Source: Arthrobacter crystallopoietes BAB-32 (lineage in GTDB: Bacteria > Actinomycetota > Actinomycetes > Actinomycetales > Micrococcaceae). Taken from it: a stretch of 39,798 nucleotides of DNA. Below the pieces are notes generated by a model. The model saw only the letters and a program-made list of their open reading frames with translations, made no database searches and was not told where the DNA came from. The stretch is from positions 1-39,798 of the forward strand of contig NZ_ANPE02000238.1 of the NCBI RefSeq assembly GCF_000328305.2, in the 5' to 3' direction. Shown piece after piece: positions 1 to 39,798 of the stretch. Made by a program: the position numbers and the translations under genes. Positions within the stretch are counted from its first letter, which is position 1. Each line of letters starts with the position of its first letter.

Positions 1-1472
1 AGCGCCTCCTCGGGGGTCAGCCCCTCGGCGGCGCCGCCGAGCAGGCGGCCGCCTTCGGTGCGGCGGTCCACGCTGGACTGAAGCGCGCGGCGGACGTTGT
101 TGTCCGCGACCGGCAGGTCGGAGGAGCCGGCGGGGCGGACTCCGGAGTCCACCAGCGAGCGCCCGCGGTAGAGCCAGCCTTCGCGGTCCGGCCCCATCAG
201 CGCGGCGAACTGGTCGCCGAGCGGGCCGATGAAGGAGGCCTGCGGGGTCACGCAGATCCCGGCGGCGGCGACGGCGGCGACCTGGTCCGGGCGGGCGATG
301 CCGAAGTGCTCGATCCGGTTGGGCAGCGCGTTGTGGCCGTAGCGGTCCTGGCAGGAGGTGATGATCTCGATGGCCAGGTCGATCGCGGCGTCGCCGATGG
401 CGTGCAGGGCGATCGGCCAGCCGGCCCGGTAGGCGGCGTCGATCCGTTCGCGGTAGGCCTCGGGGGTGTCGAGCAGGTACCCGGTGTTGTGCTGGTGTCC
501 GCAGTAGTCCTCGGTGACCGCGGCCGTGGCGCCGAGCAGCGAGCCGTCCATGAAGACCTTGATCGGGCCGAGCGAGACCCATTCGTCCCCGAAGCCGGCG
601 ACGGCGCCGAGGTCCAGGCCACGCCCGGAGCCGGTGCCGTGCATGTCGCAGGCGTTGGCTTCCAGCGGCCGGAGGGCGTCCAGTGCCGGCATGAGCTGGG
701 CGCGGGCGTGCAGCTTCCCGGCGCGCTTGGCGGCGAGGTAGGCCTGCACTTCGACGGGGCTGTGCCCGATCCAGCCGCCGCCGATGCCGGCCTCGGTGAA
801 ACTGGTGATGCCCTCGGCGGCGTAGCGGGTGGTCGCGGCGTCCAAGGCGTCGACGATCCGCTCCACCGGGTACGGCAGCAGCAGGTTCTGGATCAGCGCC
901 TGCGCTGACTCCTCCACCAGCCCGGTGGGGTTGCCGGCGGCATCGCGCACCACCGCGCCGCCGACCGGGTTCTCGAAGCCGGGCTCGAGGGCTCCGGCCA
1001 GGCGCAGGGTCGCCGTGTTGGTGATCGACGAGTGGCCCGAGGTGTGCCGGAGGTAGAGCGGCCGGTCCCCGGTGATGGCGTCCAGCCGGCGGATGTCGGG
1101 GAAGGCGCCGCCGTGGTGCTTGTGGTTGAATCCGGTGCCGTTCACCCAGATGTCCGGGGCGCCCCCGGGGAGAGCGTCCAGCCGGCGCACCTCGGCCTCA
1201 AGCAGTCCGTAGAGCTCCTCCAGCCCGCGGGCCTTGCTCAGGTCCACCGCGTCCAGGCCGAGTCCCCACCAGGTGGTGTGGCAGTGCGCGTCGATGAAGC
1301 CGGGCACCACAGTGGCGCCGTCCAGCCGGATGTTCCGGGCGGCGGTGCAGCCGTCGAGCTCCTCGTCGAAGCCGACGATCCGCCCGTGCAGCACGCCGAC
1401 GCTGTGGGCACGGTGCCGCTCGGGGTCGAGCGTGATGATGTCCGCGTCGCGGAGGATCAAATCCAGCTTCAT
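1..1472 (-). CDS. Amidohydrolase family 3 (YtcJ-like), 3' end outside window
   Basis: This reads as a metal-dependent amidohydrolase of the YtcJ/amidohydrolase-3 group, cytoplasmic, with unknown substrate. About 490 residues are visible; the C-terminus lies beyond the window start, and the family is usually about 540 aa. It opens MKLDLILRDADIITLD. The metal-binding motif GFIDAHCHTTWWG is near residue 60, HAIGDAAIDLA sits in the central barrel, and a late GSSDLPV segment matches the family's final metal-site Asp. The start ATG at 1470-1472 overlaps the TGA of the upstream ThDP enzyme in an ATGA, so the two are probably translationally coupled. Family is confident; substrate unknown. Confidence 0.85.
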   Translation of the reverse strand, partial: MKLDLILRDADIITLDPERHRAHSVGVLHGRIVGFDEELDGCTAARNIRLDGATVVPGFIDAHCHTTWWGLGLDAVDLSKARGLEELYGLLEAEVRRLDALPGGAPDIWVNGTGFNHKHHGGAFPDIRRLDAITGDRPLYLRHTSGHSSITNTATLRLAGALEPGFENPVGGAVVRDAAGNPTGLVEESAQALIQNLLLPYPVERIVDALDAATTRYAAEGITSFTEAGIGGGWIGHSPVEVQAYLAAKRAGKLHARAQLMPALDALRPLEANACDMHGTGSGRGLDLGAVAGFGDEWVSLGPIKVFMDGSLLGATAAVTEDYCGHQHNTGYLLDTPEAYRERIDAAYRAGWPIALHAIGDAAIDLAIEIITSCQDRYGHNALPNRIEHFGIARPDQVAAVAAAGICVTPQASFIGPLGDQFAALMGPDREGWLYRGRSLVDSGVRPAGSSDLPVADNNVRRALQSSVDRRTEGGRLLGGAAEGLTPEEA

Positions 1473-3193
1473 CGGGCAGCCCCGTCCGCAGTGCCGGCGG
1501 CTGCGAGGGCAGCCGGCGCCCCGTCGTCGTTATTTACCGCTGTTGACCCCTGCAGAGCCTCGTTGGCGGTCCCCGGCGGCATGGTTTCCGGGTCGGTGAG
1601 CAGGTGCAGCAGGGCCGGGCGGCCGCTGGCCAGGGCCCGCTCCAGCGCGGGGGCGAAGTCCGCGGTGGCCTCGACCCGCTCGCCATGCCCGCCGAACGTG
1701 CGCATCCAGCCGGCGAAGTCCGGATTGGCCATCGCGGTCCCGGACGGCCGGCCCGGGTAGTGCTTCTGCTGGTGCTGCACGATGGTGCCGTAGATGCCGT
1801 TGTCCACCACGATGACCAGCGGCGCGGCACCGTGCGCGGCGGCAACGGCCAGCTCCTGCGCGTTCATCAGGAAGTCGCCGTCGCCGCACACCGCCACCAC
1901 CTGCCGGTCCGGATGCACCAGCGCGGCGGCCACCGCGGCCGGAACCGAGAGCCCCATGGCGCCGTTGCGCGGGCCGACCAGCGTGCCCGGGCCGGTGTGG
2001 CTCAGGTAGCGGTGGCCCCAGATGGTCGCGTTGCCGGCGCCGTAGGTGGCGATCCGGTCCGCCGGCAGCGTCCGCTCCAGCACGCCGAAGGCCTCGCCCA
2101 GGTCCACGCCGCGCGCGGTCGAATCCGGCCCGTAGTCGGGACGCGCGGTGGCGTAACGGCGCTGGTCGGCCGCGAGCGCCTGCAGCCATTCCGGGCCACG
2201 GCTGCCGCGGGCCGTTGCGCTCTCCGGCAGGGCGGCCGTGAACTCGGCCGGCCCGGCGAGGATGTGCTGGTCGATCCGGCCGGCATGCGTGGCGGCGTCC
2301 GGATCGGGAAGTACGACGGCGGTCTCCGCCTTAAGTCCGCGGGTGTACCCGTCGCTGAGCACATCCGAGCGGCCGCAGCCCACAAAGACCAGCAGGTCCG
2401 CCTCGTCGAGCCGGGCGGCGAGGGTATCCGCACGGCCGTAGCCGAGCCAGCCGGCCCAGGCGCCGGAGCTGTGCGGGACGGCGTCGTAGGCGCGCCAGTC
2501 CGCTGCGGCCGGGACGTTCGCTTCCTCGGCCCAGGCGGCCAGCGTGTTTGCCGCTTCCGGCGTCCAGCCGTCGCCGCCGACCACCAGGAGCGGCCGCTCA
2601 GCGGCTGCCAGCCGGCCGGCGAGCTCCTCCATCGACGCCGGGGAAGGCACCGCTGCCGGCAACGCCCGCGGCGCCACCGGCCCGGCGTCCGTGATCCGAA
2701 CCAGCACGTCCTCGGGCAGCCCGATGACCACCGGACCGGGCCGGCCCGCGGAGGCCAGCCGCATCGCTTCCGCAACCATCTCGGCCGCGCGGTGTTCGTC
2801 GTCGAGGACCATCACCCGCTTGGCCGTGGTGGAGAACCAGCCGCTCAGGCTGAACTCCTGGAACGAGTCGCGCTCCCGGTCGGCCACCGGGATCAGCCCC
2901 ACGAAAAGCACCAGCGGCGTCGCGTCCTGCCAGGCGGTGTGGACGGCAATCATCGCGTTTGCCGCCCCCGGCCCCCGGGTGACCATGGCGATGCCCGGCT
3001 GGCCGGTGAGCCGCGCTTCGGCGAGTGCCATGAAGCCGGCCCCGCCCTCGTGCCGGCAGACCACGGTCTCGATCGGAGAGTCGTAAAGCCCGTCAAGCAC
3101 GTCGAGGAAGCTCTCCCCGGGGACGGCGTAGACGCGGCGGACGCCGTGCTGCTCAAGCTGGCTGACAATCAGGTGGCCGGCGGTGCGGGACAT
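1469..3193 (-). CDS. Acetolactate-synthase-like ThDP-dependent enzyme
   Basis: A 574-aa thiamine-diphosphate enzyme of the acetolactate synthase/decarboxylase superfamily. The N-terminal domain carries the catalytic Glu in VVCRHEGGAGFMA (near residue 50). The C-terminal domain has the ThDP/Mg motif, starting GDGDFLMN and ending in VVDNGIYGT. Its lone position in a catabolic cluster, without a small ilvN-type subunit, argues against the biosynthetic enzyme; a 2-oxoacid decarboxylase or carboligase is more likely, but the substrate cannot be read. It follows the MHS transporter and overlaps the amidohydrolase start. The poorly conserved tail contains an NNDDG encoded by one copy of the dispersed motif. 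A GAAGGAAA box precedes the ATG. Confidence 0.88.
   Translation of the reverse strand: MSRTAGHLIVSQLEQHGVRRVYAVPGESFLDVLDGLYDSPIETVVCRHEGGAGFMALAEARLTGQPGIAMVTRGPGAANAMIAVHTAWQDATPLVLFVGLIPVADRERDSFQEFSLSGWFSTTAKRVMVLDDEHRAAEMVAEAMRLASAGRPGPVVIGLPEDVLVRITDAGPVAPRALPAAVPSPASMEELAGRLAAAERPLLVVGGDGWTPEAANTLAAWAEEANVPAAADWRAYDAVPHSSGAWAGWLGYGRADTLAARLDEADLLVFVGCGRSDVLSDGYTRGLKAETAVVLPDPDAATHAGRIDQHILAGPAEFTAALPESATARGSRGPEWLQALAADQRRYATARPDYGPDSTARGVDLGEAFGVLERTLPADRIATYGAGNATIWGHRYLSHTGPGTLVGPRNGAMGLSVPAAVAAALVHPDRQVVAVCGDGDFLMNAQELAVAAAHGAAPLVIVVDNGIYGTIVQHQQKHYPGRPSGTAMANPDFAGWMRTFGGHGERVEATADFAPALERALASGRPALLHLLTDPETMPPGTANEALQGSTAVNNDDGAPAALAAAGTADGAAR
1521..1540 (-). repeat. Dispersed ACGACGG motif, copy 1
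   Basis: On the minus strand this reads GCGGTAAATAACGACGACGG. It lies in the variable tail of the ThDP enzyme as V-N-N-D-D-G and uses GTA and AAT, uncommon codons in this GC-rich DNA. Confidence 0.6.
2306..2322 (+). repeat. Dispersed ACGACGG motif, copy 2
   Basis: Reads GGGAAGTACGACGGCGG on the plus strand. It is antisense within the ThDP enzyme, whose codons here are GCC GTC GTA CTT (A-V-V-L), a different frame from copy 1. Confidence 0.55.
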
Positions 3194-3248
3194 GTGATGC
3201 TGTTTCCTTCGGTTGGATGCTGAACGGCGGCGCCGCCTGCATCGATTG

Positions 3249-3302
3249 GCCTTTAGTGGCTGGATTGGAGCCGGATTGGAGGCCCAGTCCAGCCACTACG
3301 GG
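3249..3302. repeat. Inverted repeat between MHS transporter and ThDP enzyme
   Basis: TAGTGGCTGGA at 3254-3264 is matched by TCCAGCCACTA at 3288-3298, an 11-bp perfect stem with a 23-nt loop. GGCC flanks both sides. Inside the loop GGATTGGAG occurs twice. There is no T-run, so it may be an operator or an RNA element in the operon spacer rather than a terminator. Confidence 0.5.
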
Positions 3303-3381
3303 CCAACGGATGCGGCAGGCGCATGGACTGCGATGCGGCAGTCGGGAGGACGGCGGCGCCTCGTGCTTGAAGCGCCAGGTG

Positions 3382-4704
3382 CTAGTGCTTGAAGCCGGGC
3401 AGGTTCACGCTCATCCGCGGGGCGAGAACGCCGGCCACAGCGGTGAACAGGCTCAGGAACACCAGCATCACGGCCGCCGGCCACCAGTGGTTGCCTGCCG
3501 AGGCGACGAAGCCGGTGGCCAGCAGCGGGACGAAACCGCTGAGCATGCCGGCCACGTTCTGCGCGAAGCCCACGCCGGTGTAGCGGGTGCGGGCCGGGAA
3601 CAGGCCGGTGAGGACCGTGCCGGAGGCCGCGTACGGGAAGGACAGCGTCGCCACCGCGAGGACCATGCCGGTGATGACCAGGGCGTCGTTGCCGCTCTCG
3701 ATCAAGAGGAAGGACGGCACGGCGGCGATGGCGGAGGCAATGCCGCCGTAGATGATCACCTTGCTCGCCCCGAAACGCTCGGCCAGCCGGCCGCCGGCAA
3801 TGAGGACGGGGATTTCGACCGCGGCAGCAATCATGCCGCCGGCCAGCATCAGCGACGAGTCGTAGTTGAGGATCCTGGCGCCGTAGTAGACCACGAACGC
3901 GGTCACCAGGTAGAAGCCGCCGACACCCAGCAGGGCCGCAGCCATACCCACGATGATGTGCTTCCAGCTCTCCCGCAGCACGGTCCTGATCGGCGCCTTC
4001 TCGGTCTCGCCGGCTTCCATCAGCTCGGCGAACACGGGGGACTCGTCAAGCCGCGAACGGATGTACAGGGCGAGGAGCAGCATCGGGAACGCGGCCAGGA
4101 AGGGGATGCGCCAGCCGAAGGAGTTGAAGCTCTCCTGCGAGAAGAACAGCGTCATCAGGAAGAAGCCGCCGGAAGACAGGATGGTGCCGATCGGCGACCC
4201 GATCTGCGGCAGCGCGGCGTAGCGCGCCCGGCGCTCCAGCGGGGCGTTCTCCACCACGATCGTCATGGCGCCGGACCATTCGCCGCCCACGAAGAGGCCC
4301 TGGGCGATGCGCAGCAGCACCAGCAGGATGGGCGCGGCGATGCCGATCGCGGCGTAGGTGGGCAGCAGGCCGATGAAGCCGGTGATGATGCCGATGCCGA
4401 CGATCGTGACCATCAGGGTCTTGCGGCGTCCGATCTTGTCGCCCATCGCGCCGAAGATCATGCCGCCGATCGGACGGGCCACCAGGCCCACGCCGAACGT
4501 CGCGAAGGAGGCCATGGCCGCCGCGGTGGCGTTTTCGTTGGTGAAGTACTGGACGTTGAAGACCAGCGCGGCGGCTGCGCTGAAGAGGAAGAAGTCGTAC
4601 CACTCCATCGCGGTGCCGACAAGGGCGCCGATGGCTACCTTCGTGGCCTCCTTGTCCGTGATCTTCCGGGTGGCCCCGGCCTCGAGATTGAGGGACTGCG
4701 TCAT
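3382..4704 (-). CDS. MFS transporter, metabolite:H+ symporter (MHS) type
   Basis: A 440-aa, 12-segment permease of the MHS branch of the major facilitator superfamily (relatives import shikimate, proline/betaine, dicarboxylates or aromatic acids). Visible features are GTAMEWYDFFLFS in the first helix, GRRKTLM in the loop between helices 2 and 3, and the helix-4 region GLFVGGEWSGAMT. The start ATG at 4702-4704 was chosen because GGAGG sits five bases upstream; a longer in-frame extension to 4773 lacks transporter-like sequence. It is the first gene of a minus-strand cluster with the ThDP enzyme and amidohydrolase, so it probably imports their substrate. It is divergent from the PucR-type regulator. 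Confidence 0.9.
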   Translation of the reverse strand: MTQSLNLEAGATRKITDKEATKVAIGALVGTAMEWYDFFLFSAAAALVFNVQYFTNENATAAAMASFATFGVGLVARPIGGMIFGAMGDKIGRRKTLMVTIVGIGIITGFIGLLPTYAAIGIAAPILLVLLRIAQGLFVGGEWSGAMTIVVENAPLERRARYAALPQIGSPIGTILSSGGFFLMTLFFSQESFNSFGWRIPFLAAFPMLLLALYIRSRLDESPVFAELMEAGETEKAPIRTVLRESWKHIIVGMAAALLGVGGFYLVTAFVVYYGARILNYDSSLMLAGGMIAAAVEIPVLIAGGRLAERFGASKVIIYGGIASAIAAVPSFLLIESGNDALVITGMVLAVATLSFPYAASGTVLTGLFPARTRYTGVGFAQNVAGMLSGFVPLLATGFVASAGNHWWPAAVMLVFLSLFTAVAGVLAPRMSVNLPGFKH

Positions 4705-4837
4705 GCTGCCTCCGCACGTTGGTTTCATGCGCCGCCGCTGAACGGGTCGCCGGCGTATGGGAATTTGATGCACACCAGCATGGCAGAGTGCCGCTCGTCA
4801 CACCCGCACGGATCGTCGCGGGTTTGGAGGACTAAAA

Positions 4838-4851
4838 TGTGCTAAAGCACA
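4838..4851. promoter_or_regulatory. Palindromic operator candidate in divergent promoter region
   Basis: TGTGCT-AA-AGCACA is a perfect 6-bp inverted repeat flanked by A-runs. It lies in the 165-bp gap between the transporter and the PucR-type regulator genes, just upstream of the regulator's GGAGGG ribosome-binding site. It is a likely binding site for that regulator, by position and symmetry only. Confidence 0.5.
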
Positions 4852-4869
4852 AAAACGGAGGGTAATGAC

Positions 4870-6054
4870 GTGGCGGCAACGTCCCGGAAACAGGAAATTA
4901 ACGACGACGACGTCCTCGCCGCCCGTTGGAACGCGCTGCTCGACCTGCTCTCCGTGGACGCGCTGACGGATACCTTCCTCGACCGGGTGCTCCAGCTGGA
5001 GGACTACCGGGAGGGGAGGCTGCCGACCAGCGAGATCCGCCGGACCGGGGCCGCCTCCTTCGACGCGCTGATCGAGAGCCTCCGGCCCGGCACCGACACC
5101 GCGCAGCTGACGGCCGAGCGGCAGAACATCGCCCTGGACGTGGGAGTCTCCCGGGCCCGGGCCGGCATCCCGGTCGAATCGCTGATGACTGCCATCCGGC
5201 TGGACTTCACCGTGCTGTGGGGCCAGCTGATGGCCCTGGCCGCACCCGAGGACGCGCCGCTGCTGGTGCGCCGCGCCGAGACCGTGTGGGAGGTGGTGGA
5301 CTCGTACGCGGCCCAGACCCAGGCCGTCTACATCGCCGAGCGCCAGCGGATGGCGCAGGAGGCGTCCTCGGTTCGCCAAGGCCTGGTGGCCTCGATCTTT
5401 GGCCCGGCGGCGCCGCCGCCGGCCTTGGTCGAACGCATCTCGGATGAACTCGGACTGGACCCGGCCGCCCCCTTGGGCGTCGCCGTCGCCACCGCGGAGG
5501 AGGCGGCAGCCCTGCGCCTGGTCATCGCCCAAGCCGACCGCCGCGGCGCCGAAATCTTCACCCACCCGCTGGCCGACGCGCTGATTGCCTTCTGGCCACC
5601 GGATGAACGGCCCGGCTCGGCCCTGCACGATGCGGCAGACCGGATCCGGCGGCTGCGCTGCGGGCTCGTGGAATACGCCGACGGGGTTGCTGCGCTCTGG
5701 GACGCGGCGCGCATCGCCCGCGACCTCGCCCAGCTCGTGGAACCGGCCGACGGCGGCGCCCTCACCCTCGCGAACGGGTGGCCCCGCATCGCCCGGCTCA
5801 GGCTCACCTCCGCCCGCCTCCCGCTGGCCGCCGATGTCGAGGCGGCCCTCGCCGCCTGCGGCCCCAGCGAGCGTGAACGGCTGACTGAGGCGGTGCAAAG
5901 CTACCTGTCCACCGGCAGCATCGCCGAGTCAGCCGCCCGGCTGTTCTGCCACCGCAACACCCTGATGAACCGCCTGCGCCGCTTCACCGAACTCACCGGC
6001 ACCGACCCGACAATCCCCGCCCAGGCCGCCCGCCTCGTGGTCGCCTGGCTGTAA
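4870..6054 (+). CDS. PucR/CdaR-type transcriptional regulator
   Basis: A 394-aa cytoplasmic regulator. The C-terminal 60 residues form the PucR-type helix-turn-helix, with YLSTGSIAESAARLFCHRNT followed by RLRRFTELTG. The N-terminal part resembles the RsbRD-like sensor domain found before this HTH. The start is the GTG at 4870, seven bases after GGAGGG; an ATG at 4865 is out of frame. The gene is divergent from the transporter-led cluster and probably controls it. Residues 8-14 (QEINDDD) are encoded by a copy of the dispersed motif. No ligand can be inferred. Confidence 0.85.
   Translation: MAATSRKQEINDDDVLAARWNALLDLLSVDALTDTFLDRVLQLEDYREGRLPTSEIRRTGAASFDALIESLRPGTDTAQLTAERQNIALDVGVSRARAGIPVESLMTAIRLDFTVLWGQLMALAAPEDAPLLVRRAETVWEVVDSYAAQTQAVYIAERQRMAQEASSVRQGLVASIFGPAAPPPALVERISDELGLDPAAPLGVAVATAEEAAALRLVIAQADRRGAEIFTHPLADALIAFWPPDERPGSALHDAADRIRRLRCGLVEYADGVAALWDAARIARDLAQLVEPADGGALTLANGWPRIARLRLTSARLPLAADVEAALAACGPSERERLTEAVQSYLSTGSIAESAARLFCHRNTLMNRLRRFTELTGTDPTIPAQAARLVVAWL
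4893..4912 (+). repeat. Dispersed ACGACGG-type motif, copy 3
   Basis: Reads GGAAATTAACGACGACGACG at the extreme 5' end of the PucR-type regulator gene (E-I-N-D-D-D), a region tolerant of variation. Confidence 0.55.
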
Positions 6055-6111
6055 GCCACCGCGCGCTCGTCCTTGGTCCGGTCGGCCCTTCCTGCCCCGG
6101 CCGAGCGGACG

Positions 6112-7173
6112 TCACCGGTTCGGATTGACCAGGATCTTCACGTGCTCCTCGTTGTTGTTGATGAGCTGCTCGAAGCCCTCCGAAATGAGGTCGTCCAGCG
6201 GGATCTTGGCCGTGATGAACGGCGCAAGGTCAAGCTTCCCCTCCTGGACCAGCTTGATGGTGCTGGGGTGATCATTGGCGTAGCCGATGGTGCCGCGCAG
6301 GTCGATCTCCTTCAGCACGAGGGACGGCATGTCCACTTCGGGCTTGTGGCCCCAGATCGAGACGTTGACGATGACGCCGCCGGGCCGGACCGCGTCCATC
6401 AGCATGTCCAGGACCACCGGCACTGAACTGCATTCAAAGCCGACGTCGGCCCCCTTGCCACCCGTGAGCTCGCGGACCTTTTCCGCCACGTCGCCCTCCC
6501 GCGGATCGAACACCTGGTCTGCCGCGCCGGTGTCCCGGGCCATCTTCTTCCGCGCCTCGCTGAGCTCCGAGATATAGACCGTCAGCCCGGAGGCTTTGAG
6601 CACGGCGGCGGTGAGCAGTCCGATCGGACCGGCCCCGCCGACAATGGCGGTATCGCCGGCCTTCGCCCCGCTGCGCACAAAGGCATGGTGCCCCACGGAC
6701 AGCGGCTCGATCAGTGCCGCCTGATCCAGCGGAATGTCGCCGATCGGATGGACCCAGCGCCGCTCGACCACGATCTTCTCGGACAGCCCGCCGCCGCGGC
6801 CGCCCAGGCCAATGAAGTTCATGTCCTTGGACAGCTGGTACGCGTGTCCGGGGCCGGTTTCGACGTCGTCACGGATGATGTAGGGCTCGACGACGACGTT
6901 CTGGCCCACTTCAAGGTCCGTCACACCGTCGCCCAGGGCGGTGATCGTGCCGGAAAACTCATGCCCCATGGTCACCGGCGCCTCCTCGCCCGAAATGGGG
7001 TGCGGTGAACCCTTGGGCGGAATGAAAATCGGCCCCTCGAGGTACTCGTGCAGGTCGGTGCCGCAGATGCCGCACCAGGCTACATCGATGGCAACCGTTC
7101 CGGGCTTGAGCTCGGGCTCGGGAATATCCTCGATCCGAATATCCTTCCGCGCATGATAGCGAGCGGCCTTCAT
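6112..7173 (-). CDS. bdhA: Butanediol dehydrogenase-like Zn alcohol dehydrogenase
   Basis: A 353-aa medium-chain dehydrogenase resembling (R,R)-2,3-butanediol dehydrogenase, which interconverts acetoin and 2,3-butanediol with NAD(H). The catalytic zinc site is visible as CGICGTDLHEY and GHEFSG, with a later E in ALIEPLSVG; the nucleotide-binding motif is GGAGPIGLL. The structural-zinc four-Cys lobe is absent, as in the butanediol dehydrogenase branch. AAGGAGG lies five bases before the ATG. It is a single gene, convergent with the PucR-type regulator. The symbol is by family resemblance; another vicinal-diol or sugar-alcohol substrate is possible. Confidence 0.8.
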   Translation of the reverse strand: MKAARYHARKDIRIEDIPEPELKPGTVAIDVAWCGICGTDLHEYLEGPIFIPPKGSPHPISGEEAPVTMGHEFSGTITALGDGVTDLEVGQNVVVEPYIIRDDVETGPGHAYQLSKDMNFIGLGGRGGGLSEKIVVERRWVHPIGDIPLDQAALIEPLSVGHHAFVRSGAKAGDTAIVGGAGPIGLLTAAVLKASGLTVYISELSEARKKMARDTGAADQVFDPREGDVAEKVRELTGGKGADVGFECSSVPVVLDMLMDAVRPGGVIVNVSIWGHKPEVDMPSLVLKEIDLRGTIGYANDHPSTIKLVQEGKLDLAPFITAKIPLDDLISEGFEQLINNNEEHVKILVNPNR

Positions 7174-7252
7174 GGGAACCTCCTTCGGGTAGCGTCCAAT
7201 GGGCAGCCTACTTACCTTCGGCGGCTTTTTGAATGGCTAGCCCAAGGCGGCG

Positions 7253-7861
7253 CTACGGTGAAGCCCCGGACTCCCCGCCGACCAGCTCCTTGCGCACGAG
7301 CACGCGCCGCGCGCCCCTCCGCTCGACCTGCTCGAACCCGGCCGCCAAAAACGTACTGAGGGTTCCGTAGTAGAGCTCCTGCGGCGGCAGGCGATCACCA
7401 GCGGTATCCACCGGATAACCTTCGACGGCGGCGGCTCCGTTCTGCGCGGCGTAGTCCAGTGCCGCTTCCAGCAGTTTCAGCGGCAGTCCCTGTCCCCTGC
7501 CCCGGCGGTCGTTGTAGAAGCAGGCCACCGTCCACAACCTGTCCGGGTTTTCTCCAGCAGCCAGCCGTGCAACCTTGGAGCGCTCCAGCCGGACGTGGCA
7601 GCGCCGCGGCGCGACGGAGACCCAGCCCAGGGGTTCGCCGTCCACCTTGGCCACCAGGCCGAACGGCTCCCCGGCGTCCACGCGCGACCGGACGAATTCC
7701 TTGCGGGTCTCCCGGTCCCCCGCGGCGTATTCCTTGGACGTCAGCCGGAACCAGGAGCACCAGCAGCCTCCCTGCACCCCGCCGGGACCCAACAGCTCCT
7801 CGAAAACCGGCCACGCCGCCGTCGTAATTTCCACCATCTCCACTGAAGGCTTCGGGCCCAT
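7253..7861 (-). CDS. GNAT-family N-acetyltransferase
   Basis: A 202-aa acetyl-CoA-dependent acyltransferase. The N-terminal half has GCWCSWFRL, seen in a GNAT subgroup annotated only generically, then LGWVSVAPR (beta-4) and RGRGQGLPLKLLEAALDYA, the acetyl-CoA pyrophosphate-binding loop and helix. The substrate is unknown. The start is uncertain: ATG 7861 is used, and an ATG eight codons in is possible; neither has a strong ribosome-binding site. Residues VEITTAAW near the N-terminus are encoded by a dispersed-motif copy. Confidence 0.8.
   Translation of the reverse strand: MGPKPSVEMVEITTAAWPVFEELLGPGGVQGGCWCSWFRLTSKEYAAGDRETRKEFVRSRVDAGEPFGLVAKVDGEPLGWVSVAPRRCHVRLERSKVARLAAGENPDRLWTVACFYNDRRGRGQGLPLKLLEAALDYAAQNGAAAVEGYPVDTAGDRLPPQELYYGTLSTFLAAGFEQVERRGARRVLVRKELVGGESGASP
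7816..7835 (-). repeat. Dispersed ACGACGG motif, copy 4
   Basis: On the minus strand GGTGGAAATTACGACGGCGG, near the 5' end of the GNAT gene. Here it is read as E-I-T-T-A, a third reading frame of the motif. Confidence 0.6.
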
Positions 7862-7949
7862 GCACCCAGCTTGCCAGCCGCGGCGCCGCTTGCGAAGGCT
7901 TCCGTGACCCGGAGCGCACCCTGCCGCCGGGTGCGGAGACCGAGGCGCC

Positions 7950-9098
7950 TCAGGCCTGGCGGTGCGTGGCGGCGAGCGCTCCTTTGACGACGCCGGCGAG
8001 GGTCCCCGTCTGTTCAAGAGTCCGGCGCTGGAATTCCGCGCCGGTTCCCCGGTGCATCACCTGCTTGAGCAGCGCTTCGACCTGCGGCCCGTCTCCGTTG
8101 TCGGCCAACGCCGGCGCCAGATGTGCCATGAGCGCATCCAGCACCTCGCCCGCCGGCCGCGGAACTCCGGAGAGCGGATGCAGCAGGTCGCCGCCGATCC
8201 CCGACCTGCTCGCCCGCCAGTTCGCCAGCCGCAGGACCGCCGTGGGGACGTCGGCCGGGGGCACTGCCGCGCGCCACTGCCTGGCCGCGGTCTCCACCAG
8301 GGCTCGGCTCAAGGCTGCGATCAGGACGGCGTCGTCAGGGTAGAGGCACACGTCGGCTACCCGGATCTCCACGGTCGGGTAGCTGCGGGACAGCCGGGCA
8401 TCCAGGTAGAGCATGGCCTCGTCAAGCGGCACCTCGGTGTCCAGCAGGGCCTGCAGACGCCGACGGTAGGCGCCGAGGGAGCCGTAGATCCCGGCCGGAC
8501 CGGCCATCGGCCACCTGCCCAGGGACTGGATGCGGTAGCTGGCATAGCCGGTGTCGCGGCCCTGCCAGAAAGGGGAATTCGCGCTGAGGGCGCTGAGCAC
8601 GGGGAGCCAGCTGCGGATCCGGTCCAGCACGGCCACGCCCTCGTCGCCGGATTCCACACCCACATGGACATGGCAAGCACAGGTCAGCTGCTCCCGCGCG
8701 GTGAGGCCGAACCTCTCCTCCATGGCGCCGACGCGTGGCACCGCGGACAGATGCGGGACAAACGGGAGGACCGGCGTCGCCAACGCAGCTGCCCGCGCCC
8801 CCGCTCCCACAGCGAGCGCATCGGCCAGGGCACGGCCGGCGACGATGTCCTCCGCCAGTTCACCCAGGTCCGAGTGCACCGGCGTGATGACCTCAAGCTG
8901 TTCCCTCTGCAGCTCGGACACCAGCCTGATTCCCGCAGGGTCCCGCTGCCCGGCCAGGCCGCCCAGCACCTCGTCCACGCAGGCTTTGATGCTTCCGCTG
9001 TCCGCATCGACCAGCAGGAGTTCTTCCTCGACTCCGAAGGTGCGCACCGGCTCAGCGTAGAACAAAGAACGGGGCCGCACGAGGCCCAGCCGTGACAT
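7950..9098 (-). CDS. Carboxylate-amine ligase, glutamate-cysteine ligase type 2 (YbdK-like)
   Basis: A 382-aa ATP-dependent ligase of the GCS2/YbdK family, which couples glutamate to an amine such as cysteine. Features include RTFGVEEELLLVD at the N-terminus (metal/ATP-binding Glu), ACHVHVGV, and SANSPFWQGRDTGYASYR, all hallmark segments. Length fits the family (about 370-390 aa). The start ATG at 9096-9098 follows GGAAGGG; upstream in-frame sequence looks non-coding. Actinobacteria make mycothiol rather than glutathione, so the physiological product is uncertain. Confidence 0.85.
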   Translation of the reverse strand: MSRLGLVRPRSLFYAEPVRTFGVEEELLLVDADSGSIKACVDEVLGGLAGQRDPAGIRLVSELQREQLEVITPVHSDLGELAEDIVAGRALADALAVGAGARAAALATPVLPFVPHLSAVPRVGAMEERFGLTAREQLTCACHVHVGVESGDEGVAVLDRIRSWLPVLSALSANSPFWQGRDTGYASYRIQSLGRWPMAGPAGIYGSLGAYRRRLQALLDTEVPLDEAMLYLDARLSRSYPTVEIRVADVCLYPDDAVLIAALSRALVETAARQWRAAVPPADVPTAVLRLANWRASRSGIGGDLLHPLSGVPRPAGEVLDALMAHLAPALADNGDGPQVEALLKQVMHRGTGAEFQRRTLEQTGTLAGVVKGALAATHRQA

Positions 9099-9142
9099 TT
9101 GCCGCCCTTCCCCGCCCCCGGAATACGTGGGAGCATGCAGAC

Positions 9143-9334
9143 ATGAACGAAGAAGAGCGTCCTGAAACGGTGTCCGCTGTCGAGCACCGCGCCCAGGAAG
9201 CCGGTCCCAGCACCGGCAGCTATGCGCACCAGGACCTGGTGGCGATGATGCGGCGCCGTCGGGAGGCCGAGGAGAAGCTGCGCCTGCGCCAGCAGGCAGC
9301 AGCCAAGCCGGCGCACGGGAATGGGCAGCACTAG
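9143..9334 (+). CDS. Small charged hypothetical protein (63 aa)
   Basis: Not recognised. The ATG at 9143 is preceded by GGGAG about ten bases upstream. The protein starts MNEEERPETVS and ends in a basic helix-prone segment (MMRRRREAEEKLRLRQQ). It is divergent from the carboxylate-amine ligase, with only 44 bp between the starts, and codon use looks coding. There are no membrane segments. Confidence 0.5.
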   Translation: MNEEERPETVSAVEHRAQEAGPSTGSYAHQDLVAMMRRRREAEEKLRLRQQAAAKPAHGNGQH

Positions 9335-9403
9335 CGCGGGCTCCACCACTCCGCCGCAACCGGACCAGCGCCACCCCCGACGCCCATCGACGCAGCTGCC
9401 GCC

Positions 9404-10456
9404 TTACTCATCGGAAGCGTCGTCGGCCAGCTTGCGCCGCTCGTGCTGCCGCCTGCTGTAGGTGGCTTCGCGGATCGATTCGTTGCTGTCGAAGCTTGAC
9501 CCCAAGGCGCCGGCGAACGTCCCCAGGGAACTGGCCAGCCAAGCCAGCCGGGCGTAGTCGGCAGGGCCCACGGGATGCCTCAGCTGGGATTCCAGATACT
9601 GCCCGGAAATGATCGCCAACGAACCAAGGAAGAGGACCACGAACAGCAGCGCATACATGGCCGCAACGCTCAGCAGCACGGTGATCACGGTGGCCGCATT
9701 GTCCAGTCCCGAACGCCCGGAGAGGCCAAGGCGTTCACTCCGATCCCACAGCCCGTTGTGCCCGATGAGCCATATCGTCATGGCGCAGATCGACAGGAGG
9801 CTGATTCCGGCCAGCCGCAGCGGGATGGAAGCAGCGGCCATATTCCAGATCGACGTGTAGAAGATACCGAAGGCGCCGGTGCCAATGGCCGCCGCGGTCG
9901 CGCTCGACAGCGATGGAAGCAAACGGCCGGGCCGGTTGCTGCGCACCATTCCCAGCATCAGCCGGATCTTCGCGCGGACTCCGGCGGAATAGGAGTGCCG
10001 GACAACCTTCCCCGGCTGCCTTGGACCATCAGGAGAATAACCGTCGGCCATCTGCCGCACTGCCCTCAGGACTGCCTGCAGCGTGCGGGCGGTAACCCGC
10101 AGGCTCCCCAGCGCCGGCAGGGACACCAAGGCCGCTCCCTCACCCACGTCCACATCGCTGATAAGCGGCTGGTCTCCAGTAAAGCGCGGCAGGTCGGTGA
10201 GGTAGACCAGGAGATCCCAGCCGTGCTCCCGCTTCAGGCCGGCGGCATACTTCAACAGCTGGATATCGCCCGCCGCATTGATCGGAAGTGTCCCGCGGAT
10301 TACCGAAACCTGCCACCCGACGTCGGACCCGCCGGTGCCGGACAACGCATCCTGCAACCGCAAGACCAGCTTGTGGGCCACCGCATCCGGGAGGCCCGGG
10401 TCCGCCATCAAGCCGAGGACAATCCTGCGGCGGCCTCCCTCCCCTTCCCCTGGCAC
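9404..10456 (-). CDS. Conserved-looking multi-pass membrane protein, unknown function
   Basis: A 350-aa protein I do not recognise. Residues 1-165 form a soluble domain (IVLGLMADPGLPDAVAHKL at the start, then WDLLVYLTDLPRF, a strand-loop typical of an alpha/beta fold). Residues about 175-310 hold three or four hydrophobic segments, including IPLRLAGISLLSICAMTIWL and a long run starting AMYALLFVVLFLG. The tail is basic and hydrophilic (YSRRQHERRK). The start is a GTG with AGGAGG eight bases upstream. It stands alone, with no operon partner to suggest a role. Confidence 0.75.
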   Translation of the reverse strand: MPGEGEGGRRRIVLGLMADPGLPDAVAHKLVLRLQDALSGTGGSDVGWQVSVIRGTLPINAAGDIQLLKYAAGLKREHGWDLLVYLTDLPRFTGDQPLISDVDVGEGAALVSLPALGSLRVTARTLQAVLRAVRQMADGYSPDGPRQPGKVVRHSYSAGVRAKIRLMLGMVRSNRPGRLLPSLSSATAAAIGTGAFGIFYTSIWNMAAASIPLRLAGISLLSICAMTIWLIGHNGLWDRSERLGLSGRSGLDNAATVITVLLSVAAMYALLFVVLFLGSLAIISGQYLESQLRHPVGPADYARLAWLASSLGTFAGALGSSFDSNESIREATYSRRQHERRKLADDASDE

Positions 10457-10600
10457 GGTGAGGACCTCCTACTGCCGACTTCGGACCTGCACCGAACGGG
10501 AAACCGCCCAACAAGCCGTAACTACCCTTACTGTATCGAGCCAGCGGCCACGCCACGGTTGTCGCTCCGAAACACCCACGCACCGCCTGGCTTGATCCTG

Positions 10601-11224
10601 CTACGCGCCGAACGCCATCCGCAGGCCCAGGGCAAACATCACGACGGCGATCAGGCCATCGAGGATCCGCCAGGCCACAGGCTTGGCGAAAACCGGCCGC
10701 AGCAGCCGGGCGCCGAAACCCAGCGCGCTGAACCAGACGATGCTGCCGAGCATCGCGCCACCGCCGAACCACCAGCGCGCCTCCCCGGCCTGGCTGTTGG
10801 CCACCGAGCCCAGCAGCAGCACGGTGTCCAGGTACACATGCGGATTCAGCCAGGTCAGCGCCAGCACCGTCGCCACCGCTGCCTTGCGGCTCAACGAACC
10901 CTGCTGTTCCGAGGCCGTCAGCGCGCCCGGCCGGATCGCCCGCTTCGCGGCGAGGATGCCGTAGGCCAACAGGAACGCCGCCCCTGCAAAACGGATAATA
11001 ACGACGACGGCGGGGGCCGCTTCGATCAGCGTGCCGATCCCGAGGATGCCCGCGGCGATCAGCAACGCGTCGGACAGCGCGCAGATCAGGACCACCGCCG
11101 GCACGTGCTCGCCCCGGATGCCCTGCCGCAGCACAAAAGCGTTCTGGGCACCGATGGCAACGATGAGGGCGAGTCCGGTGCCGAAGCCGAGCAAGGCCGC
11201 CTGGAGGATGTCCGCTGGAATCAC
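10601..11224 (-). CDS. LysE/ArgO-family amino-acid exporter
   Basis: A 207-aa inner-membrane exporter of the LysE superfamily, whose members export basic amino acids. The family signature GFGTGLALIVAIGAQNAFVL is at the N-terminus, and TWLNPHVYLDTVLLLG corresponds to the conserved NPH.YLDT stretch. Five to six hydrophobic segments are visible. No Met precedes the signature, so the GTG at 11222-11224 is taken as the start, giving the usual family length. No LysG/ArgP-type activator is adjacent. The AVVVIIRF segment is encoded by a dispersed-motif copy. Confidence 0.88.
   Translation of the reverse strand: MIPADILQAALLGFGTGLALIVAIGAQNAFVLRQGIRGEHVPAVVLICALSDALLIAAGILGIGTLIEAAPAVVVIIRFAGAAFLLAYGILAAKRAIRPGALTASEQQGSLSRKAAVATVLALTWLNPHVYLDTVLLLGSVANSQAGEARWWFGGGAMLGSIVWFSALGFGARLLRPVFAKPVAWRILDGLIAVVMFALGLRMAFGA
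10993..11012 (+). repeat. Dispersed ACGACGG motif, copy 5
   Basis: Reads GGATAATAACGACGACGGCG on the plus strand, antisense in the LysE exporter gene, where it gives GTC GTC GTT ATT (V-V-V-I) with two uncommon codons in a row. Confidence 0.6.
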
Positions 11225-11414
11225 CCACCCGACGCTACTATGTCCCTCGATCCGGAACCGCCCCGCTCCCGGCGGTGACCCGACCGGAGTGGGACTCGCC
11301 CGCGGTGAACAGCCCGACGGTCTCGGCGGATATCGGCCAAGCCATTCCCAAGCGACCAGCCGGCCAGTAGGTTGGGTGATTGATTCCCCTCCCGCCACTC
11401 CGGAAGGACCTCCC

Positions 11415-11606
11415 ATGGCCGATCCCAGCCCGATCGACATCCAGAAGGCGCTCGGCGGCGTCGACTATCCGGCCTCCGCGGCCGACCTGGTGAAGAAAGC
11501 GGAGGACTCGGGCGCCGACAGCGGCGTCCTGGACGCACTCCGCAGCCTGCCTGACCGCCAGTACGAAAACCCGGCGGAAGTCAACAAGGCCATCTCCGGC
11601 AACTGA
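11415..11606 (+). CDS. DUF2795 domain protein (63 aa)
   Basis: A small soluble protein of the DUF2795 family. It runs VDYPASAADLVKKAEDSGAD, then LRSLPDRQYENPAEVNKAI, which matches the family pattern almost end to end. Biochemical role unknown. GGAAGGA lies seven bases before the ATG. It is divergent from the LysE exporter and upstream of the DUF3817 gene on the same strand, 122 bp away. Family call confident. Confidence 0.85.
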   Translation: MADPSPIDIQKALGGVDYPASAADLVKKAEDSGADSGVLDALRSLPDRQYENPAEVNKAISGN

Positions 11607-11728
11607 CCCCGGCATCGACACCCGCTCAGGGTGGCAATGGGCCACCCCCGGCCGCCAGCCGGAAATGCCCCGGCCTGCCGGCGCACGGTAAATTGGTAGG
11701 GATCTGCTTTCCCCACCAAAGGACTCCG

Positions 11729-12190
11729 ATGTCGCCCCGCGCCCTGTTCCGCTCCGTCGCTTTCGCCGAAGCAGTCACCTGGACGCTGCTGCTGATCGCC
11801 CTGTTCCTGAAGTACGGCCTGCAAACGGCCCCGCTCGCCACGACGATCGCGGGCGGACTGCATGGCTTTGTCTTCCTGTGCTACGTGGCGAGCACGTGCT
11901 TCACGTGGGTGAACCAGAAATGGACTACCGGAACCGGCCTGCTTGCGGTGGCCTCCGCCGTCGTTCCCTACGCCACCATCCCCGTGGAGAAATCACTGGA
12001 CCGCAGGGGCCTGCTCGACGGCGGGTGGCGGCTGGCCGACGGCGGCGACGAACCGCGCGGACTGCTGGAGAAACTCCAGGCGTGGGTCCTGCGCAAGCCC
12101 GCCACCGCCGTCGTTGTTGCCCTGGTGGCAGTGGCTGCGGTCTTCAGCTTCCTGCTGTTCCTCGGCCCGCCTGATGCCTGGTTCGCCTAA
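11729..12190 (+). CDS. DUF3817 membrane protein
   Basis: A 153-aa integral membrane protein. FRSVAFAEAVTWTLLLIALF and GGLHGFVFLCYVAS are the two conserved DUF3817 helices, followed by a helix ending in the VPYATIPVEK motif. The C-terminal part is a soluble linker and one more hydrophobic helix (VALVAVAAVFSFLLFL), longer than the minimal domain. The ATG at 11729 has AAAGGA upstream. Function unknown. The AVVVAL stretch overlaps a weaker dispersed-motif copy. Confidence 0.82.
   Translation: MSPRALFRSVAFAEAVTWTLLLIALFLKYGLQTAPLATTIAGGLHGFVFLCYVASTCFTWVNQKWTTGTGLLAVASAVVPYATIPVEKSLDRRGLLDGGWRLADGGDEPRGLLEKLQAWVLRKPATAVVVALVAVAAVFSFLLFLGPPDAWFA
12105..12122 (-). repeat. Dispersed ACGACGG motif, weaker copy 6
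   Basis: Minus strand GGGCAACAACGACGGCGG in the DUF3817 gene (A-V-V-V with GTT GTT). The A/T flank is only partly matched. A still weaker copy, GGGAACGACGGCGG, is nearby at 11955-11968. Confidence 0.4.
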
Positions 12191-12251
12191 TCGCGGCTGA
12201 CGCGCAGCCGATCCAGCCAAAAGGACCAGCCGCCCGACCGAACGCTGCCCG

Positions 12252-12590
12252 CTAGGCCGCCAGGGCCACGTCGGCGGCACCGCTCGCCGCCACCGCCGCG
12301 CCGGACGGCTGGACCACGCGCAGGTCGCATTCCGTCCCGTCCGCACCCGCGGCCCCGGGAAGCATTCCCGCCTCCGCCCAGCCGGACAGCTGCTCCAGCG
12401 CCTCCGGCGTCGCCGAGGCCCGCGCTAAATCCAGAACGAGTGCCGGCCCGGCAGTGAGAGCATTGGCACGCCGGGCCACGCTGTAGAGCGCCTGGATATT
12501 CCTGGTGTCCACATGGCCCTTGACCTCGATGCGGGCGGTGTTGCACTCGACATCCACGCCCACAACGACCTTGAGTTTGTCGCTCTCCAT
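12252..12590 (-). CDS. Small STAS-like protein (112 aa)
   Basis: A soluble protein with a plausible STAS/anti-anti-sigma-like fold: beta strands (VVVGVDVECNTARIEVKG), a helix (TRNIQALYSVARRAN), then PALVLDLARASATPEALEQL, which resembles the STAS strand-loop-helix. No certain phosphorylatable Ser is seen at the usual site. It begins two bases after the stop of the acetyltransferase-like gene, so the two form an operon. The assignment is tentative. Confidence 0.65.
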   Translation of the reverse strand: MESDKLKVVVGVDVECNTARIEVKGHVDTRNIQALYSVARRANALTAGPALVLDLARASATPEALEQLSGWAEAGMLPGAAGADGTECDLRVVQPSGAAVAASGAADVALAA

Positions 12591-12592
12591 GA

Positions 12593-12994
12593 CTAGGCAG
12601 CTGCCGCCTCTCGCACGCGGACCAGGGTGGCCGCCTTGCGGGCATTGCGCTTGGCCTCCATTTCGGCCTCCGCCTTCAGGACCTCCTCGAAGGACTCGCG
12701 GAACCGGTCGCGGTCTCCTGCGGGCACCAGCTGAAGGTACACCGGGTGGGCAAAGATGCGCTTGCGGACCTCGTGGCAGAAGGGCAGAACGGACAGGCGG
12801 CGCCGGTGGGCGTCCGCCAAGGCGTTGCGGATCAGCCGGTCGTCCAGCCCGGTGCCGCGGAAGTCCTGCCCCACTGCGGTGTGGAGAAGCCACATCTGGT
12901 CGCCCTCAATGCGGTAGTGCAATGAACCTGCCACCGCTCCGTCAACGTAGGCATCGTACTGGGACGCACCGAAGTTGTCTCGAATGACCTGCAT
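12593..12994 (-). CDS. GCN5-like N-acetyltransferase, small (CG/PF14542-type)
   Basis: A 133-aa protein. The core has YDAYVDGAVAGSLHYRIEGD, then LLHTAVGQDFRGTGLDDRLI (the acetyl-CoA loop) and LSVLPFCHEVRKRIFAHPVY, which together match the small one-domain GNAT type (Acetyltransf_CG, no known substrate). A basic, coiled-coil-like tail (KAEAEMEAKRNARKAATLV) follows. GAGGAGAG precedes the ATG at 12994. It leads a two-gene operon with the STAS-like gene. The promoter region carries a TetR-type operator, so it is probably repressed by the TetR gene just upstream. Confidence 0.8.
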   Translation of the reverse strand: MQVIRDNFGASQYDAYVDGAVAGSLHYRIEGDQMWLLHTAVGQDFRGTGLDDRLIRNALADAHRRRLSVLPFCHEVRKRIFAHPVYLQLVPAGDRDRFRESFEEVLKAEAEMEAKRNARKAATLVRVREAAAA

Positions 12995-13103
12995 GCTCTC
13001 TCCTCTGTTTTCGCCCCGGGGCACGGCGCCCACCGAATGTTCCGGCGAGCCCGAAGCTCCGGGTCGGCCTCCCGTTCCTTCGGGTCCGGGCTGCCATCGG
13101 ATC

Positions 13104-13156
13104 TTGCTTACAAGGTAAGCAAAGCATGCTTAGTATCGATCGCGCAAAACGTTCAA
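13104..13156 (-). promoter_or_regulatory. TetR-type operator and promoter of the GNAT/STAS pair
   Basis: TTGCTTAC-AAG-GTAAGCAA (13104-13122) is a perfect 8-bp inverted repeat with a 3-bp spacer. On the minus strand a possible -35 (TTGAAC, 13151-13156) and -10 (TAAGCA, 13127-13132) are 18 bp apart, immediately upstream of the operator, so a bound repressor would cover the transcription start. The TTAC-N3-GTAA core recurs at 14027-14039. Confidence 0.6.
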
Positions 13157-13178
13157 TCGAAATCCGGCGAAATATGCG

Positions 13179-13892
13179 TCAATTGCGCATGGCCTCCAAG
13201 CGGTCCAGCAGCTGGTCCAGCGCCTCTTCGAACTCCTGCTCGGACCGGTCCTCGGAGAGCAGCTCCTGGACGCGCTGCAGCACCGGATAGTCGCTCAGGT
13301 CAGTGGGCCGCGGCGGACGCGGTTCGGCCTCCTCCACCGGGCCGACATCCGCCCCCATGGAGGAAACCTCAAGCAGCAGATGGCCCAACAGGAAACTGCT
13401 GAAGGCCCGGTAGGCGTCCACCGCGGCCCGGTCGCTGAAGCCCGACGAAGTCAGCGCGCCAAGGAAGGACTCCACCCAACGCAGGCTCCGCAACGGCGGC
13501 CGGACCCAGGGAGCCTCGGTCGGGCGCGTTGCGACCAGCGGAAAAACCTGCGGGCGCCGCAGTGCCAGCCGCCGCAACCCGTGCGCCAGGCGCAGCAGGT
13601 AGTCCTGCCAACCGTGATCCGGTTCCACTTCAACTTCCGGATCCCGATAGAGCTCATCGACGACGGTTTCCACAATGCCGTCCAGCAGGCTTTCCCGGGA
13701 CGGCACGTAGCGGTAGAGCGACATCGCCTCGACACCGAGCTCTCCGCCGAGCCGCCGCATCGTGAGCTGGCGGACACCGAACTCCTCCACGAAATCCACG
13801 CCCGCTTCCAGAATCCGCTGGCGGTCGAGTCTCGGCTTGTCGGCACCGGCTTTCGGGGCCTCTCCCCGGTTCGCTGCACCTGATTCGGACAC
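13179..13892 (-). CDS. TetR-family repressor
   Basis: A 237-aa repressor. The N-terminal HTH is typical: RILEAGVDFVEEFGVRQLTM, RRLGGELGVEAMSLYRYVPS and RESLLDGIVETVVDELY. The C-terminal ligand domain resembles the tetracycline-repressor type C-terminal domain. The GTG at 13892 is preceded by GGGAGGGGG at good spacing; the longer in-frame extension to 14000 looks non-coding. Operator-like repeats lie on both sides of the gene, so it probably represses itself or the divergent small gene as well as the GNAT/STAS pair. Inducer unknown. Confidence 0.88.
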   Translation of the reverse strand: MSESGAANRGEAPKAGADKPRLDRQRILEAGVDFVEEFGVRQLTMRRLGGELGVEAMSLYRYVPSRESLLDGIVETVVDELYRDPEVEVEPDHGWQDYLLRLAHGLRRLALRRPQVFPLVATRPTEAPWVRPPLRSLRWVESFLGALTSSGFSDRAAVDAYRAFSSFLLGHLLLEVSSMGADVGPVEEAEPRPPRPTDLSDYPVLQRVQELLSEDRSEQEFEEALDQLLDRLEAMRN

Positions 13893-14026
13893 GGTCAGCC
13901 CCCTCCCTGCGGCTTTTTCCAGCGTACGCGTCCGCAGCAGTGCAAGTCCCGACAGCTGGGAACATCCGGACAATTTTTGTGTTCGCCGAGCGAAAATCAC
14001 GCCATCGGGGTTGGCCTTGGGCGAAC

Positions 14027-14039
14027 CTTACACCGTAAG
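14027..14039. promoter_or_regulatory. Second TetR-type operator
   Basis: CTTAC-ACC-GTAAG matches the inner 5+3+5 pattern of the 13104-13122 operator. It lies between the divergent TetR gene and the 69-aa gene, ten bases before the latter's ATG. Confidence 0.5.
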
Positions 14040-14048
14040 CTCTTTGTC

Positions 14049-14258
14049 ATGGACAACGAGTTGAAACAGGTGTGGGCCGCCTCCGCCGCGGTCGAGACCC
14101 TGCAAGTCGAAATCGACCAAGCGCAGGCCAATCTGGATGACGCCATTGACGAAGCCAAGAAAGCCGGCGCACGGCCGGAGGCCATCGAAACAGCAGCCAA
14201 CCTGACGCCGGAGGAACTCAACGAGCGCGTCCCGGTCCAGCCAACAGAAATGGCCTGA
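14049..14258 (+). CDS. Small helical hypothetical protein (69 aa)
   Basis: Unrecognised. It begins MDNELKQVWAASAAVETLQV and is predicted mostly helical (VEIDQAQANLDDAIDEAKKAG), ending LTPEELNERVPVQPTEMA. It looks like a short coiled-coil protein. No ribosome-binding site precedes the ATG, so it may be leaderless. It is divergent from the TetR gene, with an operator copy directly upstream. GGCCTGACCAGGCC at the stop codon could form a weak hairpin. Confidence 0.6.
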   Translation: MDNELKQVWAASAAVETLQVEIDQAQANLDDAIDEAKKAGARPEAIETAANLTPEELNERVPVQPTEMA

Positions 14259-14639
14259 CCAGGCCTGAACACCCTGGCTGCGCCCCACGCAGTCATTTGA
14301 CGACGGCCGATGGTTGCCGTCAGCGGGGAGGCCGCGCCCCAAGCGGAGTCTCCCGTTTGAAGGCCGCCGGCGGTTACCGGCAGCCTTGCGAAGCGTCAGA
14401 CGACAAGAGGAACCGCGTGCACCTCGTCGGCGCGGTGGCCGGCACGCTCATGTATACGCTGGACAGCTTCGGCCGATGGCGCCTCCGAGAGGTAGCGCAC
14501 TTCCCTGGACCGCGGCATCGGCTAGGCAGTTTTTCAGCCAAGTCGCAGGCGCTCACCCGTCTGCCAATCAAGGGATTTGCCCGTCTCGTTGGGATCCCTC
14601 TCTAATCGTGCTCCGCCCGACGAGGTCGTGACAATGGCG
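14259..14639. other. Gap without a recognisable gene
   Basis: About 380 bases. Short open frames of 100 or so codons exist on the plus strand (for example 14297-14605) but have shadow-like composition and no ribosome-binding site. No tRNA, terminator with T-run, or repeat is evident; a loose dispersed-motif relative (TCATTTGACGACGGCCG) is at 14293-14309. Confidence 0.4.
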
Positions 14640-15737
14640 TCAGCGCGTGGAACTAACGACGGCGGCATGCGCCTCCGCGGACAGGTTCCGGCTCGTGCCT
14701 GCTAGGTCAAAGATCCGGCGGCAACCGTCAAGCTCCACTGTCAGGGCCGCCCCTGCTGCTCGGCCATCAAGCAGTGGCCACAGAACCGCGAAGCGGCTCG
14801 GAGCCGCATCGCATTCCCCTGCAGGCTCAGCTGCCTTTGCAGCTTCCAGCACCAACGTTTTGTTGCCACCGGTCAATGTCGCCGCACCGGCAAAAGTGCC
14901 CGAAACCCACTTCACCACCTTGAATGGACCGCTTTCCCCTGCCGCCGCACCTTCGCTTCCTGACCCCTCCTCCGCGACGGCGTCATAGCTACAGGCCCGA
15001 ATTTCAGCTGCCTCATCCGCTTCCGGGAGCGCCCCTCCCGAAGCTTCAGCATTCAGGCCAGGGACGGCGCCTTCACCGGTTCCCGGTGCGAACGGAGCAT
15101 CCGGCGCAGGCAGCAGCAAGGTCGATCCCTCTACCGGAAGCTTCCAGCGTGACGGACAGTCCGCTTCCAGTGCGGCTCTCGGCTCAAGCAGGCCTAACCT
15201 GTGCACGGCGGAATCGGTGACCGCGAGTCCGGCCAGTGCCTCGTGCACGCCGGGCTTCGTCTTCAAGCAGGCGTCCCGCGGCCACGCTGCCCGGATGGCC
15301 CGGCCTTGGCCGTCCAGCAGCCACAGCTCCGGCACAAGCTCAAGGTCCGCGGTGCACAGCTGGTTCTTCCCGGCCTCATCGCTTGATTGCGAAAGCGCAG
15401 TAATCAGGCTGTCGAAATCCCCAGTCAGCCGGTCCTCGCGCACCGCCGACCAGCGGCCCTCGGCGTCTTCGACGGTCTCCAAGGAAGCACTGCAGCGGAC
15501 TGCCGCAACCGGAGCGAACCCGGCCGGCACGCTCCCGGCCTCCGGACCGGGCAGCGGTGTGGGCTCGGCCCCCTCCATCAGGACGGCAGGTGAAAGCCGG
15601 CAGTCGTGTGCGGCGACCACCTCCGCTGGAGGCGGCCTGAACTCGCCCGTGCCGCCAGCCGTACCGCACGCTGCCAAGCCTGCGGCCATGGCCGGCATGA
15701 GAAACAGGCTACGCCACGCCGATCCCCCAAACGCCAT
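14640..15737 (-). CDS. Putative lipoprotein, unknown function
   Basis: A 365-aa exported protein. The signal peptide ends in a lipobox, GLAACG, with Cys at residue 24. The mature part has several Cys residues (DCRLSP, VRCSAS, NQLCTADLEL, RDACLK, ADCPSR, RACSYD, GECDA, DGCRR), which suggests disulfides in an extracytoplasmic fold. The middle is Ala/Gly/Glu-rich and low complexity. The family is not recognised. The start ATG at 15735-15737 follows a GGGGGCGGG tract. It lies 55 bp downstream of dnaB on the same strand. The last codons (A-A-V-V-S-S-T-R) include a dispersed-motif copy. Confidence 0.75.
   Translation of the reverse strand: MAFGGSAWRSLFLMPAMAAGLAACGTAGGTGEFRPPPAEVVAAHDCRLSPAVLMEGAEPTPLPGPEAGSVPAGFAPVAAVRCSASLETVEDAEGRWSAVREDRLTGDFDSLITALSQSSDEAGKNQLCTADLELVPELWLLDGQGRAIRAAWPRDACLKTKPGVHEALAGLAVTDSAVHRLGLLEPRAALEADCPSRWKLPVEGSTLLLPAPDAPFAPGTGEGAVPGLNAEASGGALPEADEAAEIRACSYDAVAEEGSGSEGAAAGESGPFKVVKWVSGTFAGAATLTGGNKTLVLEAAKAAEPAGECDAAPSRFAVLWPLLDGRAAGAALTVELDGCRRIFDLAGTSRNLSAEAHAAVVSSTR
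14649..14666 (+). repeat. Dispersed ACGACGG motif, copy 7
   Basis: GGAACTAACGACGGCGGC, at the extreme 3' end of the lipoprotein gene (antisense; GTC GTT AGT). Confidence 0.6.
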
Positions 15738-15792
15738 GTCCCGCCCCCGTCCCCCGTTCCTGAGTTCAGTGTAGCGAGGGCGGGCGGTAGGG

Positions 15793-18627
15793 CTAGCCGG
15801 CCTCCACAGCCATGTTGGCGAAGCGCGAGTAGTGGCCCTGGAAGCCAACCACAATGGTCTTCGTCGGACCATTACGGTGCTTGGCCACAATCACGTCTGC
15901 CTCGCCCGCCCGAGGCGACTCCTTGTCGTAGATGTCCTCACGGTGCAGCAGGATCACCATGTCCGCATCCTGCTCGATCGAGTTGTGGACGGCGATGCCG
16001 TTGGCAATGAAGTTGTGGTTCCCAAGCACTGTGGCGTCGAAAACTTCTTCCTCGCCGTCCGGAACGATGTTCAGGACTTCGTCCCACCGCAAGTCGTTAA
16101 TGGCTTCGACGTCCAGTTCCGCCCGATCAAGAACGGCAGTAACTGCTCCAAGTGCCGGCTGGGAGCTGTCTTCCATAATACTGCGGACGTCATTCCAAAC
16201 TCCCTCAGGAATCGACGGTACGGGAGCAGTTTCAGAACCACCGCGGATGGTTGCCAGCAGATCGTCCGCGACCTGTGTGGGTCCGGAGTGCGCGTTGATC
16301 TCCTGCAGGAACCTACGCTGGTCGTCCCCTTCCGAGATGAACAGTGTGAAGCCGGTCAGTGTAGGCGTAATTTCTGCGCTGATCCCGAAGCGAAGCAGCA
16401 ATCGCGAAACAGCCTCTACAACCAGTCGTGAACCGGAAGCGAAACTGATCGACCCCTGGCCGGTTCCGTCGAACGAGATCGCTCCGCCGACCGACCAAAG
16501 TTGGCCCAGGAACAGCGCGATCTGTTGCTTTGGCAGGGCGAACACTTCGTTGGGGATGAAGGCGATGGCATCGCTGACATGCCCGTCCTCAAGTTCGTAC
16601 TGCTCCGACATCGGGCCGCTGGAATTAGCGCCGAGGATCTTTGCCGCCGTGATGACCTGGCCGTCATCCCAGTGCGTGCGGAGCGCCGGACCGTTCACGT
16701 GGCGTGGCACTCCCAGCCGATCTCCAACCGTGAGTTCGCCGAGAGGCTTCCATCCTTCGTAGGTGAAGAATGGATGGTTGGCAGTTGCGCGGACAGTCTT
16801 CCCGGAAGCAAGCGTAAGCCGGTAGACGGGCTTAACTCCCGTGGAGAAGACGTGGGTGAGATGGCGCTCGACATAGCGCAGGCTGTCATCCAGAGACCAG
16901 ACCGGGACGTCGTTAGCACCGGAGGCGAAGAGCTCACCCATGGTGGTCTCGGCACCCGTGTCGGAGCGCAGCACCCGGGTGTCAGCGGTAAGGCAGCCGG
17001 ACTCACGGAGGTCCGAAACCATCGGCTTCTTGTCCGTACGCTGTTCGGAACCACGGTTCAGCTGCGAGAGCGCAATCACGGGCACCTCAAGCTCCTTAGC
17101 CAGGAGCTTAAGAGCACGGGAGAACTCCGAGACTTCCTGCTGGCGGGATTCGACGCGCTTGCCGGACGACATCAGCTGCAGATAGTCGAGCACGATCAGC
17201 TTCAGATCGTGCCGCTGCTTGAGCCGGCGGCACTTGGCACGGATTTCCATCAGTGACATGTTCGGGCTGTCGTCGATGAACAGGGGCGCATCATTCATCC
17301 GGCCCATCGTGGTCGCGATCTTGCCCCACTGCTCATCCTTGATAGTTCCCTTGCGCAGGTCCTGCAGGCCGATCGTGGCCTCAGCGGACAGCAGTCGCAT
17401 GGCGATCTCGTTGCGGCCCATTTCCAGCGAGAAGAAGACGGTGGTCATGTTGTGTTTGATCGCAGCCGACCGGGCAAAATCCAAAGCGAACGTCGAGTTG
17501 TGCGTCGGAATGAAGGAGCGCCCCGCCAGGTAGAGGTGAGATTCGTGGGCGACTTGGATACAGCGAACAGGAACACTAGGCACCTTCTCGATGGTCTCGA
17601 TCTTCCAAACGTCGCGCGATGCGAGGTCCGCATTCAGCGCGCCCGCTTGGTTGCGCACGAGAACGCCGAGGCCACTGCCCAATGAAGAATCGAGCTCCAT
17701 AGTGGTCGCGACGAAGGGTTTTTCATCGCCTTGGAACTCGACGAGCCACTCGTGCTCAGCGTCGGCGACAAGGACGCTGCCGTCGTCGAAAGTCACCTCA
17801 TAGCAGGGCCGGTCCTGCATGACTTCGGTGGCGGCAACAACCAGAGTCGGCGTGCCGTCCGCAGCCAGCACTTCGTCTCCGGCTTGAACCTCGCCCATGG
17901 TTGTCCAGCCGGTCGGTGTCGGCAAGGGCGTATCCAAGGCGAGTGCCTTGCCCACGGCCGGGCGCGCGGCGATGACGATCATCTGGCCGGCGTGGAGGCC
18001 CTGGGTCAGCTCGTCGAGTTCGTAGAAGCCGGTTGGCACGCCGGTCATGCCTTCGCCGCGGTGACCGGCGGATTCGATCTCGTCGACGGTCCCCTCGATG
18101 ATGTCCTTCAGGGGCACGTAGTCTTCGGCGGAACGCCGTTCAGCGACGGTGTAGATCTCGGCCTGTGCCTGGTTGACGATGTCGTCGACCTCGCCGTCCT
18201 GGGAGTAGCCCAGCTGGACGATCTTGGTCCCGGCATCGACGAGGCGGCGGAGCACAGCGCGTTCGCGGACGATCTCGGCGTAGAAGCCGGCGTTGGCTGC
18301 GGTCGGGACGGACTGGATAAGGGTGTGCAGGTAGGCCGGTCCGCCGATGCGGGAAATCTCGCCGCGCTTGGTCAGCAGGTCGGAGACGGTGACCGCATCC
18401 GCCGGCTCGCCGCGCCCGTAGAGGTCGATGATCGCCTCGTAGATGCTCTCGTGCGCGGGACGGTAGAAGTCATTGCCGCGGAGGACCTCAACCACGTCCG
18501 CAATGGCATCCTTGGAGAGCATCATGCCGCCGAGCACGGACTGCTCGGCCACGATGTCCTGCGGTGGCGTCCGCGCGAAATCCGGTTCCCGACTGGTTTG
18601 TGCGGAGTCCGAATGAACTGCTGTCAC
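15793..18627 (-). CDS. dnaB: Replicative DNA helicase DnaB with two inteins
   Basis: The precursor is 944 aa. Removing inteins of 150 and 338 aa leaves 456 aa, the normal DnaB length. The extein has the N-terminal DnaB domain (QSVLGGMMLSKDAIADV), the P-loop split as ARPAVGK / STFALDFAR, Walker B LIVLDYLQLM, then LSQLNRGSEQR. It unwinds DNA ahead of the replisome. The GTG at 18627 is chosen because the downstream frame (MTAVHSDSAQ if read as Met) fits actinobacterial DnaB starts; a longer frame to 18699 exists. Splicing should restore K-S-T in the P-loop, so helicase activity depends on it. The 5' region carries DnaA-box-like repeats. Confidence 0.95.
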   Translation of the reverse strand: MTAVHSDSAQTSREPDFARTPPQDIVAEQSVLGGMMLSKDAIADVVEVLRGNDFYRPAHESIYEAIIDLYGRGEPADAVTVSDLLTKRGEISRIGGPAYLHTLIQSVPTAANAGFYAEIVRERAVLRRLVDAGTKIVQLGYSQDGEVDDIVNQAQAEIYTVAERRSAEDYVPLKDIIEGTVDEIESAGHRGEGMTGVPTGFYELDELTQGLHAGQMIVIAARPAVGKALALDTPLPTPTGWTTMGEVQAGDEVLAADGTPTLVVAATEVMQDRPCYEVTFDDGSVLVADAEHEWLVEFQGDEKPFVATTMELDSSLGSGLGVLVRNQAGALNADLASRDVWKIETIEKVPSVPVRCIQVAHESHLYLAGRSFIPTHNSTFALDFARSAAIKHNMTTVFFSLEMGRNEIAMRLLSAEATIGLQDLRKGTIKDEQWGKIATTMGRMNDAPLFIDDSPNMSLMEIRAKCRRLKQRHDLKLIVLDYLQLMSSGKRVESRQQEVSEFSRALKLLAKELEVPVIALSQLNRGSEQRTDKKPMVSDLRESGCLTADTRVLRSDTGAETTMGELFASGANDVPVWSLDDSLRYVERHLTHVFSTGVKPVYRLTLASGKTVRATANHPFFTYEGWKPLGELTVGDRLGVPRHVNGPALRTHWDDGQVITAAKILGANSSGPMSEQYELEDGHVSDAIAFIPNEVFALPKQQIALFLGQLWSVGGAISFDGTGQGSISFASGSRLVVEAVSRLLLRFGISAEITPTLTGFTLFISEGDDQRRFLQEINAHSGPTQVADDLLATIRGGSETAPVPSIPEGVWNDVRSIMEDSSQPALGAVTAVLDRAELDVEAINDLRWDEVLNIVPDGEEEVFDATVLGNHNFIANGIAVHNSIEQDADMVILLHREDIYDKESPRAGEADVIVAKHRNGPTKTIVVGFQGHYSRFANMAVEAG
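15982..16995 (-). other. Intein 2 of DnaB (class 1, with degenerate endonuclease)
   Basis: 338 aa, inserted at DLRESG / S. It starts with Cys (CLTADTRVL, block A), has block B ATANHPFFTYEGW, and ends FDATVLGNHNFIAN then GIAVHN, followed by extein Ser. The middle carries one LAGLIDADG-like segment (ALFLGQLWSVGGAI, codons 16477-16518) without the usual catalytic Asp, and no clear second motif, so the homing endonuclease looks inactive. Splicing residues (Cys1, block B His, HN at the end) are all present. Confidence 0.9.
17497..17946 (-). other. Intein 1 of DnaB (class 3 mini-intein in the P-loop)
   Basis: 150 aa, inserted in the Walker A motif between K and S. It begins with Ala (ALALDTPLPTPTGW) rather than Cys or Ser. 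Instead of the N-terminal nucleophile, the class 3 W-C-T set is present: Trp at intein position 67 (EHEW), Cys at 129 (VRCI) and Thr at 148 (IPTHN). It ends in His-Asn, with extein Ser next. No endonuclease domain fits in the length. Class 3 inteins are known from phage and bacterial DnaB proteins. Confidence 0.88.
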
Positions 18628-19224
18628 CGCTGCCTGCTTTCTTGTCCTCAATGGTGCTGCGTGCGCCGGCTCATTCCTCCTGCGGGACCGGCTGATCATT
18701 GTCTATCAGCCGCTTCCGACACTTCCGCCCGTCGGCCGGATCAGGGCATGGCGAAGCCCTGGCCGGCACCGGCCGATAGAGGAATCCTCAGTCACGTTAG
18801 TCCTCTTTAAGCGCTGGACAAAGCGAGTTATCCACCGCTCCTGTGGATACATTGTGGATTAGGCGGCGTGTCTTGTGCACAGGGTGTGTGGACAACTGTG
18901 GAAAACCTTGTTAACTCGCGAGTAACCTGAGGCTGACCTGCGGAAATAAAGAACACAGCATGTGGAGGAAAGATTTTTTCGTTCCCGTTTCTTCCACAAC
19001 TGGGGAGTTGACAATCCCCCCAAAGAGCCCTAGAACCGGTTTATCCACCCGTTATCCACAGGTCCAATGTGGGCATTCGCGTGTTTAACCTCGCCGTCTC
19101 CAGCGGCTGGCCTGCGCCGATACCCGCCATGCATCCTCAAGCGGGCCGGACGGCCACCGCGGCTCACTTCCGCGTCCCGCCCCGGTAACTCCGCTCGTCG
19201 TCGAACGCCCGTAGGATTAATCAC
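18628..19224. other. Non-coding region upstream of dnaB with DnaA-box-like cluster
   Basis: Within 18828-19060 are nine 9-mers equal or close to TTGTCCACA/TTATCCACA on both strands. Exact copies are TGTGGACAA (18887-18895) and TTATCCACA (19052-19060). Near copies start at 18828, 18842, 18853, 18873, 18897, about 18989 and 19041. A less GC-rich stretch (18941-18990, containing a run of six T) lies between them. No gene is seen. It may be a DnaA-titrating or dnaB-regulating site, and possibly an origin-like element; oriC would normally lie next to dnaA/dnaN, which are not here. Confidence 0.6.
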
Positions 19225-19315
19225 ATGGAGTCCTTCCTGATCCCCCTGCTCATTGTCGTCGTCGTAGTAGCGCTGGGGCTGCTGTTCGTGAAGCATCTGA
19301 GCAAGCGGCCCGCGA

Positions 19316-19331
19316 GGGAGAACGACGGCGG
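19316..19331 (+). repeat. Dispersed ACGACGG motif, weaker copy 8
   Basis: GGGAGAACGACGGCGG, coding R-E-N-D-G-G just after the membrane helix of the frame-shifted gene. The A/T flank is weak. Confidence 0.4.
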
Positions 19332-19669
19332 AGGGCGGGGACGGTCTGCCAGGGGGCCGGCGGCGGTGGCTTCGCGCGAGGAGGCGGTGAGGGCCAGCGC
19401 ACGGCTGAACCAGCAGCAGCATTCGGCGGTGTACGCGCTGCTGGCGCGTGGCGATGCTCTGAACGCGATCATGGAGTACCGGAAGGCGACCGGAGCCAAG
19501 CTGCGCGAGGCCGCCACCGCGATCGCGAGCATGTCGACCTATCCGCAGCCGTACGGTGCGGCACCTGTGGACGACGCGGCGCCGGCTGACGGGCCAGCGG
19601 GCCGGACAGATCCCTCGGCTGGACGGGGGCGGGCCGGCAGACCGAACGGCGGAGAGCGGTCCGGCGGCT

Positions 19670-19703
19670 GCAAGCCCGGGTGGCGTGGCAAGCCCGGGTG
19701 GCG
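19670..19703 (+). repeat. Tandem direct repeat in linker
   Basis: GCAAGCCCGGGTGGCG occurs at 19670-19685 and 19688-19703. The 18-bp period keeps frame and encodes two S-P-G-G units in the linker of the frame-shifted gene. Confidence 0.75.
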
Positions 19704-20074
19704 GAGCGGGTGCGGGCGGCGGAGCAGGCACCGCCCCGCGCTTCGAGGCCGCAAGCGAGCCCAACTTGTCCAAGCCGCAGGCCAAGGAGCCGGCCGGCGG
19801 GTACCGCTACCGAGCGATCGTCTCCCAAGGCGACGAGATCCGCGAGATCGCCAGCACGCGGCTGAACGACGAGGTCTTCGGGCAAATCAAGGACACCGCG
19901 CTGACCGGTGACCGCGAGGCGGCCGTCCGGCTATTGATGGAGCATTCGGAAGCTGACGAGCAGCAGGCGCGGGACTTCGTCCGGCTGATCCAGCCTGAGC
20001 CGCCCGCCGGCGCGAAGGGCTGAACGCCCGGTTCGGGGGCGCATTCTGTCTGGGCCATCTGGCACACTCTAGCC

Positions 20075-20512
20075 ATGGCGGAAAACAAGACGGCCCCCAC
20101 GGACGTACCGGTGGAAGAGTTCCTCGCGGAGGTCGAGCATCCCGTGCGCCGTACTGACGGGAAGATGCTGTTGGCCCTGATGCGTGAAGTGACCGGACAG
20201 GAGCCGGTGATGTGGGGCCCGTCCATGGTTGGCTTCGGCAGCTACCACTACAAGTACGCCAGCGGGCGGCAAGGCGATTCGCTGGCCGTGGGATTCTCGC
20301 CGCGCAAGTCGAACCTGGCGCTGTACGGACTGACGTACGCGCCGGAATCGGCCGACCTGCTCGCCAAGCTGGGCAAGCACAAAACCGGGGCAGCCTGCCT
20401 CTACGTGAACAAGCTCGCGGACGTGGATCTGGAGGTGCTGCGGGAACTCGTCCGCCTCGGCTACGCCTTCATGACGACGACGGACCACGAGTCCCTGCAG
20501 AGCCAGCGCTGA
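20075..20512 (+). CDS. DUF1801 family protein
   Basis: A 145-aa soluble protein of the DUF1801 (YdhG-like) group. VEEFLAEVEHPVRRTDGKML, QEPVMWGPSMVGFGSYHYKY and GDSLAVGFSPRKSNLALY are characteristic. The molecular function of the family is not established. It ends 22 bp before the stop of the convergent PhzF-like gene. Confidence 0.85.
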   Translation: MAENKTAPTDVPVEEFLAEVEHPVRRTDGKMLLALMREVTGQEPVMWGPSMVGFGSYHYKYASGRQGDSLAVGFSPRKSNLALYGLTYAPESADLLAKLGKHKTGAACLYVNKLADVDLEVLRELVRLGYAFMTTTDHESLQSQR

Positions 20513-20534
20513 CGCTGCCGGCAGCAGGACACGG

Positions 20535-21374
20535 CTACAGCTTCACCGTGCCGCTGATCACGGTCTGCACGTCGCCGCCGACCCAGATCTCCCCGTCCGC
20601 GGCGGAGACATAGACCCGGCCGTCGCGGCCGAGCCGGGTGCCTTGGCGCGCGATGTAGCTGTCCGGCGCGAGGCCTGCGCCGATCAGCCACTGGCCCAGG
20701 GCGGCGTTGAGGCTGCCGGTGACCGGGTCCTCAGCGGGCATGGCTTCGAAACCCATGAGGCCGCGCACTTCGAAGTCGATGTCAGCGCCGGACGGGTAGG
20801 CGCCGATCAGTCCGACGCCGAACGGGGCCAGGGCGGCCCAGTCCGGTTCGACGTCGAGCACCTTCTGCGCGTCGGTGAGCTGCAGGGCCTGCCACTGCGG
20901 GCCGTTGTCCGCCCACTGGTGGCGCAGGACGTCGGACCGGTCCAGCCCGAGGGCGGCGCAAATGCGCTGCACGTTCTCCTCCGGCAACTCCCCCGCGCGC
21001 CGCCGCGCCGGCGCAGCGAAAGCCAGCCGTCCGCCGTCGTTCTTGATGTTGACCAAGCCTGCCGCGCACTCCTGCACGATCCGCCCCTCAGTCCGCGGCT
21101 TCCCGCCGCCGCGCAGCCACACGTGCGCGGTCCCCAGGGTCGGGTGCCCGGCAAAGGGCAGCTCGTCGCTGGGCGTGAAGATCCGCACGCGGTAATCCGC
21201 CGCGGGGTCCGTGGGCGGGAGCAGGAACGTGGTCTCGGAGAGGTTGGTCCAGTTCGCGAAGGAGCGCATCTGCTCGTCGGTGAGGGTTTCGGCACTGCTG
21301 ACGACGGCGAGCGGGTTGCCTTTGCCGGGACCGGTGGTGAAGACGTCGACCTGGGAGAATTCGTGGGTGCTCAC
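20535..21374 (-). CDS. PhzF-family isomerase-like protein
   Basis: A 279-aa protein of the PhzF/diaminopimelate-epimerase fold. It begins FSQVDVFTTGPGKGNPLAVV, has WTNLSETTFLLPP with the likely catalytic Glu, LPFAGHPTLGTAHVWL, and EDPVTGSLNAALGQWLI near the C-terminus. Family members isomerise small hydroxy-aromatic or amino-acid-like molecules; no phenazine genes are nearby, so this is a general PhzF-like enzyme of unknown substrate. Monocistronic, 59 bp downstream of the phosphatase gene on the same strand. Confidence 0.88.
   Translation of the reverse strand: MSTHEFSQVDVFTTGPGKGNPLAVVSSAETLTDEQMRSFANWTNLSETTFLLPPTDPAADYRVRIFTPSDELPFAGHPTLGTAHVWLRGGGKPRTEGRIVQECAAGLVNIKNDGGRLAFAAPARRRAGELPEENVQRICAALGLDRSDVLRHQWADNGPQWQALQLTDAQKVLDVEPDWAALAPFGVGLIGAYPSGADIDFEVRGLMGFEAMPAEDPVTGSLNAALGQWLIGAGLAPDSYIARQGTRLGRDGRVYVSAADGEIWVGGDVQTVISGTVKL
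21031..21048 (-). repeat. Dispersed ACGACGG motif, weaker copy 9
   Basis: Minus strand CATCAAGAACGACGGCGG in the PhzF-like gene (I-K-N-D-G-G). The codons used are ordinary, so this copy may be chance. Confidence 0.3.
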
Positions 21375-21433
21375 CGGCCCAGCCTACCGCCGGCAGCAGT
21401 GCGCGGGCGGTAGGCCGCATGGCCGGATCGGGG

Positions 21434-23065
21434 TCAGCGCTCGGGCTGCAGGGACTTGCTCCAGAGGACGTTCTCGGCCGCGTCGCGCAGGCTGACGGTG
21501 AAGGTGTCCTCCTCGTCCAGGTCCACGTGGCCGAAGAACTGCGATTCGCCGGTCCGCGGGGACTGGTTGGCGTAGTGGCCGGCCTTGGTGAAGACGACCT
21601 CCGGGCCGAAGGTCATGTCCATTGCGTTCGGCCCGAACGTGCCGGCATTGATCGGGCCGGCGACGAACTCCCAGAACGGATCGAAGTCCTTGAACGCGGC
21701 GCGCTCCGGTGAGTAGTGGTGCGCGGCGCAGTAGTGGACGTCGGCGGTCAGCCAGACGATGTTCTTGATGTTGTTGTCCTTGAACGCCTTCAGCAGCCGG
21801 GCCAGCTCCAGCTCGCGGCCGAGCGGGGCGCCGTGGTCGCGGTTGGCGATGGACTCCTGCGCCTTGCCGTCCGGGACGATGATGCCCAGCGGCAGGTCGG
21901 AGGAGATGACCTTCCAGGTGGCCTTGGAGCGCTTCACCTCACGGATCAGCCACTGCAGCTGCTCTTCGCCGAGGATGCTGGTGGCGTGCTGCTCGAGGCC
22001 GGCTGTGTTCTCGCCCTTGAAGGTGCGCATGTCCAGCGCGAAAATGTCCAGCTGAGGGCCGCGCTCGATCTTGCGGTAAATACGGGCCGGTTCGAAGCCG
22101 GTGCCCTTCTGCATGGCGCGCGGATCGGCGATCGGCATGTACTCCTGCCAGGCCTGCCGGCCGCGGGCGGCGAGGGTGTCGACGTCGCGGACGGTGTAGC
22201 GCGGGTCGTCGAGGGTCTCGCCGTGCCACCAGTTGTTGGTGGTTTCGTGGTCGTCCCACTGCGCGATGACGGGGACCTCGGCGTACATGGCGCGCAGGTT
22301 GGCATCCATCATGTTGTAGCGGTGCCGGCCGCGGAACTCGTTGAGCGTCTCGGCGACCTTGGAGACTTCCTCGGTCACGAGGTTGTTCCAGATCCGGCCG
22401 TCCGGCTCGGTTACCTGGGCGGAGATGGGGCCGTCCGCGTAGACCGTGTCGCCGGCGTGGATGAAGAAGTCCGGGCGGGTGCGGTGCATCGCCCGGTAGC
22501 CGATCATGCCGCCGATTTCCTCGTTGATGCCCCAGCCCTGTCCGGCGGTGTCGCCGGTCCAGACGAAGCTCTGTCCGCGCCGGACCTGGTTCCCCCACAC
22601 CCGGCTGCGGCCCGCCGCGGACGGTCCTGCCGCCGTCGTCAAGGAACCCATGCCGGCCTCGCTCAAGGCGCCCGCCTCGTCCTCGAACTGCAGATTGAGC
22701 TGGAAGCGGCTGCCCGAGGGGAGGTTGGTCGCGTTGATCTTGGCGGTGAAGTCGGTTTCCGCGCTGGCCCAGCCGCCGCGCAGCACCCGCTCGTAGGCGC
22801 CCTTGCCGCGCAGCACGCGGCCGTCCTCTCCGACCGCGCGCAGGGTGGCGACCAGGCGGCCGGGTCCAGACGAACGGGACCACAGGACGGCTGAGTTGCT
22901 GGTGACGTCGCCCGTGGCGATGCCGCTGGGGAGGGTCAGGCGCTGGCGCACCAGCGGGATGCCGGCGGGCCGGGAAGCGGCCGACGCCGGAACGGCACCT
23001 GCGGCGGCGACGGCACCGGCGGCGAGGGTACCGAGGACAAGGGAACGGCGGGAGATCTCAGTCAT
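21434..23065 (-). CDS. phoD: Alkaline phosphatase D family, Tat-exported
   Basis: A 543-aa secreted phosphodiesterase/phosphatase that releases phosphate from organic esters outside the membrane. The N-terminus carries a twin-arginine signal, SRRSLVLGTLAAGAVAAAG, ending near ASAA. The metal-binding PhoD motifs follow: WTGDTAGQGWG, HAGDTVYADGP, QWDDHETTNNWW and LTADVHYCAAHHY. Length fits the family. No Pho-box was identified upstream. GSLTTAAG overlaps a dispersed-motif relative at 22630-22649. Confidence 0.92.
   Translation of the reverse strand: MTEISRRSLVLGTLAAGAVAAAGAVPASAASRPAGIPLVRQRLTLPSGIATGDVTSNSAVLWSRSSGPGRLVATLRAVGEDGRVLRGKGAYERVLRGGWASAETDFTAKINATNLPSGSRFQLNLQFEDEAGALSEAGMGSLTTAAGPSAAGRSRVWGNQVRRGQSFVWTGDTAGQGWGINEEIGGMIGYRAMHRTRPDFFIHAGDTVYADGPISAQVTEPDGRIWNNLVTEEVSKVAETLNEFRGRHRYNMMDANLRAMYAEVPVIAQWDDHETTNNWWHGETLDDPRYTVRDVDTLAARGRQAWQEYMPIADPRAMQKGTGFEPARIYRKIERGPQLDIFALDMRTFKGENTAGLEQHATSILGEEQLQWLIREVKRSKATWKVISSDLPLGIIVPDGKAQESIANRDHGAPLGRELELARLLKAFKDNNIKNIVWLTADVHYCAAHHYSPERAAFKDFDPFWEFVAGPINAGTFGPNAMDMTFGPEVVFTKAGHYANQSPRTGESQFFGHVDLDEEDTFTVSLRDAAENVLWSKSLQPER
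22630..22649 (-). repeat. Dispersed ACGACGG motif, weaker copy 10
   Basis: Minus strand GGGTTCCTTGACGACGGCGG in phoD, encoding S-L-T-T-A. The T-rich flank is shifted and carries a G before the core. Confidence 0.4.
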
Positions 23066-23160
23066 GGGACCTACCTTGGCCTGTGGAGCTGTCCCGATGC
23101 TGTCCCGAAGGTAAACGTTGCGGGACGATTTGGGGTGCGGCGGCGCCGCCGGATGATGCC

Positions 23161-23203
23161 GTTAAAAACCGAAGGACCCCTGCCGGAGCAGGAGTCCTTC
23201 GGT
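23161..23203 (-). terminator. Rho-independent terminator after rplI
   Basis: On the minus strand ACCGAAGGAC (from 23203) pairs with GTCCTTCGGT (ending 23168), with a smaller hairpin in the loop, followed by TTTTTAAC. It is about 20 bp past the rplI stop and ends the ribosomal operon. Confidence 0.9.
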
Positions 23204-23221
23204 CAGTCCAGTTGGGCGAAA

Positions 23222-23671
23222 CTAGCCGGCCACGACCTGGAGGTCGATGACGGCGGAGACGTCCTCGTGCAGGCGCACGGTGGCCTGGTAGTTGCCGACC
23301 GACTTGATGTGCTCAGGCAGTTCAACCTTGCGCTTGTCGATGGCACCCAGTCCTGCAGCCTCAACGGCGGCAGCAACATCGGCCTGCTTGACGGTGCCGA
23401 ACAGGCGTCCGGACTCGCCGGCCTTGACGGTCAGCTTGACCGGCTTGGCGGACAGCGAGGCAGCCAGCTGCTGGGCCTCTTCGAGGGAAGCGATTTCGCG
23501 GGCAGCACGTGCAGTCTTGATGGACTCCACCTGCTTCTCGCCGCCCTTGGTCCAGGCGAGGGCGAAGCCGCGGGGCAGAAGGTAGTTACGGGCGTAACCG
23601 TTCTTCACCTCAACGACGTCACCTGCGGTGCCAAGACCGGTCACTTCGTGGGTCAAAATGAGCTTTGCCAT
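23222..23671 (-). CDS. rplI: 50S ribosomal protein L9
   Basis: A 149-aa ribosomal protein. It starts [20 protein letters not shown] and has the conserved [15 protein letters not shown]. The C-terminal RNA-binding domain ends [21 protein letters not shown] precedes the ATG. It is the last gene of rpsF-ssb-rpsR-rplI, 26 bp after rpsR, and is followed by a strong terminator. Confidence 0.98.
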
Positions 23672-23697
23672 GGTGTACTCTCTCCTCTTCGCTTCGC

Positions 23698-23937
23698 TTA
23701 GCCGCGGCCAGCGCCGGAGTAGGGCAGCAGGGCAACTTCGCGGGCATTCTTGATTGCCTGGGCGATCTTGCGCTGCTCCTGCACGGTCACACCGGTGACG
23801 CGGCGGGCACGGATCTTTCCGCGGTCGGAGATGAACTTGCGCAGCAATGCTACGTCCTTGTAGTCGATGACGGTGACGTCAGCGGCCTTCAAGGGGTTGG
23901 ACTTTGGTTTGGGCTTACGGAGTTCAGCCTTAGCCAT
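23698..23937 (-). CDS. rpsR: 30S ribosomal protein S18
   Basis: 79 aa; the core [20 protein letters not shown] followed by [20 protein letters not shown] is diagnostic. AAAGGAG precedes the ATG. It lies between ssb and rplI. No Cys pair of the zinc-binding S18 form is present, so this is the non-zinc type. The 105-bp spacer from ssb holds three hairpins. Confidence 0.97.
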
Positions 23938-23962
23938 CGTGGAGCTCCTTTATCTAGTGGAG

Positions 23963-23983
23963 CCCGCAGAACGGTTCTGCGGG
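23963..23983 (-). repeat. Hairpin in ssb-rpsR spacer, proximal to rpsR
   Basis: CCCGCAGAA-CCG-TTCTGCGGG on the minus strand, a perfect 9-bp stem with a 3-nt loop. No T-run, so it is not a classic terminator. It sits 26 bp before rpsR and may affect read-through, stability or rpsR translation. A smaller hairpin (GGCGG-CAA-CCGCC, 23995-24007) lies just upstream. Confidence 0.6.
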
Positions 23984-24009
23984 ATGGGTTCGACGGCGGT
24001 TGCCGCCTT

Positions 24010-24033
24010 GGGGTGAAAAGGGCCTTCAGGCCC
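24010..24033 (-). terminator. Weak terminator-like hairpin after ssb
   Basis: On the minus strand GGGCCTGAAGGCCC followed by TTTTC, 10 bp past the ssb stop. The short stem and T-run suggest partial termination or attenuation between ssb and rpsR. Confidence 0.5.
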
Positions 24034-24042
24034 CGTTCGGGT

Positions 24043-24603
24043 TTAGAAGGGAGGTTCGTTGGAATCGGGGCCGTTGCCCCAGGTGTTGGAGCTTCCGCCG
24101 CCGGCCGAGGCACCCCACGGGTCTTCCTGGGGTGCGGACTGCCCGCCGCCCCAACCCTGGTTGGAGTTTCCGCCGAAGCCGCCGCCGCCACCGAAGCCGC
24201 CTTGGCCTCCGCCGAAGCCGCCCTGCCCGCCGCCGGAGCGCTGGGTACGGGTGACCTTGGCCGAGGCGTAGCGCAGCGAGGGGCCGATTTCGTCGACCTC
24301 CAGCTCGATGACGGTACGCTTCTCGCCTTCCTTGGTTTCATACGAACGCGACTTCAGCCGGCCCTGGACGATCACGCGGGTTCCCTTGGTCAGGGTCTCC
24401 GCGACGTTCTCGGCAGCCTCGCGCCATACCGACGCGCGGAGGAACAGGGTTTCCCCGTCCTTCCACTCGTTGGACTGGCGGTCAAAGGTCCGCGGCGTGG
24501 ACGCAACGGTGAAGTTCGCAACGGCCGAGCCGGACGGAGTGAACCTCAGTTCCGGATCGCTGGTCAGATTGCCAACTACGGTGATGACGGTTTCGCCTGC
24601 CAT
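24043..24603 (-). CDS. ssb: Single-stranded DNA-binding protein
   Basis: A 186-aa SSB. The OB-fold begins [20 protein letters not shown] and includes [20 protein letters not shown] and [15 protein letters not shown] Gly-rich linker ([19 protein letters not shown]) follows, and the acidic tip is DSNEPPF, the site for partner binding. AGGAGG precedes the ATG. It is the second gene of the operon and protects ssDNA at replication and repair sites. Confidence 0.97.
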
Positions 24604-24709
24604 GGTGCCTCCTGCTGTCCTGCCCCGTCCGGCAGGAACCGGCGGAGCTGCGTTCGTGAAGAGTGGACCCGCGCTGCGGATCCGAAGACCTGTGCTGGAG
24701 TAACCGAAG

Positions 24710-25015
24710 TTACTCGGCGGAGATCTTCTGCTCCTCCGGGCGGATGATCTTGGTGCGCAGGATGGTCTCGTTCAGACCAAGCTGGCGGTCAAGCTCAGCA
24801 GCGGTGGCCGGAGTAGCGGTGAAGTTGACGACGGCGTAGATGCCTTCGGACTTCTTCTTGATGTCGTAGGCCAGGCGGCGGCGACCCCAGATATCGACCT
24901 TGTCGATGGTTCCACCGTCGTTGCGGACGACATTGAGGAACTTGTCGAGCTGCTGTTCAACGGTACGCTCTTCGACCTCGGGGTCGATGATTACCATCAG
25001 TTCATAAGCACGCAT
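24710..25015 (-). CDS. rpsF: 30S ribosomal protein S6
   Basis: 101 aa; [20 protein letters not shown], then [20 protein letters not shown] and [20 protein letters not shown] are the standard S6 segments. AAAGGAGG precedes the ATG. It is the first gene of the operon; the promoter should lie within 25016-25300, but I could not place -35/-10 boxes with confidence. Confidence 0.98.
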
Positions 25016-25307
25016 GTGAACCCACCTCCTTTGGGCTAAGCGGTCACGGTCTTTCCGTAACAGGAGGTTCTATTGCGTTGTCCGCGCACAGAACCGCCGG
25101 GCTCAATCGGTTGTTTTGGCTATTCTCTCCCGGAAGAACCGGTGGCAGTGCCGGCACAGACCTATCAAGCTTAGCGGATGCCCCGCCTGCCGCGTAAATC
25201 CGCCGCAGGCACTCGTCCTCCACAGCATAGGCGCGGCCGCCCTCGATGGGAGCGGCCTTCGCGATCCGGGCACCTGAACCCGCGTTCGGTTAGGCCGGGC
25301 CCAGCCC

Positions 25308-25724
25308 TTAAACCGGGAGGCCGTCCGCTTCGAGCACTTCGCAGCGCTGCACCAGCAGCTTCTCGCAGCCGACCGTGAGCATTGCGGTCCCGGCGTCGCC
25401 GAAACCGGTGTCGAAGGCCGCGCTCACCTCGACGACGGACAGCTGCCCGATCTGCTCGGTCCGCACCGCTTCGGTGATCTCGAAACTGCCCGGCAGCTCG
25501 CCGTCGAGATAGCTTGAGGCGCTGACTTGGGCCTGTGCGGTAGCGGAGGCCAGGTGCGCCAGCTGGCTCATCACGATGAGGGCCACCCCGGCGAACGCAG
25601 CGGCAGCCACGAGCGTGAAGCCCAGGGCAGCTGCCAGGTTCCGGCCGACCAGGCGTGTCTTGCCCGCGGCCGAGTCGGTCTCTTCCTCGTGGACCAGCTG
25701 GTCCAGTTCGTCCAGGTTCATCAT
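25308..25724 (-). CDS. Single-pass membrane protein, unknown function
   Basis: A 138-aa protein with an acidic N-terminus (MMNLDELDQLVHEEETDSAA), one strong helix (AALGFTLVAAAAFAGVALIV), and an extracytoplasmic domain of about 80 residues, including two Cys (VGCEKLLVQRCEVL), probably a disulfide. The family is not recognised. Two Met codons are adjacent at the start; a GGGG-rich tract lies upstream. Confidence 0.7.
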   Translation of the reverse strand: MMNLDELDQLVHEEETDSAAGKTRLVGRNLAAALGFTLVAAAAFAGVALIVMSQLAHLASATAQAQVSASSYLDGELPGSFEITEAVRTEQIGQLSVVEVSAAFDTGFGDAGTAMLTVGCEKLLVQRCEVLEADGLPV

Positions 25725-25830
25725 GCGCCCCCTTGCCCCAGGCCAGCTACTTTAGCCCACAGGACCTTGGGAAAGGCATGGGGGCTTCACCCAGCGGCCC
25801 GGGCGCGGGTTCAGCTGCCGATCGCCGGGT

Positions 25831-26544
25831 TCAATAGTCCAGTCCCTGGCTCGGCACGACCAGCCCGGTTTCATACGCATAGACCACGGCCTGCACCCGG
25901 TCGCGCAGGTGCAGCTTGGCCAGGATCCGCCGCACGTGCGTCTTCACCGTCGCTTCGGAGAGGAAGAACCGGTGCGCGATTTCGGCGTTGGAGAGGCCTT
26001 CGGCAATGGCCTCCAGCACTTCCTGCTCGCGCGGCGTCAGGTCATCCAGCAGTGGATCGCGCTGCGGGGCCGCCGCCGGGCCCGCGGCAGGCAGCCCGCG
26101 CACGTAGGTTTCCAGCAGCCGCTGGGTCACCCGCGGCGCCACGACGGCGTCGCCGCTGGCCACCAGCCGCACGGCATGCACCAGCTCGTCCGGCGCCACG
26201 TCCTTCAGCAGGAAGGCGCTGGCTCCGGCCTGCAGCCCGGCAAAGGCGTACTCATCCAGATCAAAGGTGGTCAGGATGATGATCCGCGCGGCCAGGCCGT
26301 CGGCGGTGATGTGCCGGGTGGCCTCGATCCCGTCCAGCACCGGCATCCGCACGTCCATCAGCACCACGTCCGGCTCCAGCTGCCGGACCAGCTCCAGGGC
26401 TTCGGCGCCGTTGGATGCCTCGCCGGCAATCTCCACGTCGTCCTCGCCCTCGAGGATCAGCCGGAAACCCATCCGCAGCAGCGGCTGGTCATCTACCAGC
26501 AGGACCCTGATGGGCCCGTGCGTCCCCCTGTTGTCTTCAGCCAT
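25831..26544 (-). CDS. NarL-family response regulator
   Basis: A 237-aa regulator. The receiver domain has VLLVDDQPLLRMGFRLIL and the phosphoacceptor Asp in VVLMDVRMPVLDG; the LuxR-type HTH is LTPREQEVLEAIAEGLSNAE, then FFLSEATVKTHVRRILAKL. The ATG at 26542-26544 overlaps the kinase stop by eight bases (ATGGCTGA), so the pair is coupled. It is the last gene of an ABC transporter-two-component operon and probably controls it in response to a membrane signal. Confidence 0.92.
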   Translation of the reverse strand: MAEDNRGTHGPIRVLLVDDQPLLRMGFRLILEGEDDVEIAGEASNGAEALELVRQLEPDVVLMDVRMPVLDGIEATRHITADGLAARIIILTTFDLDEYAFAGLQAGASAFLLKDVAPDELVHAVRLVASGDAVVAPRVTQRLLETYVRGLPAAGPAAAPQRDPLLDDLTPREQEVLEAIAEGLSNAEIAHRFFLSEATVKTHVRRILAKLHLRDRVQAVVYAYETGLVVPSQGLDY

Positions 26545-27799
26545 GCGCAGGCTCCTCCCCCGGCCAATGCAACGTTGCTTCAACTATCCAACCACCGTTG
26601 GGCCGCGGCCCGCACTCGACCTGCCCGTTGTAGATCGCGGCACGTTCCCGCATGCCGGCGATCCCCTGCCCGGCACCCAGTGACTTCATGTTCGCAGGCG
26701 GCCGGCCGTCGTCGGACACGCAGATGGACACCCGCCCGTCCGAGCGCGCCACCGTCAGCTCCACTTCGGTCATGCCGCGCGCGTAGCGCAGCACATTGGT
26801 CAGCGACTCCTGGATGATGCGGTACGCGGTCAGCTTGAAATTCGGATCCTCCGGGAGCGGCGGCCCGCTCATGACCACCTTCAGCGGCAGCCCCGCGGCG
26901 CGGAAGCCCTCGATGAGCTCGGCGACCTCGCTCTCGGCCGGCACGCGCGGCGCCTGCGGCTGTGTGCCGCCTTCGCGGAGGACGCCGAGCACGCGGCGCA
27001 TGTCCGCGAGCGCGGTGCGGCCGGTGGCCGAGAGCTGTCCGAGCACCTCGCCGGCGCGGTGCGGGTCTTTCTTAACGACGACGGCGGCCCCGTCCGAGAG
27101 CGCGACCATCACCGAGAGCGAGTGGGCCACGACGTCGTGCATCTCCCGGGCGATCCGGGTGCGCTCGTTCGCGGAAGCGAGCATCGCGTTGTCGGCGGCC
27201 CAGCGGTGCAGCTCAAGGTCATGGAGCCGGTCGCGGCGGACGGTGACGCCGATGCCGGCGGAGATCACGTTGAACAGGACGATGATGACGCCGGAAACCA
27301 GGCCGACATACGGCGGCAGCTCGCCGGCGGCGATGCTTTCGGCCACTTCCGCCGGCATGTGGATGCCCATCGCGGCCAGCACCAGCAGACCCGCGGCCAC
27401 CGCCACGGCCAGTGCGACCGCCGCCCGGACCGTGGTGGCCAGCGTGTAGACGGCGACCCACACCCCGATGGAGCTGGCGCCGGTGCTGGTGGCCAGCACG
27501 GTCAGGATGTCTACCGCGGTGGCAACGGCGAGCACCGGCCACGGGAAGCGGCGGCGGAACGCCAGGGCGGCGGACACCGCGGCGAGCAGGCCCAGCGGCA
27601 GCCATTCGCCCAGGCTGACGCTGTACAGCGCGTTGGGCAGTCCGAACAGGACGGTGGCCAGGATCAGCACCCAGTCCATGGCGACCGGGTGGGCGTGGAA
27701 AAAGCGGCGGAAGGGACCCCGGCGCTTGGACGAGATTTCGGCGAAGGAAACAGCGGCCGTTCGCTCCGCTGTCTCCTTCGCCGAAGACTGTTCGCTCAT
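26537..27799 (-). CDS. Sensor histidine kinase (HisKA_3 type)
   Basis: 420 aa. Residues about 35-200 hold five to six hydrophobic segments (DWVLILATVLFGLPNALYSV first). The dimerisation/phosphoacceptor region is RTRIAREMHDVVAHSLSVMV, with the phosphorylated His in MHDVVAHS. The ATPase domain has RIIQESLTNVLRYARG (N box) and GQGIAGMRERAAIYNG (G box). It sits 24 bp after the ABC permease gene and overlaps the regulator. A, V, V, V, K, K in the kinase is encoded by a dispersed-motif copy. Confidence 0.92.
   Translation of the reverse strand: MSEQSSAKETAERTAAVSFAEISSKRRGPFRRFFHAHPVAMDWVLILATVLFGLPNALYSVSLGEWLPLGLLAAVSAALAFRRRFPWPVLAVATAVDILTVLATSTGASSIGVWVAVYTLATTVRAAVALAVAVAAGLLVLAAMGIHMPAEVAESIAAGELPPYVGLVSGVIIVLFNVISAGIGVTVRRDRLHDLELHRWAADNAMLASANERTRIAREMHDVVAHSLSVMVALSDGAAVVVKKDPHRAGEVLGQLSATGRTALADMRRVLGVLREGGTQPQAPRVPAESEVAELIEGFRAAGLPLKVVMSGPPLPEDPNFKLTAYRIIQESLTNVLRYARGMTEVELTVARSDGRVSICVSDDGRPPANMKSLGAGQGIAGMRERAAIYNGQVECGPRPNGGWIVEATLHWPGEEPAHG
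27068..27087 (+). repeat. Dispersed ACGACGG motif, copy 11
   Basis: TTTCTTAACGACGACGGCGG, antisense in the kinase gene (GCC GTC GTC GTT AAG AAA). GTT and AAA are uncommon codons here. Confidence 0.55.
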
Positions 27800-27823
27800 T
27801 CCAGTGAGCTTATCCCGGCCGGA

Positions 27824-28669
27824 TCAGACGTCCCGGGACTTGGTGGTGACGGCGGCCCCGACCAGCAGCACCGCGGCCCAGGCCGCCATGACCAGGCCGC
27901 CTTCGAGCTGGGTCAGTGCATCCTCGGCGATCTCAAGTGCCACCAGCTGGCGGCCTGCGTTGGAGGGCAGGTAGGGCACCACGCCGTCCTGGACCCAGTC
28001 GAACTGCAGCATGCTCGCAATGATGGGCAGCACCAGCAGCAGGGCCACCAGGGTCACGATCCCGCCGGCGCTGTTGCGCAGCAGCGAGCCGAGCGCCAGG
28101 CCCATCAGCGCGACCAGGGCCAGGTAGACGCCGGAGAGCAGCAGCGACTGGACCAGGTTCTCCACGTCCAGGCCGTACTCCATGCCGAACTGGGTGAGGA
28201 CCGGCTGGCTGATGAAGTAGGTGGCGAAGCTGGACACAATCCCGACGGCGGCGGCGACGAGGGCGACGACCACCGCCTTGGCAGCGAGGGCCGGCAGCCG
28301 GGTCGGCACCGCGGTCATGGTGGAGCGGATCATGCCGGTGGAGTATTCGGAGGCGATCAGCAGCACGCCGAGGGCGCCGATGATCAGCTGGCTGAGGTCG
28401 ATGCCGGCGGTAGCCATCAGATAGATCATCGACGGTTCCATACCCATCGCCGCCGGGTCCTGGCCGCTCTCGCGCATGGACTCGATGCCCGAGCCCATGC
28501 CCCAGGCGCCGAGCACGCCGATACCGATGCTGACGGCCACGGTGGTGACGAGCAGGATCCAGGTGGAGCGCAGGGTGGTGAACTTGATCCACTCGGAGTG
28601 GAGCGTGCGGGCGAAGTTGACGCCCTTGCCGGACACGGCCGCCGGCGGGGTGATGGTTGCGGTGCTCAT
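27824..28669 (-). CDS. ABC transporter permease (ABC-2 type)
   Basis: A 281-aa membrane subunit. Six hydrophobic segments are visible, among them STWILLVTTVAVSIGIGVLG, LIIGALGVLLIASEYSTGMI and VYLALVALMGLALGSLLRNS. SEYSTGMIRSTMTAVPTR is typical of ABC-2 permeases in drug- or peptide-resistance systems. Four bases separate it from the upstream ATPase gene, and its ribosome-binding site lies in that gene's last codons. Cargo unknown. Confidence 0.9.
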   Translation of the reverse strand: MSTATITPPAAVSGKGVNFARTLHSEWIKFTTLRSTWILLVTTVAVSIGIGVLGAWGMGSGIESMRESGQDPAAMGMEPSMIYLMATAGIDLSQLIIGALGVLLIASEYSTGMIRSTMTAVPTRLPALAAKAVVVALVAAAVGIVSSFATYFISQPVLTQFGMEYGLDVENLVQSLLLSGVYLALVALMGLALGSLLRNSAGGIVTLVALLLVLPIIASMLQFDWVQDGVVPYLPSNAGRQLVALEIAEDALTQLEGGLVMAAWAAVLLVGAAVTTKSRDV

Positions 28670-28673
28670 CGGG

Positions 28674-29672
28674 CTACTTCCCTTCCCCGGAGGCTGCGCC
28701 GGTACCGGCGAGAACGTCCTGGGCCTCTGCTGAATTGTCGATGTTCCGGGACACGGCGGCGGTCTCGATGTTCTGCGAGTGGTACTCGACCTCGTCCTTG
28801 GTGAGCGCCATGTAGACCTCTTCCAGCGAGGCCTGCAGCGGGGTCAGCTCGTAGACCAGGATGCTGTGGTCCAGCGCCGCCTGGGCGATGGTGCGCGGAT
28901 CGACGCCGGTGATCTCCAGCAGCGCTGCGTCCCGGTTCTCGATGCTGACCCCTTCGGCGGCAACGGCCCGGTACAGGGCATCCGGCTGGTCGGTGCGGAT
29001 GCGGGTTCGGACCTGGCCGCTCCGGGCCAGGAAGTCCTGCATCGAGGCGTCCGCAATGATCCGCCCGCGTCCGATCACCAGCAGGTGGTCGGCGGTCTGC
29101 GCCATCTCGCTCATCAAGTGGGAGGACAGGAAGACCGTGCGGCCCTCGGCGGCGAGCGCGCGCACCAGGGTGCGGACCCAGAGCACGCCTTCGGGGTCGA
29201 GGCCGTTGACCGGCTCGTCCAGGATGATCGTGCGGGGATCCCCGAGCAGGGCGGCGGCGATCCCCAGCCGCTGCCCCATTCCGAGCGAGAAGCCGCCTAC
29301 GCGCTTCTTCGCGACGGCGCCGAGGCCGGTCAGTTCGATCACTTCGTGCACGCGCTTCTTGGCGATGCCGTGCGTGGCGGCCATGGCCCGCAGGTGGTTG
29401 TAGGCGCTGCGCGAGGAGTGCACGGCCTTGGCGTCGAGCAGGGCGCCGACTTCGCGCAGCGGTGCCCGGTGCCGGGAGTAGTGGCTGCCGTTGACCCTGA
29501 CGTCGCCGGCGGTCGGACGGTCCAGGCCCATGATCATGCGCATCGTGGTGGACTTGCCGGCGCCGTTCGGGCCCAGGAAGCCCGTCACCTTGCCGGGCTG
29601 CACCGTGAAGGAAATCCCCTGCACTGCTGGTTTCTTGCCGTACATCTTGACCAGGCCGTGAGCCTCGATCAT
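28674..29672 (-). CDS. ABC transporter ATP-binding protein
   Basis: 332 aa. Walker A is FLGPNGAGKSTTMRMIMG, the signature is VGGFSLGMGQRLGIAAALLG, Walker B is TIILDEPVNGLD, and the switch His lies in LSSHLMSEM. The C-terminal 100 residues form the regulatory extension common in ABC-2 exporters. First gene of the four-gene operon (ATPase, permease, kinase, regulator); the layout resembles bacitracin/lantibiotic-type resistance modules, but the signal is not evident. Confidence 0.93.
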   Translation of the reverse strand: MIEAHGLVKMYGKKPAVQGISFTVQPGKVTGFLGPNGAGKSTTMRMIMGLDRPTAGDVRVNGSHYSRHRAPLREVGALLDAKAVHSSRSAYNHLRAMAATHGIAKKRVHEVIELTGLGAVAKKRVGGFSLGMGQRLGIAAALLGDPRTIILDEPVNGLDPEGVLWVRTLVRALAAEGRTVFLSSHLMSEMAQTADHLLVIGRGRIIADASMQDFLARSGQVRTRIRTDQPDALYRAVAAEGVSIENRDAALLEITGVDPRTIAQAALDHSILVYELTPLQASLEEVYMALTKDEVEYHSQNIETAAVSRNIDNSAEAQDVLAGTGAASGEGK

Positions 29673-29779
29673 GTTCGCCGTCCTTAGAAGTCGGTGGTTG
29701 CGGGCTGGAGAATCCGCGCACTAACTACGCTACGGATCCGACGGCGTGCGGTAACCGCACCACGGGATGATCTTGCCGG

Positions 29780-29798
29780 CCGCCGTCGTACTCCTCAC
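29780..29798 (-). repeat. Dispersed ACGACGG motif, copy 12 (intergenic)
   Basis: Minus strand GTGAGGAGTACGACGGCGG, in the 224-bp gap upstream of the ABC ATPase gene and outside any gene. Confidence 0.55.
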
Positions 29799-29896
29799 GG
29801 ACTACGCTATGGCCGGCCGCGGCAGGCCCGCTGCTGGGTATGACCCGGAACGGACCCTGAGCGTGCCGCGCACCGACCCTGAACCCGGCCCTGAGG

Positions 29897-31093
29897 TCAG
29901 CGCCGGGCCAGCTCCGGTTCACGGGCGGCCGGGGCGGTCAGCAGGGAGGCGACCATCAGCAGGGCGACGGCGAGCAGCGCGTTGCGGATGCCCACGTGCT
30001 CGCCGAGGAAGCCGAGGAACGGCGGGCCGGCCAGGAAGGCCACATAGCCGAGCGTGGACACCACGGAGACGCGCTCGGCGGCGAAGGCCCGGTCATCCGC
30101 GGCGGCGGACATGCCCATCGGGAAGCCCAGTGCGGCCCCGGCGCCCCACAGCACCGCGCCGGCCACGGCCAACGGCACGGTCGGGGCGAACACGAAGACC
30201 AGCAGCCCCACCAGCGCGACGGCCATGCTGGTCCGCAGCACGGCCACCCGGCCCCAGCGGTCGATGAACCTGCCGCCGGCCAGCCGGAGCAGGGTCATCG
30301 AGGCGACGAAGATGCCGAACAGGACCGCCCCGGTCGCCTCGGTCGCGCCGAGGCCGGCCACCGCGGCCTGCGCGATCCAGTCATTCGCGGCACCTTCGGT
30401 GAGGGCGGCGCCAAGAACGACGACGCCGATCAGCACCGTGCGCGGCTCCCGCCAGGCGGCGAAACGGCCCCGGCGGGCATCGCCGTCGTTATTTTGCTGC
30501 TCCGGAAGATGCGGCAGGAAGTATTTCGGAACGGCGAGCAGGACCACCGTGACGACGGCGGCCACGCAGAGCAGATGCACGGCGAGCGGCACCTGCAGCA
30601 CGGAGAGCCAGGCGCCGATCATCGCGCCCGCGAAGGCACCGAGGCTGAAGGCGGCGTGGAACTGGGGCATGATGGTGCGCAGCAGCCGACGCTCGACATC
30701 CGCGCCCTCGATGTTCTGCGCCACGTCCCACCAGGCGACGCCGACTCCGTAGCCGAAGAGGGCCGCGGCAGCGCCCGGGGCGGAACCGGCAAAGAGCGCC
30801 AGCGCCAGGCCCGTTCCGGCGATGGCGGCGATGATCCCGCCGGCGCGCACGGTGTTGGCGGTGCCGATCCGGGCGGCGATCGGGCCGGCCAGCGGCAGCG
30901 ACAGCACCGAGCCCAGGCCCAGGGCAAGCAGGAGCAGCCCGATCTCGCCGGCGGTGATGTCCAAGGCTGCGGCGGCCGCGGGAATGCGGGCGGCCCAGCT
31001 GGCGAAGACCAGTCCGTTGAGCCCGAAAATCACGAATGTTGCCGCCGCGGCGTTCCGGGCGGCGACGTCGGCCCTCACAGCGGGATCCCCCAT
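29897..31093 (-). CDS. MFS transporter
   Basis: A 398-aa, 12-helix permease of the major facilitator superfamily. The N-terminal half has FVIFGLNGLVFASWAARIPA and LGSVLSLPLAGPIAARIGTA; the C-terminal half has RLAGGRFIDRWGRVAVLR and VLWGAGAALGFPMGMSAAAD. Similar proteins are annotated only as MFS; substrate unknown. The ATG at 31093 is used; a GTG ten codons upstream (31123) is possible, and neither has a clear ribosome-binding site. The cytoplasmic central loop includes EQQNNDGDARRG, encoded by a dispersed-motif copy. Confidence 0.85.
   Translation of the reverse strand: MGDPAVRADVAARNAAAATFVIFGLNGLVFASWAARIPAAAAALDITAGEIGLLLLALGLGSVLSLPLAGPIAARIGTANTVRAGGIIAAIAGTGLALALFAGSAPGAAAALFGYGVGVAWWDVAQNIEGADVERRLLRTIMPQFHAAFSLGAFAGAMIGAWLSVLQVPLAVHLLCVAAVVTVVLLAVPKYFLPHLPEQQNNDGDARRGRFAAWREPRTVLIGVVVLGAALTEGAANDWIAQAAVAGLGATEATGAVLFGIFVASMTLLRLAGGRFIDRWGRVAVLRTSMAVALVGLLVFVFAPTVPLAVAGAVLWGAGAALGFPMGMSAAADDRAFAAERVSVVSTLGYVAFLAGPPFLGFLGEHVGIRNALLAVALLMVASLLTAPAAREPELARR
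30481..30500 (-). repeat. Dispersed ACGACGG motif, copy 13
   Basis: Minus strand GCAGCAAAATAACGACGGCG, in the MFS central loop (Q-Q-N-N-D-G), using CAA and AAT, both uncommon here. Confidence 0.6.
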
Positions 31094-31348
31094 TTTGGTC
31101 GATGCACCGTTACAGTCTGCCACCGGCGGCCCGCTTGGGTCCCGATTTGGCCCCGGACGCGCGAAATGGCCCGAAGTCAGGCCTCCCCAATAGCCAACTC
31201 ACTTCAAGCCATTTCGCAGGTGCAGCTGCGTGTCTCTGGTGTTGCCACCTCGGCCGGTCTCCCGGCCGCCCCCAACGGACCCGCCGCTGCTGGATTCGGG
31301 CCGGTTCCCCTGTCCGCTTCCAACACATTCAGTGTGGCCGATCCATAG

Positions 31349-31388
31349 AGCGTTTGACCAGCCCCAGAGACCCTAGTTCCCAAACGCT
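31349..31388. repeat. Inverted repeat between the PHP gene and the MFS gene
   Basis: AGCGTTTG (31349-31356) and CAAACGCT (31381-31388) form an 8-bp stem with a 24-nt loop. No T-run. It lies about 20 bp past the PHP gene stop and could be part of a termination structure or an operator. The remainder of the 317-bp gap (31094-31410) shows nothing clear. Confidence 0.4.
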
Positions 31389-31410
31389 GGGGTATCCTTG
31401 GGCCCCGAGG

Positions 31411-32427
31411 CTAGGGAGCGCACCAGTCGAGCAGTTCCGGCAGCGGCCAGGTGTTGATGATCCGCTCCGGCGGGACGCCGTTCCGTGCGGCCCGCTCGGC
31501 TCCGTACTGGAGGAAATCGAGCTGGCCCGGGGCGTGAGCGTCGCTGTCGATGCTGAACAGGCAGCCGGCCTCCAGCGCCAGCTGGATCAACTCGTCCGGC
31601 GGGTCCTGGCGTTCCGGGCGGGAATTGATTTCGACGGCGACATCGTGCTCGGCGCAGGCGGCGAACACCCGCTCGGCGTCGAACTCGGACTGCGGCCGGG
31701 TGCCGCGCGAGCCCTTCACGAGCCGGCCGGTGCAGTGGCCGAGGACGTTGGTGTGCGGGTCGCGGATGCCGCCGAGCATCCGGCGGGTCATCGTCGCCCG
31801 GTCGGCGCGCAGCTTCGAGTGCACGCTGGAGACCACCACGTCCAGCCGGTCCAGCAGCGCCGGGTCCTGGTCCAGCTCCCCGGATTCGAGGATGTCCACC
31901 TCAATCCCGGTCAGCAGGCGGAAGCTGCCCCCGTCGTCGTCGTTAATTCCCGCTACCACGTCCAGTTGCTGCTTAAGCCGCTCGGCACTCAGCCCGTTGG
32001 CGACCTTCAGGTTGGGCGAGTGGTCCGTCAGGGCGAGGTACTCGCGGCCCAACCAGCGCGCGGCGTCCACCATCTCCTCGATCGGGGAGCCGCCGTCCGA
32101 CCAGTTGCTGTGGCTGTGCAGGTCGCCGCGCAGCGCCCGGTGCAGTTCGGCGCCGCCCTCGGCCAGCGGGGCCGCCGAACGCTCGCGCAGCTTCGCCAGG
32201 TACTCGGGCACCTCGCCGTCGATCGCCTGGCGGATCACCTCGAACGTGCGGGCGCCGATGCCCTTCATGCTCTTGAGCCTGCCGTCCCGGGCGCGGGCGG
32301 CCACGTCCTCCGGGGCCAGCTTGCCCATGCTGGCGGCTGCTTTCCGGAAAGCCTGCACCTTGAAGCTCGGGGCCAGCTCGCGCTCAAGCCAGAACGCAAT
32401 CTCGTTGAGGGCATCGACAGCATCCAT
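31411..32427 (-). CDS. PHP-domain protein with N-terminal helix-hairpin-helix (PolX-type phosphoesterase)
   Basis: 338 aa. Residues 1-90 resemble the HhH/8-kDa region of PolX-type enzymes (KAAASMGKLAPEDVAARARD, then the hairpin LKSMKGIGARTFEVI). The PHP domain follows: GDLHSHSNWSDG, YLALTDHSPNLKV, LTGIEVDIL, VVSSVHSKL, and a late SIDSDAHAPGQL, supplying the metal-binding His/Asp set. The polymerase palm of PolX is missing, so it is a truncated-type, probably nuclease or phosphoesterase, enzyme. The ATG at 32427 is preferred over a GTG six codons earlier. AGINDDDGG is encoded by a dispersed-motif copy. Confidence 0.85.
   Translation of the reverse strand: MDAVDALNEIAFWLERELAPSFKVQAFRKAAASMGKLAPEDVAARARDGRLKSMKGIGARTFEVIRQAIDGEVPEYLAKLRERSAAPLAEGGAELHRALRGDLHSHSNWSDGGSPIEEMVDAARWLGREYLALTDHSPNLKVANGLSAERLKQQLDVVAGINDDDGGSFRLLTGIEVDILESGELDQDPALLDRLDVVVSSVHSKLRADRATMTRRMLGGIRDPHTNVLGHCTGRLVKGSRGTRPQSEFDAERVFAACAEHDVAVEINSRPERQDPPDELIQLALEAGCLFSIDSDAHAPGQLDFLQYGAERAARNGVPPERIINTWPLPELLDWCAP
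31931..31950 (-). repeat. Dispersed ACGACGG-type motif, copy 14
   Basis: Minus strand GGAATTAACGACGACGACGG in the PHP gene (G-I-N-D-D-D-G), almost identical to copy 3 in the unrelated PucR-type gene; both encode I-N-D-D-D. Confidence 0.65.
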
Positions 32428-32537
32428 GCCACCATCTTCCACCACCGCTGCCCGCCCGGGACTGCCTGGGCCGAAGTCGCCGCGCCCGCCTTGCGCTGGA
32501 GGTGGACGCCAGGTCGCCGTCGGGCAAGGATGGCGGT

Positions 32538-33353
32538 ATGGCCCCGGACGGAGATAGGGAGCAGCAACTCGGCAACCAGGTCACGCACGTGGTCCGGGTC
32601 GGCGACACCGTGCGCCGGCCCGTGCGCGCCTTTACAAGGACCATCCAGGCTTATTTGGCGCACCTTCACGCGCAGGGTTTCCGGGACGCGCCGGTTCCCT
32701 TGGGCTATGACGACGGCGGCAGGGAGGTTTTGTCCTTTGTGCCCGGTGAGGTGCCGGTGGAGCCATTGCCCGAGGCCGCCACGGGGGTCGACGTGCTCCG
32801 GGCGCTGGCCCGGCTCATCCGGCGGCTCCACGACGCTGCGCAGGACTGGACCCCGCCGGAGAACGCCGTATTCGGCAGCCTCCCCGGACCCCGCCCGCTG
32901 GGGCTGGAGCCGCTTTTCGCCAGGCCGGAGCTGGTGTCGCACCAGGACTACTGCCCGGGCAACGTGGTGTTCCGCAGCGGTCTGCCGGCGGCGCTCATCG
33001 ATTTCGATCTGGCCCGTCCTACGACGCGGGTGGCGGACGTGGCCAACGCCCTCCATTGGTGGGCGCCGCTGGTGCACCCCGTGGACCGGGCCCCGTCGCT
33101 AGCCGGCGCCGATATCCCGGCCAGGGTGCGCGCTTTCGCCGACGCCTATGGCCTGGACCGGCAGCAGCGGCAGGCCCTGGTGGAAGTGGCCGTCCGGAGG
33201 AGCCGCAACGCCATGCTCACCATGGAAGCCGCGGCCAGGGCCGATCCAGTATTCGCACGGTGGTGGGAGGAGGGCCTGAGTGAACGGATGCCGCGGGCCG
33301 AAGGATGGCTGCGGGCGAACGCAGGCCTGATCCACGACGCACTGCTCGACTGA
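32538..33353 (+). CDS. Aminoglycoside phosphotransferase (APH)-family kinase
   Basis: A 271-aa kinase-like protein. The catalytic HxD..N motif is SHQDYCPGNVVFR, and the metal-binding IDFD is AALIDFDLARP. The N-lobe is short (VGDTVRRPVRAFTRTI). Similar proteins phosphorylate antibiotics, choline-like or sugar substrates; no resistance phenotype can be claimed. AAGGA precedes the ATG at 32538. It is convergent with the GlxA/AraC gene, 75 bp from that gene's intended stop. Confidence 0.85.
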   Translation: MAPDGDREQQLGNQVTHVVRVGDTVRRPVRAFTRTIQAYLAHLHAQGFRDAPVPLGYDDGGREVLSFVPGEVPVEPLPEAATGVDVLRALARLIRRLHDAAQDWTPPENAVFGSLPGPRPLGLEPLFARPELVSHQDYCPGNVVFRSGLPAALIDFDLARPTTRVADVANALHWWAPLVHPVDRAPSLAGADIPARVRAFADAYGLDRQQRQALVEVAVRRSRNAMLTMEAAARADPVFARWWEEGLSERMPRAEGWLRANAGLIHDALLD

Positions 33354-33428
33354 CGATTCCGTCCAGGCGCCGCTGCCCGCATGCCCTTGCGGCGGGCGAC
33401 CTGGAGCGGGCTGCCTGCCGTGTGGAAA

Positions 33429-34393
33429 TCATGCGCCTCGGGCGGATTTGGTCGTGGCGAAGCGCGTGCGGTATTCGGTCGGCGTGATGCCGAGATGCCG
33501 GGCGAAGCGCGGCGGAGGGTTTCGTCAGTGCCGAAACCGCTGTGCTGGGCGGCGGCGGTGATGCTGTGGCCGTCGAGCAGGAGTTGCTGGGCCCGGTCGA
33601 GGCGGACTTTTTCGACCCAGCGGGCCGGCGTGGTGTGCAGCTCAGATTGGAAGAGGCGGGTCAGATGCCGGGGACTGACCGCCGCTGCCGTTGCCATGGT
33701 GGACAGGGTGTGCTCGGCTGAAGGATCGGCGTGCACCGCCGCGGTCAGTGACCGGAGCAGGCTGCTGCGGGCCGGCGGGGTCTCCAGTGCAGTGGAGAAT
33801 TGGGACTGCCCGCCCGGGCGCTGCATGAAAACGACCAGCTCGCGGGCGATGCCGCGGGCCGTGTCCGCTCCATGGTCGTCCTCCACCAGCGCCAGCGCCA
33901 GGTCGATCCCGGCGGTGATGCCGGCTGAGGTGATGTACCGGCCGTCGCGGACGTGGATGACATCCGGCTCGACCTGCACCCGCGGATAGCGGCTGGCAAG
34001 GGTCCGGGCATGCCGCCAGTGAGTAGTTGCCCGGCGGCCGTCGAGCAGGCCGAGTTCGGCAAGCACGAACGCCCCGGTGCACACTGATGCGACGCGGCGC
34101 GCCCCACCGGCGAGCGCGCGCACCGTAGCCAGCAGCTCGTCATCCAGCTCGGGTTCAGTGAGGCGTCCGGCGCCGGACACCACCACCGTGTCCAAGCGCC
34201 CGGCATCGGCAGCTGCCGTCGTTCCAGCCAGCACCAGCCCGGAGGACGTCGCTACGTTCCCACCGCGCGGCGAAACGAGGACCGGCGCGTACAGGTGGCC
34301 GGCGAGTACTGCCTGGTGCAGCACCTCGCCCGGCCCGCTGACGTCGAGCATGGTCACGCCGTCGAACACAACAAAGCCCACCCGCCGTGTCAT
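33429..34393 (-). pseudogene. GlxA-family AraC-type regulator, frame-shifted near 3' end
   Basis: The gene has a DJ-1/PfpI-like domain (MTRRVGFVVFDGVTMLDVSG, VASVCTGAFVLAELGLLDG, TTHWRHARTL) and an AraC HTH (STMATAAAVSPRHLTRLFQS, then ITAAAQHSGFGTDETLRR). After LRRA the frame runs into junk across the neighbouring kinase gene. Adding one base near 33507-33509 restores FARHLGITPTEYRTRF, the expected AraC end, with a stop at 33429, a normal 321-aa protein. So this is a one-base deletion or a sequencing error. It is divergent from the HD-domain gene, which it probably controlled. Confidence 0.8.
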
Positions 34394-34492
34394 GTCCGGA
34401 TCTGTGGTTTTTGTGGCTGCATGGACATGGCACTACCGTACCTCAGCCAGCGAGAGTGGAAGAGACAGCTGCTCTCAACGAAAGGAAACAAG

Positions 34493-35131
34493 ATGGCTGA
34501 ATCGATTGCAGGGGTGCAGATCCCGGACAGCGCCCTGGCCAAGGAAGCGACCGAGCTGGTACGCGAGGCGGCTACGCCGTTGGTGTTCGACCACTCCCGG
34601 CGGGTGTTCCTGTTCGGCGCACTGCGCGGCCGTGAGCAGGGCCTGGATTTCGACCCCGAACTGCTCTACGTCGGGGCAATGTTCCACGACCTTGGGCTGA
34701 CCGAAAAGTACCGCCGCACCGACCAGCGGTTCGAGATCGACGGCGCAGACGAAGGCCGCCGGTTCCTGCAGTCCCACGGCGTCACTGGGGAACGGGCCGA
34801 GCTGGTCTGGACGGGCATCGCCCTGCACACCACCCCGGAGATCCCGCTGCACATGGCACCCGAGATCGCCTTGGTGACGCGCGGCGTAGAGCTTGACGTC
34901 CTCGGCATCGGTTACGACGCCATCTCCACCGAAGAGCGCGAGGCCGTGGTCGCCGCCCACCCCCGCCCGGACTTCAAGAACGGCATCCTCGCCGCCTTCA
35001 CCGAGGGCATCAAGGACCGCCCGGAGACCACCTTCGGCAACGTCAAGGCGGACGTGCTCGCTCATTTCGTGCCAGGCTTCCAGCGCGGCGACTTCGTGGA
35101 CGTCATCAAGAGCTCGAGCTGGCCCGAATAA
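34493..35131 (+). CDS. HD-domain hydrolase
   Basis: A 212-aa metal-dependent phosphohydrolase-type protein. Motifs: FDHSRRVFLFG (His), GAMFHDLGLTEKY (the HD), GIALHTTPEIP (His). The arrangement resembles the cyanamide-hydratase-like HD group. AAAGGAAA precedes the ATG. It is divergent from the GlxA/AraC gene, 99 bp between the starts, so it is the likely target of that regulator. Substrate unknown. Confidence 0.87.
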   Translation: MAESIAGVQIPDSALAKEATELVREAATPLVFDHSRRVFLFGALRGREQGLDFDPELLYVGAMFHDLGLTEKYRRTDQRFEIDGADEGRRFLQSHGVTGERAELVWTGIALHTTPEIPLHMAPEIALVTRGVELDVLGIGYDAISTEEREAVVAAHPRPDFKNGILAAFTEGIKDRPETTFGNVKADVLAHFVPGFQRGDFVDVIKSSSWPE

Positions 35132-35142
35132 GGCAGAGGGTC

Positions 35143-37980
35143 TCAGTCCCGCGCGTCCATGACGGAGGCGAGCTGCTTGCGCGAGGAGATCTCCAGCTTC
35201 GGATAGGCACGGGAGAGGTGCCATTCAACCGCCTTGATGGTGATGAAGAGCTCGGCGGCGATTTGCCGGTTGGTCATGCCCTTGGCCGCCAGCGAGCAGA
35301 CGCGGTACTCGGCGGCGGTCAGCCGGTCCGCCTTGTTCTCAGCCACCAGCGGCAGCTGCGCCTCCTGGCCGGCCAGCAGCACCCCCATCCGGTGGGCCAC
35401 CGCGGCAGCGCCGATGCGGTTGCTCAGCACCAGCGACTTGCGGGCGGCGGCGAGGCCCTCCTGCCGGCGCGCGGCGAGGAAAGCCGGGTCCTCTCCGAGC
35501 AGGCAGAGTTCGGCGAGGTCCGCCAGCGCCAAGGCGTGGTCGTAACGGCCCTCGTGGGTTTCCAGCAGCTCGATGGTTTCGTGCAGCATTGCCACGGCGG
35601 CCTCGGGTGGCTGCGCCAGCGCGGCCACCCGCAGCGTCACTCCGGTCAATCTCGGTGCGCCGAAGGCCCGCACGCGCTCCACAGCTTCCTCAGCCACGGC
35701 TGCGGCGTATTCCCTTTGGCCGAGTCTGGCCGCGGATTCGATGGCGCTGCGGGTCCAGGGGCTCAGGGTGGGGCCCAGTCCCACGGCAAGGTCCATGGCC
35801 GCGGTGAAGTGCTCCAGGGCTGCGGCGTGGTCGCCGTGTCCGGCCTTCACCGTCCCGTGCAGCTGCAGCGCCATGGCTTGCACAAGCGGGACGCGCTCCT
35901 GTTCCAGCGGAATTCGAGGCAGCAGCGCATCCGCGGAAGCCACATCGTCCCGGGCGAGGTACACGCTGGCCAGCAGGAAGGCAGCGACTTCCACGTATGT
36001 CTTCCAACCGCTTTCCGCGGCGCGCAGGCTGGCCTCCAGGTCCACCTGCGCCAGCCTCAGCCGGCCGCGGTTCAAGTGGATGGCGCCGCGGCAGTAGGCC
36101 AGCGTGGCGTGCGCCATGACTGAGGAGTCGGCCCGGGCCTGTGCGATTGCCGCGTCGAGCAGTTCGAGCGCTTCGGCATCCCGTTCCCCTGCATTGAGGG
36201 AACCCGTGACGAAGTTGATGATGTTGGACTCTGGGCCGTTTTCCTCCAGCACTTTGCCGTTGCCGTAGGCCCGGACGCCCAGTTCCCCGCTCAGAGCCGC
36301 GTTCTCGCCGGTGATGCCCAGCCGCAGGGCTTCCTGTGCCAGCAGCAGGCGGTCCCCCGGTCCGTCCTCGGACGGGTCCTGGGCCAGGATCGCAGCGATC
36401 TCCTCGGCGTACCGCTCCGCCACCTGCATTTGCTGGAAGCCCGCGCCGCTGGCCAAGGCGATCACGCGCCGTCGTAAATCCGGGTCCGCCGCAGGATCCG
36501 CCTCCACTTCCTTCAACGCCTGCCCGAAGTAGTGCGACGCGCGCTCCACTTCATTCACGTCGTACAGCACCACGGCGCCCTCCAGCAGCAGCTGCACGCG
36601 TTCTGCTGTGCCGGTAGTCAGGTCCAGCGCATTGAGGCCATGCTGCTCCGCAACGTCCAGCTGGCCAATGCCTGCATGCGCATGCGCCGCCTCGACAAAC
36701 AGGTCGCGGCGCAGCGCTTCGGGCAGGACGGATTCCGCCAGCGCCCGTTCGCTGAATTGGGCCGCGAGCGCAAAAGCCCCCTGGCGCCGGGCCTGGCAGG
36801 CGGCGGCCAGCAGCACGCGGGCGCCCTCCTCGTCCCCGTCCGGCTCGGTTTTCAGCAGGTAGCCGGCAATGATGGCGGGATCCGCGTCTTCCGCCATCAG
36901 CACCGCGGCCGCACGGCGGTACAGCGCCGGAACCTTCTCAGCCAGCTCGGCCAGCAGTGCCTCGCCCACCAGCGCATGCTGGATGGCCGGACGCGGCCGG
37001 GCCGAAGCGAGGAAACGCTCACCATGCAGCCGTTCCAGGATGGCGGGCACACGGCTGGTGTGCGGTTTCGCGAGCGCCTTCACCCGCGCCATCGTGGTTT
37101 CTTTTCCCAGTACGACGACGGCGCTCAGCACCGCACATTCCTCTTCCGAGAGGCGGTGGAGACGTTCGCGCAGGACGGTCTCCTCGTTCCCTGACGCACC
37201 CGGCTGGGCGGCGGCCAGGTCCCGCTCGAGCAGCTCCTCGACGAAGAACGGCACGCCGCCGCTGGCAGCCTGCACACGCTCGGCATTGATCCGGGCGGCA
37301 TCCGCCTGGCGCTCCACAATCCAGGTTTCGATAGCTGAGGAAGTCAGCGGCTCCAGCCGCCAGTGCAGCGGCACCCCGGACAGGCTCTCCTGGGTCATGC
37401 CCGCGCCCTCTCCCACACCGAGCAGGCCGGCCGTGTCGAGGCCTTCGGGATGTTCCGCGCCGGGACCGGTCCGTACGCCGCGCACGAGCAGCACCGGCAC
37501 GTCGATCAGGAGGCTGCCGATGTCCAGCAGCGCGGCCAGCGACAATTCATCCAGCCACTGGGCATCGTCCACGGCCGCGACGATGGGCCGGGCCTCGCTG
37601 CGTGAACGGAGCACCCAGGACGCCGAGTAGCTCAACGCATCCCGCTCAGCCGGCACATCCGTGGAAGTAATGAACCGGTGCAGCATCTCGCCCTGCCCGT
37701 CGAAGGGCGGCGATCCGGCAGGAAGCCGCTGGGCCAACGGGGCGAACCACTGCCAGAGCATGGCTCCCGGCAGCTGGCGCCGGGCATCCCCGGAAGCCCG
37801 CATCACCTTCCAGCCTCGCTCGGCGGCATCCGCGCAGAGCGCATCCAGCAGCGACGTCTTGCCGATGCCCGAGGGGCCGCTGATGGTCAGCTCCGCATTG
37901 TTGCCTCCGGCTACAGCGTCGGCCAACTGGTGCCACTGCGCGAGCTCCTGGTCGCGCCCGAACAGCCGTGCCTTCACCAT
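35143..37980 (-). CDS. Large LuxR-family ATPase regulator (LAL type)
   Basis: 945 aa. N-terminal AAA-type ATPase: FGRDQELAQWHQLADAV, Walker A SGPSGIGKTSLLDAL and Walker B-like IVAAVDDAQWLDELSLAALL. The middle is a long helical, TPR-like region (residues about 350-850). The C-terminal LuxR HTH is LTAAEYRVCSLAAKGMTNRQ followed by IKAVEWHLSRAYPKLEI. Such proteins are MalT-like, ligand-activated transcription factors. The ATG at 37980 is chosen; a TTG ten codons upstream is possible. Two dispersed-motif copies lie inside, one forcing a rare TTA codon. Target genes unknown. Confidence 0.9.
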   Translation of the reverse strand: MVKARLFGRDQELAQWHQLADAVAGGNNAELTISGPSGIGKTSLLDALCADAAERGWKVMRASGDARRQLPGAMLWQWFAPLAQRLPAGSPPFDGQGEMLHRFITSTDVPAERDALSYSASWVLRSRSEARPIVAAVDDAQWLDELSLAALLDIGSLLIDVPVLLVRGVRTGPGAEHPEGLDTAGLLGVGEGAGMTQESLSGVPLHWRLEPLTSSAIETWIVERQADAARINAERVQAASGGVPFFVEELLERDLAAAQPGASGNEETVLRERLHRLSEEECAVLSAVVVLGKETTMARVKALAKPHTSRVPAILERLHGERFLASARPRPAIQHALVGEALLAELAEKVPALYRRAAAVLMAEDADPAIIAGYLLKTEPDGDEEGARVLLAAACQARRQGAFALAAQFSERALAESVLPEALRRDLFVEAAHAHAGIGQLDVAEQHGLNALDLTTGTAERVQLLLEGAVVLYDVNEVERASHYFGQALKEVEADPAADPDLRRRVIALASGAGFQQMQVAERYAEEIAAILAQDPSEDGPGDRLLLAQEALRLGITGENAALSGELGVRAYGNGKVLEENGPESNIINFVTGSLNAGERDAEALELLDAAIAQARADSSVMAHATLAYCRGAIHLNRGRLRLAQVDLEASLRAAESGWKTYVEVAAFLLASVYLARDDVASADALLPRIPLEQERVPLVQAMALQLHGTVKAGHGDHAAALEHFTAAMDLAVGLGPTLSPWTRSAIESAARLGQREYAAAVAEEAVERVRAFGAPRLTGVTLRVAALAQPPEAAVAMLHETIELLETHEGRYDHALALADLAELCLLGEDPAFLAARRQEGLAAARKSLVLSNRIGAAAVAHRMGVLLAGQEAQLPLVAENKADRLTAAEYRVCSLAAKGMTNRQIAAELFITIKAVEWHLSRAYPKLEISSRKQLASVMDARD
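36466..36484 (-). repeat. Dispersed ACGACGG motif, copy 15
   Basis: Minus strand CCCGGATTTACGACGGCGC in the LuxR-type ATPase gene, read as D-L-R-R-R with TTA CGA, rare codons in this DNA. Confidence 0.6.
37104..37123 (+). repeat. Dispersed ACGACGG motif, copy 16
   Basis: TTCCCAGTACGACGACGGCG, antisense in the same regulator gene (GTC GTC GTA CTG GGA AAA). Confidence 0.5.
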
Positions 37981-38057
37981 GCTGTCGATCTTATGTCCGG
38001 GCTCCGACAATTTGTGCCCGCTGCGTCACAATGGCGGTTAGGCGCGCAAGACTGGAC

Positions 38058-38876
38058 CTAGTCCTCGAGAACGCAGCGGTTGCGCAGTTCGCCGATGCCC
38101 TCGATCCGGGTCACCAGCTCGGCCCCGGCCGGGATCCATTCCCGCGGCTTGCGCGCCAGCCCGACTCCTGCCGGAGTCCCGGTCGCGATGATGTCGCCGG
38201 GTTCCAGCGTCATGAACTCGCTGATGTAGGAGACCAGTTTCGCGCAGGAGAAAATCAGGTCCGCGGTGCTGCCGGACTGCTTCTGCACCCCGTCCAGTTC
38301 GCATTCCACCGCCAGGCCCTTTTCGGGGTCCAGTTCATCTGCAGTAACGACGACGGGACCCACCGGAGTCATGCGGTCCCAGTTCTTCCCCTGGAACCAC
38401 TCCGAAGTCCGGCCCTGCCAGTCGCGCACGGAGACGTCGTTCATCACCGTGTAGCCGGCGATGGCCGCCTTGGCACCCTCTTCGTCCGCCTTGCGGACCT
38501 CGCGGCCGATCACGATGACCAGTTCTGCCTCCCAGTCGATCTTGCTGCTGGCCTGCGGCATCATGACATCATCCGCCGGGCCGACCAGGGAGTTGTGGAA
38601 CTTGGTGAAGATCGTCGGGTACTTGGGGACGTCCTGGCCGACTTCCTCGGCGTGCGCGTAGTAGTTCAGCCCCGCGCAGAGGATCTTTCCCGGCCGCAGC
38701 ACGGGCGTCGCCAGCTCCTCCGGCGAGGGCTCAGGCCCGGGTTCGCCTGCCAGGGTGCGCCAGTCCCCACGGGCCAGCAGCTCGCCGATATCGCGCACCG
38801 GCAGATAAGTTGTGCCCGCGTCGTCCTGCCGGAAAGCCTGCGTGCTCCCGTTCCGCCGCACCGTACCCAGACGCAT
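38058..38876 (-). CDS. Fumarylacetoacetate hydrolase-family protein
   Basis: A 272-aa enzyme with the FAH fold, which hydrolyses or decarboxylates diketo acids. Characteristic: KILCAGLNYYAHAEEVG, SKIDWEAELVIVIGREV (metal-binding Glu residues), MNDVSVRDWQ and GDIIATGTPAGVGLARKP. AGGAGG lies five bases before the ATG at 38876. It is followed by a 77-bp gap to the LuxR-type gene. Exact substrate not inferable; catabolism of an aromatic or sugar-acid intermediate is likely. Confidence 0.92.
   Translation of the reverse strand: MRLGTVRRNGSTQAFRQDDAGTTYLPVRDIGELLARGDWRTLAGEPGPEPSPEELATPVLRPGKILCAGLNYYAHAEEVGQDVPKYPTIFTKFHNSLVGPADDVMMPQASSKIDWEAELVIVIGREVRKADEEGAKAAIAGYTVMNDVSVRDWQGRTSEWFQGKNWDRMTPVGPVVVTADELDPEKGLAVECELDGVQKQSGSTADLIFSCAKLVSYISEFMTLEPGDIIATGTPAGVGLARKPREWIPAGAELVTRIEGIGELRNRCVLED
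38341..38357 (+). repeat. Dispersed ACGACGG motif, copy 17
   Basis: GCAGTAACGACGACGGG, antisense in the FAH-family gene (GTC GTC GTT ACT GCA, several uncommon codons in a row). Confidence 0.5.
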
Positions 38877-38902
38877 CCAAACCTCCTGCTCGCGGGCCAA
38901 GC

Positions 38903-38922
38903 ACCGCCGTCGTAAGTTCCCG
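38903..38922 (-). repeat. Dispersed ACGACGG motif, copy 18 (intergenic)
   Basis: Minus strand CGGGAACTTACGACGGCGGT, 26 bp upstream of the FAH-family start codon, outside any gene. Confidence 0.6.
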
Positions 38923-39053
38923 TGGCGGCAACCACCGCCCTGTGGCAGACTACCGCCTCCCGGCCTGCCTCTTGACGGAATTGGCTCCGGTCAGGACAGC
39001 CACCAGGGTGGATGAATCACCATCCGCCGGCAAGCGGGCTGGCCCGCCTTCCG

Positions 39054-39710
39054 CTACGGCGTGCGGATGATGCGGCGCCGGGCGGCTTCGGCGATGGCCG
39101 CGGTCCGGTTATCCACATCCAGCTTGGCGTAGATGTGCACCAGGTGCGTCTTGACCGTAGCCTCGGAGATGAAGAGGGCCCGCGCGATCTCCTTGTTCGC
39201 CATGCCGGTGGCGAGCAGCTCCACCAGCTGGACCTCGCGCGCGCTCAGGGCCGGCTGAGGGTTGCGGATGCGGCCCATCAGGCGGGCGGCCACTTCGGGC
39301 GCCAGCGCAGTTTCGCCGGAAGCGGCGGCCAGCACGGCTGCGCGGATCTTCTCCGGCTCGGCGTCCTTGAGCATGTAGCCGGCGGCACCGGCCTCGACGG
39401 CGGCGAGGATGTCCGCGTCGGTGTCATAGGTGGTCAGCACGAGCACGGGCGGCCCGGGCTTGCCCGCGGCGGCGTTGTCCCGGATCCGGGCGGTCGCGGT
39501 CACGCCGTCCATGCCGGCGCCCATCTGCAGGTCCATCAGCACCACGTCCGCCGGTTCGCCGAGGGCCGCGAGCCGGTCGATTTCGCGCAGCGCTGCGGCG
39601 CCGTCGGCGGCTTCCGCAACCACCGTCATACCCTCGAACCCGGAGAGCATGGCCCGCAAGCCGGCCCGCACCACCGGATGGTCGTCCACCAGCAGGATCC
39701 GCACGCTCAT
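39054..39710 (-). CDS. NarL-family response regulator
   Basis: 218 aa. The receiver begins RILLVDDHPVVRAGLRAML, with the phosphoacceptor Asp in VVLMDLQMGAGMDG and the conserved Lys in GYMLKDAEP; the HTH is LSAREVQLVELLATGMANKE followed by FISEATVKTHLVHIYAKLDV. The ATG overlaps the TGA of the upstream kinase (ATGA), a coupled two-component pair. It is a paralogue of the 25831-26544 regulator. Target unknown. Confidence 0.93.
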   Translation of the reverse strand: MSVRILLVDDHPVVRAGLRAMLSGFEGMTVVAEAADGAAALREIDRLAALGEPADVVLMDLQMGAGMDGVTATARIRDNAAAGKPGPPVLVLTTYDTDADILAAVEAGAAGYMLKDAEPEKIRAAVLAAASGETALAPEVAARLMGRIRNPQPALSAREVQLVELLATGMANKEIARALFISEATVKTHLVHIYAKLDVDNRTAAIAEAARRRIIRTP

Positions 39711-39798
39711 CCGGCGGCCTCCGGGGTCCGCAGCGGCAGCCGGACCGCCACCACCGTTCCCTCGCCGGGCGCGGACTCGATCTCCAGGCTCCCCTCCA
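39707..39798 (-). CDS. Sensor histidine kinase, C-terminal end only
   Basis: Only the last 30 or so codons are in the window: EGSLEIESAPGEGTVVAVRL then PLRTPEAAG and stop. The GxLxIxSxPGxGTxVxVRLPL pattern is the end of a histidine-kinase ATPase domain. The stop overlaps the response-regulator start. Confidence 0.8.
   Translation of the reverse strand, partial: EGSLEIESAPGEGTVVAVRLPLRTPEAAG

Follow-up and report, generated by a model that had tools for sequence, protein, structure and literature searches.

The non-coding region upstream of the helicase gene dnaB in Arthrobacter crystallopoietes is read here as a dnaB control region; judged from sequence, it is probably a DnaA-responsive promoter that tunes transcription of dnaB, with activation somewhat likelier than repression. 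The window, i.e. the whole stretch of 39,798 nucleotides that was analysed, corresponds to one 39.8-kb contig in a draft assembly of 4.35 Mb, in which dnaA lies on another contig, and the relatives of its DnaB led us to judge the host to be an Arthrobacter-like member of the Micrococcaceae. In the proposed mechanism, DnaA protomers would line up along one face of the DNA by binding the boxes, many of which are tandemly paired at a distance of roughly one helical turn, and bound DnaA would sit beside a dnaB promoter of the principal-sigma type. From this array DnaA could tune dnaB transcription, so that the supply of helicase would follow the level or the nucleotide state of DnaA. Both the binding of DnaA in A. 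crystallopoietes and the dnaB promoter itself are predicted, and the supply of helicase is probably tied to DnaA. Of the roles suggested in a preliminary description of this DNA, a link between dnaB expression and DnaA fits best, given the class-wide retention of the array, the adjacent promoter-like motif and the published binding of DnaA in mycobacteria.

The DnaA-box cluster is real. The stretch 18828-19060 contains eight distinct matches to TTRTCCACA, each with no more than one mismatch, on both strands, and two of them (18887 on the minus strand and 19052 on the plus strand) are exact. Across the window, 15 near-consensus sites (at most one mismatch) were found against 5.4 expected from dinucleotide shuffles, none of 100 shuffles reaching 15, and the densest 233 bp held 8 sites, compared with a maximum of 3 in 200 order-3 Markov simulations of the window. 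The cluster noticed in the preliminary description is therefore confirmed, as are its spread over both strands and its two exact sites, although the count is eight and not the "nine or so" given there. The GC-poorer tract it placed within the cluster was also found (GC 0.45 at 18900-18999 compared with 0.6-0.7 in the genes on both sides), and the neighbour is, as it stated, dnaB and not dnaA. Genome-wide, there are 49 exact TTRTCCACA sites compared with 9 for the reversed control pattern, and in this list of 49 exact sites the only ones less than 400 bp apart are at the dnaB locus, at C176:6765-7076 and downstream of dnaA on C256.

The dnaB gene is carried on the minus strand by a 968-aa, intein-containing ORF (15793-18699; Pfam DnaB 2.3e-34, DnaB_C 2e-94, Intein_splicing 8.1e-24). 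Its start codon is likely to be the GTG at 18627 and not the ATG at 18699, because the AGAAAGCAGGCAGCGGTG start context is kept across the genus alignment (a single base is changed in 1 of 10 genomes) and stop codons occur inside the matched frame in four congeners. The array therefore begins about 200 bp and ends about 435 bp upstream of the likely start. A predicted dnaB promoter, based on the sequence, the genus alignment and the geometry in relatives, lies between them on the minus strand, with a -10 of TAACGT (18794-18799) and a -35 of TTGTCC (18816-18821) separated by a 16-bp spacer; TAnnGT is found at the -10 in 10 of 10 genomes of the genus alignment. This -35 lies 6 bp downstream of the last box, the promoter-proximal TTATCCACC (18828-18836, plus strand). 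Further from dnaB follow GTATCCACA (18842-18850, minus) and TAATCCACA (18853-18861, minus), which form a double box with a 2-bp gap, then the near-palindromic TTGTGCACA (18873-18881, plus), the exact TTGTCCACA (18887-18895, minus) and TTTTCCACA (18897-18905, minus). A distal double box, supported by the site scan and the genus alignment, consists of a second copy of TTATCCACC (19041-19049, plus) and the exact TTATCCACA (19052-19060, plus); TGTGGATAAC at this exact box is present in 9 of the 10 genomes, the tenth having one base changed.

A scan with E. coli-type promoter (sigma-70 consensus) and terminator models found nothing, and so did not report the predicted dnaB promoter. In Streptomyces coelicolor, dnaB is listed among the genes of the HrdB regulon, and HrdB promoters are described as having a weak or absent -35 (PMC6344877). 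In a class-wide draw of 56 loci, 24 carried TTGnnn-16..18-TAnnnT on the dnaB strand no more than 40 bp downstream of a box, while the opposite strand gave no such case in any locus, and the gap between box and motif was 4-7 or 16-20 bp in 23 of these 24 instances; the remaining 32 loci showed no promoter motif by this simple pattern. With a looser spacer of 15-19 bp, applied to the dnaB strand alone in a set of 59 loci, 37 of 41 motif instances had a gap of 5-9 or 18-20 bp.

Across the ten genomes of the genus alignment (own genome included), conservation within the gap is highest at the promoter-proximal boxes and at a few other stretches, which answers favourably the check on 9-mer conservation against the flanking genes that had been proposed for this cluster. 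Among 78 named relatives (80 loci less L022, which has no upstream DNA, and L063, a Spirosomataceae locus with 0 boxes), the 700 bp upstream of dnaB contained at least one site in 77, at least two in 71 and at least three in 59, against a background of 0.13 near-consensus sites per 700 bp, and 100 permuted motifs gave at least two sites in at most 12 of the 78. The densest 250 bp of the whole locus adjoins dnaB in 70 of the 78. As these relatives were picked by DnaB similarity, the test was repeated on the class-wide draw (59 less own genome, G166 with no match and G179 at a contig edge; 10 of the 56 loci were already in an earlier 53-genome sample). At least one box was present in 54 of the 56 loci, at least two in 46 and at least three in 32, with 2 loci boxless, and 60 permuted motifs gave at least two sites in at most 3. 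The earlier sample, taken from 145 matching genomes, comprised all 11 of the class (own excluded) and 42 from outside it, one per family, and at least two boxes were found in 5 of these 42. Enrichment of 8-mers upstream of dnaB, with no preset motif, also ranked DnaA-box words first: TATCCACA occurred in 34 of 59 loci against 0.4 expected and TCCACAGG in 47 of 59 against 2.1 expected. Streptomyces, which accounts for 24 of the 78 relative loci, was reduced to 5 loci in the 59-locus sets.

The surroundings of the array vary. Upstream neighbour genes were chosen by a GC3 heuristic in 21 loci, and the ten ORFs scanned included three MatE, two L9, one glucosamine-isomerase-like, one MarR-like and one Condensation match, with two unmatched. 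The genes dnaA and dnaB are about 36 kb apart in G071, compared with about 241 kb in the congener G002 and about 261 kb in the congener G001. As the neighbours and the distance to dnaA vary while the array stays, the array mostly travels with dnaB. It can also persist apart from it: in Nesterenkonia sp. LB17 (L065:1920-2160) intervening ORFs place the core of the array (TTGTGCACAAGACACGCC included) about 3 kb upstream of dnaB, and the ORF directly before dnaB has a Condensation domain. In Rothia endophytica (L064), no near-consensus box was found in the 900 bp upstream of dnaB, an apparent loss of the array within the family.

The boxes are arranged on a helical lattice. In the 59 loci, start-to-start distances between tandem boxes peaked at 11-12, 21-23, 32-34, 43-45 and 54-56 bp, with little between. 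The best period was 10.8 bp both in 33 hand-picked loci (205 pairs; R 0.79, maximum of the uniform null 0.24) and in the class draw (240 pairs; R 0.76, null maximum 0.23), although the arrays are related by descent and these statistics overstate their independence. The 33 loci were meant as one per genus, two being identified to family only and one as an actinobacterium. This 10.8-bp period is common to arrays that differ in the number and order of their boxes. A universal fixed template with boxes at -25, -14 and 0 fitted only some Arthrobacter and some Streptomyces, and the lattice was adopted instead.

Two further conserved elements are interspersed with the boxes, and neither is a DnaA box. 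The CAGGTCA element, which lies within TTTCCGCAGGTCAG (18933-18946, minus strand), was found upstream of dnaB in 42 of the 78 relatives on either strand, against a background of 0.13 per 700 bp; it was present on the dnaB strand in 20 of the 56 class-draw loci, and 4 of the 42 loci from outside the class have it. Counting one-letter variants as well, 12 of the 33 hand-picked loci contain it. In 11 of these 12, boxes with at most two mismatches lie about 12, 24, 36, 47 or 58 bp (some 79-80 bp) downstream of CAGGTCA, a descriptive count with no null model, and in 8 of the 12 a TCCACA-type word lies 26-27 bp upstream. The own genome holds one exact copy of the extended TTTCCGCAGGTCAG, at dnaB; as 51 matches with at most two mismatches compare with 36 for the reversed control, the exact copy alone is informative. 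We consider that CAGGTCA is probably bound by a second factor besides DnaA. The other element, GACACGCC (18865-18872, minus strand), is present in 10 of 10 genomes of the genus alignment, own included, and upstream of dnaB in 26 of the 78 relatives (background 0.03); WhiA is a possible candidate for binding it. The two elements as general companions of DnaA clusters were ruled out by their distribution in the own dnaA (L002) and C176 (L003) stretches: GACACGCC is absent from both, and CAGGTCA, absent from L003, has three copies in L002, within the dnaA ORF and ORFs further downstream.

The closest known system is that of mycobacteria. Hicks et al. 2020 reported five DnaA regions in M. tuberculosis, with homologues of all five in M. 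smegmatis by ChIP-seq; DnaA bound the region in front of dnaB both in vitro and in vivo, and the M. tuberculosis DnaA mutant I282T showed less binding there and lower dnaB expression (PMC7738170). The window is like M. tuberculosis dnaB (Rv0057) and its M. smegmatis homologue in position, homologous gene, DnaA boxes and class (PMC7738170), and, as they do, it has clustered DnaA boxes in the gap before dnaB. The published binding thus makes the locus a homologue of a known DnaA target. The two differ in density, with 1 to 3 near-consensus boxes in six mycobacterial loci and 8 in the window, and the available portion of PMC7738170 does not describe the box architecture, the lattice or CAGGTCA at dnaB for mycobacteria. 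In the literature searched, from which subscription journals were mostly outside, only PMC7738170 joined "DnaA box" with "upstream of dnaB", and no prior description of the class-wide array, the lattice or CAGGTCA at dnaB was found. What is new compared with the mycobacterial work is therefore the class-wide conservation, the lattice, the promoter geometry and the CAGGTCA element.

The own genome also contains clusters elsewhere. Five near-consensus boxes lie upstream of dnaA and three downstream, where two abutting boxes are followed by an AT-rich stretch resembling known origins, and the ORF beyond them reads as dnaN. On contig C176, box clusters lie between a rhomboid gene and crgA, at a distance of about 2-5 kb from the latter and with other genes in the interval. 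These C176 clusters are a possible counterpart of the M. tuberculosis DnaA site at Rv0010c-Rv0011c, Rv0011c being crgA. On the same contig (L003, C176:4500-10510), box triplets made of TTATCCACC or TTATCCACG, TTATACACA and TTATCCACA are repeated about 303 bp apart (2144-2569 and 4730-4864). The genome therefore has counterparts of three of the published mycobacterial DnaA regions (dnaB, oriC and upstream of dnaA) and probably of a fourth on C176 (PMC7738170), the crgA correspondence being likely although genes intervene.

Outside the class, E. coli DnaA in vivo prefers tandem boxes with 2-3 bp between them, which is 11-12 bp from start to start, and the double box of the nrdAB promoter has the same spacing as the tandem boxes here (PMC11317965). 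The E. coli nrdA control, measured in the same way, gave a 12-bp double box, which in our own reading of the sequence directly precedes the -35. In the window, by contrast, the boxes are stacked over several turns and a distance of 20 bp, which includes the inverted box 18828, separates the double box 18842/18853 from the predicted -35. The Caulobacter dnaB belongs to the DnaA regulon (PMC8203912, citing Hottes 2005); predicted boxes upstream and, in Caulobacter, DnaA-dependent expression make the two genes alike, whereas the phylum is different; the comparison covers the presence of boxes and the expression.

DnaA could instead repress dnaB, as a brake resembling autoregulation, or could chiefly control the divergent gene, and we regard this as possible rather than probable. 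Several bacteria have a dnaA promoter that is bound and autoregulated by DnaA itself (PMC8203912), and three of the ten aligned genus genomes (L092, L093 and L094) have an extra box between the -35 and the -10, a place suiting a repressor. Because of this extra box, we put activation only slightly ahead of repression, a little closer to even than we otherwise would have. In the window, however, no box of at most one mismatch overlaps the predicted -35 or -10, and the concurrent fall of binding and dnaB mRNA in M. tuberculosis is not what a repressor would be expected to give (PMC7738170). The divergent ORF (19225-19911, plus strand) encodes 228 aa of no recognised family, a Pfam search having returned no match, and has a putative -35 of TTGACA (19008-19013), partly conserved in the genus, and a putative -10 of TAGAAC (19031-19036). 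It could also be a target, as the two boxes of the distal double box sit at its putative start, but the upstream neighbour varies across the class while the array is mostly constant. A datA-like sink for DnaA, to which the dnaB promoter would be incidental, is unlikely. It could account for the congener (complete genome G002, sampled as 20 pieces of 20 kb, i.e. 400 kb, around dnaB and dnaA), in which the clusters of at least three boxes per 250 bp were only those at dnaB (11 sites, the densest), flanking dnaA (5 on each side) and some 15 kb away from it (7 and 4, the last pair being probably the crgA region), and for the one Nesterenkonia genome that keeps the array away from dnaB. Yet the array accompanies dnaB and keeps no fixed distance to dnaA, and a sink needs neither a helical phase nor a preferred distance to a promoter motif. 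The essential boxes of datA also share one direction (PMC5742627), whereas those of the window point in both; in datA an IHF site goes with them.

The proximal boxes resemble a DARS, on which ADP-DnaA would assemble and be recharged with ATP. Box I (18828, plus) is opposite to boxes II (18842, minus) and III (18853, minus), with spacings of 14 and 11 bp, and no such triplet occurred in 1125 background windows. In E. coli, DARS1 lies between bioD and uvrB, and triplets in the DARS1 and DARS2 regions, measured in the same way, gave 14 and 12. The opposite orientation and the equal spacing are the core feature of both (PMC5742627), DARS2 lying upstream of mutH (PMC11317965). The window shares with them the layout of one box opposite to two tandem ones and the first spacing of 14 bp, but differs in the second spacing (11 and not 12), in lying in a promoter region and in being known from sequence. 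Only 7 of the 78 relatives have a 14/11-12 triplet with a total mismatch of at most 4, and 14 is not the preferred first spacing, as 12 occurs in 24 and 13 in 21 of the 78, in part owing to the near-palindromic TTGTGCACA box. Non-palindromic inverted pairs most often have a spacing of 14 or 35 (each in 19 of the 78 loci; Streptomyces contributes 24 of the 78). The own clusters upstream of dnaA, on C176 and downstream of dnaA are without the triplet (mismatch totals 5 to 7). The likeness is therefore taken as a lead and not as membership, the triplet being restricted to certain lineages, and a DARS-like role as the main function is improbable; titration or reactivation may be a side role of the array.

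A secondary or ancestral replication origin, another suggestion of the preliminary description, is not supported and is very improbable, in spite of the dense boxes and the GC-poorer tract. Box clusters and origin-like sequence flank dnaA instead, and the array keeps with dnaB and has a promoter-like motif beside it. In the congener G002, most 20-kb pieces up to 930 kb have a negative GC skew and most of those beyond have a positive one, dnaA being at 923 kb; the signal is weak and has exceptions on either side (e.g. +0.029 at 830 kb and -0.018 at 1030 kb), and no clear change was seen at dnaB (682 kb) in the sampled 400 kb. The skew check proposed in that description thus places the turn, weakly, near dnaA rather than dnaB, and the array at dnaB lies neither next to dnaA/dnaN nor at a skew switch, the features of oriC.

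If the DnaA-responsive control of dnaB is right, the initiator would set the supply of the helicase that it loads, through a control element kept across a class to which Streptomyces, Arthrobacter and mycobacteria belong. The ordered boxes would also offer a ready system for the formation of DnaA oligomers outside origins, and the conserved CAGGTCA and GACACGCC hint at further partners. The class range of the array resembles that of the DnaA domain I dimer, reported in 2026 as conserved across Actinomycetes and less clear in the wider phylum (PMC13270200); a link between the two is testable and may or may not exist. A more speculative possibility, which we hold only tentatively, is that the dnaB control region of Actinomycetes is an ancient composite, in which a one-face lattice of DnaA and a factor at CAGGTCA (perhaps with a third at GACACGCC), in step with the lattice, would switch the supply of helicase with the DnaA cycle, some lineages carrying a DnaA-recharging DARS-type triplet as well. 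If true, initiator and helicase would be joined in a class-specific circuit that has a missing regulator.

Other features of the locus were observed. A known RNA leader element is not supported, as an Rfam search of 18500-19400 gave no match at E up to 1. At 18910-18924, upstream of the array, GTTAAC lies beside GTAAC-like half sites, which presumably resemble response-regulator repeats and are retained in several genus genomes. The DnaB protein itself apparently carries two insertions, one at residues ~253-401 and the other a LAGLIDADG intein at ~580-906. Six congeners align up to residue 252 and then from 402-433, with a gap over the first insertion, which follows the Walker A motif, opens with ALALDTPLP and probably represents a small intein.
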